Below, in pieces: positions 1-64,000 of a DNA stretch of 64,000 nt. The position numbers were made by a program, and so were the translations under genes. Source of the DNA: Crateriforma conspicua (GTDB lineage: Bacteria; Planctomycetota; Planctomycetia; Pirellulales; Pirellulaceae); NCBI RefSeq assembly GCF_007752935.1, contig NZ_CP036319.1, forward strand, positions 6,933,155-6,997,154, written 5' to 3'. The first letter of the stretch is position 1; each line of letters starts with the position of its first letter. The notes under the pieces are model-generated. The model saw nothing but the letters and a program-made list of their open reading frames with translations. It ran no database searches and had not been told where the DNA came from.

Positions 1-198
1 GTTCTTCGTGAAGAGCGACTCAAGGTACCGGTTCCCGTCTGCACCGGAAACCAGCTGGGTTGACTCAGCGTTCGAAACGATGCCGGTCAACTCAGCCGCG
101 CCATCTTGAAAGTCCTCGTTGAAGAGGACTTCGGCCGCAAGCAATTGTCGTGTCTCGAGAGATTCAAGCCGAAGACGACGCCGAGCCTTGTGAAACAT
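1..198 (-). CDS. N-terminus of a planctomycete cell-surface/secreted protein (partial, runs off left edge)
   Basis: Reading the minus strand from an ATG at 198-196 gives 66 open codons down to base 1. The protein starts MFHKARRRLRLESLETRQLL and then AAEVLFNEDF. A basic stretch followed by LExLExRxLLA is the N-terminal signature of many very large planctomycete extracellular proteins (cadherin-, dockerin- or LamG-containing), probably an unusual export or sorting signal. What follows (ELTGIVSNAESTQLVSG) could begin a beta-sandwich domain, but too little is present to say. The codon pattern is coding-like and no stop interrupts it. It probably belongs to the host chromosome or to cargo at the island's left side; the window does not decide this. 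Confidence 0.7.
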   Translation of the reverse strand, partial: MFHKARRRLRLESLETRQLLAAEVLFNEDFQDGAAELTGIVSNAESTQLVSGADGNRYLESLFTKN

Positions 199-283
199 GA
201 AGCCAATCCATCAGAGTTTTGCCGCGATCCTCCGCCACCCGGAAGCGATTCTACGCAGCAATACTTGATGGGCAAGCTTCGCG

Positions 284-2362
284 CTAAGACACGAGCGAGT
301 TCAGTTGTTGAAACGCCTTCTCGAATCTGTCTACGGTTTTATTGCTCGCAAGAATCTTCTTCGCGAGAGTCGCTGATTTCTCCGAAAGGTACCGGGCTGG
401 CCGATAGTGGTTAAAGCGTTGTCCTTTATCCAAAGGATTGGCATCGAAGTAATCCTCAAGCCGTTGTGTAAGTCTTGGCTTTTTGCTCTTCAATGCTGTT
501 TGCGTAATCTTCTTGGAGAGAACGTCAGAGAACTCACCGTTGACGAGTTGCAAGTACACTCCGATTTCAAACATGTCTTCAACGTCGGCCTCCTGACCAC
601 CGGTAAAGTCTGCGTACGTGAGGACGTGCTTTTTCGATAGCAGCCGAGATTTGTATAGATTGTCAATCTTTTGAGCGTCTTTGTTCGAGCGATCGATCAA
701 CGTTGCAACGGTTAGTCCAGCCTGAGATCCCAGCAGGGCACAGAATGTCGCAACCTTATCGCATCCGCCGACCGGTGTAATTGTCCACTGAGGGTCGAGT
801 CCGGTTCGTCCATTTTGGGCGAGCAAAGATGATATCACCTGCAGGTAGATCAGATCAGATACTCCTTCAACTATCAAAGAATATGGACCGACAAAGAGCG
901 TCTGGGCAATGTCGTACCCAAGCGCCCCTTGAAGCGGAAACAAGCTCGCCTCATTTGCTTCCAGCACTTCTGTAAAAACCTTGGTGCCCTGCTCATCGAT
1001 ATTGACCAGGCCGTCAGCGAGCGTTGTGCGGTCTTCGACGATTCTGATTCTTTCGAAGTTGTGCGGGTCAACCATAAAGGGCGAGTGCGTTGTGTACATG
1101 ACTTGATGGTGCGGCTTTAGCTCCGTCTCGATGTAGCGGAGCAAGTCACCTTGAGCCTTGGCGTGCAGAAATAGCCCAGGTTCATCAAGCAAAAGTATCA
1201 GTGGCTGCTTCCGATTTTTTTGCTTAGAAAACCAAGCGAGAAACGAAAAGAACCAAACGAATCCTTTGGATCTTGACGCTAGTCGAGTAGTGACAGAATG
1301 CAACGAATCGTGGACACGCCCCCACAAATTTGTTCCAGATTGCATCTCTGGAGGATCGTCTGGCTTTGCGGTCCGTACGTCAAAGGTCACTCGAAGATGG
1401 TGATTTTGCGACCAATACTTGAATACTTGGTTTGTCAAACGATTCGATGCACCCTCTAGCTTGTTGATCAAATCTTCGGTCTTTGAAGTATCCTGAATTG
1501 TCTCGAGTTTCAGCCGCGCCATTTCCAACAGCCCAATAAGCGGTTTGTCTGAGTCTCTAAGCTGATTGTTAGCAGAACGTTGTCTTAGCTGCTCAATATT
1601 CACTTCACCCGTCATCTGGTAGTATTCGTCGAAATACAGAAATAGGGGAAGATTTGGCTCAAGGAATTCGCGCCATATATGGAGCGAGAGCCCATTGTTA
1701 CCTGCGATTGTCTCGGTGAGTTCGCGAAGCGACTTGGCAGCCAGAGACTCCCCAAGTGCTCGAGCATTTTGTTGGGCTTTCGCTTTTTCCGTCGGATCTT
1801 GAATTGCATTGGCTGCGCTTTGTGCAGCATTCACTTCTTGTGATCTTCGTTTTGCATCTTCATTTAGAATCTTTGATAGTCCATCAATGTCATTCGCTTC
1901 AGATACAAGCGAAACGACGTCGGAGTCTAAGCCAGCACTTGCGATTAGATGCTGAGTTGCTACAGACTCATCCACTCGCACGCCCACTATCCGTGTGGTT
2001 GCTTCATAGGCTTTCGACAAAGTAAAGTCGCGATTTCGTAAGACGCCCACGCCAAAAGCAGACTCAATTTGAGATGCAGTTTCGTCGTCAATCGCGAATG
2101 TTGCTTCAATCGGAATCGCGTGATCGCGCGTTCCGTCTTCGATCTCTTGCTCGTAGTCGGAAACTTCCGATCGCGGATAGTCGTCAGTCACACTGAATGT
2201 GCCTTCATTGCCCTCAACTGGATTCAATCGGTACAAAGCTTGGAGCAATGCTGTCTTACCAGACTCGTTCTTGCCTACGAGACAAGTGACATCCCCTATC
2301 TGAAATTGTCCTGAATCACGGACGCAACGAAAATCTTTTACGTGTACGGCTTTAAGTTTCAT
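284..2362 (-). CDS. OLD-family ATP-dependent endonuclease (AAA ATPase + Toprim)
   Basis: A 692-residue protein with an ABC/SMC-like ATPase followed by a Toprim domain, the layout of OLD (overcoming lysogenization defect) nucleases. The Walker A motif GKNESGKT lies at residues 30-37, the Walker B motif LILLLDEPG at about 388-396 and the H-loop TTHSPF at about 424-429. The Toprim motif SLIVEGVSDLIYL starts near residue 495, with an acidic LIDRSNKDAQK segment further on. The start ATG follows GAGGGG with wide spacing. It lies 86 bp downstream of a tyrosine recombinase on the same strand, as expected for a cargo or defence gene. No UvrD-like helicase (GajB) lies beside it, so it looks like a stand-alone class 1 OLD protein rather than a Gabija pair. 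The antiphage role is inferred from family and context. Confidence 0.88.
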   Translation of the reverse strand: MKLKAVHVKDFRCVRDSGQFQIGDVTCLVGKNESGKTALLQALYRLNPVEGNEGTFSVTDDYPRSEVSDYEQEIEDGTRDHAIPIEATFAIDDETASQIESAFGVGVLRNRDFTLSKAYEATTRIVGVRVDESVATQHLIASAGLDSDVVSLVSEANDIDGLSKILNEDAKRRSQEVNAAQSAANAIQDPTEKAKAQQNARALGESLAAKSLRELTETIAGNNGLSLHIWREFLEPNLPLFLYFDEYYQMTGEVNIEQLRQRSANNQLRDSDKPLIGLLEMARLKLETIQDTSKTEDLINKLEGASNRLTNQVFKYWSQNHHLRVTFDVRTAKPDDPPEMQSGTNLWGRVHDSLHSVTTRLASRSKGFVWFFSFLAWFSKQKNRKQPLILLLDEPGLFLHAKAQGDLLRYIETELKPHHQVMYTTHSPFMVDPHNFERIRIVEDRTTLADGLVNIDEQGTKVFTEVLEANEASLFPLQGALGYDIAQTLFVGPYSLIVEGVSDLIYLQVISSLLAQNGRTGLDPQWTITPVGGCDKVATFCALLGSQAGLTVATLIDRSNKDAQKIDNLYKSRLLSKKHVLTYADFTGGQEADVEDMFEIGVYLQLVNGEFSDVLSKKITQTALKSKKPRLTQRLEDYFDANPLDKGQRFNHYRPARYLSEKSATLAKKILASNKTVDRFEKAFQQLNSLVS

Positions 2363-2448
2363 GTCGGCGGCCCCTCGGTGTGCTGTTTCTTCGTTTTAGA
2401 CTACGGTGCTCTCTTCGAGTCAAGGACTCTGGATCTCCTAATGGCTGG

Positions 2449-3483
2449 CTAATACCGAAGCGTGTAAGCCGGACTGCGATCCAAGTCTTGCCCTGTGCGA
2501 ATATACCGGAGCGTGGTCCTTGGATCACGGTGTCCAAGCCACTGCTGGATCTGATTGAGCGGAACACCTGCTCGGTCGGCTTCCGTAGCGGCAGTCACAC
2601 GAAGCGAGTGGACACTTACCGCCTGATCAATGCCGACCTCCTGGCAGTACTTCTTCACGAGTTTCTGGATCGCCCGAATGGTCATGTGACTACGGCGAAA
2701 ACCATCGGCTCCACCACCTCGCGGGCTATTGCCCGGGCGAAATAGGGGACCACGACGATCCTCGATAATTCCGGCCGTTTCGATCCATTGATTGACGGCG
2801 GTAGCTGCAACGGGCGGAATCACTCCTTTTCGAATCGAATTTCCCTTCCCGCGAATTTTGATCACGGTGTGTTCACCGTCCTGTGTGATGTTTCCCACGT
2901 TCATCTGGTGCAATTCGTCGACCCGGACGGCCATGTACGCAAAAACGGAAAGAATCGCCCGATCTCGGATCCCAGTGGGCTTCTCGATGTCGGGAGCTCG
3001 AAGCAATGCGGACATCATTTTGGGCGGAATTGCCGGCGTCTGTCCTTCGTCTGGAACCTTCGGAGTTGCAACAAAGTGCGGATGAGCTGGATTGGCTCCG
3101 CGGTAACCGTAGCTCTGAAGAAACGAGAAGAAGGATCGAATCGAAGTCATCTTTCGGGCGACCGTTGAGTTTGCACCTGGACTAGGTGTCCCATCGAAAT
3201 CGGCTCGACCACCTTGTTTCAGAAGATGGTCTCGCCAAGCGGTGACGTCCTCTGGAAGAACACGCGTCATGTGTTCGATGTGCGTGGGATTGATTCCCAG
3301 GTAATCGAGAAACTGTTCGACGTCTTGTCGGTAAGCCTGTCGCGTTCGCTCGGATTCTGTCTTGGAAAGCCAAGCATCCATCGCTTGTTGGATGACTGTT
3401 CGAAGTTCGGCGACGCTTCGCGGTTGGTTTCCACCGAACACTGGTGGAAGTGTTCCTGCATCAATCAGCTCGTGTTTTGACAT
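2449..3483 (-). CDS. Tyrosine recombinase / phage-type integrase
   Basis: Site-specific recombinase of 344 residues. An N-terminal SAM-like core-binding domain covers about residues 25-130 and a catalytic domain follows. Visible catalytic elements are Arg in YMAVRVDELHQM, Lys in IKIRGKGNSIRKG, HSLR (about 292-295), GHRDPRTTLRY with its His near 318, and the nucleophile Tyr near 327. The pentad therefore appears complete. I chose the ATG at 3483 because GGGACGG precedes it; an upstream in-frame start at 3534 lacks support. It lies upstream of the OLD nuclease gene on the same strand and diverges from the hypothetical gene at 3687. It is a different protein from the integrase at 13464-14675, so the island may be composite. 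Confidence 0.9.
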   Translation of the reverse strand: MSKHELIDAGTLPPVFGGNQPRSVAELRTVIQQAMDAWLSKTESERTRQAYRQDVEQFLDYLGINPTHIEHMTRVLPEDVTAWRDHLLKQGGRADFDGTPSPGANSTVARKMTSIRSFFSFLQSYGYRGANPAHPHFVATPKVPDEGQTPAIPPKMMSALLRAPDIEKPTGIRDRAILSVFAYMAVRVDELHQMNVGNITQDGEHTVIKIRGKGNSIRKGVIPPVAATAVNQWIETAGIIEDRRGPLFRPGNSPRGGGADGFRRSHMTIRAIQKLVKKYCQEVGIDQAVSVHSLRVTAATEADRAGVPLNQIQQWLGHRDPRTTLRYIRTGQDLDRSPAYTLRY

Positions 3484-3686
3484 GAGATCCGTCCCAAAAT
3501 TTTTTGTACGTATAAAGTGCGTTATACGAACCAAGAACTACCACGATTGGAAAGAATTGAACAGCTTAAGAAAGAATGGAACGTTTGATTTTCCGACGGT
3601 GTTGATCGTAAATTGCGGAGTTGGCTGATGGGCGTATTCAGCCCGGGTCGCCAGTGCCCGATCACAATTACTCGACGGAGACAACG

Positions 3687-4370
3687 ATGCGTCTGAACAT
3701 TCCGAAGAAGCGAAACGAAAGGCAGCAAAATCTGGACTTCAAACCGGCAGAGCCAGCGGGAGCTGCATCTGACTCTTTTGCGAATCCAGAGGTACCGGCA
3801 TCAGAAGCAATTGATGAGTTGATCGGCGGAGCTGATACTCCGATTGTCAAAACACGTGAGGAAGGTCGGAAGCTTGTAGAGCAGATCATCCGTGATAATA
3901 CCACCGTCAACGACTATTTCGGTGGTGAAGGCTCAAGCGACAACGGTCAAGGTGTTGCCCTCTTCGAGGCGGCCAAAGTGGAACTGATGCAGGAAGAAAC
4001 TAATAAAAGATCCGAGAGCCGCTCGAAGGCTTCGAGCGAAAAATCGATTGAGGGCGATACCGAAGTTGGGGAAGAAGTCACTCCTGAGTTTATACAATGG
4101 GTCTCCGACCATTTCACTGAAGCATGCATTAGCGTGCATGATCCTCATTCGACCAGAATTGATAACAGGGTCACGTTAACCCCCTTGGAAGACGACGCTT
4201 CGGCCATTGATATGCTTAAAAGAGGCTGCGAAGTCGGATTTCGCTTTGATGAAAAGCCCGGCGTTGCGCAAATCTTGAAAGGACGTGTGGTAGCAAGGCT
4301 GCTTTACGAGAGCTTTCTGAGCGAGAGGGACCGATTGTCTCTTCCGAGACTTGTGTCTGAGCGGATTTGA
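3687..4370 (+). CDS. Hypothetical island protein (likely 5' part of a gene split by an in-frame TGA)
   Basis: 227 residues beginning MRLNIPKKRNERQQNLDFKP. The ATG at 3687 is preceded by CGGAG with six bases of spacing; an upstream in-frame start at 3621 has no site. The N-terminal 130 residues are hydrophilic, alternately acidic and basic, and probably disordered. The last 90 (TPEFIQWVSDHFTEACISVHDP onward) look globular. No family recognised. The reading frame continues coding-like for 78 codons after the TGA at 4368-4370 (see next entry), so the gene may be one ORF of about 305 codons carrying a nonsense change. It diverges from the recombinase gene at 3483, with about 200 bp between them that could hold both promoters. 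Confidence 0.55.
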   Translation: MRLNIPKKRNERQQNLDFKPAEPAGAASDSFANPEVPASEAIDELIGGADTPIVKTREEGRKLVEQIIRDNTTVNDYFGGEGSSDNGQGVALFEAAKVELMQEETNKRSESRSKASSEKSIEGDTEVGEEVTPEFIQWVSDHFTEACISVHDPHSTRIDNRVTLTPLEDDASAIDMLKRGCEVGFRFDEKPGVAQILKGRVVARLLYESFLSERDRLSLPRLVSERI

Positions 4371-4604
4371 AAGTTCCTGGAAAAGCATTTGGCAAATAAC
4401 TTCGGAAACTCACGAGAAGAGGGCAAGGTTCGTGCCGAATTGATCATCAGCGGAGAGGTCGACATCCACGGTTTCGGTATCGGGATGAAAGTTGAAGGCA
4501 GGAGCAGAAAGACGCAACCGGGACAAAATGGAGAGTCGACTGGTGCCGAGTTGCTCGAACGTGAACTGAAAAAAATGGAACGCGAAAGACGCTTTGGTGC
4601 TTGA
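4371..4604 (+). pseudogene. In-frame continuation of the 3687-4370 ORF after a TGA
   Basis: Immediately after the TGA at 4368-4370 the same frame reads KFLEKHLANNFGNSREEGKV and on to MERERRFGA before a stop at 4602-4604. It has a sensible hydrophobic/charged alternation (AELIISGEVDIHGFGIGMKV) and codon use like the upstream part. The junction SERI-stop-KFLEKHLANN looks like a helix interrupted by one codon, as a CGA-to-TGA change would give. The alternative is a separate 71-residue protein starting at TTG 4389, but no convincing ribosome binding site precedes it. A base-call error is also possible. Confidence 0.45.
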
Positions 4605-4803
4605 CGCGACGTCTGCTTTCTTTAGCAGATTCCTGAGGCCCTCAAGGAAACGAGCGGCGAAGCCGCACCGAATTGGACATGGCGAACGGAGTTTGAGTTT
4701 CGTTCGTCTGCTTCCTCCCCTGTCATCCATCGGCCCTCACCCCTGGCGAAGCGAATGGGGTCGATGGATGTAGGGTGGAAGCAATGCAGCTGAGTGAGGC
4801 CTG

Positions 4804-4983
4804 CTACCCGAGAAACGGTGACTCACCACACCCTGGGCACGCAAGGCGTCGTTGCTGCTCAAGATAAAGCTTCTGGAGCCGTTCTTGCTCCGCCTTGTCG
4901 TTCGCGCCGGTTGATTCGGCTTTAGTCTGAGAATCCTCTTTGCTGATCTCTGCTGCTTCCGGTGTGTTCTGTTTCTCTGTCAT
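4804..4983 (-). CDS. Small protein with a C-terminal CPGCG motif (59 aa)
   Basis: Starts MTEKQNTPEAAEISKEDSQT and ends LACPGCGESPFLG. The ATG at 4983 is preceded by AAAGGAGCTTTAACG, a near-ideal ribosome binding site, which is the main support for such a short gene. The first 40 residues are highly charged (Glu/Lys/Gln) and probably helical. The single CxxC suggests a half zinc ribbon or a metal site formed by dimerisation. It diverges from the winged-helix gene at 5291 across about 307 bp. No family recognised. Confidence 0.6.
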   Translation of the reverse strand: MTEKQNTPEAAEISKEDSQTKAESTGANDKAEQERLQKLYLEQQRRLACPGCGESPFLG

Positions 4984-5059
4984 CGTTAAAGCTCCTTTTG
5001 GAAAGTGTCTGGATGCCCCTCACCAGTGAACGGGGGCAACAGCACGAACGAAACGGAGC

Positions 5060-5093
5060 AAAAACACGAATGCACAGAACAGCACTCGGAATG
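5060..5093 (+). repeat. Dispersed repeat, copy 1 (34 bp)
   Basis: AAAAACACGAATGCACAGAA and the next 14 bases match 11807-11840 at 27 of 34 positions by eye. It lies in the 4984-5290 gap between the divergent small CPGCG gene and the first winged-helix gene, where I see no other feature. Both copies lie in island intergenic sequence near the duplicated cassettes. Confidence 0.4.
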
Positions 5094-5290
5094 CAGGAAA
5101 AGAATCTTGGGCGTAGCCGCCCTTCTTCTTGTGAAGCCGTTGCAATGACCAGACGGGGCCTTGGCCGGCTTGTGAATGCAATGGCGGAACACTCTTCCAA
5201 GGGTCGAATGTGATGGCCGCTTCGGACATTTGAATCGACCCGTCTCTTCGCGTGCGCGATAGCGAATAGACGAGTCGACGGACTGCCGTG

Positions 5291-6088
5291 ATGTTTGATG
5301 CGAAACTGTTCAAAGTCTTCTCTCCCGGTATTTTGGCCGTTGGATCAGACATTGATTTGTCAACAATTGCGACCATGAAATGGTCACCTGTAGAAATCGA
5401 GATCATTGAAGCCCTGACGCTAAAGGTTCGGGTATTCACCGCGAAACAACTCACCGAGTTTTGGCCTGGCTCCCAAGAATCAGACGTCATCGACCTGATG
5501 AAGCCGCTTTGCTCCGTTGGTTTTGTCGATCGGCGTGAAGTCTTCGCGCATCCAATTATTGACGTGTTCCATGACGGTGCCGCTGCCGGCCAATGGACGC
5601 CCGGTGATCCACCTCCTACGGGCGATGAATTCCGGGCTCTGGCCGACTACTTCCAAAGCCGTTGGAGTGAGGCAGAGGTTCCGTTCACTGTTTTCACTGC
5701 AACAAAGCAGGCGGCCAACCTGTGGGGAAGTCATCTTGTGGATCCGCCAAAAGATGACCAGTGGACGCACGACATCCACGTTGCAGAGACGTACATGCAG
5801 CTTCGAGCCGCAAATCCCGATAAGGCTCAACAAATCATCGGTGAGGGAGCATTGCCGAAACTGGGTCGTGAGATCGCTCGGATGAAGGATCCAGACCTTT
5901 TCTTGGTCGACGAAAAAGAGCAAGCCGAAACCGTGATCGAATTCGCCGGTGCGTACGACGAGAAGCACCTCCGAGATTTACATCGACACTGCTCGGGTGA
6001 AGCCTATAAGAGAATGAAAGCTCGCTACCCTCACCGGAAAACGCGTCTCTATCCCGACCCGCAAGGAACTGAATACCTGCTTGTTTAA
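5291..6088 (+). CDS. Winged-helix protein A of a two-gene cassette (replication-relaxation-like?)
   Basis: 265 residues from ATG 5291. Homology to the copy at 9456 would favour the internal Met codon at 5375 (MKWSPVEIEIIEAL); neither start has a clear ribosome binding site. The N-terminal 60 residues of the shared part form a winged-helix domain (EIIEALTLKVRVFTAKQLTEF). Then come W(S/T)PGxPxP (QWTPGDPPP), TKQAANLWG, the block THDIHVAETYMQL, and PDLFLV followed by VIEFAGAYDEKHLRDLHRHC. All these blocks recur in the protein at 9456. The order wHTH - H-rich block - PD...(D/E) - Tyr resembles replication-relaxation proteins (PF13814), but this is inference from memory. Its stop is 4 bp before the ATG of the next gene, implying coupled translation. 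Confidence 0.7.
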   Translation: MFDAKLFKVFSPGILAVGSDIDLSTIATMKWSPVEIEIIEALTLKVRVFTAKQLTEFWPGSQESDVIDLMKPLCSVGFVDRREVFAHPIIDVFHDGAAAGQWTPGDPPPTGDEFRALADYFQSRWSEAEVPFTVFTATKQAANLWGSHLVDPPKDDQWTHDIHVAETYMQLRAANPDKAQQIIGEGALPKLGREIARMKDPDLFLVDEKEQAETVIEFAGAYDEKHLRDLHRHCSGEAYKRMKARYPHRKTRLYPDPQGTEYLLV

Positions 6089-6092
6089 GCCA

Positions 6093-6863
6093 ATGATCGA
6101 TCTCGAATTTCTCCGGCACATCCACACCTACCGACTCACGACGCCAGAAATAGCTGCGAATCTGTTTGGCTTGTCTGTGGACGAGAGCAACGAGATTCTT
6201 GCAGCGCTCAGAGAGAAAGGGCTTGTCGCGTCAGCCGATCTGAACGGCTCCGATCCCTACTTCTTTTTGCAGCACAAAGCCGCCCAAGTGCTTCGCGTTG
6301 AGAAAGTCGACGCTGGGCCGATTAACGGCACGGCAAAGGTGCAAGCGTATGCATCCGCCTGCTTTTGTTGCGGAGGCAAGCGATTCAGGCCACTCATGGA
6401 TGCTCGCGTGTTTCGAACCTCCTTCCCAGAGCTGTATCGGCCGGGAGCGAAGATCAACTACTACACCGAGGGCGCAAAGCTCGGCCTCATTCGGGTTGAT
6501 ACCCGCGAAAACACGAACGGGGACGTGTTTCGCTTGATCGAGCGTGCGGGTCGCGATGTCCACAAGAGAACGCAACCGATCAAGAGCAAAAAGGAGCGGA
6601 AACAAGACTCCCTCCCTGAATTCCGAGATCTCGTCAAACGAGGACAGTTTGTCGTTACTGTGCTCACTGCATTTGAGCACAAGGCAAAACGCATTCGTTT
6701 CGAGCTTGATCAGATGCAGGATCGAAACCGGCTGTACCATTTGCACCGGAACATCTCACGGAATAACACGAAGGCTCGCTCTCGCGAAGAAGCTGATGCG
6801 GCGAAGATGGTCTTCGAACAGTGGCACAAGAATGATCGAGTGGAATTGCCCACGAAAAGTTGA
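6093..6863 (+). pseudogene. Winged-helix protein B of the cassette, 3' end replaced by an IS3 insertion
   Basis: From ATG 6093 (MIDLEFLRHIHTYRLTTPEI) the frame codes for a winged-helix domain (about residues 1-55) and a C-terminal half homologous to the protein at 10088: FRDLVKRGQFVVTVLTAFEH here against FRDLIDGNAFSVNVLTARDE there. The host codons stop at 6839 in ...EQWHKNDR; VELPTKS and the stop come from the left inverted repeat of the IS. Joining 6840 to 8154, keeping one CGAG, restores an open frame of 33 more codons that stops at 8249-8251. The protein may still fold, since only a proline-rich tail is lost. A CCGG-type cysteine pair (ACFCCGGKRF) is present here but not in the paralogue. 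Confidence 0.65.
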
Positions 6864-6869
6864 CAGTGG
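6841..6869 (+). repeat. Left inverted repeat of the IS3 element
   Basis: Begins TGGAATTGCCCACGAAAAGT and is the exact reverse complement of 8121-8149. The matching extends one base further on each side (6840/8150) only because the flanking CGAG duplication begins with C and ends with G. The orfA start lies 40 bp inside. Confidence 0.93.
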
Positions 6870-6909
6870 GGCGGCGCATGTCAGACTCATCTGACAGGAG
6901 AACCCATTT

Positions 6910-7200
6910 ATGGAAAAGCGTCGAATTTATAGTCGTGAGTTCAAACTCGCGGCAGTCCGAAAAGTCGTGGAGCACGGTTTGTCATTTCCAGCGGTCGCCA
7001 AAGACCTCGATGTCGGTGCGAATCTGATTCGCAAGTGGAAGAAAAACTTTGAAGCCGACGGCTCGCTGGAAAGTGAAATCACCAGCAGCAGTTCAGTCGA
7101 ATCCGAGCTGAAGCGACTCCGTGAAGAAAATCGACAGCTCAAAATGGAACGCGACATTTTAAAAAAAGCGACGGCGTTCTTCGCCAAAGAAAACAGCTGA
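6910..7200 (+). CDS. IS3-family transposase OrfA
   Basis: 96 residues, MEKRRIYSREFKLAAVRKVV at the start. An HTH_Tnp_1 helix-turn-helix (residues 8-50, KDLDVGANLIRKWKKNF) is followed by a leucine-zipper-like coiled coil (ELKRLREENRQLKMERDILKK), as in all IS3 OrfA proteins. ACAGGAG lies 7-13 bp before the ATG. The last codons before the stop contain the heptamer A AAA AAA (7161-7167). A -1 slip there joins orfA to orfB without a stop and would make the OrfAB transposase. Confidence 0.93.
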   Translation: MEKRRIYSREFKLAAVRKVVEHGLSFPAVAKDLDVGANLIRKWKKNFEADGSLESEITSSSSVESELKRLREENRQLKMERDILKKATAFFAKENS

Positions 7201-7244
7201 GAATTCAGTTTATCGACGAGCACCGCGAACGATGGCCGATCGCG

Positions 7245-8081
7245 GTGCTCTGCCGAGCTCTCGAAGTGACGCGTGCGGCTTTCTACAAGTTCGCCAACCG
7301 TAAAGATACGCCGACACAGGCAAAGCAATCACAGGTCATCGACGCAATCAAAGCGGTTCATTCGCAAAGGCATCACGATGCCTATGGAAGCCCAAGAATG
7401 CATCGCGAGCTTGTCAAACGCGGCATCCAGTGCTGCCGAAACACAGTTGCCAAGTGCATGCGAAAAGCAGGAATCCAAGCAAATCGCCGTGCCAACTTTA
7501 GAATCTCCACCACCGACTCCAATCACAATTCACCGATTGCTCCCAATCTTCTTGAACAGGACTTTTCGACTGAGACGCTCAATCAAGTCTGGCTGACAGA
7601 CATCACGTACATCCCCACTAAAGAAGGATTCACCTACCTGGCCGCGTTTGTTGACCTGCATTCACGAAAGATCGTTGGCTGGAGAACCAGTCACCACATC
7701 GACTCAAATCTGGTGGTCGCGGCGCTGGATCAGGCCCTTGCGATCCGCACCCCTAAAGCAGGATTGATCATCCACAGTGATCGTGGTTCCCAGTACGCGA
7801 GCGAACATTTCCGAGGTCGATTGAATTGCCACCGGCTCGTTCAAAGCATGAGCCGTCGTGGCAACTGCTACGACAACGCCCCAATGGAATCTTTCTTTAA
7901 GAGTTACAAAACCGAAGAAGTTCAAGAGATATACGACACCCACGAGCATGCGACGCGCGGCGTGTCAGAATACATCGAAGGATTTTATAACCCAATTCGC
8001 TTGCACTCATCGTTGGAATACCAGAGTCCCATCGAGTTTGAGCAAGCCTTCAAAAAACTCTCACTCGTCAGTGAATCCTGA
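7245..8081 (+). CDS. IS3-family transposase OrfB (DDE integrase domain)
   Basis: 278 residues from GTG 7245; in vivo it is probably made as an OrfAB fusion, since its frame is open back to the slip site at 7167 (reading SDGVLRQRKQL...FIDEHRERWPIAVLCRALEV). It has an HTH_21 region and an rve integrase core with DDE residues in WLTDITYIPTKEGFTYLA, IIHSDRGSQYAS and NAPMESFFKSYKTEE. The C-terminal YNPIRLHSSLEYQSPIEFE motif is typical of IS3. No frameshift or truncation seen. Confidence 0.93.
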   Translation: MLCRALEVTRAAFYKFANRKDTPTQAKQSQVIDAIKAVHSQRHHDAYGSPRMHRELVKRGIQCCRNTVAKCMRKAGIQANRRANFRISTTDSNHNSPIAPNLLEQDFSTETLNQVWLTDITYIPTKEGFTYLAAFVDLHSRKIVGWRTSHHIDSNLVVAALDQALAIRTPKAGLIIHSDRGSQYASEHFRGRLNCHRLVQSMSRRGNCYDNAPMESFFKSYKTEEVQEIYDTHEHATRGVSEYIEGFYNPIRLHSSLEYQSPIEFEQAFKKLSLVSES

Positions 8082-8120
8082 TCGTCAGGACTCACAATTT
8101 CCCTTCCCGTTAGGATCGTT

Positions 8121-8149
8121 CCACTGTCAACTTTTCGTGGGCAATTCCA
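8121..8149 (+). repeat. Right inverted repeat of the IS3 element
   Basis: Starts CCACTGTCAACTTTTCGTGG and is the exact reverse complement of 6841-6869. It lies 40 bp after the orfB stop and is followed directly by the second copy of the CGAG target duplication. Confidence 0.93.
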
Positions 8150-8251
8150 CGAGGGGGAAGACGGCGTCGGGCGCCGGCTTATCCGCCGCCGCTTGAAATC
8201 GAAGTCGTCCCAGGACTCCTCGATGTGATGTTTCCAAAACCACCGAAATAA
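8150..8251 (+). pseudogene. Severed 3' end of the wHTH protein B gene
   Basis: Starting with the second CGAG copy, the frame of the 6093 gene continues as GGRRRRAPAYPPPLEIEVVP and GLLDVMFPKPPK, then TAA at 8249-8251. The segment is arginine- and then proline-rich and has no start codon of its own, so it is best read as the original C-terminus cut off by the IS. It is not present in the paralogue at 10088, which ends earlier. Confidence 0.6.
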
Positions 8252-8418
8252 AGATTGCCTGCCAATTGAGTCACCGCTTTTCTGTTTTCGTTCCTAGCAT
8301 GGTCACCGATCTTCGCAAGGACTACTCGGAAGGGGAACTTCCTGCGTTCCTCCATGCTAATCTCGCCTCTCCATGCCTTGACGTCACTACAGAAAAACGT
8401 CAACTCAATGGAGGCAAC

Positions 8419-8817
8419 ATGAACGAAAAGAGAACAATCACACACAGCGACTTGAGGCAGTTCACCGGAGACTCAGTTCGGTATCGCTCGATTCACCCGC
8501 AAGTGATTTGCACCCCCGGAATTCACTACTTGGCCGAAAACGCTGGTGCGTTCTGGCTCGTCAACACGATCGCAAGCTATTACAGCTCGCCAGAAATGCG
8601 AAAGGCAATCGAGCAGGACATCCGTGTAGCTGACATGCAGATATGGCGATTGGATGTCAGAGACCAGACCGGAGTTCTTACGGCTCGTGCCGATGCCGGC
8701 GAGCCGACATTCATTCGACAAGTTATCGACTACACAGATTTCCCTCTTGATCGGGCTGATATCTGGGGAGTGAGCAACTCGGTTCACACTACCTTGATGT
8801 TGCCCTCTGAGTACTGA
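8419..8817 (+). CDS. DUF6876-like small protein of mobile elements
   Basis: 132 residues, MNEKRTITHSDLRQFTGDSV at the start. The ATG at 8419 follows GGAGG with ideal spacing, so the longer frame from 8266 is rejected. The motifs FTG, YLAENAGAFWLVNTIASYYSS, MQIWRLDV and YTDFPL are as I remember DUF6876, a family found on plasmids and integrative elements and of unknown function. The C-terminus is TTLMLPSEY, nearly the same as that of the convergent gene at 8860. A strong terminator follows at once. Confidence 0.75.
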   Translation: MNEKRTITHSDLRQFTGDSVRYRSIHPQVICTPGIHYLAENAGAFWLVNTIASYYSSPEMRKAIEQDIRVADMQIWRLDVRDQTGVLTARADAGEPTFIRQVIDYTDFPLDRADIWGVSNSVHTTLMLPSEY

Positions 8818-8823
8818 GAGAGA

Positions 8824-8856
8824 AGCCCGGGGCAATCGCTCCGGGCTGCTTTTTTA
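8824..8856 (+). terminator. Rho-independent terminator after the DUF6876-like gene
   Basis: AGCCCGG (8824-8830) pairs with CCGGGCT (8841-8847) around a 10-base loop, and GC plus six T residues follow. It sits 6 bp after the stop at 8817 and separates two convergent genes, ending before the stop of the minus-strand gene at 8860. Confidence 0.8.
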
Positions 8857-8859
8857 ACC

Positions 8860-9129
8860 CTAGTACTCTGACGGAAGCAGGATCGTTGTCGAAGATCGAT
8901 CCGCTTCCGTGATAATCCAGAACTTTTCGCCGTCTTTCGATTTGTAGCTCGAAAGAAGCCTCGCGTCGTTCTTCAGAGCCCATTCATTTTGCTGGGCATC
9001 TTCTTTGCAAACATCGCCCCAGTCACCCGTGACGTGGCGGTGCAGAGCTTCTTGAACCTCCTCCATGGGAATCGCCTCCTGGGCACCCGGCGTGATGCCG
9101 AGAAACCCCATCTCAAATCGCGGAGTCAT
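8860..9129 (-). CDS. Small conserved plasmid/ICE protein with C-terminal ITEADRSSTTILLPSEY
   Basis: 89 residues (MTPRFEMGFLGITPGAQEAI...). The layout LGxxxxTPGAxEA - HxxGDWGDV - WxxTEADRSxTTxLLPxEY matches a family of short proteins common on plasmids and integrative elements, whose function I do not know. An internal Met at residue 7 is an alternative start; no strong ribosome binding site separates them. It converges on the DUF6876-like gene with 42 bp between the stops, and both proteins end in LPSEY. Confidence 0.72.
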   Translation of the reverse strand: MTPRFEMGFLGITPGAQEAIPMEEVQEALHRHVTGDWGDVCKEDAQQNEWALKNDARLLSSYKSKDGEKFWIITEADRSSTTILLPSEY

Positions 9130-9455
9130 GGCGGTACCTGCGGGAAAACCGAGAAAGTGGACAGGTTCCGCTTACCACAATTTGCAAGTTTGGTCTCGCG
9201 CCGATTCCCTCCCCTCACCTGCACGGCGGACGCTCGCCGAGACCCGGATTCATGGCGGACAAAGTGACCACTTACCGCACAAAAAACATGGCATTTTTCT
9301 TCCGGTCATCGGCTGCCGTCAGTGCTGCCATCCTGATGTAGTCTTGTCCCGGTTTTTGCCGCGTTTTCGTCGATTCGGGGAGCCGCTCTGTCGCTCCGCG
9401 ATGTGTGCCCACCCTCGAAAGCAGCCCCGTGGAATTCCTTGCCTAGAATCCCGGT
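9130..9455. other. Gap of about 325 bp before the second wHTH cassette
   Basis: No ORF with a plausible ribosome binding site. Two segments have related sequence, AAAGTGGACAGG...CTTACC near 9154 and AAAGTGACCACTTACC near 9260; they are too short to interpret. The gap should contain divergent promoters for the genes at 9129 (minus) and 9456 (plus). Confidence 0.4.
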
Positions 9456-10094
9456 ATGAGGACAGCACTGACAAAGCGGGACGAAGACCTTCTGAAAACG
9501 TTGACGCATCGCGTCCACGTTGCAACGGCCGAGCAGATCGGACGGGGCTGGTGGGGTGGATGTCGAGAGCCGGGACGTTCCGCCCTGGAACGTGTTCGCA
9601 CCCTGCAGAAGATGGGACTCGTTGAATGTCACCGGGTAAACATCCATCCGCTGTTGCGGATGGAGAAGCCGGAAGCTTGTTGGTCGCCTGGACAGCCACG
9701 ACCAGACTTCGGGGCCGTCGCATATCGGCTGCGGAACCGGTGGACGCGTTCGCTGAAACTGACCGCGGTCGTGATCGCATCAAAGAAAGCTGCGAACACC
9801 TTCGCTGGCTTTGGCGGGAAGTTCAAACACCGAACCCAGCTCACACACGACACGCACGTCGCGGAGCTTTACCTTCGCCGCACGGCAATGGATGCAACCG
9901 TGCGGGAGCGTTGGGTTGGTGAAGAGATTCTCGGGCGAGACACCCGCGGCGAAAAGGTTCCAGACGCCCTACTCACAAACGGCGTGGGCGAAGCTGACCT
10001 CGTGATTGACTTTGGAGGAAGCTACGACAAGCGACGAGTCCAGCAGTTTCATTCCTACTGTGAGAAGAACGAGGTTGCATACGAGCTATGGTGA
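9456..10094 (+). CDS. Winged-helix protein A' of the second two-gene cassette
   Basis: 212 residues, MRTALTKRDEDLLKTLTHRV at the start. It shares with the protein at 5291 an N-terminal winged helix, the blocks CWSPGQPRP, SKKAANTF and LTHDTHVAELYLRR, and a C-terminal PDALL...DLVIDFGGSYDKRRVQQFHSYC. The acidic residue in VI(D/E)F, the PD pair and the THDxHVAE block are candidate active-site or binding residues, but the set lacks the ExK lysine of a classical PD-(D/E)xK nuclease. It overlaps the next gene by 7 bp (ATGGTGA). Family unassigned; a distant replication-relaxation relationship is possible. Confidence 0.75.
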   Translation: MRTALTKRDEDLLKTLTHRVHVATAEQIGRGWWGGCREPGRSALERVRTLQKMGLVECHRVNIHPLLRMEKPEACWSPGQPRPDFGAVAYRLRNRWTRSLKLTAVVIASKKAANTFAGFGGKFKHRTQLTHDTHVAELYLRRTAMDATVRERWVGEEILGRDTRGEKVPDALLTNGVGEADLVIDFGGSYDKRRVQQFHSYCEKNEVAYELW

Positions 10095-10765
10095 AGCGAA
10101 TACGACTTCAAGACAGGGACCATGCGATCCTTAGGCACATCGCGAGATATCGAATGACGACGGCTGAAACGCTTCACGAGACGTTTTTTGCTGGAAAGGG
10201 AGCCGATGCCGTGACAAGCACATTGCGAAGGCTTCGTGAGGCGGACTACGTCTGCTCATCGGATCTGGCTCCACCACGCAGATGCTACTATCGGCTAACC
10301 GCTAGGGCCACGCGAGCGATCGGTGTTGCCCCGTCCCTATCTCGTCCGCTCGGCGAACAAGCACTTCCGATTCGCTACGCGGTTCTGAGACATTGCTCGA
10401 AGAGCAAACGCCAATTCCTTACGGCCAATGAATTCTGTTCAGAGTTTTCTGAATGCGTCGCAACAGGCTTGCCGAATGAGCCGTACTGCCTGCACGATGA
10501 TGGGGAGTCGCCAGGCTTGGTGTTTCTTCTCGTCGATCTCGGTGCCGATGTCGGTCGCATCGTGCGTAAATGCCGGAAAGCACTCGGGGAGCGGAAGAAG
10601 ATTATTGGATTTCGTGACCTGATCGATGGGAATGCGTTCTCGGTCAACGTTCTCACGGCACGTGATGAAAAACGAGTCGCTTTACAGACAGCTTTGGAAC
10701 GGGAGGACAGCATCACGGATGCTGTCGATGTGTCGGTAGTCGATGATTTTGTGGGGTTGATATGA
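10088..10765 (+). CDS. Winged-helix protein B' of the second cassette
   Basis: 225 residues. A winged helix fills residues 8-60 (DHAILRHIARYRMTTAETLH...LRRLREADYVCSSDL), matching the protein at 6093 (FLRHIHTYRLTTPEI...LREKGLVASADL). A C-terminal domain holds LVFLLVDLGADVGRIVRKC and FRDLIDGNAFSVNVLTARDE. Similarity to the 6093 protein runs the full length. It starts inside the end of the 9456 gene and itself overlaps the next gene by 4 bp (ATGA), so three genes form one translationally coupled unit. Confidence 0.75.
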   Translation: MVKRIRLQDRDHAILRHIARYRMTTAETLHETFFAGKGADAVTSTLRRLREADYVCSSDLAPPRRCYYRLTARATRAIGVAPSLSRPLGEQALPIRYAVLRHCSKSKRQFLTANEFCSEFSECVATGLPNEPYCLHDDGESPGLVFLLVDLGADVGRIVRKCRKALGERKKIIGFRDLIDGNAFSVNVLTARDEKRVALQTALEREDSITDAVDVSVVDDFVGLI

Positions 10766-11040
10766 ACGGTTTGACGGACGGCGAGCTGCGTGAATGGGAT
10801 ACGTTGTTGGGCGAGATCCAGCGAAACCCAAATCATCAGCAGAGAATGTTGTCGCAGTTGGAAAGAAAGCTGCTTGCCTTGGATCTTGAAGAGCGGCTAC
10901 GGGTGGCGAAGATTCGAGCAGCGGGTCTTGAGAGTCGAGCGGGAGAACCCGCTACCGAGGCCGAACCGCTTGATGGCCGGCTAACGCAGAAGCAACGAGA
11001 CATCCGTGCGAAGCTCAAGAGGCTTCAGAAAAGCCATTAA
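10762..11040 (+). CDS. Small helical protein, third gene of the second cassette
   Basis: 92 residues beginning MNGLTDGELREWDTLLGEIQ. Heptad-like Leu/Ile spacing in QRMLSQLERKLLALDLEERL and again in QRDIRAKLKRLQKSH suggests two helices or a short coiled coil around a loop with Pro and Gly. The start overlaps the previous stop (ATGA). No counterpart was found next to the first cassette. Function unknown; an accessory or partner subunit is a guess from the coupling. Confidence 0.65.
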   Translation: MNGLTDGELREWDTLLGEIQRNPNHQQRMLSQLERKLLALDLEERLRVAKIRAAGLESRAGEPATEAEPLDGRLTQKQRDIRAKLKRLQKSH

Positions 11041-11081
11041 ACGACCATGAGAGTAAACAACCCATGGCTCGCTTCGACAAG

Positions 11082-11124
11082 AAAAAAAGGGAGGGAAGCT
11101 CATTCTTCGAACAAACTTCCCTCC
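11082..11124 (-). terminator. Terminator of the small membrane-protein gene
   Basis: On the minus strand the arms GGAGGGAAG (from 11124) and CTTCCCTCC (to 11090) form a 9-bp stem with a 17-base loop, followed by a T run (complement of 11082-11088). It lies 7 bp beyond the stop at 11131 and could also act weakly on the plus-strand operon ending at 11040. Confidence 0.75.
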
Positions 11125-11130
11125 TAAAAC

Positions 11131-11316
11131 CTATTGTGATATACGAATCGCAAGTAGGAGAAGAATCACGACGAGGACATTGAAACCAATCCTGTACTCT
11201 ATGTTGCGACGCTTCTCCCTTTTCTTTCTCTCGCGTTCAATCACGAAATCGACGGCATGTTTCACCGTCCAAAAGACAACCCAAAGAAAAACCAGTGAGG
11301 CTATGAAGCTCAGCAT
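11131..11316 (-). CDS. Small two-helix membrane protein (61 aa)
   Basis: MLSFIASLVFLWVVFWTVKH at the start. Hydrophobic segments at residues 2-22 and 45-58 flank a strongly basic loop (ERERKKREKRR), which predicts a helical hairpin with the loop in the cytoplasm. AAGGAG lies 7 bp before the ATG, and a strong terminator follows the stop. An 18-codon ORF with its own Shine-Dalgarno lies upstream on the same strand. Not recognised; small hydrophobic island proteins can be toxins, holin-like proteins or entry-exclusion proteins, but nothing here decides. Confidence 0.65.
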   Translation of the reverse strand: MLSFIASLVFLWVVFWTVKHAVDFVIERERKKREKRRNIEYRIGFNVLVVILLLLAIRISQ

Positions 11317-11452
11317 GCGTTACTCCTTACTCTCGTTCACAAAGCTGCACCTCGACTGAGGAACAGCTCGATAAACGTTGAGCACACCCAGATGGGCGTT
11401 GATTGTCTCGGTTTTGGTGTCGTTTTTTCGTGCTCAACACCGGGAGCGTTTC

Positions 11453-11466
11453 TAACCCGCTAGGGG
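11453..11466 (+). repeat. TAACCCGCTAGGGG repeat, copy 1
   Basis: The 14-mer TAACCCGCTAGGGG recurs exactly at 11734-11747. In this copy the complementary CCCCTAG contains the stop codon of the 18-codon ORF at 11460-11516. AACCC and GGGTT make each copy partly palindromic. Confidence 0.5.
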
Positions 11467-11516
11467 ATGTGTGCCCGAGGGACCCGGGCGACTTGTGGAA
11501 AGTCTGCTTTCAACAT
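11460..11516 (-). CDS. Candidate leader peptide (18 codons) upstream of the small membrane protein
   Basis: ATG at 11516 is preceded by CAAGGAGGACACC, the best Shine-Dalgarno sequence in this region. The ORF codes for MLKADFPQVARVPRAHIP and ends TAG at 11460. About 143 nt separate it from the ATG of the 61-residue membrane protein downstream. Such a well-initiated mini-ORF ahead of a gene suggests a regulatory leader, or a real micropeptide. It contains a proline/arginine-rich end but no run of one codon typical of attenuators. Confidence 0.4.
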   Translation of the reverse strand: MLKADFPQVARVPRAHIP

Positions 11517-12118
11517 GGTGTCCTCCTTGTTCGTTTGTTAATTCGATTTCTTCTCCTGTTCTGGGCGTGCGTTTATCCAAGATGGAAGGCGGCACGCTGC
11601 CCTCCACCGAACGTTAGCGGCTCGGTGCAAGACAGAAGGAACGAGGGACAATCGATCGAACAATTCGGCAGCAAGTCGAGGTGAGACCTACCGGACTGAT
11701 GGTTTTTTCTGCTCGTCAGTCCACGAGCGGCAATAACCCGCTAGGGGTTTTCGATTGGCGAAAGCCGCTCGGATTCTAGCGGCTGAGTTTGGCGAGGAAG
11801 TCGCTGAAAAACGCGAATGCACGGAATCGCACGCGGGATCGTTGATCGTCTCGAAAGTGCGTCTGCTGGACGTTCTTGGCGGTTCAATCTTTCCTCATTG
11901 GTGCAAAGTATTCGCCGAAAGCTTGATTTGGCTTGTGGGTGCCCGTAGACTCACCTCGTGGTCATCCGGTGCAGACGAGTCTTGATGGTTGCACAGTGCA
12001 AATCGATTGGAACACAGACACAGCATTTCGAGAGTGGGAAGCGGAGATTCTTCGCTTTCGCCGCTGCGTTTGTGCTGGACCACGAACGGGTGAGTCGCGG
12101 ACGTTTCATGTGCTGAAG
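11517..12118. other. Largely gene-free island segment with two short repeats
   Basis: Contains the second TAACCCGCTAGGGG copy (11734-11747) and the second copy of the 34-bp dispersed repeat. A plus-strand frame at 11755-11985 (from TTG) and one at 11403-11684 lack ribosome binding sites and look non-coding. I see nothing else to annotate with confidence. Confidence 0.4.
11807..11840 (+). repeat. Dispersed repeat, copy 2 (34 bp)
   Basis: AAAAACGCGAATGCACGGAA and the following 14 bases match 5060-5093 at 27 of 34 positions. The surroundings of the two copies differ, so it is a short dispersed repeat rather than the trace of a long duplication. Confidence 0.4.
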
Positions 12119-12655
12119 ATGCCTTGGCACTTAGTGCGGTTTCTCTGGGTAGCGATGGTCATGCTGCCAATTGTTCTGACTGCAATGCTGGTGGCATTCG
12201 TTGCTAGACATCAACGGACTTGGATGGGGCCACTGACCTCGTTGCGGGCCTTTGGGTGGAGCCAGCTATCCCTTGCCGGCTACAGCCTGTTTCTTGTAGC
12301 TTTTTGCCGGGAAGGTGCGGTTCCGGATGAGACTCTAAGCCTTTACAGCTGGACGGCGTACGCGCTCATCGCGGCAAGTATGGGCGTCTTTCTCTTGGAC
12401 GCGCTAAATTGCCAGAAGACCGAAATCTTTCATGCGATCTCGAGAACGTTGACTTCCTTACGGCAGGACTTTCTGACCGTGGGGTCATTCTTGTGTCGGG
12501 TGTTCGCAGAAATCGTCTGCGATACTGACTCGCGTTTATCTTCGCTCTTCCAGTCCCGACACGATTCAGTCGGAACCTTTGAGTACGCGCTCCTTCCGTG
12601 GCAGGAAGTGAATATCAATTCTCTTCGCGTTGCTCCGCGCTCGGAAATCGAATGA
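12119..12655 (+). CDS. Hypothetical membrane protein
   Basis: 178 residues from ATG 12119 (MPWHLVRFLWVAMVMLPIVL). The open frame reaches back to 11933, but the upstream part looks non-coding. Three probable transmembrane helices lie in the first 110 residues (about 7-29, 50-67 and 80-100), followed by a polar cytoplasmic or periplasmic tail. No family recognised and the ribosome binding site is weak, so the start is uncertain. It stands alone between the small membrane-protein region and the excisionase-like gene. Confidence 0.5.
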   Translation: MPWHLVRFLWVAMVMLPIVLTAMLVAFVARHQRTWMGPLTSLRAFGWSQLSLAGYSLFLVAFCREGAVPDETLSLYSWTAYALIAASMGVFLLDALNCQKTEIFHAISRTLTSLRQDFLTVGSFLCRVFAEIVCDTDSRLSSLFQSRHDSVGTFEYALLPWQEVNINSLRVAPRSEIE

Positions 12656-12853
12656 CTTTTGGGACTGGGCCGTCGCCCCAGACCATTTGAAGTTGTTTTT
12701 CCGAATTCTTTGGGAGCTACTCCGTTTGGGTAGTCATGGCGATTGTGGTGGAGCGCGGCCACGATCGCCTAGGTCGAGACATTAGAAACCTTTGACCCAG
12801 ACAAACCATACGAAGTGACCACGCTCCGAGCCTACCTTCATACGAGGTCCGTA

Positions 12854-13372
12854 ATGAAGTCAAATCTCGATGTGTTTTTTACAATCCGTGAAGTTGCGGA
12901 AGTTTTACTGATGGGACCGAAAGGCCCCTATAAATTGATCAAGTCCGGTGAGTTACCATTCGTCAAGATTGGCGACGGTTCACTCAGGGTGCTTGAATCT
13001 GATCTCGCTCGCTACATCTGTGAGCGTCGTCTGCGAGGTCGAATACCAGATCGTCTTGAATGTCGAAAACTCGACGAACTCGGTTCCTTGCTTAGGGTCA
13101 GGGAAGTCGCGGAGCAGCTGAAGCTTGGCTCGAAAGGGCCCTACAAGCACATTGGCGACGGCGAATTACCGCACATCCGAATCGGTGATGGATCCATTCG
13201 CGTGCTTGAATCAGACTTGATCGAGTTCGTCAACAAGCGGCGGCGAGGAGACGGCTTTTATCCCTCCGACGATGATGATGACCCCGATGGGCCGGGTAGC
13301 CCCAGCTTGCCTGTACCGAAGCCATTGACCCAAGGCCCCAACGGCAAGCACATTAGACGCGACGTTGCGTAG
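12854..13372 (+). CDS. Protein with two excisionase-type (HTH_17) DNA-binding domains
   Basis: 172 residues from ATG 12854, preceded by CGAGG. Two near-identical MerR/Xis-like domains occur in tandem: FTIREVAEVLLMGPKGPYKL...GELPFVKIGDGSLRVLESDL (about residues 8-55) and LRVREVAEQLKLGSKGPYKH...GELPHIRIGDGSIRVLESDL (about 75-125). A tail with SDDDDDPDGPG and prolines follows. Such domains bind DNA in recombination directionality factors and plasmid regulators. It is convergent with the integrase gene and has its own strong terminator, so it is a good candidate for the island's excisionase or control protein. Confidence 0.78.
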   Translation: MKSNLDVFFTIREVAEVLLMGPKGPYKLIKSGELPFVKIGDGSLRVLESDLARYICERRLRGRIPDRLECRKLDELGSLLRVREVAEQLKLGSKGPYKHIGDGELPHIRIGDGSIRVLESDLIEFVNKRRRGDGFYPSDDDDDPDGPGSPSLPVPKPLTQGPNGKHIRRDVA

Positions 13373-13406
13373 CGATGCACCGAAGTGGGTCTTTGACTCG
13401 CTCTTG

Positions 13407-13449
13407 GAACCGACCGCGAGCGTCTTGCATCGCGGTCGGTTCTTTTTTT
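13407..13449 (+). terminator. Strong terminator after the double-HTH gene
   Basis: GAACCGACCGCGA (13407-13419) pairs perfectly with TCGCGGTCGGTTC (13430-13442) to make a 13-bp stem with a 10-base loop, followed by seven T residues. It separates the plus-strand gene from the convergent integrase, whose stop is at 13464. Confidence 0.88.
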
Positions 13450-13463
13450 CCCAAGTGTCTCCC

Positions 13464-14675
13464 CTACTTCCCTTTCTTCTTTTTGTTGTTGGCAGCCTTT
13501 CTCGCTTGCTCCTGCATGTGCTCGGGGTTCTGTCCAAGATGCTGGTAAGTTCTGGCCAGAGTCGAGACGTCTCTGTGGCCGAGGAGAATCGAAACTGAAA
13601 TCGAGTCTAGTCCATTCCTCAGCCCGTTTGTGGCGAAGGCGTGCCGGAACGCGTAGAGCGAGTAGCGTCGTGCATGTTTTCGTCTGAGCTTCCCGCGAAG
13701 CTTCTCAACGGCTTCGTACCGAAGTTCAGCTGGGCGTTTCTCTCGAAGTTTTCCCTTTTCGCGTTTTGTCGGCGACAGCTTGGGAATAAACGCCCTCACC
13801 TCTTCATCGCTTACGTCGAGACTGAGGTCTTTCAAAACGGCTCGCCCCATCCGCTCCTGAAGTCGGTCAAAGGCACAGTTTACTGCTTCGGTCGTCCATG
13901 GCTTTCCCTTTGCGTTGCAAAAGATGTGGGCGTTCGGAGCGGATTGCCGGATGCGACGTTCCACGATCGCTTGCGATTCGTCGGACATATAGACGATTCG
14001 CGGTTCTCGTTTTCCCTTCGACTCGCTGGTCGGGAAGACCCAGCGACGATGTTCGAGTTGCACGTGCCTGGTTTGAACACGAAGTGATTCCTGGGGGCGG
14101 CATCCGGTCGTGTAGGTCGCGACGAGAAGATCCCGAAAGTCGTCGTTGGTGACGAATTCAAGCATTCGCTTGAATTCATCCGGCGGGACATAGATTTCTC
14201 TGGACTCTCCGCTCGGAACTTCCAGGAGCTCGAGCGGATTCTTCTCGATGTAGCCCTGGCGAACGGCCCACTTTAGGCAGCGTTTGATGCTGCGGTAGTA
14301 ATTTCGCCGGCTCGTTTTCGAAAGCTCGTAGGAATCGACCCAGCGTTCGACGTGAAATGGCCGAAGCTTCGCTGCGGTCAGGTCGGGGTGATGATCGACG
14401 AAGCGTTGAAGCCGGTATCGATACCACTCGTAGGTGTCGGGCGATCGATTCCTCTGAACCCATTCGAGGAAGTACTCACAAAGAGACGCAACCAAATGGT
14501 TGTCGTCTGTCTTGGGTGCGGCCGGAATGCCGGAAGCGGCATCGGCCATCAGCTGGTAGTACCGACGGAATGCCTCCTCCTTGTCCGGGCCGAGGTTGAT
14601 CTGTTTGCCGCCGATCTGGACGTACCAGCGTTTGCGGCTCTTTCGGAAAAAGGGTTTTGGGGTGTGGTAGTGCAT
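13464..14675 (-). CDS. Tyrosine recombinase / integrase next to tRNA-Arg
   Basis: 403 residues from ATG 14675 (MHYHTPKPFFRKSRKRWYVQ), preceded by CGGAGACTCGCT; an in-frame start at 14735 is less likely. An AP2/Arm-like N-terminus and a core-binding domain (about 60-150) precede the catalytic domain: TGCRPQESLRVQ with the first Arg, ESKGKREPRIVY with Lys, YAFRHAFATNGL, ILLGHRDVSTLARTY. The first His of the usual HxxR box is Tyr (YAFR), a variant seen in other integrases. The C-terminus is a lysine run. The gene lies 171 bp from the 3' end of the tRNA gene, the classical arrangement for an element integrated in a tRNA. Confidence 0.9.
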   Translation of the reverse strand: MHYHTPKPFFRKSRKRWYVQIGGKQINLGPDKEEAFRRYYQLMADAASGIPAAPKTDDNHLVASLCEYFLEWVQRNRSPDTYEWYRYRLQRFVDHHPDLTAAKLRPFHVERWVDSYELSKTSRRNYYRSIKRCLKWAVRQGYIEKNPLELLEVPSGESREIYVPPDEFKRMLEFVTNDDFRDLLVATYTTGCRPQESLRVQTRHVQLEHRRWVFPTSESKGKREPRIVYMSDESQAIVERRIRQSAPNAHIFCNAKGKPWTTEAVNCAFDRLQERMGRAVLKDLSLDVSDEEVRAFIPKLSPTKREKGKLREKRPAELRYEAVEKLRGKLRRKHARRYSLYAFRHAFATNGLRNGLDSISVSILLGHRDVSTLARTYQHLGQNPEHMQEQARKAANNKKKKGK

Positions 14676-14846
14676 AGCGAGTCTCCGGGCACCGAGAAAA
14701 TGGGATGCAACCGAAGTGGGCCGGGTGGCTCGCATGAACTTGGGAAGCTCATCTCTGACAGAATCTCTGCCAGCTGCACTGACTTATAGCGAGTCGGTGA
14801 CGCGTGAGAAGTTGCAAGTTACTGGAAGGTAAAGACTTGCAAAAAG

Positions 14847-14920
14847 TACACCCGGAGGGATTCGAACCCCCAACCCTCGGTTCCGAAGACCGATGCGCTA
14901 TCCAGTTGTGCCACGGGTGC
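14847..14920 (-). tRNA. tRNA-Arg (anticodon UCG)
   Basis: The minus strand reads GCACCCGTGGCACAACTGGA and folds as a complete cloverleaf. Acceptor GCACCCG pairs with CGGGTGT (G-U at the first pair). The anticodon arm is TCGGT-CTTCGGA-ACCGA with anticodon TCG, and the T arm contains GGTTCGAATC. CCA is not encoded. The 3' end faces the integrase at 13464-14675, so the tRNA 3' half is the probable attB/attR site of the island. Confidence 0.92.
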
Positions 14921-15099
14921 AGCTGTTCAAGTTCAATTTGTTTGGCTGGCGTGGCCCCGGCAATGACCGGTACCCACCGAGCAAGCAACGATTGTACCGC
15001 ATCTGGGGTAAACTCCAAGTCCGTTGGCCCGGCGAGTTTTCGCAATTCGTTTCGGCTTGTGCAATGCGCGGTTCGTGCCCCTCCTTTCGGATCAGATCA

Positions 15100-16179
15100 A
15101 TGCCTGACCGCCCCCTGGATCGTCGTCATTTCCTTGGACATGCGACGGTCGGACTGAGCACCGGCTTGGCGGTTTCCGCCACGGGATCGGCCGAGTCGCC
15201 GCAGCGATCCGACCACGGGAACACGAAAAGCGAGAAGAAAGTCGATCGCAGAAACGTTTGGGTGGCCAGTATTTGCCAGCACAAGTTATCGGCCCGAACA
15301 CCGGAAGAGATGTCCGCGAAAGTGCTGCGGCGGATGAAGGAAGTCGTCCCCACGAATCCCGACATCATCTGTTTGCCGGAGTGTTTTCACGTCGCCAACA
15401 TTCACGGCAGCGGTCGCCCACCGTTGCCCGATACCGCGGAAGTCCCCATCGGAAAGATTTCTCGCCCCTTCGCTAAGTTTGCTCGAGATCACCGGTGCTA
15501 TGTGATTTGCCCGATCCACACGATCGATTCCGGACGCTATTACAACAGTGCCGTCGTCATCGATCGGGCGGGACAACTGGTTGGCGAGTATCGAAAGATC
15601 AATCCGACCGAAGACGAACTGAAAAACGGCATCACGCCGGGCCCCGTCGACCCACCGGTATTCGATTGCGATTTTGGTCGCATCGGCGTGCAAATTTGCT
15701 TCGATATCAATTGGCAATCCAATTGGCAGCGACTTGCTGAAAAGGGCGCGGAGATCGTCTTTTGGCCGTCCGCGTTCGCCGGCGGGCAAATGCTTAACGC
15801 GATGGCAGCGACCTACAAGTACCACGTCGTGTCGGCAACGCGAATCCAGTCATCCAAGATCATCGGCCCCATGGGCGACGACATCTTTTCCACGGGTCGG
15901 TTTGGCGAAGTCATCTGCGGCCCGCTGAACTTGGAATCCGCGGTCATTCAAGGTTGGCAAGAGATCGCCAAACTGGAACGAGCGGTGACCAAGTACGGTC
16001 GCGGGGTGAAGATGACGGTCAAGCACGATGAAGCCTGGGCGTTAATCGAAAGCCTTGACGATTCGATCGACGTTGATTCGGTCCTTGAAGAGTTTTCGAT
16101 CGAGACATCACGCGACATGTTGATGCGAAACACCAGGCTGCAAAATCAGTCTCGAATCTCGCCGGACGACGAATCGTAA
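15100..16179 (+). CDS. Carbon-nitrogen hydrolase (nitrilase superfamily), Tat-exported
   Basis: 359 residues from ATG 15100; the open frame extends back through the tRNA gene, which cannot be coding. The N-terminus MPDRPLDRRHFLGHATVGLS has a twin-arginine motif (RRHFL) and a following Ala/Gly/Ser-rich stretch, so the enzyme is probably periplasmic. The nitrilase triad is visible: Glu94 in CLPECF, Lys167 in GEYRKINPT and Cys200 in GVQICFDINW. Substrate unknown; the family includes amidases and carbamoylases. Its last 34 bp overlap the end of the convergent sulfatase gene. Confidence 0.87.
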   Translation: MPDRPLDRRHFLGHATVGLSTGLAVSATGSAESPQRSDHGNTKSEKKVDRRNVWVASICQHKLSARTPEEMSAKVLRRMKEVVPTNPDIICLPECFHVANIHGSGRPPLPDTAEVPIGKISRPFAKFARDHRCYVICPIHTIDSGRYYNSAVVIDRAGQLVGEYRKINPTEDELKNGITPGPVDPPVFDCDFGRIGVQICFDINWQSNWQRLAEKGAEIVFWPSAFAGGQMLNAMAATYKYHVVSATRIQSSKIIGPMGDDIFSTGRFGEVICGPLNLESAVIQGWQEIAKLERAVTKYGRGVKMTVKHDEAWALIESLDDSIDVDSVLEEFSIETSRDMLMRNTRLQNQSRISPDDES

Positions 16180-17768
16180 TCGCTGCCCGTAAGGCTACTG
16201 AGCACCGACGTTTGCCACTGCGTCAATTCGCCAAGCATCTCGTCGGCTATCTTGCGTCGCGGTTCGGCCAAGTTATCAGCTTCGCTTGGGTCGTTGCGAA
16301 GGTTGTAAAGTTCCAGAGCTTGATCGTCACCAAGGCCGGTGACAATCAGCTTGTAATGGTTTGCCAACCAAACCCGCGTGCCGCCGTAGTCCGCATCTGT
16401 CGTGTCCGGATGGAAGTAGTTGACGAAATTGCGTGTCGGAATGCCCTTCATCAACTTGACCAAAGGCGTCGTTCCGGTCTGTTGCTGCTGGGTCAGATAC
16501 GGCTGGCCCTTGTACACGTTCTTCGTGTCAAAACTCCAGAACGCGATCGGCTGAGAGCGAGTTCCCAAGCGTCCTTCGAGGATCGGCATCAGGCTGATTC
16601 CATCAAGCGGACGGTCGGGGACATCGACATTCGCAATGTCGCAGATCGTCGGCAGAATATCGCTGGTGACCGAGTTGTAATCGGTGCTTGCATGCGTCTT
16701 GATCCTGGCGGGCCACTCAATGATTCCCGGCACGCGGACGCCGCCCTCGTAATGGTTGCCTTTTTGACCACGAAGCGGCGAAGTGATGATGCCATCGCCC
16801 GGCGTTCCGTTGTCGCCGCAGTACCAGATCAGTGTATTGTCGCGCAGACCATTCTGTGTCAGCCAGTCACGAAGATCACCAATCGCGCGGTCCATCGCCG
16901 TGATCTCTGCATAGCGTTCGCGCAAGACGTCGCGTAGTGACCGTGTCGTTGGCGAACCCGTTTCATTGCTGGTCAATCGAAACGACTTCTTGGCATACTC
17001 CGCGGGCAAGTTGTCGTACAGTGCCAAGTCTTCTGGCAATCCACTGTATGGTTCGTGTGGTGATCCGAACCAAATCACCGTCAACGAAGGCTTGCCGGAT
17101 TTCTTCGCACTGGCCAAGAAAGGCTTGGCCGCATCGATCAGAATCTGCGAGCTTTCACCTTCGATCTTTTTTGGCGGACCACCGTCGCGTGACAGGACGG
17201 GATCGAGTTCGAAGAAGTTGTCGTGCGAAAGCCACGTGTCAAATCCCATCGCACCGGGGCTGGTTGGCGAGTCGGCCTTCACCGGTCCGACGTGCCACTT
17301 GCCGAAGTGACCGCAGACATAGCCGGCATCGCTCAGCACATCCGCGATCGTGATTTCTTCCGGGCGGATGGAGTAGTTCGGGGTGAAGGTTCCGTAACGA
17401 TTCGGATGACGTCCGGTCAGCACACTGCCGCGAGTCGGCGAGCACGTCGGATGAGCCGCGTAAAAACGATCCAAACGCAGGCCGGTGGCCGCCATCTGAT
17501 CCAGCACCGGCGTCTTCAAATGCGGGTGGCCGTTGTATCCGGTTTCATCCCAACCATGGTCGTCGCCCATCAGCAAAACGATGTTCGGGCGATCATCGGC
17601 GACCACGGGCAACGCGGTGCACGCCAACATGCCCAAGGCAAACAGTGTGACGTTCAGGCCGAAGCGAATCGCACCTGCCAAGGGGATGGTCGCGTGCCAG
17701 TTCACTGCGATGCAGATCCGTCGGCGGAGGGAACCGTGGATTGCAAGCGGAGCATTTGAAAGAGACAT
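16146..17768 (-). CDS. Secreted sulfatase (formylglycine type)
   Basis: 540 residues with a long N-terminus and a signal segment (LNVTLFALGMLACTALPVVA, about 39-57). The metal-binding pair is at DD 69-70 (LLMGDDHGWDE). The formylglycine precursor is Cys109 in TCSPTRGS, matching C-x-P-x-R, followed by LTGRHPNRYG. GKWHVG and a C-terminal sulfatase subdomain (WLANHYKLIV, ELYNLRNDPSE) complete the S1 family. The substrate is likely a sulfated polysaccharide or sugar, from family and lifestyle. The start is uncertain because several Met codons precede the signal. It converges with the nitrilase gene and overlaps it. Confidence 0.92.
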   Translation of the reverse strand: MSLSNAPLAIHGSLRRRICIAVNWHATIPLAGAIRFGLNVTLFALGMLACTALPVVADDRPNIVLLMGDDHGWDETGYNGHPHLKTPVLDQMAATGLRLDRFYAAHPTCSPTRGSVLTGRHPNRYGTFTPNYSIRPEEITIADVLSDAGYVCGHFGKWHVGPVKADSPTSPGAMGFDTWLSHDNFFELDPVLSRDGGPPKKIEGESSQILIDAAKPFLASAKKSGKPSLTVIWFGSPHEPYSGLPEDLALYDNLPAEYAKKSFRLTSNETGSPTTRSLRDVLRERYAEITAMDRAIGDLRDWLTQNGLRDNTLIWYCGDNGTPGDGIITSPLRGQKGNHYEGGVRVPGIIEWPARIKTHASTDYNSVTSDILPTICDIANVDVPDRPLDGISLMPILEGRLGTRSQPIAFWSFDTKNVYKGQPYLTQQQQTGTTPLVKLMKGIPTRNFVNYFHPDTTDADYGGTRVWLANHYKLIVTGLGDDQALELYNLRNDPSEADNLAEPRRKIADEMLGELTQWQTSVLSSLTGSDYDSSSGEIRD

Positions 17769-18109
17769 GACGGAACCTGGGAGTGCCGCGAGGGAGGGAA
17801 GGAGAGTTTCAGGCGGGACGGGCCGCGACGATCAAAACGCGTGTCGCTCTGGCGATGCCGATGGGCAGGTGGGGAAACGGATCGGTCCAGTCTAGCCGCC
17901 CTGAAACGAGGCCGCCAAATCCGCCACGTGACCAGGCAAAGCGGTGGGGAATGCCGTTGGCGACATCGCGTGGTGTGAAATACCGACTTGCGCCGGCTGG
18001 TCTAGGCCGCCGAGCGACCGGGACGGTAATATGACGGCGGTGCCGGCGCGATCGCCTGCGCTTCGATGCTTTTCATCTTTTCGGTTTCTTTTGCTGACGC
18101 CCGCGCATT
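17769..18109. other. Intergenic region between divergent sulfatase and SMI1-like genes
   Basis: About 340 bp, G+C rich, with no supported ORF and no hairpin or repeat that stands out. It should hold the promoters of both divergent genes. Confidence 0.4.
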
Positions 18110-19351
18110 TTGGCTGACTCGTTACCCTTTGGCGGCTCCAACGATTCGCGTCGGGCGGCGTGCGATGCGTCTGGATTTGCCCGGCACTTCGGCTTGACGC
18201 TTTCCAGCGACCTGATCGACTGGATCGACCAAGCGTTGTGGCGGCACACCGGGTGCGGCGAATTCCACGAAGCCGTTGATCCCGCATCCTTGATGGACGA
18301 TCCGGCCGACACGATTTGGCCCGGTCTAATGCCGCCCGATTTTCTGCCGTTGATCGGCAACGGTCGTGGTGATTGGATCTGCGGCCGCGTCAGTGCCGCG
18401 GGCACCGTCGATCGATTCGTCCACTGGTATCACGGCGGCGGCGACTGGATCCCTTGGGGCAACCGCTTGGGCGAAGCGGTCCTATTCGATGTTTGGTGCC
18501 CGTTGTTGCCGGGACCGGGCCGACGTCACGCGATTGAGCCTGATGATCCTCGGGCCGGTGCCTGCTTGAGCGGCGATCATCCGTGGATCCAGTGGGCAGC
18601 CGACGCCGCGCATCCTGGGGCACGAGAGTTGATGCAGTTCGCTCTTGCACAGACATCTCTTTCCGGCGATGAGAAAGCGACGGCATCCTTGGGCTTGGCT
18701 GACGGGATGATCCGGCATGGCATCGCAGAGGTGGCGGTGCGATGCGAAATGATTCAGAACCATCGTGATGATTGGCCATTGATCGGCAAGCATGCTTCGG
18801 CGGCTGCCCAAACGGATCCCGATCTGGCGTGGGCCTGGGAATGGCTGGCCATGTCACACGATTCTCTGGGACAACCGGCTTCGGCGGCCAACTGTTTCGC
18901 CAAAGCCGCCTGCTGTTCGGCGTTCACCGATCAAGCGGTTCGAATGCGACCTCCGGGCGTAGAATTGGGCGATGCGGAGAATCAAGCCGCCAAGCTGTCA
19001 GTGGCTTGGTTGCGTCAGCAGCACACGCGTGTCGATGAATTGGCGGAAATCTCGTCGATCCAGCAGCGCTATGTGTCGATGTTGGTGCAGACCGACCCGT
19101 CACGCTGGCAACAATCCGCCCACGATTTTTGGCTGGAGGCCGCCGAAGCGTCCGCGAAGGGTGGAAACGGAACCGAAGCGGTGAATTGTCTGATTCGATC
19201 GGGCTGGGATTTGGGCATCCAGCCGTTGTCGGTTTATGGTGACGTCCTGAATCGGCTTGCCGCGATGGCGGGTCGCTTTGGTGATGGCCGTGCGCGGCTG
19301 TGCCAAATCCACGCTGACTGTTTTCGCCAGCGGTACCAGGGACTGGGCTGA
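18110..19351 (+). CDS. SMI1/KNR4 (SUKH)-like domain protein
   Basis: 413 residues from TTG 18110. Residues about 55-140 carry the SMI1/KNR4 pattern: PPDFLPLIGNGRGDWICG, then FVHWYHGGGDWIPWGNRLGE and AVLFD. In bacteria this fold is best known from immunity proteins to contact-dependent toxins, and also from glucan-synthesis regulators. The remaining two thirds is helical with Ala-rich repeats (DPDLAWAWEWLAMSHDSLGQ PASAANCF) that resemble TPR-like hairpins. No toxin gene is adjacent, so a housekeeping role is as likely as immunity. cysC follows 123 bp later on the same strand. Confidence 0.65.
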   Translation: MADSLPFGGSNDSRRAACDASGFARHFGLTLSSDLIDWIDQALWRHTGCGEFHEAVDPASLMDDPADTIWPGLMPPDFLPLIGNGRGDWICGRVSAAGTVDRFVHWYHGGGDWIPWGNRLGEAVLFDVWCPLLPGPGRRHAIEPDDPRAGACLSGDHPWIQWAADAAHPGARELMQFALAQTSLSGDEKATASLGLADGMIRHGIAEVAVRCEMIQNHRDDWPLIGKHASAAAQTDPDLAWAWEWLAMSHDSLGQPASAANCFAKAACCSAFTDQAVRMRPPGVELGDAENQAAKLSVAWLRQQHTRVDELAEISSIQQRYVSMLVQTDPSRWQQSAHDFWLEAAEASAKGGNGTEAVNCLIRSGWDLGIQPLSVYGDVLNRLAAMAGRFGDGRARLCQIHADCFRQRYQGLG

Positions 19352-19474
19352 CACAACCGGTCGCCAGATGGCGGGCCCCGCTGCAAGGCAACACTGGACG
19401 CCGAAACGTCGCGGTGGGGCCTGGTCGACGGCGACCATGAATTTCAACGTTTTATTAGCGCAAGAAGAATCGAG

Positions 19475-20155
19475 ATGACCGACATCGTTTGGCACCAAGG
19501 CACGGTCAGCCGCGAGGACCGCGAAAAACTGCTGGGCCAGCGAGGCTGTGTCGTGTGGCTGACCGGACTGAGCGGATGCGGCAAGAGCACGATCGCCAAC
19601 GAACTGGACCGGCTGCTGACGTCGGCCGGCCGCGCGACGATGCTGCTGGACGGAGACAACATTCGTCACGGCCTGTGTGCACCGCCGGCGATGTTGGCCG
19701 GCGAACACGGCGATGCGTTTGCAGAGCGTTTCGGGCTGGGGTTTGGCGAAATCGATCGCGAGGAGAACATCCGCCGGATCGGATCAGTGGCCGCCCTGAT
19801 GGCGTCGGCCGGGCTGATCACTTTGACGGCTTTTGTCAGCCCTTACCGTCGCGACCGCGACCGGGCGCGAAAGATCGTCGAAGCGGCGGGCGAGAAGGGC
19901 GATTTTTTGGAAGTGTTCGTCGACACACCGCTGGAGGTCTGTGAAAAGCGGGACCCCAAAGGTCTGTACAAAAAAGCACGTGCCGGCGAAATCAAGAACT
20001 TCACCGGCATCAGCGACCCCTACGAATCGCCCGCGGACCCGGAAATTCACCTGCGTGGTGGCGATGACCGGACGCCCACCGAACAGGCCCAAGAGATCTT
20101 CGATTTTTTGGCCGGGCCTGGACGCCGGACCGCGACCACCGAATCGGCGGGTTGA
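19475..20155 (+). CDS. cysC: Adenylylsulfate kinase (APS kinase)
   Basis: 226 residues. It phosphorylates adenosine 5'-phosphosulfate to PAPS in sulfate assimilation. The P-loop GLSGCGKST is at residues 31-39; DGDNIRHGL, ENIRRIG, AFVSPYRRDRD, FVDTPLEVCEKRDPKGLYKK and FTGISDPYE are the family motifs in order. Between HGL and DREENIRR there is an extra Ala/Gly-rich segment of about 16 residues (CAPPAMLAGEHGDAFAER), longer than in typical CysC. No ATP sulfurylase gene is adjacent. In a genome with sulfatases this may serve PAPS supply, but the link is inference. Confidence 0.93.
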   Translation: MTDIVWHQGTVSREDREKLLGQRGCVVWLTGLSGCGKSTIANELDRLLTSAGRATMLLDGDNIRHGLCAPPAMLAGEHGDAFAERFGLGFGEIDREENIRRIGSVAALMASAGLITLTAFVSPYRRDRDRARKIVEAAGEKGDFLEVFVDTPLEVCEKRDPKGLYKKARAGEIKNFTGISDPYESPADPEIHLRGGDDRTPTEQAQEIFDFLAGPGRRTATTESAG

Positions 20156-20275
20156 TCGGCGGAAACGGATCACGGACAATTGCCGGTTTTTGACGTTGCG
20201 TCGCCAAGCCCTGACGCTACACTACGCGGCGAATCTTTGAATAAAGCAGTGTATTAGGACGAGACATTCAGTCGA

Positions 20276-20545
20276 ATGACCATTTCGAAAGAACGTAAAC
20301 AAGAACTGATCGGCGAACACGGCCACGAAAACGGTGACACCGGAAGCCCGGAAGTCCAAATCGCCATTTTGACCGAGCGGATCAACGGCCTGACCGAACA
20401 CATGCGAACGCACCGCAAGGATTACGCGTCGCGTCGTGGTTTGCTGGGACTGGTCAGCCGTCGCCGTCGCCTGTTGGATTACGTCCGTGGCGGCGATCCC
20501 CAGCGTTATCTGGATATCATTGGAAAACTGGGCATTCGTAAATAG
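20276..20545 (+). CDS. rpsO: 30S ribosomal protein S15
   Basis: 89 residues, the normal S15 length, with [40 protein letters not shown] and [24 protein letters not shown]. It binds 16S rRNA in the platform of the small subunit. It precedes pnp by 356 bp, the conserved rpsO-pnp order found in many bacteria. Confidence 0.97.
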
Positions 20546-20901
20546 CCCAAAAGGGCCGCGACCCGAGCGACGATGGCAACAGCCGCTTTTCAGTTCGCCC
20601 GAGTCGGGCGGCCCGGCTTCCACCTGTTTTCCATCATCTTTCGTTCGGGCGCCGGCTTTCTGACGCGGCGATGTGATAGGCTCGCGCCCGGCTTGACCGT
20701 CGGCTCGGAATGCCCCGCCTGATCTTGGGCAGCTTTCGGCACGACCTTCTTGCAGTCTCTGGCTGATCGAATTGCCGCCCCCCCGTCGCTTTTCGGGCTG
20801 GGGTGCCGCTGTCTTGACATTCGGCAACCCGTCGCGAATGCGGCTGTCCGGTCTGGGTGGAACCGGAATCTGTTGTCTGTTTGTATTAGAGAGAAGTAGA
20901 A
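20546..20901 (+). other. rpsO-pnp intergenic leader
   Basis: 356 bp with no supported ORF. A short GCCC-AAAA-GGGC hairpin follows the rpsO stop (about 20545-20556) without a T run, so read-through into pnp is plausible. In Escherichia coli the pnp leader is an RNase III and PNPase autoregulation site; no equivalent long stem could be confirmed here. GAGAGAAGTAGAA precedes the pnp GTG start. Confidence 0.45.
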
Positions 20902-23166
20902 GTGACTGTGAATAAAGTTCGCGTGGAGCGAAAGATCGGACGTCAAGTGTTGTCGTTCGAAACCGGCCAGTTGGCCAAGCAAGCCGCCGGCAGCGTGCTG
21001 GTGCAATACGGCGACACGACGGTGCTGGTCGCCGCCGCCAGTGGCCCGCCACGACCGGGAATTGATTTTTTCCCGCTGATGTGTGACTACCGCGAGCGAT
21101 TGGCCGCGGCCGGTAAATTCCCCGGCGGATTCTTGAAACGCGAAGGTCGGCCGAGCACCAAGGAAACGCTGAGCGCTCGGCTGATGGACCGCCCGATTCG
21201 TCCGCTATGGCCCAACGGCTACAAGGACGAAGTCCAGGTGCAAGCCTTTGTTATCGCCAGCGATCTTCAAAACGACGGCGATGTGTTGGCCATGAACGGT
21301 GCCGGTGCCGCCCTGCACATCAGCCCCCTGCCCTTCAAGGGTCCGGTCGCCAGCGTCCGCGTCGGCAAAGTCGACGGCGAACTGATCGCATTCCCGACGC
21401 ACGACGACCTGGTCGAAAGCGAGCTGGACATGATCGTCAGTGGTGACCGCGAAATGGTCGCCATGATCGAAGGCTTCGCCAACGAAATGCCCGAAGACCA
21501 GATGGTCGAAGCGATCCAGTTCGCCCACAAGGCGATCCGCGAAGTGATCGAGTTGCAGGAAGAGCTGTATGAAAAGGTCAATCCGCAAAAGATCGAATAT
21601 GTCGAACCGGAAGACGACGGCCTGTTGCAACGTCTGACGGACGCCTATTACGACGAATTCAAGGCTGCCCAACAAACGTCCGGCAAGCTGGAACGTGCCG
21701 AAGCCGTTCGCGCACTGCGTGATCGTGCGATGGGCGAAGTGATCCCCGATCCCAGCGCAGAAGGCGCGATCGACGTCAATCGCTTCAAGTCCGTCTGGCA
21801 TGACTTGGAAGAAAAGGTCGTCCGCGATCTGATCATCGCCGGCACCCGACCCGACGGACGTGACCGCGAAAGCCTGCGTCCGATCTACTGCGAAACCGAC
21901 CTGTTGCCGCGAGTCCACGGTTCGGCTTTGTTCCAACGTGGCGAAACCCAGGCATTGATCACGATCGCACTGGGAACCGCCCGCGACGAACAGCGTGTCG
22001 ACGGCTTGCAGGATGAGTACAGCAAGAAGTTCATGCTGGACTACAACTTCCCGTCCTTCTCGGTTGGTGAATGTCGCCCGATTCGTGGACCAGGACGTCG
22101 CGAGATCGGTCACGGTGCGTTGGCCGAACGAAGCGTTGCACCGGTGTTGCCCGGCGCCGACGATTTCCCCTACACGATTCGAGTGATCAGCGATATCACC
22201 GAGTCCAATGGGTCCAGCAGTATGGCCACCGTTTGCGGTGCGACGCTGGGCTTGATGGCTTCGGGTGTTCCGATCAGCAACCCGGTCGCCGGCATCAGCG
22301 TCGGCTTGGTCCAGGACAAGGACAACAAAGACAGCTGGGTCTTGTTGACCGACATCTTGGGCACCGAAGACCACTTCGGTGACATGGACTTCAAGATCGC
22401 TGGAACGCAAAACGGTATCACCGGTATCCAGTTGGACCTGAAGATCACCGGTATCAGCGAAGAAATCATTCGTGCGACGCTGAAGCAATCACGTCTGGCT
22501 CGCATCGAGATCTTGAAGAAGATGCTGACGACGATCCCGCGTCCGCGTCGTGAAATCGCCGCCACCGCGCCGCGTTTGCTGCGTACCAAGATTTCCCCCG
22601 ACAAGATCGGTGCCCTGATCGGCCCCGGCGGAAAGAACATCCGCACGATCCAAGAAACGACCGGCAGCGTGATCGAAGTCGACGACGACGGTACCGTGTT
22701 GGTGGCCAGCAGCGACAAGCAAAGTGCCGAAGACGCGATGCGTCAGGTCGAAGCCTGCACCGCCACCGTTCAAATCGGCAAGATCTACGACGGAACGGTC
22801 AGCAGCATCAAGGAATTCGGCGCGTTTGTCGAAATCCTGCCCGGCCGCGATGGACTGGTTCACATCAGTGAAATGTCCAGCGGATTCGTCAGCAATATCG
22901 ACAGCGTCATCGGCGTCGGTGACCCGATGAAGGTCTTGGTCATCGATGTCGACGAACACGACCGCGTCAAGCTGAGCCGTCGTCGCGCCCTGGAAGAACT
23001 GGGCGAGGAAGACGAATTGGCCGGTGCCTTTGAAAGCGAAGGCGGCGGGGATCGCGATCGTGGCGACCGTGACCGAGGCGATCGCGATGACGATCGCCCG
23101 CGTCGACGCCGCGGCAGCAGTGGTGGTAGTGGCGGCGGCGGTGGCCGTCGCAACCGTCGTTCGTAG
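20902..23166 (+). CDS. pnp: Polynucleotide phosphorylase
   Basis: 754 residues from GTG 20902. The 3'-5' phosphorolytic exoribonuclease has two RNase PH domains (about 1-230 and 305-540) around a helical linker, then KH ([25 protein letters not shown]) and S1 ([20 protein letters not shown]) RNA-binding domains. Family signatures include [28 protein letters not shown] and [17 protein letters not shown]. The last 60 residues form an unusual low-complexity tail of GDRDRGDRD repeats, then arginines and glycines, which may bind RNA or a degradosome partner. It lies downstream of rpsO. Confidence 0.97.
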
Positions 23167-23271
23167 CGGCCACAGGTTGTTGCCACTGCTCGGCGACCGC
23201 CGCATCATCCGGTCAACATCGAAAACCGGCAGATCGGCGGACTGGTTTACCGGCGGCCTCTGGTTTTTCGG

Positions 23272-24159
23272 CTAGGCCGCCCGATTCAATTGACGTTTGG
23301 CCGACGTCCTGAAACGTTCTCGATCGCCCTTTCCGCTCAGCGGATGGGCGATTTTTTTTAGGGCACGATGCATCGCCACGGCAGTGCGAAAACGCTTCGA
23401 CGGCACCGGATCAATCGCCTTGCGAACCAGAGCCACAAAGTCGCGTGAAACGCCGCGCCGAAGCTTGTTGAACCCCGGCAACGGTGGTTGAAACGGGTAC
23501 TCGGGCAATTCACCGGCAAGCATGCGATAGATGATCAGCCCCAGCGAAAACACGTCACTGTGATAGGCCGGCCGACCCATCGCCTGTTCCGGCGCGATGT
23601 AGCCCAACGTTCCCGATGCCGAATCGTCGTAACAGCCGTGTTCGATACGGGCCAAGCCGAAATCCGTTAGACGAATTTCATTGTCGTCAAACAGAATGAA
23701 ATTTTCCGGCTTCAGATCGCGGTGCAACACCTCATGGCTGTGGGCGTAAGCGACCGCATCGACCATCTGATAAATCATCACCATTGCGGTGGCACGCGAC
23801 ATCCGCCGCATCATTCGATCCGCCAGGGTTTCGATGCCCAGCGGGAACACCATCACGAACAAGCCGTCGATGACACGTGCGTCGTGCAGGGGCAAAACCC
23901 CAGGATGCTCCAGCGATGCCATGATGTCGACTTCACGACGCAGGTCGTCCATCGACTGAGTATTGCTGACATAGCGTGCGTCGGGAATCTTGATCGCAAC
24001 GTGACAGCGTTCTAGCTGGTCGTAGGCCGAATAGACGGTCGCAAAACCACCTTCGCCCAATCGGCTTTGCAACCGGTAACGGTCCAGCCGCGTCCCCGAT
24101 CGAATCGAATCGGGGTGTATCGAGCCGGGAAACAGTCGTAAACGGGCGGTCACAGGCAC
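23272..24159 (-). CDS. Serine/threonine protein kinase (soluble)
   Basis: 295 residues, an almost bare Hanks-type kinase domain. Glycine loop LGEGGFATVYSA at 34-45, Lys57 in VAIKI, HRDLKPEN at 146-153, DFGLA at 166-170 and SGTLGYIAPEQ in the activation segment are all present, so it should be active. There is no transmembrane helix or sensor domain; about 35 basic residues follow the kinase fold. It faces pnp tail to tail. Target unknown. Confidence 0.93.
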   Translation of the reverse strand: MPVTARLRLFPGSIHPDSIRSGTRLDRYRLQSRLGEGGFATVYSAYDQLERCHVAIKIPDARYVSNTQSMDDLRREVDIMASLEHPGVLPLHDARVIDGLFVMVFPLGIETLADRMMRRMSRATAMVMIYQMVDAVAYAHSHEVLHRDLKPENFILFDDNEIRLTDFGLARIEHGCYDDSASGTLGYIAPEQAMGRPAYHSDVFSLGLIIYRMLAGELPEYPFQPPLPGFNKLRRGVSRDFVALVRKAIDPVPSKRFRTAVAMHRALKKIAHPLSGKGDRERFRTSAKRQLNRAA

Positions 24160-24276
24160 ATCCGCGGATCGCGAGCACGCAGGGGGCGAAGACAGGCGAA
24201 GCGTTCCAATCGGCTTGTCTTCCCTCGAATGGTTATCGACCGCTGGACGGGAATTCTTCAGTTGCGGATCAAACGT

Positions 24277-25083
24277 CTACCGGGCCAGTTTTTGCTGTTG
24301 ATCGGCCAGAATTTCCTGATAGTCACGCACTGCGCTTCGGTGCGCCTGATAGCCACGATTCCCCGTGCGTCGCTGGTCCAGTTCCTTGAGACGCTCGATC
24401 GGTCCGTACATGACCAATGTGTCGCCGACGCAGATCTTTGTGGTCGCCACGGGCGCACCGATGTACTGATCCGCCTGGACGCTGTGGACGCCCAAAATCA
24501 ACACACCCTCGCGAGGAAGATCTAGTTCAATCAACGTTTTGTCCGACAACCAGTCGCCCGGATCGACGCGCATTTCCGTCACCGCGAATCCTTCCTGTAG
24601 GTTCAGCACCGCGACGTAGTCCCGAACGTCCAGGTCGGTGAATCGACGCAGCGACCAAGCGATGATTCGGTTCAACCGTCGTTCCACCCAGCGGCTGCGG
24701 GCCAATAGCAGCAAAAACGTCACACCGACGAACAACACGATCAAGGTCGTCCACCAGGTCTCGTTGTTCTTGGCGTCCAACATCGACACCATCAGCGAGG
24801 CCCCCACGGTGGCCAAACCGATGTTGCCGAACAGCATCAACATCATCGCGATGCGACGTCGGACGGGATGATTGACGATCGATTCGGCCTCGGTCGTCGT
24901 GAAACCGACGCCGCTGAAAGCACTGCGAGCCTGGAATCGAGCCGCCTCGCGACTCAGGCCGGTCAACATCAAGGCCATCGCTGCGACTCGGGTGATCAAC
25001 AGCGATACCGAAAGCGTCAATAACAGGGTGATGATTGCTGCCACCGATCGATCCTTCACAAGGGAACCGGTGAAGCTTGGCAA
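24277..25083 (-). CDS. Membrane protein with TrkA-C domain and a potassium-transporter-like pore motif
   Basis: 268 residues in the frame from TTG 25083. A GTG at 25044 preceded by AAGGATCGATCG is an attractive alternative start. Three transmembrane helices are visible (about 15-40, 76-100 and 110-130). Between the first two lies ARFQARSAFSGVGFTTTEAE, which resembles the selectivity-filter loop of TrkH/KtrB transporters (SAF...GF). The C-terminal 110 residues contain a TrkA-C domain (VTEMRVDPGDWLSDKTLIEL...VGDTLVMYGPIERL), which senses nucleotides in cation transport. The function is probably ion-transport related; a single pore loop would need multimerisation. Confidence 0.75.
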   Translation of the reverse strand: MPSFTGSLVKDRSVAAIITLLLTLSVSLLITRVAAMALMLTGLSREAARFQARSAFSGVGFTTTEAESIVNHPVRRRIAMMLMLFGNIGLATVGASLMVSMLDAKNNETWWTTLIVLFVGVTFLLLLARSRWVERRLNRIIAWSLRRFTDLDVRDYVAVLNLQEGFAVTEMRVDPGDWLSDKTLIELDLPREGVLILGVHSVQADQYIGAPVATTKICVGDTLVMYGPIERLKELDQRRTGNRGYQAHRSAVRDYQEILADQQQKLAR

Positions 25084-25176
25084 ACGGTTGCATTCCCATC
25101 AATCGGGACTTCAAAATACGCCCGTTACCGCCTTTTGAGGTTGCCCTCTTACCCGTGGCATTGGTTTCTTGGTGCC

Positions 25177-25230
25177 CCGAAGCGTGAGCGAGACGATGCC
25201 AACATCGTCTTTTCCTCGCTTACGCTTCGG
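25177..25230. repeat. Long palindromic REP-like element
   Basis: CCGAAGCGTGAGCGAG (25177-25192) pairs with CTCGCTTACGCTTCGG (25215-25230) except for one G-T position, and inside it ACGATG pairs with CATCGT. It lies between two minus-strand genes (24277-25083 and 25288-27105). CGAAGCGTAAGCGAGG-type palindromes recur in Rhodopirellula-type intergenic regions as far as I remember; that cannot be checked here. It could also act as a transcript stabiliser or terminator, but no T run follows. Confidence 0.6.
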
Positions 25231-25287
25231 GTTACCTGAAAAACGCAACTACAAGACTTCCGCTGCCGCTGGCAGTCACGCGTCAGG

Positions 25288-27105
25288 TCACGGCGACACC
25301 CGCTCCAACATCATCAACCGAAACTCGATCGCTTCGTCGCCTGGAATCTCGGTCGCGTGCAGCGAGAGCTTTTGGGGCCCCGCCTGCAGATCAATTTCCC
25401 CCACCGGCAGATCGGCCCACCGCTTCACATAGCCTTCCTGTCGCGGAAACAAGTCTTCATCGGCTCCGATCAGGGGCGCATCGTTGGGCTTCTGCACGAC
25501 GGCGGAAACGCTCGCCTCACGCGCCGTCAGTTTCAAACGCGTGCCGACCGACGATGCCGGACAAGCGTACTTGATCATGACCCTGTAACGCCCCGCGTCC
25601 GCAACATGAACATCCCAGTCGATCGTTTCGTCCGTGGACGTCCAGTTTCCGAAGAACGTGCAATTGGGAAAGCGGTTGGACCGCTGGATGTCGCCGGTGC
25701 TGGTCGCATCGCGTGCGGGCAACTGCGTCAGTGCCATGTCGGGATGTCCGATGATGAACGGTCGCGATTCGGGATCAATCGTGTTGCTTGCCACGGTCGA
25801 TTCGGTCGCCCGGCGGAGCGCATCGGAAAGCTCGGATGCAACTTGAGGTAACTGCTGAGCCAAATCGACGTCTTCGACCGGATCGGATTGGATATCAAAC
25901 AGTTGGCCGGTGCTGTGATAGCGATATTGGTTGGACCGAACGCTGGCCTTGTTCTTCCACCATGAAAACAGCAACCGATCGTCCGATGATTGCGGTGAAT
26001 CACCGGTCAGTACCGCGACTTGGGAAACACCATCGATTTTGTGGGCGTTCATCCCGTCATGCTTCGCCGCGAACCGCTGACGGTCTTGTTCGCTAATGCC
26101 CGCCATCTGCATCAGCGTCGGCATCAAATCAATCGCGCCCGTGACCTGGGTGACTTCCGTTCCCGCGTTGATCTTGGCCGGATACCGGATCGTACACGGC
26201 GACCGCAAACCGCCTTCGTTGACCGAACCTTTGTGACCCCGAAGCCCGACATTCCAACGCGCCTTGTTTGGCCCGTTGTCACTGAAATAGATCACGATCG
26301 TATCATCGGCGACGCCTTGTTCATCCAGACACTTCAGGACACGCCCGACGTTGTCATCGATGTTGGCCACCATCGCCAGTGCGGCGCGGGTGAAGTCTTT
26401 GTTTTCCTGCTTCGCGTTGTTGGGATCCGGATCGCTTGTGATGTCACGGTTTCGATACTGTTGCCAGTATTCGTCAGGGGCCTGCATCGGCGAATGCGGC
26501 GTGTTGTATGGCAGGTAGACAAAAAACGGTTGGTCCCCGCTTTGGCGGATGAAGTCGATGGCATGATTGGTCAAATCATCGACGATGAACCCGTGCCCAT
26601 CGACCAAACGTCCGTTGTGTTCCAACATCGGGGAGTGATAGTTGCCCCAGTGACCGCTGCAAAACCCATAGAAATCATCGAACCCACGAGAATTCGGATG
26701 ATAGGGTGCCTGCATACCGTTGTGCCATTTGCCATAGGCGGCGGTTCGATAACCGGCATCGCGAAACAGATCGGCCACGGTGACTTCATCCGTATTCATC
26801 CGCTCGCCGCCGGACGAAGTACTAGTCACCCCCATGCGTGTGTGATAACGACCGGTCAGAAACTCGGCTCGCGTCGGTGAACAGACGGCGCACACATAGA
26901 AGTGCTGAAGCCGCGCCCCGTCACGCGCCAATGAATCAATGTTGGGCGTCTGAAAGTTAGGATTTCCGGTCCAGCTAAGATCACCGAACCCCTGATCGTC
27001 GGCCAGGATCACGACCACGTTGGGACGTTCGGCGGCCGACAAACTGGCGACGCCTGTGACCAAAACAAAAAGCATCAACATTGCGAAGCGATGAATTTTC
27101 AGCAT
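25288..27105 (-). CDS. Secreted sulfatase with C-terminal carbohydrate-binding-like domain
   Basis: 605 residues from ATG 27105 (MLKIHRFAMLMLFVLVTGVA), preceded by AGGA; a longer frame from 27186 has no signal peptide at its start. Signal peptide 1-25. Metal pair DD at 36-37 (ILADDQGFGD), formylglycine precursor Cys75 in CSPTRAEFLTGR, then GKWHNG and SDNGPNKARWN. After about residue 480 a beta-rich domain (DWDVHVADAGRYRVMIKYAC...LSLHATEIPGDEAIEFRL) looks like a galactose-binding or DUF5077-type fold. Likely acts on sulfated glycans; the substrate is not predictable. It is co-directional with the isomerase-like gene upstream, which could form a unit. Confidence 0.92.
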   Translation of the reverse strand: MLKIHRFAMLMLFVLVTGVASLSAAERPNVVVILADDQGFGDLSWTGNPNFQTPNIDSLARDGARLQHFYVCAVCSPTRAEFLTGRYHTRMGVTSTSSGGERMNTDEVTVADLFRDAGYRTAAYGKWHNGMQAPYHPNSRGFDDFYGFCSGHWGNYHSPMLEHNGRLVDGHGFIVDDLTNHAIDFIRQSGDQPFFVYLPYNTPHSPMQAPDEYWQQYRNRDITSDPDPNNAKQENKDFTRAALAMVANIDDNVGRVLKCLDEQGVADDTIVIYFSDNGPNKARWNVGLRGHKGSVNEGGLRSPCTIRYPAKINAGTEVTQVTGAIDLMPTLMQMAGISEQDRQRFAAKHDGMNAHKIDGVSQVAVLTGDSPQSSDDRLLFSWWKNKASVRSNQYRYHSTGQLFDIQSDPVEDVDLAQQLPQVASELSDALRRATESTVASNTIDPESRPFIIGHPDMALTQLPARDATSTGDIQRSNRFPNCTFFGNWTSTDETIDWDVHVADAGRYRVMIKYACPASSVGTRLKLTAREASVSAVVQKPNDAPLIGADEDLFPRQEGYVKRWADLPVGEIDLQAGPQKLSLHATEIPGDEAIEFRLMMLERVSP

Positions 27106-27209
27106 GCTTGGATTCCTATCAATCAATCGTGCGAGCGACGCACACAGCGGGCCGCACACTGTGCAGGGTGGGCCGATGGTTTTCAATGCAAGGGAAAAAG
27201 AAAACGCCG

Positions 27210-28136
27210 TTAGATTCCGGCGTCGGTCATCCAGCGATCAAGCGTCGCCAGGTCATCGCGGATCGCATCGATATGCTTGGGGACCAATGCCGGATCGGCA
27301 TGATCCAAGTATTCTTCGTGCAATGAAACGGGTCCGCTGAATTCGGATTCAGCCAGCATCTTAAAGAACGCGGGATCGACCATGCCTTGCCCCAACGGAA
27401 CGTTGATCACTTTCGTGCCGTCCCAATCAAAGTCTTTGACATACACCGTATCAATGTGGGGCCGAATCAGTTGGAACGTCAACGGCCAACTGGTTCCACC
27501 TTCCACGGTGGCGTGCCGAATGTCGTAGGCGACCGCCAAGTCTTTCGGATCGATGCCGTTCAAGATGTACCGTAGATCCCACACCGGGGCGCCCATCGTG
27601 TTGCGTCCGGCATGGTTCTGGTACAGACCACAAATCCCCAGCTGCTCATTCAATTCGGCCAAGTCAATCAGTTTCTCTTTCCACCGATCCAACTGTGGCA
27701 CGATCGGCTTGGACAAATCGTATTTGAAGTAACCCAGTCGATAGCGACGCACACCCAGGTCGGCCGCGACTTTCAATAGTTCACGATTGGTGGCGTCATC
27801 GGCATTGTTGATGGCCGACGTCAGCACGGTGATTTCCAAATCACGTTTCTGTAGTGCTTTCACCAGCTTCGGCAACTTCTGGGCAGCGTCTTTCGGTTCG
27901 ACATGACCGCGTGGTCGGACCGGTGCTTCCAATCCATCGAACCCCAAATCGGCGACGCGAGCCGCCAAGTCGTCAAACGAAAGCGATGTCAGCGGCTTGG
28001 TGAAAACACACAGGGGAATCGATCGCTTGGCGGGCCGGTCGGGCGATTGTGCCGACGCACGGCGGGGCTTGGGCATTGCCGCCGCCAACGTCATCGCGGC
28101 GGAGGAAACCAAAAAAGTGCGGCGTTGCGCTTTCAT
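27210..28136 (-). CDS. Sugar phosphate isomerase/epimerase-like TIM barrel, Tat-exported
   Basis: 308 residues from ATG 28136 (MKAQRRTFLVSSAAMTLAAA), a twin-arginine signal (QRRTFL). The AP endonuclease family 2/xylose-isomerase-like barrel is seen in LAARVADLGFDGLEAPVRP, CGLYQNHAG, LAVAYDIRHA, DTVYVKDFDW and GPVSLHEEYLDHA, whose Glu/Asp/His residues normally bind the metal. Planctomycetes have many such exported proteins, mostly of unknown substrate. It lies 104 bp upstream of the sulfatase gene on the same strand. Confidence 0.85.
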   Translation of the reverse strand: MKAQRRTFLVSSAAMTLAAAMPKPRRASAQSPDRPAKRSIPLCVFTKPLTSLSFDDLAARVADLGFDGLEAPVRPRGHVEPKDAAQKLPKLVKALQKRDLEITVLTSAINNADDATNRELLKVAADLGVRRYRLGYFKYDLSKPIVPQLDRWKEKLIDLAELNEQLGICGLYQNHAGRNTMGAPVWDLRYILNGIDPKDLAVAYDIRHATVEGGTSWPLTFQLIRPHIDTVYVKDFDWDGTKVINVPLGQGMVDPAFFKMLAESEFSGPVSLHEEYLDHADPALVPKHIDAIRDDLATLDRWMTDAGI

Positions 28137-28431
28137 GATGATCCGATCGAAGAATCCAGCCGAACGAGGCGCACAGCGTCTGCCGACGACGGCGGGAATC
28201 TGGCTGAGAGGAAGGAGGGGGGGAAGGATGCACAGCGGGAATGGCCTGAAAACGCCATCCACGAAACCGAACGCCATCAGCATAAACGCGCGGACGTTCC
28301 GATGGGGCAATCGACGTGCAATTGGGTCAATCTGCGCCGCCACGGACGACACGAACAACCGTCCGCCGAACATCGATGCAGGCCCCGGCAACGGATGTCA
28401 CCCGGCCGCCAGAAGAAAGGTCCATGACGCT

Positions 28432-29373
28432 TTACCGCGACTGTTCAGACGTAAAATCCGACACCATCGCTTCAAAACGCTTGCCCGCGACCGCACGGTG
28501 GCGCGATCGAACCGAGTGATCGGGAACCAGACAAATCGCCTCGCCCGTGAACCGCTTCTGCATCTGGGCATCGGTCCAGCTGACCAAGCCAATCGCCGGA
28601 TCGCCGATCAGCCACAAACCATCGTCGGTTCGCCCCAGCACGGTGATGGCATGACGCTCCTGCGCCGCCCCGAACCACCGGCTTAGCGAACCGTCAGAAT
28701 CTTCGACCCCAAGTCGGACGATCGCCACGTTCGGAACTTGACCTCGATGAACCCACTGTCGCGAATCGGGGGATGCCGGCTGAGGCTTCAGCCCCGCATG
28801 GGCGCTGGCCAGTGTCAGACCACGGTACAAACCCAGCGGCTCGGTTCCCCAGCGGCTGGTGAAACAGGTCGCCATCAAGTCCTTTTCGCTGGACCGAATG
28901 TCATGTTCGGACAACAACGTGGCAGCCGACGCCGGTCCGCAAGTCGACGGATGCGACTGCAAACAAACACCACGTCGCCAGCCGATCCAGTCATCGTCCA
29001 GCACCGTCGCCGGCGCGATCCAGGGGCGGGCGAAAGGGCCGACCCAAAAACAGGCCGCCAGGATCCACAACAGTCCGACCGTCGCCGGACGGTGCCAGCG
29101 ATGCAGCCCTGGTGTGGACGTCGCCAAACCCGCAGTGAAGCACAGAATCGCGGGCATCCAGTTGGCCCAAAAAATCGCCTCGGCACTGGGCAGAATCACC
29201 GCCCACAGCAAACGGCCGCTCAAAGCCCAAGCCGCAACGAGCGCCAGCACCACCACCATCGAAAACAACAGGGGCGAAACCTGATTTTGGCGTCCCAGAC
29301 GCCGTCCGGCCGCCCAGCCGCCTAGACCGAGACCGGCTGCCGCAAACAGGGCTGCTATCGTCTCTAAGGTCAT
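28432..29373 (-). CDS. Membrane-anchored C39-like cysteine peptidase
   Basis: 313 residues. Four hydrophobic segments in the first 130 residues (MTLETIAALFAAAGLGLGGW, SPLLFSMVVVLALVAAWAL, FWANWMPAILCFTAGLA, VGLLWILAACFWVGPF) are followed by a soluble domain. CLQSHPSTCGPASAATLLSE carries the Gln and Cys of a papain-like C39 site, RHAITVLGR the His and WLIGDPAIG the Asp. C39 peptidases usually cleave double-glycine leaders as part of ABC exporters, but no transporter is attached or adjacent here. Substrate unknown. Confidence 0.75.
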   Translation of the reverse strand: MTLETIAALFAAAGLGLGGWAAGRRLGRQNQVSPLLFSMVVVLALVAAWALSGRLLWAVILPSAEAIFWANWMPAILCFTAGLATSTPGLHRWHRPATVGLLWILAACFWVGPFARPWIAPATVLDDDWIGWRRGVCLQSHPSTCGPASAATLLSEHDIRSSEKDLMATCFTSRWGTEPLGLYRGLTLASAHAGLKPQPASPDSRQWVHRGQVPNVAIVRLGVEDSDGSLSRWFGAAQERHAITVLGRTDDGLWLIGDPAIGLVSWTDAQMQKRFTGEAICLVPDHSVRSRHRAVAGKRFEAMVSDFTSEQSR

Positions 29374-30033
29374 GACACGGCTCCTCCAACGGGTGGTAAC
29401 TACGCTCCGTTTTCTTTGTGAAGTTTTCGCAAAGATTTAGGCCATTCTACGTGAATAATGATCGGGATTCCATCCAAGTTTAGCTCACGAGAAATGCACT
29501 GCCGGGGATGAAATCCGACTGTTTTCGTGACCTGAAGTCTCAAAAATGGACAATGGAGGGAGAATACCGACCATTAAATCGCCAGTCCACGCCATTTGAG
29601 CCTCTAAACCGCTGCATGTCGTGGATGCGACGTTCCTGACACCTGGCGTCGCAAATCACGCGCCTGGCATGAAACTTTTTTGAAGAAGCGTCCCGGGCCG
29701 CCGGAGCCCAGTCTTCTCAAGTTCTCTATACCTCACAAAAGCGGAGGCAGGTCTGGGGTCGCGATTCGGATGGTCGGATGGCCGCCGCGAAGCAATACGG
29801 GGCTTGCCAGCCGCGTCAGAGTTCCCGGCCGGGACCGAATGCCGATTTTGAGGGACAACGCCGGGTGACAAATGCGGCAGAGCGCCGGCGAAACCAGTTG
29901 GTAAGCGCGGCGAAAGAATCGCCCTGAAATCAGGCGGGTGCTTTGGGCTCGGCCCGATTGTGTCGGACCGAGCGAGCGGGTGATGGCCGATTCAGATCTG
30001 GACCGATTGGCCTGGCCCCAATGGGGCGATGAC
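29374..30033. other. 660-bp gap without a supported gene
   Basis: Several short frames occur on both strands, none with a start signal or coding look. A 7-bp stem (TGCGACG 29626-29632 with CGTCGCA 29647-29653) is the only structure I noticed. The left part should contain the promoter of the C39-like gene. Confidence 0.4.
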
Positions 30034-30765
30034 TCAGTCCAGCGGCAACAGCTTGATGTTCTTGAACCGGACCACCATCGCGGGTCCACGATGCAGCTGC
30101 AGCGCGATCACACCTGACTTGGCGGCTTTGTCGGATTGCTGGTCGATCGTTTCACTGACCTTCGCACCATTGATGTAGTGGATCAAATGATTTCCGTCGG
30201 CGACCACGCGGAACTCGTTCCATTTTCCGGGATGGATCCCGGCGGCCAACGCTTGGGAATCCGCAAACGTCTCCGGCGTCTTCTTGCCGTCTGCACCGAT
30301 GGTCACCTTGGTCCCGCGCAACGTCAGGATGCCGCGTGCTTTTTCCTCGTACAGGATGCCGGCGAACTTGTTGGCAAAATCGATGTCGGCCTGGTAACCC
30401 GAAACGACGAACTTGTCTTGGTCGATCACGCGGCTGCGATACTGGATCCCTGAATTGCCGCTTTCGATCTTGAACATCAGGACCAATTGGAAATTCGACG
30501 GCTGGCCGTCTTTCCAGACCAAGAACGTGTTGCCGTCGATCGGGTCATCTTCACTGGTACGTCCGACGATCGCACCGTCTTCGACCGACCAAAGATCATC
30601 GCGGCCTTCCCAGCCGTCCAAGTCTTTGCCGTTAAACAGAATCACCGGCTGAGTGATCGTTTGGTCATCCGCACCCGCGGCAACATCGTCCGCATCGACG
30701 GATGCCGAAAGTCCAATCAAGGTGCAAACACAGAACAGGGCGCAACGACGCAGGAGGGCCAACAT
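30034..30765 (-). CDS. Secreted DUF1080 (3-keto-disaccharide hydrolase-like) protein
   Basis: 243 residues from ATG 30765 (MLALLRRCALFCVCTLIGLS), which gives a clean signal peptide; the frame extends to 30933 without one. The DUF1080 fold (concanavalin-like lectin/glucanase) is seen in ILFNGKDLDGWEG, WSVEDGAIVGR, NSGIQYRSRV, GYQADID and WNEFRVVADGNHLIHYING. The family is greatly expanded in planctomycetes, and some members hydrolyse 3-keto-glycosides. No dehydrogenase partner is adjacent. Dihydroorotase is encoded upstream on the same strand. Confidence 0.9.
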   Translation of the reverse strand: MLALLRRCALFCVCTLIGLSASVDADDVAAGADDQTITQPVILFNGKDLDGWEGRDDLWSVEDGAIVGRTSEDDPIDGNTFLVWKDGQPSNFQLVLMFKIESGNSGIQYRSRVIDQDKFVVSGYQADIDFANKFAGILYEEKARGILTLRGTKVTIGADGKKTPETFADSQALAAGIHPGKWNEFRVVADGNHLIHYINGAKVSETIDQQSDKAAKSGVIALQLHRGPAMVVRFKNIKLLPLD

Positions 30766-30965
30766 GTTGATCAGTCCACAAGATGGGGAGGGAAATTTGC
30801 GGGGCGGGAAGACAACGGAATCGACGTCGAACCGATGCGAACGCAACGGTGTCGAATTCGTTTCGTCCCCACAGCTTAGCTGAAACGGTGACGCGATCGG
30901 CGCCGGTACCGTTGCTTTGGCCGGTGCCAACAATCACGGCCTGACTTGCGCCAGAGTCGGGAAAC

Positions 30966-32324
30966 CTAGCGGGGCCCGATTCCATCGGTCGTGGCCCAGA
31001 ACCCGCCACGGGCGTGATCGAACAGCGGCTTTCGGCCACGATGATTCACGTCAAAGCCGTCACGCCGGCTCCAGACGCGGTGCCCGGCGACGAAAGTTGC
31101 GATCGGCCAACCGGTCGTCGTCACGCCATGCCAGGGAGTCCACCGCGACTTGGTGTGCTGGTGTTGATCCAGAATGGTTTGGGACAGTGCCATGTCCACC
31201 AAGACCAGGTCCGCATCGTAACCGTTTGCGATCCGACCTTTCCCCGTGATGCCCCAAACCCGTGCCGGTGCATCGCACATCCAGGAAGCGACGTCGGTCA
31301 AACGACAGCGGTCTTGGCTGACTTGGTTCAGCATCAACGCCAAACTGTTTTCAACGGCGGGCAAGCCGCTGGGTGATTTCGGATAGGCGACGGATTTTTC
31401 ATCCAACGTGTGCGGCGCGTGATCGGTGGCGATGACTTGGACATCACCATCCAACAATGCTTTCCACAACCCGTCATTGTCGGCAGCCGTTTTGATCGAC
31501 GGATTCATTTGAATCCGTGTTCCCAGTCGCTGGTAATCGTCGACGTTGAAAAACAAATGATGCGGGCAAACTTCCGCAGTGATCCACGGTTGTTGACCGC
31601 GAATCAGAGGCACTTCCGCAGCGGTCGATACGTGCAAAACGTGAAAACGATGCTGATGGCGAACCGACAAATCGATCGAACGTCGGGTGGCGATCAACGC
31701 GGCCGATTCATCACGGATCCGTGAATGGTCACGGACATCCGTCGTGTCGGCGTACTTGGCACGGTTGGCATTGACCGTCGATTCGTCTTCGCAATGCGCA
31801 CAAATCGGCAGATCGGTTTCGGCGAAAATCCGTTCCAGTGCCTCCTGTTGATCGACCAACAGATTGCCCGTGCTGCTGCCGATGAAAATCTTGATGCCAG
31901 GAAAATTGGCATCCGACGCGGCTTTCAGCTCGTCAACATTGTCCGGCGTGGCACCGATGTAAAAGCCGTAATTGACCAGCGACTTTTTGGCAGCGAGCGT
32001 TTCCTTGGCTCGAATGCCGTCACATGTCACCGCGGGCGGAACGGTGTTGGGCATTTCCAAGAACGTCGTCACACCGCCGGCGGCACAGGCCCGCGATGCG
32101 GTCGCCAAGTCTTCTTTATGGGTCAGCCCAGGGTCCCGAAAATGCACTTGGTCATCCACGACACCGGGCATCAGATGCAAACCCTTGGCGTCAACGACTT
32201 CATCGGCCGCCGCATCCGGTGACGCATCGGTATCGGCGATGCGGCCGTCGCGAACCAACACATTGCAAGTTCGAACGTCGTCCGGAAAGACGACTTGAGA
32301 TCCGCGAATCAGCAGGCTGGACAT
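30966..32324 (-). CDS. pyrC: Dihydroorotase
   Basis: 452 residues. The amidohydrolase closes carbamoyl-aspartate to dihydroorotate in pyrimidine synthesis. Metal ligands: His61 and Arg in [13 protein letters not shown], the carboxylated Lys in GIKIFIGSS, His in HCEDES and [10 protein letters not shown], Asp in IATDHAPHT. The order and length fit class I dihydroorotases (PyrC of Gram-positives), although allantoinase is a close relative. No other pyr gene is adjacent, which is common in planctomycetes. Confidence 0.9.
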
Positions 32325-32388
32325 GGCGATTGGTGAAAATCAGCGTGAAAGGGGCAATCGGTTGCGGGGCTTCGACTGACCGCGCAGC

Positions 32389-35300
32389 TTATCGCCCCGC
32401 GCCGGATCGGCCAACGCCGCGGCGGAACGCTTCAAACGCTTCACGAAACGCCGCCGGAGGCCGCGAACGTTCACCGGCATCACGCAACCCGCGATCGATC
32501 ACGCCGTCCTGGCGACCACCGGAACGCACGGTATCGGATTGTCGAAGCCCCAGGCTGCGAAGCGCATCTTCAAACTCGTCACTCGGGCCCGGCTGGCCGG
32601 CCTGATCGGCCATGTCGCGCATCTGTGCCCATCGCTGGCGGAAACGTTCCAGGTCATCAGCGGTCCAATTCAACTGCTGCAGTAGTTCCTTGTCCGGCTG
32701 GTCCTTGGTCCGTTCCAGATAGTCCAACACGAGATCCGTCGCCTGTTTGGCATAGTCCAGATCGACCGGATCCGGTGGCGTGGCCGGAGGCGACGCCGTG
32801 TCCGATGTCGCACTGGTCGCCGAATCTCGACCGGAATTTGACGACGCGGTCCCCTGCGTCCCGGCTTCATCGTTGGCGTCCGACGATTCGCCGGCACCGC
32901 CGGGGCTGGGCGATCCGGCCGCATCGGTTGGGGATCCCGGATCGCCCGGCATCGACGGCCCGTCGCCTTGTCCGGCCGGGTTTGATTCCGTTGAATTGTT
33001 CTCCGGTGACTTGGATTCTGCTGTGCCGGCGTCCTGGGGTGCGGATGTTCCGTCGGTGCCGGCATCAGGGGCAGCGTCCGTTTCATCGCCAGAAGTTTGC
33101 GTGGCGGCCTCGCCGGTGGATTCGTCGGCGGCGGTTGGCCCCTGCGATCCCGATGGCGGATCATTTGGGGATTGCCCCGAGTCGGCGGTTCCCGTTTGTG
33201 GCGACTCTTGATCGGACGAAACCTCTGAGGTCGATTCATCGCCCGGTTCGTTCGACGGCGAGGCACCGGAGGATTCCTCGGTTGTGTCGCGCGTGGTGGT
33301 CGATTCTTCACCCTGTTGCTTCGAACCGCCGGCACCCTGATTCGGCGACGACGGATCGTATTGGTCGGTTTGCGATTTCGAATGGCCGGCGGAACCACCC
33401 GAGTCCTGGTTTTGCTTCAAGAATTCTTGAATCCGCTCGAACGCATCGCCGTCGTGGCTGGGCGGCGTGTCCGGTGTTGCGTCCGGATCCGGTTGTCCGC
33501 CGGCGCGTTGCCCTTCCGAATTCGGCGAACGACCGCCGCTATCCGAACTCTCCGGTGCATTCGATGGTTCGCCGTTATCGCTTTCGCGGTCAGATGCCGC
33601 CGACCCATCGGCATCGGACGAATCCCCGGGTGCTTCATCACGTGCTTGGTCACGATCCGTGCCCTGCCCCGTACCGGCCTGGGAATCTTGATCCGCGTTC
33701 TGGTTGCCGCCGGATCCCCGCTGGTCTGCGTCGGCTTGACCGGACTCGGGATCCGCCGCACCACCACTGTTTCCGGCGGACGATTCGCCAGGGTCGGATT
33801 CGCTCGTCCCATCGCTGTCGTCACCCGCGTTGCCTGAACGATTACCGCCGGAACTGTCACCACGGGAACGCTCATCGGCCGAATTGCCTTCGCCGGAATC
33901 TTGCGCTGACGAATCATCACCACCGTCACCGGAACCATCCTGAGGTTCGCCGTCGCCGGACCGGTCGGACTGGGCACCTTCGCCCGCCTGGGAAGCACCA
34001 CCGCCATTGGTCCCGGAGGAATCTTGGCCCTCTTGATCGCCGGCACCCTGTCCATCACCGCCTTCGTTTGCACCGTCAGTGTCGCCGCCGCCTTCGGTTT
34101 CATCCGATGATTCGTCGCCGCCGGACGATGCGTCGCTTTGGGCCGATGATGACTCGTCACTTGATGGTTCCGGACGAGACATACCATCATCGCCCACCGG
34201 TGTGTTGTCCGACCGCGGCTCCGGTTCAACCCAGCGCAACTCCACAGGATCGGTGACGTTTTCGTTGGGGCGAACTTGATCGTCGGTAACGCTGTACCGA
34301 TTGTCGGTGGCGATCGCGCGCACCCGAACGATATCGCCAGCATCCAAACGCATCCGATCGGCGCGGACGGCGAATTCTGCGATTTGGTTGCCAGTCTTCC
34401 CTGCCATCGACGGATGCATCGACTCGGAAGTTCGCGGGGCTTGCCACAGCACGCGTGGTGGAATCGGCCGACCATTGACGTCGATCTGCAGTCGCACTTG
34501 GTTCAATCCAAAGTCCGGATCACTGGCGTGGACTTCGATCACCTGCTGGGCATCGAGCGGAATTTCTTTGGGACTTTGCGTCGGTACGACGATGGTGACA
34601 TCCGGCTTCAAGTCCGCAACGCATTCGATCGGGTACACAATCGGATCGGGATTTGATTGATCGTCCTGATCCCAAATACGGACACGATAGGACGTGGGAT
34701 TGGTGTCCGTATCCGATCGGCGAAGCACAAATTCGGTTTCCCAGGTCCTGTCGTCTTCTGCCGAATCAGCGCGCTTCATCGCGAACGATCGACCGGTCGC
34801 AACCACGCGATCACCGACCGAGGCGGGGTTGGTTTCCACGACGGCTTTGCGAAGCGGTCGGTTGGCCCGCACTTGAATGCGAACCTTGGTCCCATCGACG
34901 GCGCGAATCGGTCCCGATGACTGTCGCGATGAATCCATCCCGGTGTATTCCGGAGGCGCCAGTTCAACCGATTCCAAGCTGACCACCGGAACATCGCGTG
35001 GCGTCAAACGGTAAGCACGCGTGGATGCGTCCCCGGCGTCGATGCGATAGTCCGCATGCTGGCTTCGTCCGGGCGGCAAAACAACGACGGTTTCGAAACG
35101 TTGGGTTCCCGATTCGGCCGGTTCCTCGGACAGCCGCATGGGCAAGGATTGCCGCGATTCGCCTTGGTGGATGTGACACACGACGGTGTCGTCATCGCCA
35201 AGCCCGGACAGATCGACACGGATGGCGACCGGGCGTCCCACCATGACGGTCTCATCTGCGGGGAAAACTTGACCGATGCGAACGCGTGTCGGACGTTGAA

Positions 35301-35907
35301 TGTCGGACCACGGCAACAACAGACGTTGGGTGGATTGCCAACTGCTTTTGGGACTGGCCGCCCAGTACACCAATACGGCAAGCACGGCAGCCAACGCGAG
35401 CAACCAAAAACGCAACAGCCCGGTCACTTCGCTGGGCAACGCATCGACTTTCTGCAGCACCGTTGCCGATCGGACGGCCAAACCGCGAATGACCGATGCG
35501 CGGATTCCTTTGGCATCTCCCTCGCGACGCAAGGTGATGTAACTGGTCAGGGCTTGGCGTAGCTGGGGGTGATCTCGTTCGATCGCCGCGGCGGCATAGG
35601 CGGGATCGATCTGTTGGGACCACAGCGGAAACCCGCGACGGTACAACCAGAACGCCGTCCCTGCGATTCCCAGAATCCAGAAGAAAAACCGCCCGGCCAC
35701 CCCGGTATCGGCCACCCAATGGTCGACCACCAGCCAAGTCAGCCAGACCCCGACGCCCCACAGAACGACAGCCAGAACACAGCGGGTGGCGTCGGTCCGC
35801 CACAGCGCCGCGCGAACATCACCGATCCAGCGGTCGACAATCTCCGATGCTGGCATCCCGCCGGTGCCGGCCGATGAACCGAGTGCATTGGATGGGGTAC
35901 GTGTCAT
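32389..35907 (-). CDS. Giant DUF4175-like membrane protein with a long acidic low-complexity linker
   Basis: 1172 residues from ATG 35907 (MTRTPSNALGSSAGTGGMPA). Three hydrophobic helices (about residues 40-60, 68-85 and 160-180) are followed by a large beta-rich periplasmic part with Ig-like features (VSLESVELAPPEYTGM, GTKVRIQVRANRPLRKAVVE). From about residue 565 to 1045 it is almost only Ser, Gly, Asp, Glu, Gln, Pro and Asn. A helical C-terminus (YAKQATDLVLDYLERTKDQP...LRSLGLRQ) ends it. The N-terminal half resembles DUF4175 proteins that cluster with MoxR/DUF58 genes in planctomycetes, but no such genes are here. Envelope function suspected; not known. Confidence 0.75.
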   Translation of the reverse strand: MTRTPSNALGSSAGTGGMPASEIVDRWIGDVRAALWRTDATRCVLAVVLWGVGVWLTWLVVDHWVADTGVAGRFFFWILGIAGTAFWLYRRGFPLWSQQIDPAYAAAAIERDHPQLRQALTSYITLRREGDAKGIRASVIRGLAVRSATVLQKVDALPSEVTGLLRFWLLALAAVLAVLVYWAASPKSSWQSTQRLLLPWSDIQRPTRVRIGQVFPADETVMVGRPVAIRVDLSGLGDDDTVVCHIHQGESRQSLPMRLSEEPAESGTQRFETVVVLPPGRSQHADYRIDAGDASTRAYRLTPRDVPVVSLESVELAPPEYTGMDSSRQSSGPIRAVDGTKVRIQVRANRPLRKAVVETNPASVGDRVVATGRSFAMKRADSAEDDRTWETEFVLRRSDTDTNPTSYRVRIWDQDDQSNPDPIVYPIECVADLKPDVTIVVPTQSPKEIPLDAQQVIEVHASDPDFGLNQVRLQIDVNGRPIPPRVLWQAPRTSESMHPSMAGKTGNQIAEFAVRADRMRLDAGDIVRVRAIATDNRYSVTDDQVRPNENVTDPVELRWVEPEPRSDNTPVGDDGMSRPEPSSDESSSAQSDASSGGDESSDETEGGGDTDGANEGGDGQGAGDQEGQDSSGTNGGGASQAGEGAQSDRSGDGEPQDGSGDGGDDSSAQDSGEGNSADERSRGDSSGGNRSGNAGDDSDGTSESDPGESSAGNSGGAADPESGQADADQRGSGGNQNADQDSQAGTGQGTDRDQARDEAPGDSSDADGSAASDRESDNGEPSNAPESSDSGGRSPNSEGQRAGGQPDPDATPDTPPSHDGDAFERIQEFLKQNQDSGGSAGHSKSQTDQYDPSSPNQGAGGSKQQGEESTTTRDTTEESSGASPSNEPGDESTSEVSSDQESPQTGTADSGQSPNDPPSGSQGPTAADESTGEAATQTSGDETDAAPDAGTDGTSAPQDAGTAESKSPENNSTESNPAGQGDGPSMPGDPGSPTDAAGSPSPGGAGESSDANDEAGTQGTASSNSGRDSATSATSDTASPPATPPDPVDLDYAKQATDLVLDYLERTKDQPDKELLQQLNWTADDLERFRQRWAQMRDMADQAGQPGPSDEFEDALRSLGLRQSDTVRSGGRQDGVIDRGLRDAGERSRPPAAFREAFEAFRRGVGRSGAGR

Positions 35908-36239
35908 GCGTGACGGCAAGAAAAGGGGAGGATTGATTTCGGGTGTCACGAAGGTGGCTGCGATCCGACACCACTGGTCGTAAGCCCGGCGGCCCGACCA
36001 CCGCATTTCGTCGAACCGCAGATCGTCCCCAAAGGTGGGGAACTTCTTGACTTTATTCTAGCTTGCCGTCATCACCCGCCCGGTACCCCCGTTTCGGTTA
36101 GAACTTGGAAACTCACAGCTGGGGGGACAGCAGAAACCGAATTCCCGGGTAAACTAGTGCCGTGATGGGAGGGCAAGAGCCACATGACTGGGTGCCCCCG
36201 ATCCAAACCCGTCAACTTTTCTAGTCGATCGATCGCTTT
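35908..36239. other. Intergenic region between divergent genes
   Basis: About 330 bp between the giant membrane protein and the XRE-type regulator, which are transcribed away from each other. No supported ORF and no obvious operator palindrome; both promoters should lie here. Confidence 0.4.
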
Positions 36240-37385
36240 ATGAGATACGCATTCAGGTTGGCCGAACTGCTCGGACACACTCCGGACCGCCGTAAACGTC
36301 CCGGAACGATCAAATCCATCGTCGAACACACCGGGCTGGACCGCCACCAGGTCGCTTCGCTGCTGAAGAACGAAGCGAAATACATCCCGCTGGAAGCACT
36401 TTCGCGTCTGTGCGATTACCTGATCGATCACGGCTATGCGACCGCCGAACAACTGCCTGGCGCCCTTTTCGCCGTCAACGCGGAAAACTTTTGGGAATTG
36501 CTGGCCCGTCGCGGCGAAATCGAAATCGTCGTCGGTGTACGTCAGGCGGACGGTAACGATTCCCCCGAAGGTGCGATGGTCGTCGCCAGTGACAGCGTCC
36601 TGGTCGGCGAACTGCTGAACGGCGTCAGCACCCTGGGCGGCAGTGCCAAGCATCAAGCGGGAGCCGAAAGCAACGCCGAAGCCGAAAAAGAAGTCTTGAT
36701 GCCCGATCGCTTGCAACAAACGCTGGTTTGGAGCCCCGGTCAGGTGTCGTTGGAAGACGCCCGTGCCCGTGCAACCGAGGTCTTCGAAAGCTTTGTCAAC
36801 GCCCAGGGCGACCGCGGATTGGTCTGTATCGGTAGCGTCAAATCCAATCCGGTCGTCGAATTGATGATGAGCGACCTGTTCGGGTGCACCCCGTTTGTTA
36901 CCGAAGACGACATCGACGATGCGTCGGCCCGAAGCTGCCCGTTTTACCTACGCTACCGCGACAGCGACCCCAAGCCCGATGGGGCCAGCGCGGGGACACG
37001 GCTGAGCAAGAACGAGGACGCCCCGGAACCCGGGTTCTACTTCGAAAAAGATGACGGGTCTTGGGAATACGCCGGCGGCAAAGACCAGGACACGGCACTG
37101 GTGTTTTACGTCTTTCGCGAAGCCTTGGGCCGACTGGACATGGTGCTGAGCGGATTTTCCGGTCGGGCCACCCGCTTGCTGGCCAAAACGCTGGCGATCC
37201 GCGGCGAAGAGTTTTGGCCGCCCGTGTATCACCGCGGCGGGACTCAAATCGGCGCCTATTTGGTGACCTACGAAAACACCGACGGCAAACCCAGCCGCGA
37301 CGATCTGCTGTACAACCCCGGCGGTGCGGCAACCATTCTGCCGCTGCCGACCGAAGCGATCGCTCGACGTCTGGCGCGACGCTAG
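36240..37385 (+). CDS. XRE/Cro-like helix-turn-helix protein with a large C-terminal region of unknown function
   Basis: 381 residues. Residues 1-75 (MRYAFRLAELLGHTPDRRKR...GLDRHQVASLLKNEAKYIPL) form a lambda-repressor-type HTH that could bind DNA. Residues 160-380 form a globular domain (FVNAQGDRGLVCIGSVKSNP, LDMVLSGFSGRATRLLAKTL, QIGAYLVTYENTDG) that I do not recognise; it might sense a ligand or hold an enzyme-like fold. The acidic segment AESNAEAEKE is a linker. Conserved-looking, codon use like its neighbours, and a single gene with no operon partner. Confidence 0.7.
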   Translation: MRYAFRLAELLGHTPDRRKRPGTIKSIVEHTGLDRHQVASLLKNEAKYIPLEALSRLCDYLIDHGYATAEQLPGALFAVNAENFWELLARRGEIEIVVGVRQADGNDSPEGAMVVASDSVLVGELLNGVSTLGGSAKHQAGAESNAEAEKEVLMPDRLQQTLVWSPGQVSLEDARARATEVFESFVNAQGDRGLVCIGSVKSNPVVELMMSDLFGCTPFVTEDDIDDASARSCPFYLRYRDSDPKPDGASAGTRLSKNEDAPEPGFYFEKDDGSWEYAGGKDQDTALVFYVFREALGRLDMVLSGFSGRATRLLAKTLAIRGEEFWPPVYHRGGTQIGAYLVTYENTDGKPSRDDLLYNPGGAATILPLPTEAIARRLARR

Positions 37386-37435
37386 ACACGGTCAGTTTCA
37401 GGCCTCGTCGCGAACACGGACGCGACGGCCGAGTC

Positions 37436-39583
37436 CTAAGGTGCCAATTGCCAGGATTCGTCGAAGAATCCTTCGGCCGCAATGGGTGCGGGCAAAATGG
37501 AATCGTCAAACCCGGGTCGAATTTCGCCGATCGCCCAATCGGGCAACATCGCAATCTGTCGTGAATTGCTGTTGTTAGAAAATTGTCGGAACGTCAGCCC
37601 GCTGTTAACGACCACATAGCGATCCGGATTCAACGGGTTGGGATAGCAAAGAATCGCAACGTGATTCGATGCGTCAAACGTCCTGGCGACCACGGAAATT
37701 CGATCGCGGTTCCATGCGATCGGCAATCGTCCGCTGATTTTTCGCAGCACCGTGTTGCTGCCGTAATCACCGAAGCAAATCAGATTGCAATCGCGAATCA
37801 TGTCCTCGGTGACGTCGGTGTCTTGCACCACCGGCATTTCGCCCCGCATGATTTCCCGCCATCGACGCTGCGCCGTCCGGATTTCACGATCGATCCATCG
37901 TTGGACTGGTCCGTGCTTGGCCGGACGACTGGGCAAAACCATCACGAATTTTTCAGTCAACGCGTCGTCGATCGGCCCCTGCAGCCCCGGACGTTTGCGA
38001 AGCACACCGGGGTCCGGCTGCCCCTGTTTCCATTGGCCGCCGGTGTGCCACAGCGACGCTTGAAAACCCGGTTCGGACGACTCATCGACCAGGGGCATGA
38101 CGCGATCGTCGACTTCCGCGATCAACACCTGCATCGGTCGGCCGACGACGGAACGAATCTGCGCCCACGAATTCGCATCCCAGTCGATCCGCATCGCCGT
38201 CACACCGTCCGTGTCGATGACCAGCCGCGGAACGTCCACGTCTTCGGTTCGCCAGTCGGCACGAACCACCGATTTGTCCCAGTGCTTTTGCAAACCGGTC
38301 ACCGACAAGAATCCGGCCCGGTTGTAACGCAGGGTGTAGGTCGTCCAATTCAGTTTGGCCGGCGGCAGCCCCGATTCGGTCTGCTTGGTCGGATCAGCCC
38401 ACTTGGCCAACTGTGATTCGATCTGCTGCATCGATGCTGGATCAATTTTGTGCCCCATGCCGGCACCGATGACATAAGGCCACTGAAAGCCCATCGCTTC
38501 GCATGCCTGGGCGACGCGATCGGCCGCCTGTTTTTGCTTGTCCACTTCACCGCTGTACGCGATCACATGAGTGTTGCGAAGGTTGCCGGCCCACGGCAGC
38601 ACGTCGTACCAATTTAGCAATTGACGACGCGCCGGGGTCAATTCGAAAGGCGGCTGATCACCCCAGCCTTGATAGACCAATGTGTCGACAAATCCCGCGC
38701 CGGGGTTGGCGGCAAACCACCGCGTCGAATCGTGAACGGCGAAGTGCCAGCAACCGGCACCGCCCATCGAAAACCCGCGAATCGCGATTCGATCCGCATC
38801 GATGTGGACCAATCGTTCGGCCGCCTCGATCGCTTCGTAAACGTCGGTTTCACCGGCAAACTTAAACGCATTGCAGTGGCGACCGAAAGGATGCAACACG
38901 AATGCATCGCGCGGCAATGCCTGCCCCGGTTTGTCCATCCGTTCGATCAGAAACGGTATCTCCGTCTTTGTGTCGCCGCGTCCATGCAACCAAACGTCCA
39001 TCCGATCCCCGTCGTGCTGCGGATCCGATGCATCGACAAAACCCGCCGGCACGACGATGCCAAACGGCTGAACGGTTCCGTCGATTCGGCTGACGAAACC
39101 ACCGACCAGCGGCTGCGGCTGGTCGCTGCGGGACGGTTCCCAGCCCAACAAACGCAGGCCGCGATCCCCGGATGCCGCCGCATCCAACCGACGCTGAGCT
39201 TCTTTCAACAGACGATCTGCCGCATCGACTTGATTGGGCTTGAAGAACAGATTCTGGGTCAACGCCAGATCCACCGCTCGGACCAGCACCGACACATGGG
39301 GCCGCCATTCCGCATCGGACGATTCGGCGTTTGTCGCTCGGTCGCCGGCAGACTGCGTCTTGGCCAGCCGTGACCGAAGACTCTTGGCGCGTGACGCCAA
39401 TGAATCGCGCCGCGCCGGATCGATCGCGATCCCGAGTGGCGGCAACGATTTGTAGGTCGGCTTTTTGGTGGATGACGCTTTGTCTTGAGCGTTGCCGACA
39501 GTGGCGGCCAGCAGCATCACCACGCAGGACAAACACCAGGCCAAGGGTGCAACGTGTGGCCGAATCTGGCAGCACTTCATCAT
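37436..39583 (-). CDS. Secreted prolyl-oligopeptidase-like serine hydrolase
   Basis: 715 residues with signal peptide (LAWCLSCVVMLLAATVGNAQ, about 14-33). An alpha/beta-hydrolase core around residues 200-390 has PAGFVDASDP, WLHGRGDTKTE (oxyanion region) and the nucleophile elbow IRGFSMGGAGCWHF (G-x-S-x-G). A long C-terminal region (RYNRAGFLSVTGLQKHWDKS, WAQIRSVVGRPMQVLIAEVD and on) follows; I cannot place it. Its ATG overlaps the hisA stop (TGATG), so translation is probably coupled to hisA. It may be a peptidase or esterase of the S9 group. Confidence 0.78.
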   Translation of the reverse strand: MMKCCQIRPHVAPLAWCLSCVVMLLAATVGNAQDKASSTKKPTYKSLPPLGIAIDPARRDSLASRAKSLRSRLAKTQSAGDRATNAESSDAEWRPHVSVLVRAVDLALTQNLFFKPNQVDAADRLLKEAQRRLDAAASGDRGLRLLGWEPSRSDQPQPLVGGFVSRIDGTVQPFGIVVPAGFVDASDPQHDGDRMDVWLHGRGDTKTEIPFLIERMDKPGQALPRDAFVLHPFGRHCNAFKFAGETDVYEAIEAAERLVHIDADRIAIRGFSMGGAGCWHFAVHDSTRWFAANPGAGFVDTLVYQGWGDQPPFELTPARRQLLNWYDVLPWAGNLRNTHVIAYSGEVDKQKQAADRVAQACEAMGFQWPYVIGAGMGHKIDPASMQQIESQLAKWADPTKQTESGLPPAKLNWTTYTLRYNRAGFLSVTGLQKHWDKSVVRADWRTEDVDVPRLVIDTDGVTAMRIDWDANSWAQIRSVVGRPMQVLIAEVDDRVMPLVDESSEPGFQASLWHTGGQWKQGQPDPGVLRKRPGLQGPIDDALTEKFVMVLPSRPAKHGPVQRWIDREIRTAQRRWREIMRGEMPVVQDTDVTEDMIRDCNLICFGDYGSNTVLRKISGRLPIAWNRDRISVVARTFDASNHVAILCYPNPLNPDRYVVVNSGLTFRQFSNNSNSRQIAMLPDWAIGEIRPGFDDSILPAPIAAEGFFDESWQLAP

Positions 39584-40320
39584 CAGTCGTCTTTCGCCAA
39601 TCGCAGGACATCGGGCAATTCGATCGCACCATCGTAAAGCGCCCGGCCGACGATCGCCGCCGGCATCCCCAATTCAGTCAGCCGTGACACGTCGTCCAGT
39701 GTGGTCACGCCGCCGCTGGCGACCAGCGGAATGTCGGTCGCCTCGGCCATGGCGACCAGCCCGTCAAAATTGGGCCCCTGCATCATGCCGTCGCGAGCGA
39801 TGTCGGTGTAGATGATCGCCGCGATGTTGGCGGTGCGGCCGCGCAGATCTTTTGCCAAGTCGATTGCCGGCGTGCTGCTGGTTTCCAACCAACCGTCGGT
39901 TGCCACCATCCCGTCGCGGGCATCGATTCCGGCCGCCAAACGTCCCGGAAACCGGTCACACGCATCGGCAAACCAGTCGGGTTTCTTCAGCGCCGCCGAA
40001 CCGACGACCAACCGGCTGACACCGATTGCCATCAAGGCATCGATTGCCTGGTCGTCACGCACACCACCACCCATCTGACACGGCAGCCCGGTTTCGCGAA
40101 TGATCCGGGCAACGGCATCACGATTGGCGGTCGGGTCATCGCCGCGGGCGGCATCCAAATCGACCAAATGCAAACGTCGTGCCCCCAGTTCTTTCCAGCG
40201 GAGTGCGAATTCGACGGGATCGTCGCCGAACACGGTTTGACGGTCATAGTCACCCTGGCGAAGCCGCACGGGCTTGCCATGACGTAGATCGATGGCGGGC
40301 CAAATTTCCAAGGGATTCAC
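39583..40320 (-). CDS. hisA: Phosphoribosyl-formimino-AICAR ribotide isomerase
   Basis: 245 residues if it starts at GTG 40320 (MNPLEIWPAIDLRHGKPVRL), the usual HisA length; the open frame extends to 40428 and an ATG at 40371 is possible. The catalytic Asp residues are in WPAIDLRHGK and AIIYTDIARDGMMQGPN. Phosphate-binding motifs MGGGVRDDQ, VVGSAALK, VASGGVTTLDD and IVGRALYDG complete the TIM barrel. It catalyses the fourth step of histidine synthesis. No other his genes lie here, a scattered arrangement. The secreted hydrolase gene is fused to its end by a 1-bp overlap. Confidence 0.95.
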   Translation of the reverse strand: MNPLEIWPAIDLRHGKPVRLRQGDYDRQTVFGDDPVEFALRWKELGARRLHLVDLDAARGDDPTANRDAVARIIRETGLPCQMGGGVRDDQAIDALMAIGVSRLVVGSAALKKPDWFADACDRFPGRLAAGIDARDGMVATDGWLETSSTPAIDLAKDLRGRTANIAAIIYTDIARDGMMQGPNFDGLVAMAEATDIPLVASGGVTTLDDVSRLTELGMPAAIVGRALYDGAIELPDVLRLAKDD

Positions 40321-40572
40321 TCGTTTGCTGTCGATATGGATCGCGTTGGGCCCGTCGGACCGACCTGACATCTGGCAACCGAAACGCGAGGCTGACAGCA
40401 TAAATGGCTGCCCCGTGGAAACAACCAAGCCTCCGGTTCACGCCGGCCAGTTGCCTGGGGTCGACACTAATACACGGCATCACCACGGATCGACGATCGC
40501 ACGTCCGCCAACTGCGACCCTGCTGAACACGATCGTCCCCGCCCTTTCGAAACACTGGCAAAGCAGCGCAGC

Positions 40573-42138
40573 GTGTCTGACATCCGCAATCTCGTGATCG
40601 TCCTTGGCGACCAACTGAACCACGACAGCGCCGCGTTGGACGATTTCGACAACCAGCGTGACCGCGTGTGGATGGCCGAAAACCAAGAAGAAGCGACCCA
40701 CGTTTGGTGCCACAAATTCCGGCTGGTCGGATTCTTTGCGCCGATGCGTCACTTCCGTGACGAACTGAGCGAAAAGGGTCGCCAAGTGCTTTACCACGCA
40801 CTGCCCACCGATGGTCGAAAAGCAAGAACCAGTAATTTTGCCAGTCTGCTGACCACGACGCTGAACGAACACGACGTCCAAAAGATGATCGTCGTTCATC
40901 CAGGCGATCATCGTGTGCTGGAATCATTGAAAACCGTCGCAGACGAACAAAGCGTTGCACTGGAGATTCGTGACGACCGGCATTTCTATTGCACCATCGA
41001 CCAGTTTCGCGACTGGGCCGATGGCCGAAACAGCCTGGTCCTCGAAACGTTCTATCGCCACATGCGGAAACAACACGACGTGTTGATGGACGGCGGTGAT
41101 CCGGTTTCCGGCGTCTGGAACCACGACAAGGAAAACCGAGGAACGTTTGGCAAGTCGGGCCCCGGCGATGTTCCCCACACTCATCACTTTCGCCCCGATG
41201 ACGTCACCCAAGACGTGATCGACATGGTGAACCAACGCTTTGACGATCATCCGGGAAAGGTCGATGCATCTTCCTTTGACCTACCCGTAACGCGATCCGA
41301 AGCGTTGACACTGCTGCGTGAGTTCATCAAGCACCGTTTGTGTCGCTTCGGTGATTACCAGGACGCGATGTGGTCGGATCAAAAGTACTTGTATCATTCG
41401 CGGTTATCCCACGCGATCAATCTACATCTGCTAAGCCCACGCGAAGTGGTCGACAAAGCCATCGCGGCGTTCGACAGCGGTGACGCACCGATCAACAGCG
41501 TGGAAGGTTTTGTGCGACAGATCCTGGGCTGGCGTGAATTCGTTCGCGGCATCTACTGGACCCACATGCCGGACTATCAAAATCGTAATGCCCTGCAATG
41601 TGACGACGACCAGGACGTTCCTTCGTTCTTTTGGGATGGCAAAACCGACATGGCATGCGTGGCCGATGCGATGCGTTTGCTGATCGAAACAGGGTATGCC
41701 CACCACATCCAACGCTTGATGGTGCTGGGACTGTTCGCCCAGTTGTACGGGACGCATCCCGCAAAGTTTCACCAGTGGCACATGGCGATGTACAACGACG
41801 CGGTCGACTGGGTCAGTTTGCCCAACGCGCTTGGCATGTCGCAGTGGGGCGATGGTGGATTGATGGCAACCAAGCCGTACTGCGCCAGCGGCAAATACAT
41901 CAAACGCATGGGGAACCACTGCAAGGGATGCCGTTACAATCCCGACGAAGCGACCGGTGACGACGCCTGTCCTTTTACGACGTTGTACTGGGACTTCTTG
42001 GACCGTCACCAGCAACAGTTCAAGAACAACACACGGATGACGATGCAACTAAAGAATCTGCAGCGGAAAGACTCCTCGCAAATGAACGCGATCCGCGACC
42101 GGGCACAAAAAATTCGTCGCGACGAAATGGATCTGTAA
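40573..42138 (+). CDS. FeS-type cryptochrome/photolyase (FeS-BCP, (6-4) photolyase family)
   Basis: 521 residues from GTG 40573. The photolyase-related N-terminus (NLVIVLGDQLNHDSAALDDF) and the FAD-binding C-terminus (FGDYQDAMW...LYHSRLSHAINLHLLSPREV, GWREFVRGIYW, MLVLGLFAQLYGTHP region) match the bacterial PhrB/CryB group. The four cluster cysteines fit by spacing: one in TDMACVADAM, and HCKGC...DDACPF with C-x2-C-x12-C. It probably repairs (6-4) photoproducts using FAD and a lumazine antenna. It diverges from hisA. Confidence 0.9.
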   Translation: MSDIRNLVIVLGDQLNHDSAALDDFDNQRDRVWMAENQEEATHVWCHKFRLVGFFAPMRHFRDELSEKGRQVLYHALPTDGRKARTSNFASLLTTTLNEHDVQKMIVVHPGDHRVLESLKTVADEQSVALEIRDDRHFYCTIDQFRDWADGRNSLVLETFYRHMRKQHDVLMDGGDPVSGVWNHDKENRGTFGKSGPGDVPHTHHFRPDDVTQDVIDMVNQRFDDHPGKVDASSFDLPVTRSEALTLLREFIKHRLCRFGDYQDAMWSDQKYLYHSRLSHAINLHLLSPREVVDKAIAAFDSGDAPINSVEGFVRQILGWREFVRGIYWTHMPDYQNRNALQCDDDQDVPSFFWDGKTDMACVADAMRLLIETGYAHHIQRLMVLGLFAQLYGTHPAKFHQWHMAMYNDAVDWVSLPNALGMSQWGDGGLMATKPYCASGKYIKRMGNHCKGCRYNPDEATGDDACPFTTLYWDFLDRHQQQFKNNTRMTMQLKNLQRKDSSQMNAIRDRAQKIRRDEMDL

Positions 42139-42175
42139 CGAACCACCGGCGTCATGGTTCACCGGTCGACTGCGA

Positions 42176-43417
42176 TCACCATCCGCCGCCCAGTTCGGTT
42201 GCCCGTTGGACGCGTTCAATGCCGATCATGAACGCGGCGGTCCGCAGCGGGACCTTCATTTGTTGCGCCCTTTGCCAGACTTCTTCAAACGCCTCGCTCA
42301 TCGTGTGATCCAGTTCCTGGCGGACACGATCAAGTGACCATCGATAGTGTTGGCGATTCTGAACCCATTCGAAATAGCTGACCGTCACGCCACCGGCGTT
42401 GGCCAAAATGTCGGGCAAGACGACCGTTCCGCGATCATGCAGTTTCTTGTCGGCGACCGGATAGATCGGACCGTTGGCCGCTTCGATGATGATCGGTGCC
42501 GAAACCGAATCCACGTTATCGTCGGTGATCACGCCGCCGAGCGCCGCGGGGATCAGCACCGTGGCATCACTCAGTGACAACAGCGAATCCATGGGCAGGT
42601 GTTTGGCATGCTCGAATCCTTCCAGCAATCCGTTGGGATGATGAAATTTATGACGGATCAACTCCGGCACGTTCAGCCCATCTTCCTGGTAATAGGTGCC
42701 CGAGATATCGCTGACCGCAATGATGGGAAATTGCGCGTCGTGCAAGAACTTCGCCGCGTGCGAACCCACATTGCCGAAACCTTGAATCGCGACTTTGGTG
42801 TCTTCCGGTTTGCGGCCGAGCCGTTTCATCAGCTTGACCGTCAAGATTCCCACACCGCGGCCGGTGGCTTCTTCACGACCACGTGCGCCGTATTCTTCCA
42901 CCGGTTTGCCCGTGATCACCGCGGGATTGAAACCGTGGTACTTTTCCCACTGGTTTCGGAACCAGGACATCACTTGGTGATTGGTGCCCATGTCGGGCGC
43001 GGGGATGTCCGTATCCGGACCGACGACATCATGAATGCGGTCGACAAAGACGCGGGTCAGCTTTTCCAATTCACGCGACGTCAACGTTGACGGATCCACA
43101 TCGATCCCACCTTTGGCACCGCCGTAAGGCAAATTGACGACGGCCGTCTTCCAAGTCATCAAACTGGCCAGCGCACGCGTTTCATCCAAGTCGACTTCAT
43201 GGTGATAACGCAGCCCGCCCTTCATCGGGCCACGGCTGTTGTCGTGTTGAACTCGAAAGCCGACGAAGTTTGCCAGGCACCCGTCTTCGCGTTCCAGCGT
43301 GACTTGAACCTGCAACTCACGACGTGGCAACAACAGCGTTTCGCGCAAACCACAAGGCATATCCAAATGGTCGGCCGCCTGGTGGAAATACTTCTGGGTG
43401 GCTTCGGAGGCGTGCAT
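42176..43417 (-). CDS. gdhA: Glutamate dehydrogenase (NAD(P)-dependent, Glu/Leu/Phe/Val family)
   Basis: 413 residues from ATG 43417 (MHASEATQKYFHQAADHLDM), preceded by GGGA; the frame extends upstream to 43597. RGPMKGGLRYH holds the substrate Lys, LPYGGAKGGIDVDP the catalytic Lys, IPAPDMGTN the catalytic Asp and AIQGFGNVGSHAAKFL the nucleotide fold. Length and sequence fit small hexameric GDHs of the archaeal/GudB type. It interconverts glutamate and 2-oxoglutarate plus ammonium; the coenzyme specificity cannot be read. Confidence 0.92.
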   Translation of the reverse strand: MHASEATQKYFHQAADHLDMPCGLRETLLLPRRELQVQVTLEREDGCLANFVGFRVQHDNSRGPMKGGLRYHHEVDLDETRALASLMTWKTAVVNLPYGGAKGGIDVDPSTLTSRELEKLTRVFVDRIHDVVGPDTDIPAPDMGTNHQVMSWFRNQWEKYHGFNPAVITGKPVEEYGARGREEATGRGVGILTVKLMKRLGRKPEDTKVAIQGFGNVGSHAAKFLHDAQFPIIAVSDISGTYYQEDGLNVPELIRHKFHHPNGLLEGFEHAKHLPMDSLLSLSDATVLIPAALGGVITDDNVDSVSAPIIIEAANGPIYPVADKKLHDRGTVVLPDILANAGGVTVSYFEWVQNRQHYRWSLDRVRQELDHTMSEAFEEVWQRAQQMKVPLRTAAFMIGIERVQRATELGGGW

Positions 43418-43652
43418 ATTGATTCCCGTTGTGACAGATGGCGGCGCGTGGGATGACGGGTCGGATTCGAAAAGCGTCCAGTCCTGCGATCCGACGTTAC
43501 CAGACCGCCGGCGACGGAGCGGTAAAAACGCATCGGGCCTCGGACGATCGATTTCGCCAAGTGATTCAATGGCTGTCCGGCCCTTTTCCCCACCCAAACC
43601 CTACCTTGTAAACCGACGATGTGCCGAGCGGTTCACAACGCCGGTCGGGCGT

Positions 43653-45245
43653 TTATGCGGCGCGTCGACGCGGTTTCTGTGGAAGCTGTGTCCACTGGGT
43701 CACCCGCTGAATCGACGGCGGTGAACCACCACGCAAGTAGCGTCGGCCGGCGCTGGTGGCGGCAAAGGCTTCGATTTCCCGATGCAATTCGGACGCGTCC
43801 GCACCGGCGATATCCCGCATCGTGACATAACCTGCGCCGACCAAAAGCTGGATTTCACGAGCCAGCATCTTTGGCATCTCGCACATCAGCGACGCCTGGT
43901 GTTGCCAGGTTCGGATCGTGTCGGCAGTCATCCACCGCGTTGCCAAGCGACCAGCCAGTTCCTCCGGTGACTTGGCAAGAAACTGGGCCACCGTTTGGAC
44001 GCCGATTTCGGCGAAGCGATGAGCGGTTTTCGGACCGATCGACGGCGCATCGACCAGGTCGTCGCCGGCGTGCAAGCTGGGCGTGGAATTCTCCGAAGCT
44101 TCACGCGGTTGCCGACCGGCCTGTTCGGCGGCAACGGTTTGATCGGAATCGGCGGTGCGTGTGGTGTCGTTTGATTCCGAACGATTGGCGGGGAACGGGA
44201 TGGTCGACGGCGCGGCGGCGGATTGCCCGGCCGATGACTTGGCGGATTCGGTGGTGATCGTTTCGTCGATCGCGACAGCCGTCTGTTTCGATTCCGCCTG
44301 TGCGATTCGACGCTGTTTCCAGATCTGTTCGTCGCGGCGGATCCGCATCACCCGGTCGACGATATCGATTTCGGCGGGCAGGTTTTCCAGGACTTGCCCG
44401 GTGCGTGTGAATTCACTGATCAGCGCCGACACCGCATCCTGTTCGTCGCGATCGGCGATGCGTTTGATCCACCACTTGGCGGGTGTTTGAATTGCCGCCA
44501 TCACGGCCGAAAGCGACAGGTTGGCCTTCGGGATCGGTTGCCCCAGTGCCAATTCGGTTTCCAGCGCCATTCGCTCCAGGGCTCGGGCCCAACCGGTGAT
44601 GGCAATTCCGAGCAAATCCGCCAGCACGTCCCGGGTCGGATCATCCAGACCGGCCGGCGGATCCTTGGCACCCAAATCCAGACGATAAGAATCAACCAGC
44701 GTGTTGTAGCGACGATGTGCAAACTTGGCCGCGTGCAAGATCGCTTCGCCCAGCCACTGGGGGCCTTCGGAAAGCTGAAAAACGACGCGTGATTCGTCAC
44801 GCAGCCAGCGTCGATAGATGTCTTCGTAGGAAAGCGTGATCGACCATTCGATCGGACGATGCAGCACTTTTTCACGTGCGGTTTGCGCGGTGTGCAACGG
44901 CTGGATCGGGTCGGTGAAGTAGTGGCTGATCACCCCGGCGGCATGGGCCGCGTCGGAATAACGCCCATCCCTGACATACCGGAACATGCGGTCGTACCAC
45001 TGGTGTGCCACGCGCGGTGCGCCGCCCCAATAACCGTCTTCGACGTGAACCACATGGTTTTGAAAGTCGCGAAACCGTGTGTCGGGATCTTTCGCGCCGG
45101 TCAAATAGCGACCGTGATGCTTCAGCAACCAACCGGCCAACCGCTTGCCAGCCGCCGTCTGTACCAGCGGCAGCGCATCCAGGGCGAAGAAGTGGTGCGT
45201 GCTGCGGCAATGGGCGGCGCGCAAAATCGTCAACAGAAGGCTCAT
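43653..45245 (-). CDS. Zinc-dependent phospholipase C-like domain fused to helix-hairpin-helix (DUF4332-like) repeats
   Basis: 530 residues. The N-terminal 260 residues are helical with His/Asp pairs typical of the bacterial PLC/S1-P1 fold: HFFALDALP, GAKDPDTRF, HVVHVEDGYWGGAP, GVISHYFTDPIQPLHTAQ. A variable Ser/Ala/Thr-rich linker (about 335-400) leads to a C-terminal region with SIGPKTAHRFAEIGVQTVAQ and LLVGAGYVTMRDIAGADASE, a pair of helix-hairpin-helix motifs as in DUF4332. There is no signal peptide at the very start, so the location is unclear. It could be an enzyme that is recruited to nucleic acid or a structural protein. Confidence 0.7.
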   Translation of the reverse strand: MSLLLTILRAAHCRSTHHFFALDALPLVQTAAGKRLAGWLLKHHGRYLTGAKDPDTRFRDFQNHVVHVEDGYWGGAPRVAHQWYDRMFRYVRDGRYSDAAHAAGVISHYFTDPIQPLHTAQTAREKVLHRPIEWSITLSYEDIYRRWLRDESRVVFQLSEGPQWLGEAILHAAKFAHRRYNTLVDSYRLDLGAKDPPAGLDDPTRDVLADLLGIAITGWARALERMALETELALGQPIPKANLSLSAVMAAIQTPAKWWIKRIADRDEQDAVSALISEFTRTGQVLENLPAEIDIVDRVMRIRRDEQIWKQRRIAQAESKQTAVAIDETITTESAKSSAGQSAAAPSTIPFPANRSESNDTTRTADSDQTVAAEQAGRQPREASENSTPSLHAGDDLVDAPSIGPKTAHRFAEIGVQTVAQFLAKSPEELAGRLATRWMTADTIRTWQHQASLMCEMPKMLAREIQLLVGAGYVTMRDIAGADASELHREIEAFAATSAGRRYLRGGSPPSIQRVTQWTQLPQKPRRRAA

Positions 45246-45291
45246 CGAAAGACCCGACTTTTCAAACCCGGCTTTTGCCGGCGGCGTGAAA

Positions 45292-45594
45292 CTATGCTGC
45301 GGTACGCTTGCGGGCGATCACCGCGTTGACGTCGATCCCATAGACCGCCGCACGACGCGACAAACCGCGGACGAACGCGTCACGGCCGCCGGGAACCGAA
45401 TCCGCCGAATCCCAACGCCGGGTGAACGCATCGACCGACAGCAATCGCAGCGGCCAGTGCCCTCGCGGCGGTTTTTCATCACCGAACATCGCGATCAAAC
45501 GATGCCCGTGATCGGCTCGCGCGATCGCGGCGTACACGGAGTACAAATCACCACAGTTCAATCCGTTCAGGTTTTGTAGTGGACCGATCGCCAT
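45292..45594 (-). CDS. Small hypothetical protein (100 aa)
   Basis: MAIGPLQNLNGLNCGDLYSV at the start. The ATG at 45594 is preceded by AAAGGA with 9 bases of spacing and is preferred to 45603. Globular-looking with Gly/Pro turns (MFGDEKPPRGHWPLRLLSVD) and a basic C-terminus (IARKRTAA). Not recognised. It lies 46 bp upstream of the PLC-like gene on the same strand and diverges from the sigma-factor gene. Confidence 0.6.
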   Translation of the reverse strand: MAIGPLQNLNGLNCGDLYSVYAAIARADHGHRLIAMFGDEKPPRGHWPLRLLSVDAFTRRWDSADSVPGGRDAFVRGLSRRAAVYGIDVNAVIARKRTAA

Positions 45595-45875
45595 AACAGG
45601 CATCCTTTTGTGTCAAGCGAAGGCAGTTCGGTGGGACAACAGCGGTAAAGCGGTTGTGCCATTTGCCGCACGGCAAAGGCAAGACGGATTTCCGCCCGGC
45701 GGATCCGAATTTTCTCGTGGGGATCCGCCCGACCGGACCGGCGGCCGTGGACAGCGCCGGCCATTGCCCGAAGTCGACGAAAACGGATGAAATATCGTCA
45801 CCACCGCGTCGGCGATCACCTCGCTGGTGGGTCTGCAATTTGCAAGGGGCTATGCTGTCAGTAGGAGAACCTTTG

Positions 45876-46541
45876 ATGGCAAAATCGATTTGGCCCAGCG
45901 ACGACAAAACCGATGTGCTGTTGGACGCAGCACGCGAGGGCGATTCGCGCGCGGTCAATCAGCTGCTTGACCGCCACCGCAAGCCGATTCGGCGGCTGAT
46001 CGAACTGCGGCTGGACCGAAAAGTCCAGCGACGTGTCGACGTCAGCGACGTGGTCCAAGAAGTCTTGGTGGAGGCGTCCGGACGGCTGGAAAACTATTTG
46101 AATGACCCGTCGATGGCGTTCCATTTGTGGCTACGCCAGATCGCTTGGGACCACATCATCGACACCTATCGGCGGCACCGCGTCAGCGCCAAACGCAACA
46201 TGGACCGCGAACAGCCGTTGGCCGTCGGTCCGACCGGCGGCGACGAATCGTCGATGGACCTGGCGGTCCAGCTTTGCGACCCCAAGATGACACCGGCGGC
46301 GATCGCGACGCAGCGTGAGATCGCCGAACTGGTGGAAAAAGCGATCCACCGGCTGGATGAAAACGACCGCGAAGTGATCCTGATGCGTCACTACGAACAC
46401 TTGTCGAATCTGGAAATCGCCGAAGTCTTGAAATTGAACCCGCCGGCGGCCAGCATGCGCTACCTGCGGGCGGTCCGGCGTCTGCGGCAGTTGTTGCAAG
46501 ACGACCAGGCGACCGAAGACCTGAACCAGGCTGACACGTGA
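45876..46541 (+). CDS. ECF-type sigma factor
   Basis: 221 residues from ATG 45876, preceded by TAGGAGAACCTTTG. Region 2 is REGDSRAVNQLLDRHRKPIR...VDVSDVVQEVLVEASGRLEN (about 18-80), including the DVVQE core-binding helix and LWLRQIAWDHIIDTYRRH for -10 recognition. Region 4 is IATQREIAELVEKAIHRLDE...ILMRHYEHLSNLEIAEVLKL for -35 recognition. The stop overlaps the kinase start by 4 bp (GTGA). ECF factors paired with Ser/Thr kinases are a planctomycete trait, and the kinase may control this factor by phosphorylation. Confidence 0.92.
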   Translation: MAKSIWPSDDKTDVLLDAAREGDSRAVNQLLDRHRKPIRRLIELRLDRKVQRRVDVSDVVQEVLVEASGRLENYLNDPSMAFHLWLRQIAWDHIIDTYRRHRVSAKRNMDREQPLAVGPTGGDESSMDLAVQLCDPKMTPAAIATQREIAELVEKAIHRLDENDREVILMRHYEHLSNLEIAEVLKLNPPAASMRYLRAVRRLRQLLQDDQATEDLNQADT

Positions 46542-48304
46542 ATCGCCAAGCCGACCGGGACGCCGCCCAGGATCGGCCCGACAACGCTGGCACCGCGCCA
46601 TCGTCCGGTCAGCATCCATCGCCCGTCGCCCCGGTTGCGACCGAAGACCTGAACCGACCGCGCAGCGAAACCCAGGAACAACGTTTGGCCGATGTCCTGG
46701 GCCGGCTGACCGATCAGGTGTGCCGCGGGGAAATCGTTGATTTCGACCAAGCCTGTCGCGAAAACTCCGACATCGCCGACGAACTGCGACATCTATGGGG
46801 CGCGGTGCTGATCACCGACACCGCCGGTGCGGCGCATGATCAAAACCCGGCCGCGGTGGATGGGTCCGACAGCGATGCGGGCGGCGGCGTTTCGCGATGG
46901 CGATCGTTACAGTTGCCCACCACCGTCGGCGATTACGAGCTGATCGAAGAAATCGGCCGTGGCGGCATGGGCGTCGTCTTTCGCGCGCGACAAATCAGCC
47001 TGGAACGCGAAGTCGCCGTGAAGATGATCCTGCGTGGCCGGCTGGCCAGCGATGCGGATCTTCAACGTTTCTTGGCCGAAGCCTCTGCGACGGCGCGTTT
47101 GGACCACCCGGGCATCGTTCCGGTCTATGAAGTCGGCGACATCGAGGGTCGCCCGTTTTTCAGTATGAAGTTCGTCGCCGGCAAAACACTGGCCCAGCGA
47201 ATCAAATCGGGTCCGATGCCGCAACGTGAAGCGGCTCGGATCGTCGCCGATGTGGCTCGCGCGGTCGCCTATGCTCACCGCCAAGGCGTGCTGCATCGCG
47301 ACGTGAAACCCAGCAACGTTTTGCTGGGAAACGACGGCAACGCCATGATCACCGACTTTGGTCTGGCCAAACAGACCGGCGCAAAGGTCGACCTGACACG
47401 CAGCGGCATGCTGCTGGGAACCCCCGCCTACATGTCACCCGAACAGGCGGGCGGGCGGACATCCAGCGTCGGCCCTGCCAGCGACATCTACAGCCTGGGT
47501 TGCGTGTTGTATTACGCGTTGACCGGTCGCGCCCCGTTCGTCGCCGATTCGCCGATGGACCTGGTCATGCAAGTCATCGAACAAGACCCGCTGCCTCCCC
47601 GGGCGCTAAGACCGCGTGTCAATCGCGATCTGGAAATGATCGTCATCCGTTGTCTGCAAAAGCCGATGGATTTGCGATACGAATCCGCCGACGCATTGGC
47701 CGACGACTTGGAAGCCTTCTTGGCCGACGAACATGTCAACGCCAGCAGCGGTCGCTTTTCACAAGTGCTGGCCCGACTGTTCCGCGAAACCCACCACGCC
47801 GCGGTGCTGGAAAACTGGGGCCTGTTGTGGATGTGGCACTCACTGGTGCTGATGGTCGCCTGCACGCTGACCTGGTGGATGGAATATGTCGGCGTGACCG
47901 ATCGTTTCTCCTATGTCGGGGTTTGGGTCGTCGGCTTGGGTGCCTGGGCCGCGGTGTTCTGGAAAATGCGGCAACGCATGGGACCGGTGACGTTCATCGA
48001 ACGCCAGATCGCCCATGTCTGGGGATCCAGCATGATCGCGATCGGGTTATTGTTTCCGCTGGAATGGTGGCTGAAGCTACCCGTGTTGACCCTGTCGCCG
48101 ATGTTGGGCGTGATCAGCGCAATGGTCTTCATCATCAAAGCGGGCATGCTGACCGGCGCGTTCTATTGCCAAGCGGTCGCGTTGTTGATCGCTTCGGTGG
48201 CAATGGCGGCATGGCCGAATTGGTCACATCTGATCTTCGGCGTCGTTTCGGCCGGATGCTTTTTCTTTCCCGGGCTGAAATACTGGCGTCGTCGCAAACA
48301 CTGA
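46538..48304 (+). CDS. Membrane Ser/Thr protein kinase, partner of the ECF sigma factor
   Basis: 588 residues from GTG 46538. A 120-residue disordered and helical N-terminus (DQVCRGEIVDFDQACRENSD) precedes the kinase domain: GRGGMGVVFRARQI at 140-153, Lys162 in VAVKMIL, HRDVKPSNVLL near 249, DFGLAKQTGAKVDLTRSGML and APE-like SPEQAGG. After residue 415 come four or five transmembrane helices (LLWMWHSLVLMVACTLTWWM, YVGVWVVGLGAWAAVFW, MIAIGLLFPLEWWL and two more). It probably senses an envelope signal and controls the sigma factor encoded 5' to it with overlap. Confidence 0.93.
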   Translation: MNRQADRDAAQDRPDNAGTAPSSGQHPSPVAPVATEDLNRPRSETQEQRLADVLGRLTDQVCRGEIVDFDQACRENSDIADELRHLWGAVLITDTAGAAHDQNPAAVDGSDSDAGGGVSRWRSLQLPTTVGDYELIEEIGRGGMGVVFRARQISLEREVAVKMILRGRLASDADLQRFLAEASATARLDHPGIVPVYEVGDIEGRPFFSMKFVAGKTLAQRIKSGPMPQREAARIVADVARAVAYAHRQGVLHRDVKPSNVLLGNDGNAMITDFGLAKQTGAKVDLTRSGMLLGTPAYMSPEQAGGRTSSVGPASDIYSLGCVLYYALTGRAPFVADSPMDLVMQVIEQDPLPPRALRPRVNRDLEMIVIRCLQKPMDLRYESADALADDLEAFLADEHVNASSGRFSQVLARLFRETHHAAVLENWGLLWMWHSLVLMVACTLTWWMEYVGVTDRFSYVGVWVVGLGAWAAVFWKMRQRMGPVTFIERQIAHVWGSSMIAIGLLFPLEWWLKLPVLTLSPMLGVISAMVFIIKAGMLTGAFYCQAVALLIASVAMAAWPNWSHLIFGVVSAGCFFFPGLKYWRRRKH

Positions 48305-48329
48305 TGTCGTCGTAAACACTGTGTCGCGG

Positions 48330-49541
48330 TCATGGTCCGTCCGACTTCAACACCAACAGTGACAACTCGGGGCGGCAGTTCACGCGCAACAGATGCACGC
48401 CGCCCAGCCCACGGGACACATGCATCGTGGTCGGCGGCTTCCAAAAATCGCCCGACGCGAATCGGCTGCCGTGAAAACTGGGACTCAGCAGTGGCCCGAC
48501 CAGGGGCAACCTGCCCTGCCCGCCATGCGTGTGACCGGCCAGCACCAGTTCAATACCGTGACGCTGGGCCCAAAAAACCTGGTCCGGGCTGTGGCTGATC
48601 GCCAGCCGAAACGGACGTTCCGATGCGTGCGTTTGTTGGGCATCGTCTGGACGTTTTCTTGGGGGCGGAGGGATCACCGGCCGGGCAAACCAGGGATGCT
48701 CGTTGCCGATCAACTCGATCGATACACCGCGTACTTCCGTCGGCAAGACACGGCTGCCCAAATCCGTCCATCCGGCGCGGTCCATCGCTTCGCGAGTCTG
48801 CCACGAATCGACCACCCGTGTGTCGTGATTGCCCAACACGAAATAGCATCCGTCACTGGCCCTTGCACCGGAGAAGATATCAAACAGCCAATCGATGCAC
48901 GGTTGCTTGTCGATGATGTCGCCGGACAGAGCCATCATGTCGGGCATCCACTGGCTGGCCCGATCAACCGCGTACCGGACGTAATCTGGCGCGACGTCGC
49001 CGGTCAAATGGATGTCGCTGAGATGGGCGATTCGATAGCCGTCCAATTCCTTCGGCAATCCAGGAACGGGCAGCAAGACTTCTTCCACCGCCAGATCGAA
49101 AATCTGATTCATCGGCAACCGAGATTGCCAGCGACATTTCAACGAACGCGGCAAGGGTCGGCCCAACGTTTTGGCCACATCGACGACTTCCACCCGCCGT
49201 GGCGCATCGGCCCATTCCCATCGGAAGATCGGTCGCCACAACAGCCAAGGCAACCCGAACACCAACCAAGCCGCCAAGCACACACCGCCGTAAACCGCCA
49301 ACGGCCACGGCAGATCTGACCAGACCATCGTTCCGGCAAACATTCGGCGGACGACATCGGGAAAGAAAACCAGCACGGCCAACAGCGTCAGCCACATTTC
49401 GACGAACAACACCTTTTCGGTGCGTTTGATCCGGCGGCGTGGCCAACCCAACGAATTCAAGCGGTTGTAGAGCGCCAAGTGCAACCCGAAGTGCCCCAGC
49501 AACGCCGCGGCGGACAACACCCAACAAGCCATCGGATTCAT
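48330..49541 (-). CDS. Membrane-bound metallophosphoesterase
   Basis: 403 residues. Several hydrophobic segments in the first 130 residues (ACWVLSAAALLGHFGLHLAL, VLFVEMWLTLLAVLVFF, VYGGVCLAAWLVFGLPWLL) anchor a calcineurin-like domain with AHLSDIHLTGD, ALSGDIIDK, VLGNHDTR and LVLAGHTHGGQGRLP, the five metal-binding motifs of the superfamily. Similar to YkuE/UDP-diacylglucosamine pyrophosphatase-type enzymes, but the substrate cannot be inferred. The SixA-like gene lies only 7 bp away on the same strand, suggesting an operon. Confidence 0.9.
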   Translation of the reverse strand: MNPMACWVLSAAALLGHFGLHLALYNRLNSLGWPRRRIKRTEKVLFVEMWLTLLAVLVFFPDVVRRMFAGTMVWSDLPWPLAVYGGVCLAAWLVFGLPWLLWRPIFRWEWADAPRRVEVVDVAKTLGRPLPRSLKCRWQSRLPMNQIFDLAVEEVLLPVPGLPKELDGYRIAHLSDIHLTGDVAPDYVRYAVDRASQWMPDMMALSGDIIDKQPCIDWLFDIFSGARASDGCYFVLGNHDTRVVDSWQTREAMDRAGWTDLGSRVLPTEVRGVSIELIGNEHPWFARPVIPPPPRKRPDDAQQTHASERPFRLAISHSPDQVFWAQRHGIELVLAGHTHGGQGRLPLVGPLLSPSFHGSRFASGDFWKPPTTMHVSRGLGGVHLLRVNCRPELSLLVLKSDGP

Positions 49542-49548
49542 CGAAATT

Positions 49549-50043
49549 TCACAACGCTTTCGGCTTCATCCAGCCAATGCACCGAACGTCACCGCCGTCG
49601 CGGATCTGGTCCCACGTCGACGCGGATCGGGAATAGACCGCGATCGCGGCGGTCGGCATCTCCAGCGGTCGTCCCGCCAGCAGGGACGCCAACGTTGCCA
49701 TGCCGGGGTTGTGCCCCACCACCATCAGCGTTTCCGCGTCGCCGGCCGAATCGGCGATGACGCCCAAAATGCCCGCCGGTGACGCCAAATACAGTTCATC
49801 CGTGTGGATCACGTCGACCGACGGGTCCCACCGGTCGACCAGGGCGTCGACGGTTTGCCGAGCCCGCGTCGCGGTGCTGCACAGAATCCGGTCCGGCAAA
49901 TCGCCCAACTGTCCGACCCAATCTGCCATCCGAGGTGCATCGTGGCGGCCTCGACGATTCAACGGCCTTTTATGATCGTCCAGCCCCGCATCGGACCAGT
50001 CGCTCTTGGCATGACGCATCAACAACAGTCGCGGAATGTCCAT
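49549..50043 (-). CDS. SixA-like histidine phosphatase
   Basis: 164 residues from ATG 50043 (MDIPRLLLMRHAKSDWSDAG); the longer frame to 50235 overlaps the start of the divergent PQQ gene. The RHxK motif LMRHAKSDW and the second catalytic His in VVGHNPGMATL mark the SixA group of the histidine phosphatase superfamily, which dephosphorylates phosphohistidine on HPt-type proteins. CSTATRARQTVDALV is the conserved arginine region. It is encoded 7 bp upstream of the metallophosphoesterase gene. Confidence 0.9.
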   Translation of the reverse strand: MDIPRLLLMRHAKSDWSDAGLDDHKRPLNRRGRHDAPRMADWVGQLGDLPDRILCSTATRARQTVDALVDRWDPSVDVIHTDELYLASPAGILGVIADSAGDAETLMVVGHNPGMATLASLLAGRPLEMPTAAIAVYSRSASTWDQIRDGGDVRCIGWMKPKAL

Positions 50044-50199
50044 TTCGGATCCGTTCTTCACGCGACCGACCGGTCGGTTCCGGCATCGGACATCCCTATA
50101 CTGCCCGGGCGACCGTAGCAGACCGCGCTGGCATCCTTTCGCAGCGGTTTCGTTCCGGTTTGGCCACTGTCCATTCCTTTTCCGTCCTTCCAGTCGAAC

Positions 50200-51597
50200 A
50201 TGAAATCCGTAATTCCTATCGCCAATCGATCCCATCTGTTGTCGCCCGCGGTCCGTATTGCCGGATTGCCGCTGGGCCTTTTTCTGATGATCGCCGCTGT
50301 GACCACCGAGGCCCGAGCCGACGATTGGCCCGGTTGGATGGGTGCCGGCCGTGACGGTGTTTATAGCGAATCAGGGATCATCGACGCGATCCCGCCCGGC
50401 GGCCTGAAAGCCAAGTGGCGTCATCCGATCGCCGGCGGCTATGCCGGACCTGCCGTGGCCGACGGGCGTGTGTTCGTCTTCGATTACCAGCGATCTGCCG
50501 GCGAAGCGGTCAACAGCCCCAACAGCCGCGCCAATCTGCAGGGTGTCGAACGCTTGATCGCCTTGGACGCCGAAACCGGCGAAGAATTGTGGAAACACCA
50601 ATACGACTGCCCCTACAGCATCAGCTATCCCGCCGGCCCACGATGCACGCCGACCGTGGACGGTGACCACGTCTATATCTTGGGCAGCGAAGGCGACCTG
50701 CATTGCCTGAACGTCGCCAACGGCGACTTGGTTTGGGCACGCAATTTCAAGAAAGAATTCGGTGCCGAAGTCCCGATCTGGGGCTTCGCATCGCACCCGC
50801 TGATCATCGGCGACCTGCTGTACACGATGGTCGGCGGCAACGGCCAAGGCATCGTTGCGTTTGACAAAAACACGGGCGACGTTCGCTGGAAGGCCTTGGA
50901 CACCAACGCGGGTTACTGTCCGCCCACCTTGATCGAGGCCGGCGGAACGCGTCAGTTGATTGCGTTTCATCCCAACGGGATCACATCCCTGAACCCCACC
51001 AGCGGCGAAGTGTTTTGGACCGTCGACTTGGCCCCCATGTACGAAATGTCGATCGCACGTCCGATGGTCGATGCCGATCTGATGTACGCCAGCGGGATCG
51101 GCAGCGAATCCGTCATGCTGCGTTTAAGCAGTGACCAACCGGCGGCCGAAGAACTGTGGCGAGGCGAACGAGACGAAGCGTTGTATTCCAGCAACGCGAC
51201 CCCCATGTTCGTCGACGGAATCCTGTACGGCAGCGATTGCCATCAAGGGTCACTGATCGCGGTGGATGCCAAAGACGGCAGTCGCATTTGGCAATCGTTC
51301 CGGCCCACCGTGCCGGACGCCACCGAACGGCAAAAGAAAGTGGGCGTCAAACACGGCACCGCATTCGTCACCCGATTGGGACAGTCCGATCGGTACCTGG
51401 TGTTCGGCCAGACCGGCGACCTGATGATCGCCACACTGGATGAAACCGGTTTCCACGAACACGGCCGCTTCCATGCGGTCGATGCCACCGGCGAAGCGTT
51501 CGGTAACGATGTCGTCTGGACGCATCCCGCCTACGCCAACCGAACGGCCTACATCCGCAACGACAAAGAAATCGCCGCGTTTGATTTGTCCAAATAA
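50200..51597 (+). CDS. Secreted PQQ-binding-like beta-propeller protein
   Basis: 465 residues with a signal peptide (GLPLGLFLMIAAVTTEARA, about 22-40). Repeats of the type LIALDAETGEELWKHQYD, DLHCLNVANGDLVWARNFK and IVAFDKNTGDVRWKALDT (LxALDxxTGxxxWxx) are the blades of a PQQ-like propeller. There are no quinoprotein dehydrogenase active-site residues I can identify, so a structural or scaffolding role is likely, as with many planctomycete propellers. It converges on argH. Confidence 0.88.
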   Translation: MKSVIPIANRSHLLSPAVRIAGLPLGLFLMIAAVTTEARADDWPGWMGAGRDGVYSESGIIDAIPPGGLKAKWRHPIAGGYAGPAVADGRVFVFDYQRSAGEAVNSPNSRANLQGVERLIALDAETGEELWKHQYDCPYSISYPAGPRCTPTVDGDHVYILGSEGDLHCLNVANGDLVWARNFKKEFGAEVPIWGFASHPLIIGDLLYTMVGGNGQGIVAFDKNTGDVRWKALDTNAGYCPPTLIEAGGTRQLIAFHPNGITSLNPTSGEVFWTVDLAPMYEMSIARPMVDADLMYASGIGSESVMLRLSSDQPAAEELWRGERDEALYSSNATPMFVDGILYGSDCHQGSLIAVDAKDGSRIWQSFRPTVPDATERQKKVGVKHGTAFVTRLGQSDRYLVFGQTGDLMIATLDETGFHEHGRFHAVDATGEAFGNDVVWTHPAYANRTAYIRNDKEIAAFDLSK

Positions 51598-51651
51598 GAC
51601 TTTTCGACGTCACCACCGAGGCGATCGCAAGAGCCGCGTGGGACGAACCGC

Positions 51652-53043
51652 TCAGACTTCGTCCGCCGTTGCGATCGCCGTTTGCCAACGCTCGATTTGG
51701 GCCCGCACCTGATCAGGCGCCGTGCTGCCATAACTGCAAAACGCGTCGACCGCGTTTCGGCTGCCCAGCACGTCATAGACGCTGTCATCAATCTCCGGTG
51801 CATGCGACTGGAACACTTCGATCGGCAGGTCAGCCAACGGAACGTCGCGCGACATCGCTTCGCCGACGATGGCACCGACCAAATGATGGGCGGTCCGTTG
51901 TGGCATCCCACGGCGGATCATCCATTCCATCAACGTCGTCGCGTCCAGATACCCCTTTTCCAATCGGTCGGCGATCTTTTCCCGATTCAGCTCGCTTTCG
52001 CGGACCATCGGCGAGGCCAATTCCAACATCGCTTCGATCGTGTCAAATGAATCGAACAACGGTGGCTTGTCTTCCTGCAGATCGCGGTTGTACGCCAGCG
52101 GCAGATTTTTGACCAACAGCATCAACGTTTGCAGATTGCCCATCACCCGGGCGGACTTGCCACGGGTCAATTCCAGGGTGTCGGGATTGATCTTTTGCGG
52201 CATGATGCTGCTGCCGGTACAGAACGTTTGGGGCAACCGGATGAAATCAAATTCAACGGTGCTCCACAAAATCCACTCCTCCGCCCATCCGCTCAGGTGC
52301 AACGCGATGGTTGACAGCACAAACGCGGATTCGATCAAAAAATCACGATCGCTGCTGGTGTCCAAACTGTTGGCCGTCGGCGAATCAAACCCCAATGCCG
52401 CGGCGGTCTGATCACGATCGATCGGTAACGTGGTGCCGGCCACCGCGGCGACGCCCAGGCTGCACTGGTTCACCCGTCGGCGACAATCCGCGACGCGCTC
52501 GCGATCACGCGCAAACTTTTCGACATAAGCCAACCAATAATGCGGTGCCAAAACCGGTTGAGCACGCTGCAGGTGGGTGTAGGCGGGCAGGATACAGTCG
52601 AAATCCGCGTCGCATCGCGACAGAAACGCACGCTGTAAATCGGCCAGCAAAGCATCCACGCGATCCAGCGCGTCGCGAACCCACAGACGGGTGTCGGTGC
52701 TGACCTGGTCATTGCGACTACGGGCGGTGTGCAGCTTGCGTCCGACATCGCCCAGACGCTCAATCAAGGCCTGTTCGATGTGCATGTGGATGTCTTCCAG
52801 TTCGAAGCGAAACGGCATTTTGCCGGCTTCGATCTCCGCACCAATCTCCGTCAACGCATCCCGAATTTGCTGAAACTCCTGGGAGCTGATCAGACCGACG
52901 GTCGACAGCATTTCGGCATGCGCGATGCTGCCGCGAATGTCGTGACGGTAAAGACGCGAATCGAAACTGATGCTTTCGGCATAAGCTTCAAGACGTTGAT
53001 CGGTGTCGGCGGCGAACACGCCGCTGCGCGATGGACTTGCCAC
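51652..53043 (-). CDS. argH: Argininosuccinate lyase
   Basis: About 463 residues from GTG 53043 (MASPSRSGVFAADTDQRLEA); the frame is open to 53667 but the extension is non-coding in look. It cleaves argininosuccinate to arginine and fumarate. The fumarase/aspartase superfamily signature GSSIMPQKINPDTLEL is intact, with HTARSRNDQVSTDTRLWVRD and AYTHLQRAQPVLAPHYWLAY as ArgH motifs. The length matches known ArgH. It diverges from the large secreted protein with about 90 bp between starts. No other arg gene is adjacent. Confidence 0.95.
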   Translation of the reverse strand: MASPSRSGVFAADTDQRLEAYAESISFDSRLYRHDIRGSIAHAEMLSTVGLISSQEFQQIRDALTEIGAEIEAGKMPFRFELEDIHMHIEQALIERLGDVGRKLHTARSRNDQVSTDTRLWVRDALDRVDALLADLQRAFLSRCDADFDCILPAYTHLQRAQPVLAPHYWLAYVEKFARDRERVADCRRRVNQCSLGVAAVAGTTLPIDRDQTAAALGFDSPTANSLDTSSDRDFLIESAFVLSTIALHLSGWAEEWILWSTVEFDFIRLPQTFCTGSSIMPQKINPDTLELTRGKSARVMGNLQTLMLLVKNLPLAYNRDLQEDKPPLFDSFDTIEAMLELASPMVRESELNREKIADRLEKGYLDATTLMEWMIRRGMPQRTAHHLVGAIVGEAMSRDVPLADLPIEVFQSHAPEIDDSVYDVLGSRNAVDAFCSYGSTAPDQVRAQIERWQTAIATADEV

Positions 53044-53136
53044 TGGATTGACTGTTCCCAAGGTTCGGCCGGATGAATAATGTGGACTGCGACCAAGCAG
53101 TATGACCGCGACGCCCCCACACCCAAAGACCACGCG

Positions 53137-55836
53137 ATGCGTTTGCCATCGATTCTGTTTTCTGTGACCTGCACGGCTTGGATGCTGGTGGCATCCGCCC
53201 CGACCGCCGTCGCGGTCGATATCCTGGCCACGGCCATCCCGGGGTCCCCGTTCGGCGTGGCCACCGTCGAAATCCCGTTGCCGGTCCCGGTCGTCGGCGA
53301 ACCGTTGCCGCCGCTGACCGTCGACGAAGCATCCGGTCGGGTGTTTTACCCGATCGCCGAAGACACCCGAGTCGACACCGCCGTGCGGCCGTCCGATCGC
53401 CCCCTGCCGCCACAGGGGCGCGGCCGTTTGTTGGGACGCCTGGGCAACCTGATTCGTGAAATCGCCAGCGATGAAGAACCGCTGCAACAAACCGTCGCCC
53501 GGCGCGTGACGTTCTTGTTCAAAGGCGATGGTCCTCTGGTGATCACCCTGGCCGATTCGCGTGGCTCGATCGGAACCTATGACATCGTCCCGACCCCAGA
53601 CCCGGCGACGCACGCGGCGATGCTGAACCAATGGTGGTCGGTCTACACCGACGCGGCCAAGCGACAAATTGATTCGGCCGACTATCCGACTTATGTGGAA
53701 GACTACCTGGTGGCCATGCTGGCCGGCCGATTGAATCTGCCGCTTCCCGATTGGTACTTGGCCGAAGACGATTCCGAAGCAGCGTTGACCGATACGTTGA
53801 AATTGATCGGCGGTGCCACCGATGTGGCGCAGCGAATTTATCGCGAAGCTGCCGCAGGAATGCGTGATACCACCGGCGGCGAGGACCAGACTTTACCCGC
53901 GCCGCCGGCATGGTTGCCACCCGACGTGCCACCGGGCACCGACGATGTGCCCACCGAACCGATCGCGGATCGTGTTCCGCCGGAATGTTTCTACATTCGC
54001 TATGGATCTTTCGCGAACTATCTGTGGTTCCGCGATCTGTCGGAAGAATACGGCGGCGACCTATCACGCATGATCACTCTGTCGGGGATTCAACAGCTGG
54101 GATCGCTGCAACTGGAAAAGCAGCTGCACCTACAGACCAACGAACTGTCACGGATGTTGGGGCCGACGGTCATCAAGGACCAAGCCCTGGTCGGCCGCGA
54201 TCTGTTCCTGGGCGATGGCGCGACGATGGGTGTGCTGTTCGAACCGGTCAACACGTTCTTGCTGCGAACATCCATCAACCAAGACCGCACATCACTGGCC
54301 GCTTCGGACGACGCGGTCACGCTGACCGACGTCGACATCGCCGGCCAGAAAGCGACCCTGCTGCGCAGCGCGGACAATCAAATCCGGTCCTTCATGGTCG
54401 AATTCGACGGGTACATCTTCGTCACCAACAGTGAAACGTTGGCCCGGCGGTTTGTCGCAGTCGGCAAGTCGGGTGATTCCTTGGCACAGACACCGTCTTT
54501 CCGCTTCGCCCGCCAATTGATGCCTCTGACGCGTAACGACACGATCTTTGCCTATTTCTCCCCGTTGATGCTGCAGGGCCTGGTCGCACCGGACAACATG
54601 ATCGAACTTCGACGCCGCATGCATGCCGAATCGGACATCGCTTTGGTGCACGTCGCTCGCCTTGCCGCGGCGGCCGAAGGCAGCCCCGCGCGATCGATTG
54701 CCCAGTTGACCGACGCCGGGTACTTGCCGGCGGGTTTTTCGAAACGGGCCGACGGCAGCAGCGTGTTCGAAATCGGCGACGACATCATGGACACCAAACG
54801 AGGCGCCCGTGGTTACTTTCTGCCGATCGCGGACGCATCGGTTGACAAGGTCACCGCAGAAGAAGCCCGCTGGTATGAACGGATCGCCGACGACTATTCG
54901 ACACGCTTCCGGCAGCTTGATCCGATCATGGCCGGCATCCAGCGGACCAAACTGGAGGACGGATCGGGTAACGAACGCTTGACCGCGCACGTCGAAATCG
55001 CACCATGGAGCCCCGAAAAATACGGCACCATCGCCCAACAGCTCGGACCGCCGACCAACGTCGCGATGGATTTCGCCCCCGATGACATCGTCGCCGTGCA
55101 AGCCCACGTGGCCAGCGAATTGCTGGGGCCGCCCACGCATCTGTTCGTCGGCATCAAGGATTCGATTCCCCCGCAACCCGACGATTTTGATGGGCTGATC
55201 GCCACGTACCGGGCCTTGAAATCGCTGCCGGCTTACCTGGGTGCGTGGCCACAACCTGGCGCGCTCGATCGCCTGCCCTTGGGCCTGGGACGCGGCGTCC
55301 CGGTCAGCCCCGGGATGAGCCGATTGATCGGCGGCGTGTATCGCTATACCGGCGGTGGATTCAGCGTCCTCAGCTTCTATCCCGACTTGTTGCAAGCCAG
55401 TTTGCCACACATGGGAGCAATCGAAGTGGACGATCGCGCCCAAGTCCGCGCCCACATCGGCGACCTCAGCGAAAGCTTGTTGAAACACTGGGTCAACGAC
55501 CAGCTGTATCAACGGGCCGCGGTCGGCAGCCAAAGTGGCGCCAATTTCCTGAACCTCCTCTCACGACAACTACGCGTTGCACCGGAGCAAGCGACACCGT
55601 CCGCCGAATTGATCTTGGGTGGTCCGTTACAGTGCCCGCTGGGCGGCCGGTACGAACATTCCCCCACGCATCACCAATGGGTCAGCACTCGTTGGAGCAA
55701 CCGATCGGCCGCCGACACGATGCCCGACGACTACGTCGCCCCCATCATGCAATGGTTCCGTGGCGCCGACGCGAAGCTGACTCAGTACGACGATCGCGTG
55801 GTCGTCGACGCGGTGGTCGATGTGGCCCGCCAATGA
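53137..55836 (+). CDS. Large secreted protein of unknown function (899 aa)
   Basis: From ATG 53137 (MRLPSILFSVTCTAWMLVAS) with a signal peptide cut after about residue 26. The mature protein has a proline-rich first part (IPLPVPVVGEPLPPLTVDEA), then mixed alpha/beta sequence without transmembrane segments or recognised motifs. FYIRYGSFANYLWFRDLSEE, DTIFAYFSPLMLQGLVAPDN and IRYG/TGRY-like elements recall DUF3352-type secreted proteins, with low certainty. Few cysteines. Codon use and length show a real gene. Probably planctomycete-specific. Confidence 0.7.
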   Translation: MRLPSILFSVTCTAWMLVASAPTAVAVDILATAIPGSPFGVATVEIPLPVPVVGEPLPPLTVDEASGRVFYPIAEDTRVDTAVRPSDRPLPPQGRGRLLGRLGNLIREIASDEEPLQQTVARRVTFLFKGDGPLVITLADSRGSIGTYDIVPTPDPATHAAMLNQWWSVYTDAAKRQIDSADYPTYVEDYLVAMLAGRLNLPLPDWYLAEDDSEAALTDTLKLIGGATDVAQRIYREAAAGMRDTTGGEDQTLPAPPAWLPPDVPPGTDDVPTEPIADRVPPECFYIRYGSFANYLWFRDLSEEYGGDLSRMITLSGIQQLGSLQLEKQLHLQTNELSRMLGPTVIKDQALVGRDLFLGDGATMGVLFEPVNTFLLRTSINQDRTSLAASDDAVTLTDVDIAGQKATLLRSADNQIRSFMVEFDGYIFVTNSETLARRFVAVGKSGDSLAQTPSFRFARQLMPLTRNDTIFAYFSPLMLQGLVAPDNMIELRRRMHAESDIALVHVARLAAAAEGSPARSIAQLTDAGYLPAGFSKRADGSSVFEIGDDIMDTKRGARGYFLPIADASVDKVTAEEARWYERIADDYSTRFRQLDPIMAGIQRTKLEDGSGNERLTAHVEIAPWSPEKYGTIAQQLGPPTNVAMDFAPDDIVAVQAHVASELLGPPTHLFVGIKDSIPPQPDDFDGLIATYRALKSLPAYLGAWPQPGALDRLPLGLGRGVPVSPGMSRLIGGVYRYTGGGFSVLSFYPDLLQASLPHMGAIEVDDRAQVRAHIGDLSESLLKHWVNDQLYQRAAVGSQSGANFLNLLSRQLRVAPEQATPSAELILGGPLQCPLGGRYEHSPTHHQWVSTRWSNRSAADTMPDDYVAPIMQWFRGADAKLTQYDDRVVVDAVVDVARQ

Positions 55837-55919
55837 CCCGCAACCACCACCGGCGAATCAGCCAACGGTTGCCCAACAGCCGTTGAATCATTCGATCAAT
55901 GATCGAAACCAGCGGGCCC

Positions 55920-56789
55920 CTACGACGCCGCGACGAACCTCGCATCCCGCTGACCAAAGCCCGCGCGATCCGCCAGCGCATCGGCCACCGCCTGGACCGG
56001 CCCCAGATAGTCGCCCACCACGAACGTCACGTCGCGATGACGTGCCTTTGCCTGATCGACTTGGCCCTGAATCGCTTCGTACAACCGCCCCATGAACAAC
56101 AGGTGTGGCTGGACAATGATGCGTTGGGGACGCCGCACCGAAACGACGCGATCAATCACCTCGGGCAATCGTGGCTGCGCCATCGCGTAGAAAGCGGTAT
56201 CAAAGGTCACATCCGGAAAGCGTCTTGCGACCACCTCGGTCAACACCCGCATGTCCGCTTGGGCACAAGAATCATGGCTGCCACGCCCGACCATGATCAC
56301 CGCAGTTTCCGAATTCGGCGGGTCTTCATTTCCGACATCATTGGTACCGGAAACCGGTCGGTCCTGGCCGTTTCGGCCTGCGCGAATACCGCACTGTTCG
56401 ATGCGGTGCGCGACCCAGCGAATCAGATCCGCCTGACGACTGATCGGTCCGCACTGGTCCCAGGTGATACCTGGGGTCTGCGACGCCGCCGCCGCAACCG
56501 CTTCGGGAATGTCTTGCTTGGCGTGCCCGGCGGCGAACAACAACAGCGGTGCGACGCGAACGTGGTCAACGCCTTGATCGACCAGACACTGCCATGCGTC
56601 TGAAATGGTCGGCGTCTGAAATTCCAGCAAAGCCTCGGCCACCGGCCGGGGTGCCATCCGTTGACGCACCAATTCGGCCAGCCGAAAAAATTCCTCGGTG
56701 CCCCGCTGGTCACGGGTACCGTGGCCGATCAGCAACAGACCGGCCGATTCATCGGCGCCGGAATTCTTATCCAAAGGGTTCAGCGGCAA
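55920..56789 (-). CDS. Sirohydrochlorin chelatase-type protein (CbiX, duplicated)
   Basis: About 289 residues if it starts at TTG 56789, directly after the stop of the HMA gene; the open frame extends to 56924 through that gene. Two CbiX repeats are seen: LLLIGHGTRDQRGTEEFFRL...APLLLFAAGHAKQDIP, and VIMVGRGSHDSCAQADMRVL...VQPHLLFMGRLYEAI. The metal-binding His residues of the chelatase sit in GHG/GHAK in the first half; in the second, GRGS replaces GHGS, so that site may be altered. It probably inserts Co2+, Fe2+ or Ni2+ into sirohydrochlorin. The start is uncertain. Confidence 0.75.
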   Translation of the reverse strand: MPLNPLDKNSGADESAGLLLIGHGTRDQRGTEEFFRLAELVRQRMAPRPVAEALLEFQTPTISDAWQCLVDQGVDHVRVAPLLLFAAGHAKQDIPEAVAAAASQTPGITWDQCGPISRQADLIRWVAHRIEQCGIRAGRNGQDRPVSGTNDVGNEDPPNSETAVIMVGRGSHDSCAQADMRVLTEVVARRFPDVTFDTAFYAMAQPRLPEVIDRVVSVRRPQRIIVQPHLLFMGRLYEAIQGQVDQAKARHRDVTFVVGDYLGPVQAVADALADRAGFGQRDARFVAAS

Positions 56790-56793
56790 AACG

Positions 56794-57162
56794 TTACTGG
56801 ACCACCGACGAATCTTTGTAACCGGATTCGTCCAATCGGCTGATCGCCGCGGTGACGTCGAAACCGGGTTCATAGCTGACGACGACCTGGCGGTTGTCCA
56901 AGATGCCTTCCTCTTTTTGTGCATCCAATTCGACCGTCTTCACACCGTCGACGGACTCCAAAGCCTTTTTGACTTTGGGATAGCAATTGAATTCACAGTG
57001 CATGCCGGGGACGGCAACGGTCAGGGTGCCCGAATCGGTCATCACGGCCGGCTTGGCTTCCACGGCCGTCTCGGTGGCCTCTTGTTGCGGCGGCATGTTG
57101 GCGACCGCAATCATGATGCCCAGGGCGGCGACGGCGGCGACAGCGTACAGAACGGGACGCAT
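56794..57162 (-). CDS. Exported heavy-metal-associated (HMA) domain protein with a CxxxC motif
   Basis: 122 residues from ATG 57162, preceded by CCGGAGTTATTC. A signal anchor (LYAVAAVAALGIMIAVANM) and a short linker lead to an HMA/MerP-like fold: LTVAVPGMHCEFNCYPKVKK ALESVDGVKTVEL and VVVSYEPGFDVTAAISRLDE. The usual metal motif GMxCxxC is here GMHCEFNC (Cys56, Cys60), i.e. C-x3-C. It precedes the CbiX-type gene with only about 4 bp between them, so a metal-delivery link is possible. Confidence 0.8.
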   Translation of the reverse strand: MRPVLYAVAAVAALGIMIAVANMPPQQEATETAVEAKPAVMTDSGTLTVAVPGMHCEFNCYPKVKKALESVDGVKTVELDAQKEEGILDNRQVVVSYEPGFDVTAAISRLDESGYKDSSVVQ

Positions 57163-57435
57163 GAATAACTCCGGATAAGCTGGGGAAGATAACCAAGATC
57201 GTTAAAAGGCGGCGTCACACAAAAAATCGTGGGCTTCAAAACGCCACCGCGATCCTTCTTCCACGATGACCATTTTTCCCCTGCAAGGCAAGGTTTTGGG
57301 TGTCGAAATCGCATCACTCTTGACCTGAACGGCCCGAATCGGCGATTCCTCGGCAGAACCGAGATTGAACTTGAGCGGAAACACGCGTTTGCCGCATTTT
57401 TTCCGATTTTGCCCCTTTGCCGAGCCCGCAATCCG

Positions 57436-58758
57436 ATGCGAAGCCCCGCCGCCGCATGTCTGATTTGGTGCTGCCTGAATTCGATGCTGGCGGCCCAGAC
57501 CGGGTACGGCCCGGTCGCGCCGGCGTATTCGCCGAGTGCTTTTACGACGACGGCCCAGCTGGACCCCTATGCGATGGTCGTCCCGACAGACTACATCGCA
57601 TCGCCGATGGGTGCCTTTCCCGACGGGATCACCGACGGAATGTTGGTCCCCATGGCTAACGACCTGACCGGACGCTTTTCCGATCGGCTGTGGTTCAGCG
57701 CGGAATACCTGTATTGGCGTCCCGAAGGCATGCACACCCCCGCCCTGGCGACCACCAGCAGCACCGGGACACCGCAAAACGAAGCCGGCATTCTGGGCTT
57801 TCCCAACACGACCGTTCTGTTCGGCGGACGCAAGATCAACGACGACACCCAAGGCGGCTTTCGTTTGCGAGGCGGCATGTGGTGGACTCCGGCGGCCAAC
57901 CTGGGAATCCAGTGGGAATACTTTGACTTGGCCGAACAAGGCGACGGCTTCGCGCGGTCCGCCAGCGGAACGACCATCCTGGCCCGCCCGTTTTTTGACA
58001 CCACCAATGACCGCGAAACCGCCCAACTGATCGCCTTTCCCAATCTGGTCGAAGGACAACTGCGAATCGCCACCCACAGCAAGCTGCGCTCGTTTTCGCT
58101 CAGCGCCCGTGGCGGAATCTGTCCCCGGTGCGACGGTTTGTGCGCTTGCGGCCCCAGCGATCGGATGGACTGGATCGTCGGATATCGGTGCTTGAAGCTG
58201 AATGATGCGATTCGCTTCGAAGAAAATCTGAATTCTCTGGTCACCGCAACGCCGGGAACCATCGCGCTGAACGAATCGTTCGAATCCAGCAACAAGTTTG
58301 ACGGGATTCAATTGGGATTCGTCCGGCGTGTCCATTACCGCAACGTTTGGGGCGAAACTCTGATGCGTGTCTCGGTGGGCCGCAACGAACAAACGGTCCA
58401 AATTTCGGGAACCAGTGATTTGACGGAATTCGGGGTCACCGAAAGCTTCACCGGCGGCTTGCTGGCCCAGCGCAGCAACATCGGCACGCACAGCCGCGAT
58501 GAATTCGTGATGATCCCCGAACTGGGATTCACGCTGGGGTTCCGAGTGACCGATTGGTTGGATGCCACCCTGGGATACACGGTGCTGTATTTCCCAAATG
58601 TCGTTCGCGCCGGCGACCACATCGATACCGACGTGAATCCGAACTTGATCCCCGAAGAAACCGTACCACTGACAGGTTCGCTGCGGCCCCAGTTCTACTT
58701 CAACGAGACGGACTATTTCGCACACGGGCTAAGCATCGGTGGCGAAATTCGGTTCTAA
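57436..58758 (+). CDS. BBP7-family outer-membrane beta-barrel protein
   Basis: 440 residues from ATG 57436 (MRSPAAACLIWCCLNSMLAA), a signal peptide; the upstream open frame to 57229 is not supported. WFSAEYLYWRPEG, FRLRGGMWWTPAANLGIQWE, LGFTLGFRVTDWLDATLGYT and the last strand GLSIGGEIRF with C-terminal Phe are typical of planctomycete BBP7 (PF07585) barrels. Cys-rich ICPRCDGLCACG in the middle is a possible disulfide or metal loop. Likely an outer-membrane protein; function unknown. A 507-residue frame on the opposite strand is an antisense shadow. Confidence 0.87.
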   Translation: MRSPAAACLIWCCLNSMLAAQTGYGPVAPAYSPSAFTTTAQLDPYAMVVPTDYIASPMGAFPDGITDGMLVPMANDLTGRFSDRLWFSAEYLYWRPEGMHTPALATTSSTGTPQNEAGILGFPNTTVLFGGRKINDDTQGGFRLRGGMWWTPAANLGIQWEYFDLAEQGDGFARSASGTTILARPFFDTTNDRETAQLIAFPNLVEGQLRIATHSKLRSFSLSARGGICPRCDGLCACGPSDRMDWIVGYRCLKLNDAIRFEENLNSLVTATPGTIALNESFESSNKFDGIQLGFVRRVHYRNVWGETLMRVSVGRNEQTVQISGTSDLTEFGVTESFTGGLLAQRSNIGTHSRDEFVMIPELGFTLGFRVTDWLDATLGYTVLYFPNVVRAGDHIDTDVNPNLIPEETVPLTGSLRPQFYFNETDYFAHGLSIGGEIRF

Positions 58759-58842
58759 TTTCGACAACGGCGGAACTAGGCGTGGCGGGACGATCCGTGC
58801 GACCCGATTCGTCGCGATTCTTCTGCTTTGATGGTGACTGCC

Positions 58843-59289
58843 ATGTCTGAATCCTTCTCACCGATCCGCGAAATTCTGGTCCCCATGGACTTCAGCGAAT
58901 GCTCGGTGTCCGCGCTGAATTTTGCCAAGCGGTTGGCGTCTGCCTGCGACGCACGGTTGCACCTGCTGTATGTCGACGATGACCCGATCTTGATCCAAGA
59001 ATGCACGGGCCAAAAGTTTCGTGACGAGCACGAAGACAAGATGGCGATGCGGTTCATCGAGCACCTGACCGCACAGGAACGCGAAACGTTTGACGTCCAA
59101 TTGTCAGTGCGTCTGGGCACCGCCAGCCACGAAATCGTCAACTACGCCGAAGAACGCGACATCGACATGATCGTGATCGGTAACGTCGGACGATCGATGG
59201 TTTCCACCGTCTTGCTCGGCAGCGTGACCAGCCACGTCATCGCCGGTGCCAAATGCCCGGTCACGTCGGTCAAAGTCGGCCAAGGCTGA
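58843..59289 (+). CDS. Universal stress protein (UspA family)
   Basis: 148 residues from ATG 58843 (MSESFSPIREILVPMDFSEC); starts at 58828 or 58831 would add a few residues. One Usp domain: VPMDFSECSVSALNFAKRLA, a central LLYVDDDP strand, and the ATP-binding G-x2-G-x9-GS motif in GNVGRSMVSTVLLGSVT. It probably binds ATP and forms dimers. Monocistronic, 70 bp after the BBP7 gene. Confidence 0.9.
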   Translation: MSESFSPIREILVPMDFSECSVSALNFAKRLASACDARLHLLYVDDDPILIQECTGQKFRDEHEDKMAMRFIEHLTAQERETFDVQLSVRLGTASHEIVNYAEERDIDMIVIGNVGRSMVSTVLLGSVTSHVIAGAKCPVTSVKVGQG

Positions 59290-59921
59290 TCGGACTGCAG
59301 GGCCCAAGCTTGATCGCGCTGCGGGGCCCAGGGCCGATCCGATCAGCGACACGTTTGCGGATCGACCACCGCCACCGGTCTTTCAAAAGGGTGGCGGTTT
59401 TCGCGGGACAGGCGGCTTGATTCTTTGGCCGCTTCCGAGGCGTTTCGTCGCTTTTGATCCCCCAGAGACTCCGATTTCCCCGACCCGGGTGGGGAATTGT
59501 CGAGAATTGGTGGGTGCCGATCGTAGACAATCTGGATTCCACACATCGCGCGATCTTGGGGTGCCGTTTGGGCAACCCGATCTGGGCGGGGCGATGATGC
59601 GGACCCCGAAGATGGTGCGAAAACCGTCCGACGACGCAACGTTCCCATGGCAAAGCCGGCGGATGCTGCGATTTGCCTCCTCCGAGCTTCCACTTTTCAG
59701 TGCCATGTGGTGCCCCCAAGTCATACCTGCCGGCCGACGAATCCGTCATAATGGCCGCGTGTTTGGCCGACACACCGCTCGCCACCGCCCCACCGGCTCC
59801 CACCACGCCCCACCGGCCCCATGGTGACGTGCTGCAACGCCCATGCTTTCGCACCACATCTTCGACCTGCGACTCTTCGTCCCCCGTCAAACGCTTGACG
59901 CCGCGCGAGGGACCCTTCATA
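59290..59921. other. 630-bp gap with a short tandem repeat
   Basis: Starts with two imperfect 24-bp copies, TGATCGGACTGCAGGGCCCA... (59287-59310) and TGATCGCGCTGCGGGGCCCA... (59311-59334). Several frames on both strands exceed 100 codons but have no start signals or protein-like composition. Nothing else noticed before the GntR operator region. Confidence 0.4.
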
Positions 59922-59938
59922 TTGTTAACTGTTGACAA
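59922..59938. promoter_or_regulatory. Candidate GntR-family operator
   Basis: TTGTTAAC-T-GTTGACAA is a 17-bp palindrome with one mismatched pair, centred 47 bp before the ATG of the GntR regulator. FCD-subfamily GntR proteins bind sites built on GT...AC within such palindromes, so self-control is the simplest reading. It also lies upstream of the permease, epimerase and dehydrogenase genes. Confidence 0.5.
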
Positions 59939-59976
59939 CCTGGCCGTTGTCGCCACTCATTGCTGAGGCTTTCATC

Positions 59977-60579
59977 ATGGGCTCGCTTCCACGCACCATC
60001 CGCGAACAAGTCACCAACGAAATTCGCGATCAATTGGTCACGGGCCAGTTCCCCGCCGGCACCACGCTTCGCGAAACCGATCTGGCCGAACGCTTCGGCG
60101 TCAGCCGCGGTCCGATTCGCGATGCCTTTCTGCAATTGTCCAACGAAGGTTTTTTGACCTACCAGGCCAACCGCGGCGTCACCGTTCGGCACCCGCCGGA
60201 TCCCGAGGACCGCGAATTGATCACGTCGCTTCGCAAGCAATTGGAAACGCACGTGATTCAAAAGGGTCTGGGCGATTTGACCGACGCCCAAATCACAAAG
60301 ATCAAAGACGCCTTGGATCACTTGCAGTCGGCCTGTGAACAGGGTGACGTCGCCCGCATCGCGCGTCGCGATATCCAGTTCCATGAAGCCTTTTTGACCG
60401 CCTGCGGTGGCGAAGACCTTTTGCCCGCTTGGCGTCACCTGTGCTCGCGCATGTTGCTGACCTACACGCGTTTGACGGACTACATGAAAGTCTTTCACGA
60501 ACACGTCGTGATTTTCGATGCACTTCAGGATCGCAAGAAAGCGGCGGCAATCACGGCCATCAAAGCCAACATCCGTTGA
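59977..60579 (+). CDS. GntR-family regulator (FCD subgroup)
   Basis: 200 residues from ATG 59977 (MGSLPRTIREQVTNEIRDQL). The winged helix is at about 6-75 (GQFPAGTTLRETDLAERFGV SRGPIRDAFLQLSNEGFLTY), and an all-helical FCD ligand-binding domain follows (ELITSLRKQLETHVI, RRDIQFHEAFLTACGG, YMKVFHEHVVIFDALQDRKK) with the metal/ligand Asp/His residues D..H...H...H. It is the first gene of the sugar cluster and probably senses a sugar acid or sugar intermediate. Confidence 0.92.
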   Translation: MGSLPRTIREQVTNEIRDQLVTGQFPAGTTLRETDLAERFGVSRGPIRDAFLQLSNEGFLTYQANRGVTVRHPPDPEDRELITSLRKQLETHVIQKGLGDLTDAQITKIKDALDHLQSACEQGDVARIARRDIQFHEAFLTACGGEDLLPAWRHLCSRMLLTYTRLTDYMKVFHEHVVIFDALQDRKKAAAITAIKANIR

Positions 60580-60648
60580 TACCTTTGGCGGCAAATTCCC
60601 CCCACGGCCGCCGAAGCCCCACCTCCCCACGATTGACAGGCTTCTCCC

Positions 60649-61758
60649 ATGGTCGAAGGAATCATTTGGGCTCTCTTTGCAGGCTTGATGCTGGGCCTGT
60701 ATGCCCTGCCCGCCAAATTCACCAAAGGCTTCAAGGAAGAAAACACTTGGGGCCTGTTCTTCATGCTGACGATGTTCGTCGTCCCCATCCTGGCGACTTT
60801 TCTGATCATGAAAGGCGTCGGAAACATCTATGGTGCCGAAGACGTCCAAGCCGTTTTACCCAAGATGGTTGTGACCAGTGTCCTGTGGGGAATCGGCGTG
60901 ATGATGTGGGGCAAAGCGATTCACCACATCGGTGTCTCGCTAGGGTTTTCCATCTTCATCGGCACCGTGATCTTGGTCGGATCACTGATGCCTTTCTTGG
61001 TCGAAGGTTTGCCGGAATCCAAAGTGTTCCTGACCATCATGGTCGGGTTGCTGTTCGTTCTGGCCGGCATCTTTGCCAACGGCAAAGCGGGCATCACCCG
61101 CGAAGCCGACGAAGCGGCGGCGAAATCAGAGTTACCCGAAGACGAAGACAGCGACAGCGAATCGGCTGACAAAAAATCGATGGCCGCCGGCATCCTGATC
61201 GCAATCGTCGGCGGGCTGCTGGCCACCGGATTTAGTTTCGCCAATGCAGTCGGACGACCGCCGCTGCACGCCGCCAGCCAGGCACAGGGCAACCCCGAAT
61301 GGGTCACCGCGCTGGCCGTGATGTTTCCGATCTTTTTAAGCGGCGGGGTGATCATGGCGGGCTACTTTGCTTGGCAACTGACGCAAAAGAAAGCTTGGGG
61401 TGATTTTGCCGCGCCGTCGCTGGCCAAGAACTTTGTGCTGATCTTTGTCATGGCCGTTTTCCATTACGCGGCATCCGCCGTGTTCGCCTACGCGGCATTC
61501 AAGTTGGGCGCCGTTGGTAATACGGTCGGCTATGCCATCTTCAACACCGCCTGTGTCGTGACGGCCATCGTCAGCGGGATCGTGACGGGCGAATGGAAAC
61601 TGGCTTCGTCGAAAGCCAAGAACTTGCTGTACGCCGGACTGACCTGCATGGTCATCGGCATCCTGATCATTTCGCTCGGCAACAAGTTCGCGACCGAAGA
61701 ACCGGCCGCCGACGAAGTCGTTGCCAGTGAACGGTTGTCGGTCGAATCCACTTCCTGA
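60649..61758 (+). CDS. RhaT-like sugar/proton symporter
   Basis: 369 residues with about ten transmembrane helices in a drug/metabolite-transporter layout. MVEGIIWALFAGLMLGLYAL PAKFTKGFKEENTWGLFFML resembles the N-terminus of the L-rhamnose-H+ symporter RhaT, and ASSKAKNLLYAGLTCMVIGI LIISLGN its C-terminal end. A polar acidic loop (ELPEDEDSDSESADKKS) sits between the two halves. The substrate is inferred only as a sugar. Encoded between the GntR regulator and an aldose epimerase. Confidence 0.85.
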   Translation: MVEGIIWALFAGLMLGLYALPAKFTKGFKEENTWGLFFMLTMFVVPILATFLIMKGVGNIYGAEDVQAVLPKMVVTSVLWGIGVMMWGKAIHHIGVSLGFSIFIGTVILVGSLMPFLVEGLPESKVFLTIMVGLLFVLAGIFANGKAGITREADEAAAKSELPEDEDSDSESADKKSMAAGILIAIVGGLLATGFSFANAVGRPPLHAASQAQGNPEWVTALAVMFPIFLSGGVIMAGYFAWQLTQKKAWGDFAAPSLAKNFVLIFVMAVFHYAASAVFAYAAFKLGAVGNTVGYAIFNTACVVTAIVSGIVTGEWKLASSKAKNLLYAGLTCMVIGILIISLGNKFATEEPAADEVVASERLSVESTS

Positions 61759-61955
61759 TTCGACGATTCGTCGCCCACATCCTTTGGTCCGTCAGGGGTC
61801 ATTCGGTGACCCAGCGGACGCGGCGGAAATTTCAAACGACTCGATCGAACCCTCCGTGTTTGAACTGTCGACATTCAACAAAATCGTTTTCTCGTTCCCC
61901 TGTCTCGTCGCCTTCACTTTCTCCCCTCCCCCATTCCCCGCACGGCGGTCCAACG

Positions 61956-63017
61956 ATGCAACTTAGCAAGTCGCCCTTCGGTACCTTCGAAAACCAACCC
62001 GTCGAACTTTGGACACTGGCCAATGATCATGGTGTGACGGTCAAGCTGATGACTTATGGTGGAACCGTCACCTCCATTCGCGTACCCGACGGATCGGGCA
62101 ACATCGACGATATCGTCTGTGGCTTTGACACGTTGGACGGTTACTTCAGCGAAGAATACAAAACCAATTCGCCCTATTTTGGTTGTCTGGTCGGACGCTA
62201 TGCCGCCCGCATCAAAGACGGACGCTTTGAATTGGATGGCAAGACCTATCAATTGGCGACCAACGACGGCCCCAATCATTTGCACGGTGGCGTTCGCGGC
62301 TTTGATAAACGCCTTTGGGACGTCATCGATACAACCGAAAGCACTGATGAAGTTTCTGTCACGTTGCAGTTGATCAGTCCCGATGGCGAAGAAAGCTATC
62401 CGGGCCGCTTGGATACCAAAGTTCAGTATCTGTTGAACAACGACAATGAACTTCGGATCCACTATCTAGCCGAAACCGATCAGGCGACCCCGGTGTCATT
62501 GACCAATCACACCTATTTCAATCTGAACGGATTCCGCGATACCGTTTTGGATCATGTCGTGCAATTGGACAGCCCACGTTACATGGTTCCCGACGACACG
62601 AACGTTCCGGTCGGTGATGAAGCCGACGTGGCGGGAACCGCCGCCGACTTCAATCAACCCAAACGCATCGGCGACGCGTTCGATGAATTGCCGATGGGTT
62701 TTGAACACTTTTATGTGTTCCCGTCCCACGACGGATCGCTGCGAACGATCGCATCAGTGAACGAACCTTCGACCGGTCGACGCTTGGAAGTCCAATCCAC
62801 CGAACCGGGCACACTTTTCTACACGGGCCGCTACACCTCCGACGCACTGCGGCGTGAAAGTGGTGCCGCGTTCGGCCAGTTTCGTGCCTTCTGCTTGGAA
62901 ACATCCAAGCTACCCAACGGCCCAAATTTGCCGTCGGCTCCGAAGTCCGTTCTGCAGCCGGGCGAAACCTACGATGAAACCACCGTTTACAAATTCGGCT
63001 GGTCATCCAACGCCTAA
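61956..63017 (+). CDS. galM: Aldose 1-epimerase (galactose mutarotase)
   Basis: 353 residues from ATG 61956 (MQLSKSPFGTFENQPVELWT). Catalytic His in GPNHLHGGVRGFDKRLWDV and in LTNHTYFNLNG, catalytic Glu in FCLETSKLPNGPN and NRYAARI-like GRYAARIKDGRFELDG are the galactose-mutarotase signature. It equilibrates alpha and beta anomers of sugars. Cytoplasmic (no signal). It follows the RhaT-like permease, which fits uptake and first processing of a sugar. Confidence 0.93.
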   Translation: MQLSKSPFGTFENQPVELWTLANDHGVTVKLMTYGGTVTSIRVPDGSGNIDDIVCGFDTLDGYFSEEYKTNSPYFGCLVGRYAARIKDGRFELDGKTYQLATNDGPNHLHGGVRGFDKRLWDVIDTTESTDEVSVTLQLISPDGEESYPGRLDTKVQYLLNNDNELRIHYLAETDQATPVSLTNHTYFNLNGFRDTVLDHVVQLDSPRYMVPDDTNVPVGDEADVAGTAADFNQPKRIGDAFDELPMGFEHFYVFPSHDGSLRTIASVNEPSTGRRLEVQSTEPGTLFYTGRYTSDALRRESGAAFGQFRAFCLETSKLPNGPNLPSAPKSVLQPGETYDETTVYKFGWSSNA

Positions 63018-63109
63018 CTTTCCCACGTCAATGCGTCCCTGTTCGAAACCATCGGCTGCATTGACGTCCCCTCATTTCCCCAATCAACACCTTACTTGGA
63101 TCACTTGTG

Positions 63110-64000
63110 ATGAAGTCCGCCCAGTATGTCGGCAATCGCAGCATCGACATCGGTGACAGTCAAAGCATTGCCCCCGGCCCCGGCGAAGCCCGCTTGGAAG
63201 TCGCCTATTGTGGAATTTGTGGCACCGACATTCACATCTTTCACGGTGCGATGGACCAGCGTGTGCAGATGCCTCAGATTATCGGCCACGAGGTGTCCGC
63301 GACGGTCGCCGAAGTCGGCCCTGACGTGTCCGATGTCCAGGTCGGACAGCGTGTTGCCGTTCGGCCGCTGAAATTTGGCCAACCGGCATCCTTCGACAAA
63401 GGACATGCGCACGTCGGCAAGAACTTGAAGTTCATCGGCATCGACATGCCCGGCGGAATGCAGTCGTCTTGGACCGTCCCCGCCTACACTCTGCACACCC
63501 TGCCCGATTCGCTGTCGATGCAACACGGCGCCATGATCGAACCGGCCGCGGTCGCCTGTCACGATGCTCGGCTGGGCGAAGTGAAAGCCGGCGAAACTTG
63601 CGTCGTCATCGGCGGAGGTCCGATCGGACTGTTGATCGCGTTGGTCGCCATGGACAAAGGCGCCAAAGTCATCTTGTCCGAAGTCAATGAATCACGCTTG
63701 GCCCTGGCCAAGTCGCTGGGTATGGAAGCGGTCAACCCGATGCAGCAAGATCTGGTCGCCGAGGTCAGCAAGCTGACCGATGGCGGCATGGCCGATTGTG
63801 TCTTTGAAGTTTCCGGATCGGCCCCCGGCGTGGAAGTCATGACGGAACTGCCAAACGTCCGCGGACGCATCGTCATGGTTGCGATTCACCCGCAACCCAA
63901 GCCGGTCAACCTGTTCAAATTCTTCTGGTCCGAAATCCGCATGATCGGCGCACGCCTGTACGAAGAACAAGACTTCGACGAAGCGATCCGCTTGGCCGAC
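63110..64000 (+). CDS. Zinc-dependent alcohol/polyol dehydrogenase (partial, runs off right edge)
   Basis: 297 codons from ATG 63110 (MKSAQYVGNRSIDIGDSQSI) with no stop before base 64000. Catalytic zinc ligands: Cys in YCGICGTDIHIFHG, GHEVSATVAEVG and the His-Glu pair there. The structural-zinc cysteine lobe of classical ADHs is absent in the visible part, as in threonine/sorbitol-dehydrogenase relatives lacking it. The Rossmann fold is seen in VVIGGGPIGLLIALVAMDKG. It probably oxidises the sugar or a polyol from the preceding transport genes. Confidence 0.9.
   Translation, partial: MKSAQYVGNRSIDIGDSQSIAPGPGEARLEVAYCGICGTDIHIFHGAMDQRVQMPQIIGHEVSATVAEVGPDVSDVQVGQRVAVRPLKFGQPASFDKGHAHVGKNLKFIGIDMPGGMQSSWTVPAYTLHTLPDSLSMQHGAMIEPAAVACHDARLGEVKAGETCVVIGGGPIGLLIALVAMDKGAKVILSEVNESRLALAKSLGMEAVNPMQQDLVAEVSKLTDGGMADCVFEVSGSAPGVEVMTELPNVRGRIVMVAIHPQPKPVNLFKFFWSEIRMIGARLYEEQDFDEAIRLAD

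Follow-up and report, generated by a model that had tools for sequence, protein, structure and literature searches.

Two small genes face each other in the DNA analysed here, and the proteins they encode end in the same five residues. Why do two proteins that look so different share an ending? The window is a stretch of 64,000 nucleotides from Crateriforma conspicua, and the features that bear on the question are listed in Table 1. We use F2 as a working name for the family of P0002.

Table 1. Features of the window discussed in the text, with positions counted from the first nucleotide of the window.
Feature	Position	Strand	Remarks
P0001, DUF6876 gene, 132 aa	8419..8817	+	Stop 8815-8817; Pfam match
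P0002, F2 gene, 89 aa	8860..9129	-	Stop 8860-8862; without Pfam or NCBIfam model
P0001 C-terminal LPSEY	8800..8814	+	
P0002 C-terminal LPSEY	8863..8877	-	
P0001 T-x-G motif (T32-P33-G34)	8512..8520	+	Between beta1 and helix 1
P0002 T-x-G motif (T13-P14-G15)	9085..9093	-	Between beta1 and helix 1
Intrinsic-terminator-like hairpin, then T run	8824..8847	+	Between the convergent stops
Tyrosine recombinase	2449-3534		
Tyrosine recombinase	13464-14735		Adjoins 3' end of tRNA-Arg, as in integrated elements
tRNA-Arg	14846-14920		
IS3-like transposase ORF with integrase core	7245-8081		
Likely first ORF of the IS3-like element	6910-7200		Assigned by eye

The shared ending

The first-pass annotation had reported that both proteins end in LPSEY and that 42 bp separate the two stops. 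Translation confirmed this: P0001 ends in HTTLMLPSEY, P0002 ends in SSTTILLPSEY, and the gap between the convergent stops spans 8818-8859. When the two proteins were compared by BLASTP, nine tail residues aligned, seven of them identical (7/9), and the rest was noise. LPSEY is the only last pentapeptide in common among the 594 stop-to-stop ORFs of at least 60 aa in the window. A recent DNA-level copy of the tail from one gene to the other was considered and rejected; the final 30 nucleotides agree at 19 positions. As for the hairpin in the gap, one site was found versus 1.9 expected in shuffles of 8100-9500, with a fold z of -5.7.

Families of the two proteins

P0001 is a member of DUF6876 (PF21781), which Pfam describes as a family of unknown function. 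The match has an E-value of 6.5e-32 and a score of 110.4 bits against a gathering cut-off of 27, and it covers positions 3-117 of the 117 in the profile, which reaches the last residue of the protein. P0002 gave no Pfam match at E up to 10 and so is also not a DUF6876 protein by Pfam. No NCBIfam model matched it over the cut-off (best E 0.03, far below cut-off), PADLOC gave no match, and PHROGs returned only a chance-level match.

A third family, DUF3768 (PF12599), resembles both proteins: it has a T-x-G near its start, an FWKI segment, an (L)TIMLAxEY end and a Glu/Asp swap in step with T-x-G. It differs in that most of its tails carry A instead of P and in having its own NDPxGEHDFG motif. The Pfam model of DUF3768 gave no match to P0001 or to P0002, and judged from sequence the likeness appears to be at the superfamily level only.

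F2 is widespread. We confirmed 538 stretches in genome_contigs as relatives, from contigs labelled planctomycete, Verrucomicrobia, Clostridia, proteobacteria, one archaeal bin and others, and found the family on plasmids (185 records) and in 4 phage records. DUF6876 was found in 46 plasmid records and in no phage record, and a search of viral_contigs with P0001 as the lone query gave no match. In two records (L055 and L247), a Pseudomonas veronii plasmid and a viral contig, F2 forms the C-terminal domain of a DUF6094 methyltransferase (PF19587), with the tail retained at the end of the fusion; P0002 itself, unlike these, matches no methyltransferase family. In plasmid records the F2 proteins are named "hypothetical protein" or, often, "type I restriction endonuclease subunit M"; the latter name is unsupported here.

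In the literature we found no paper naming DUF6876, DUF3768, PF12599, PF21781 or DUF6094; F2 is nameless and cannot be searched by name. Among the papers listed for LPSEY, LPEEY and LPEDY, none was on these proteins, judged by titles and the opening parts of abstracts.

Conservation of the ending within each family

To describe the tail in each family, we counted unique ORFs whose sequences had been chosen independently of the tail. Among 191 F2 ORFs, an acid stands at position -2 (the penultimate residue) in 182, Y is last in 183 and P or A is at -4 in 184. Among 37 DUF6876 ORFs, E is at -2 in all 37, P or A is at -4 in 32, and Y is last in 24; the other 13 end in H or R. Both families thus keep the tail, and keep it at the extreme C-terminus; the alignments, named beforehand as the test that could expose a variable tail, did not reveal one. 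What holds is the acid at -2, constant or nearly so; the last residue of DUF6876 does vary among Y, H and R. All four Pro codons, both Glu codons and all three stops are used in the tails, which indicates that selection acts on the protein.

A wider F2 set of 195 unique ORFs also includes loci L370-L390, which a motif scan had supplied; the motif stands at the end of 186 of the 195. One F2 copy at locus L138 carries a 151-residue C-terminal extension and its tail motif is gone; it is the sole F2 ORF with a long C-terminal extension among the 195. Loci L120, L138, L144 and L299 each have two F2 ORFs. At L005/L007, in a genome of the same class (G069), the DUF6876 match is spread over two ORFs with an internal stop.

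Proteins that carry the ending

DNA patterns of the ending were scanned over viral_contigs, the terminating ORF was classified, and ORFs of at least 60 aa were counted. In the LLPxEY, MLPxEY and MLAxEY scans TGA was the only stop codon. LLPxEY-stop gave 35 matches and 27 such ORFs, of which 14 were DUF6876, 10 F2 and 3 other (9, 10 and 3 unique proteins). MLPxEY-stop gave 101 matches and 74 ORFs: 45 DUF6876, 23 F2 and 6 other (41, 16 and 5 unique proteins). Over these two patterns, [LM]LPxEY-stop, 92 of 101 ORFs of at least 60 aa are DUF6876 or F2. MLAxEY-stop gave 83 matches and 48 ORFs, among them 39 DUF3768, 3 DUF6876, 1 F2 and 5 other (37, 2, 1 and 5 unique proteins). In the three TGA scans, therefore, three small families make up most of the proteins with such an ending. 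An AT-rich scan, [IM][LIM]PxEY-TAA, gave at least 120 matches and 6 ORFs of at least 60 aa, with no DUF6876, F2 or DUF3768 among the matches listed; it reveals the chance background, without family members that use those codons.

Predicted structures

AlphaFold2 models were built from family alignments. The P0002 model has a pLDDT of 97.6 and a pTM of 0.87, the P0001 model a pLDDT of 91.8 and a pTM of 0.85, and in both the block-mean pLDDT is at least 90 through the tail. The F2 model runs strand, three helices, three strands; the DUF6876 model runs N-terminal helix, beta1, T-x-G, four helices, five strands and the LPSEY turn. In both, the first strand leads into T-P-G and then a helix, and the tail is formed by the last strand and a three-residue turn. 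With confidence this high up to the final residue, the tail looks like part of the fold, a last strand with its turn, and not like a loose tag.

When each model was compared separately with the PDB by VIA-align, the best match of both was 2r41, an Enterococcus faecalis protein of unknown function. The DUF6876 model matched with Z 9.9 over 98 residues at 3.0 A (next row 3.6), and the F2 model with Z 5.7 over 69 residues at 3.3 A (next row 4.2), a Z that lies in the tool's common range for mere resemblance and is not decisive alone. Both alignments extend to the last model residue, up to residue 104 of the chain. Foldseek placed 2r41 first for the DUF6876 model (E 0.003, probability 1.00); for the F2 model a HigB2 toxin led with E 0.15, and 2r41 came second with E 0.16. 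Against viral models, the DUF6876 model gave no Foldseek match with E below 0.001. In contrast to the structural match, a search of the PDB by sequence found no similarity to 2r41. Two guesses at the family of 2r41, DUF1827 and DUF3860, found nothing in support (0/3 and 0/299 genomes, with the controls silent too), and literature searches for "2R41" returned unrelated items only.

Profile comparisons

The profiles of F2 and DUF6876 align only over the last 21-22 columns, with a score of 29.6 that 0 of 200 column-permuted controls reached. When ten tail columns were removed, strand 1-T-x-G-helix 1 came out on top, at a level no better than chance: it was reached by 12 of 200 and by 6 of 100 permutations, and by 17 of 200 when five columns were removed. 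Beyond the tail, the profile similarity of F2 and DUF6876 is not significant.

DUF3768 gave further matches. Against a deep DUF3768 profile, the F2 alignment spanned 72 columns and reached the C-terminus of each family, with an E of 0.001 that none of 100 controls attained; the tail part of this result is biased, since most rows of the deep profile came from the tail-selected scan. With the tail cut, T-x-G was still matched, over 15 columns (E 4e-4, 0 of 100 controls). DUF6876 against DUF3768 gave an E of 0.0013, reached by 1 of 100 controls, and an E of 0.0065 with the tail cut, reached by 0 of 100. A first DUF3768 profile of 8 rows had given weak matches, which 8 of 200 and 4 of 200 controls reached. 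It is plausible on these comparisons that DUF3768 bridges F2 and DUF6876, each link being weak by itself.

Covariation between the tail acid and T-x-G

Residue 13 of F2, the T of T-x-G, is kept in 97% of sequences, and the motif is shared by the other two families. In DUF6876, T and G are present in 65 of 65 aligned sequences and the tail E is invariant also, among rows that were in part selected by the tail. In DUF3768, T and G are present at 91% each of 46 sequences, and among 57 loci found by the central motif or the Pfam profile, E or D is at -2 in 53 and Y is last in 51. T-x-G together with an acid at -2, the signature we propose, is thus found in F2, DUF6876 and DUF3768.

In F2 the two halves of the signature change together. 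Gly15 goes with Glu at the tail, larger residues with Asp, and the G15-E88 pair ranks 2 of 3570 column pairs by covariation. Among 163 sequences the pairings were G/E 97, nonG/D 40, nonG/E 15, G/D 5 and other 6; without tail-found loci they were G/E 88, nonG/D 40, nonG/E 15, G/D 5 and other 6. Using a tree built without the two columns, we obtained 35 independent pairs that differ at residue 15: 22 were for the swap, 0 against, and 13 had the same tail (p 5e-7). For the Fisher test and the pairs we dropped the 6 of 163 rows that lack both E and D at -2.

DUF3768 has a similar distribution (n = 57): G/E 41, nonG/D 9, G/D 2, nonG/E 1 and other 4. The swap there comes from few independent changes: of 3 independent pairs, 1 was for it, 0 were against and 2 had the same tail. 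The column pair ranks 16 of 5151, and here too the rows that lack both E and D at -2, 4 of 57, were dropped before the Fisher test and the pairing. That the choice between E and D in F2 follows residue 15 speaks for packing. The simplest reading is that the tail acid touches the start of helix 1, where the longer Glu would be used if residue 15 is Gly.

A two-part signature and its alternatives

We consider that DUF6876, F2 and DUF3768 form one distant superfamily and that the tail supplies the C-terminal part of a structural signature with two halves, a reading to which we give a probability of about 0.7. The signature would be T-x-G ... [PA]-x-[E/D]-Y-COOH. The first strand would enter T-x-G, which would start helix 1; at the other end, an L/M-rich last strand would be followed by a tight turn, and the penultimate acid would rest on the third residue of T-x-G, shutting the fold like a clasp. 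A shared fold in the three families with the tail clasped to helix 1 is the best reading of the evidence as a whole; DUF3768 presumably has the same arrangement, and we infer a common ancestry of the three. Such a superfamily, carried by plasmids and other mobile DNA, would be undescribed.

The first-pass annotation had called the two proteins otherwise unrelated. This is probably wrong: both models have 2r41 as their best match by structural alignment, both families have a conserved T-x-G, and DUF3768 gives a weak profile bridge with an F2-like swap. Nor is its proposal of a tag for binding or degradation supported as far as a loose appendage is meant, given a tail modelled as a confident last strand and turn and an F2 acid that covaries with a residue near the N-terminus. 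The surface of the tail may additionally bind a partner. Where the first reading saw unrelated proteins with a common tag, we now see members of one probable superfamily that share a structural clasp.

Alternatively, unrelated folds may have gained the same ending, with one host or element factor binding the free LPxEY end. In favour of this, the motif is at the very C-terminus even in the fusions to DUF6094, the L138 copy with its long extension has lost it, and the profile likeness of F2 and DUF6876 does not extend significantly beyond it. Against such convergence stand the position of the tail within the modelled sheet, the shared best structural-alignment match to 2r41 and the covariation of the acid with T-x-G in F2 and, over few changes, in DUF3768; we regard it as unlikely. 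A degradation tag is far less likely still. The ending is short, conserved and C-terminal as such a tag would be, and yet it is modelled as ordered (block pLDDT of at least 90), is conserved across phyla and in some phages, and is not of the LAA type of the ssrA tag. A chance match of two short ends has nothing in its favour except the shortness of the motif. The ending is kept in each family and the motif scans return these same families, so chance is rejected as close to impossible.

The main functional rival is descent from a RelE-like nuclease, either a nuclease or a nuclease-derived domain, with the C-terminal acid and the Tyr, His or Arg after it in the active site; this is compatible with a shared fold. 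RelE-family ribonucleases have catalytic residues near the C-terminus. The helix and strand order is similar, RelE, HigB2 and YoeB chains rank next below 2r41 for F2 (Z at most 4.2), Foldseek lists HigB2 ahead of all others for F2, and DUF6876 matches RelE- and YoeB-type chains with Z up to 3.1. F2 also has a set of conserved polar residues, H32, D36, D44, N48, R57, S60, Y62, T74, E75, D77, R78 and T81. On the other side, Z values of this size occur with mere resemblance, ATP-grasp enzymes, which are unrelated, rank above these chains for DUF6876 (3.6), no sequence match was found, and no antitoxin was recognised among the named neighbour clusters, which comprise ORFs of 70 aa and more. The choice between E and D also tracks residue 15, in favour of packing. 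A RelE-like nuclease or nuclease-derived domain seems improbable.

DUF6876 and DUF3768 are named only as families of unknown function, and F2 is widespread and has no Pfam or NCBIfam model. One signature that joins the three gives a testable handle in T-x-G, the tail acid and their swap. More generally, a C-terminus that resembles a peptide tag can be a sign of distant common origin.

Co-occurrence, neighbours and possible role

A shared tail could also have marked a functional pair whose members travel together on mobile elements, as was suggested at first. The two genes are adjacent and convergent here, and each family is found on mobile elements. Among 108 DUF6876 and 233 F2 loci, however, with a DNA span around each match that ranged from almost none to about 10 kb, only two loci hold both families, and both are the window itself. 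No accession is common to the 60 of 185 F2 plasmid records compared and all 46 DUF6876 records. In a phylum sample of 343 genomes, DUF6876 occurs in 5 (4 over cut-off) and F2 in 21, and two genomes have both. When the genome that the window comes from is set aside, one such genome remains and the overlap is not significant (p 0.17). We conclude that the convergent placement in the window is incidental, and a travelling pair is very improbable.

Within 2.5 kb of the two families pooled, the most recurrent neighbour is an ArdC-type cluster, near 19 of 230 F2 and 6 of 103 DUF6876 loci, while an integrase cluster is near 21 F2 loci and 1 DUF6876 locus; these counts come without control loci and are a lead, not an enrichment test. 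The representative of the ArdC-type cluster has ArdcN, a zincin-like peptidase domain and RadC. Families were also sought in 112 of 120 picked F2 neighbours and 92 of 136 picked DUF6876 neighbours, all of them ORFs of 90-650 aa (picks capped at 120, and at 70 of the motif-scan loci). Among the best 25 of 53 families near F2 (n = 112) were the CHC2 primase zinc finger (7), RadC (5), integrase (4), N6/N4 methylase (3), ArdcN (3) and DUF6094 (2). The DUF6876 neighbours (n = 92) were diverse, with no family in more than 2 among the best 25 of 46. PMC7213743 deals with ArdC of R388. No passage with "DUF", "ArdC" or "LPSEY" was found in PMC11541004.

We tentatively suggest that these are small accessory proteins of mobile elements. 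Their conserved polar residues would bind a ligand or a partner while the element becomes established, and our best guess for the setting is anti-restriction or DNA processing. The elements that carry them would be plasmids, integrated elements and some phages. If this role is true, the three families become candidates for one activity. It is more speculative that the free acid-Tyr end on helix 1 and the F2 polar residues form a ligand-binding or catalytic pocket that acts against host defence or in DNA entry. If so, the carboxylate at the C-terminus would have a function of its own, and the near absence of members that extend past the tail would be accounted for.

Surroundings of the gene pair

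The surroundings of the pair look mobile, with two tyrosine recombinases and an IS3-like element in the window (Table 1). The tRNA-Arg stretch has no exact repeat of at least 12 bases elsewhere in the window. An AAA_15-type ATPase (284-2362), which we take to be OLD-like, adjoins the first tyrosine recombinase. Tandem gene pairs at 5288-6863 and 9456-10765 flank the IS3-like element and the DUF6876 and F2 genes. None of the genes in these flanking pairs has a Pfam family over its cut-off. The two pairs are paralogous: their first genes share 30% identity (E 7e-29) and their second genes 29% (E 7e-12).
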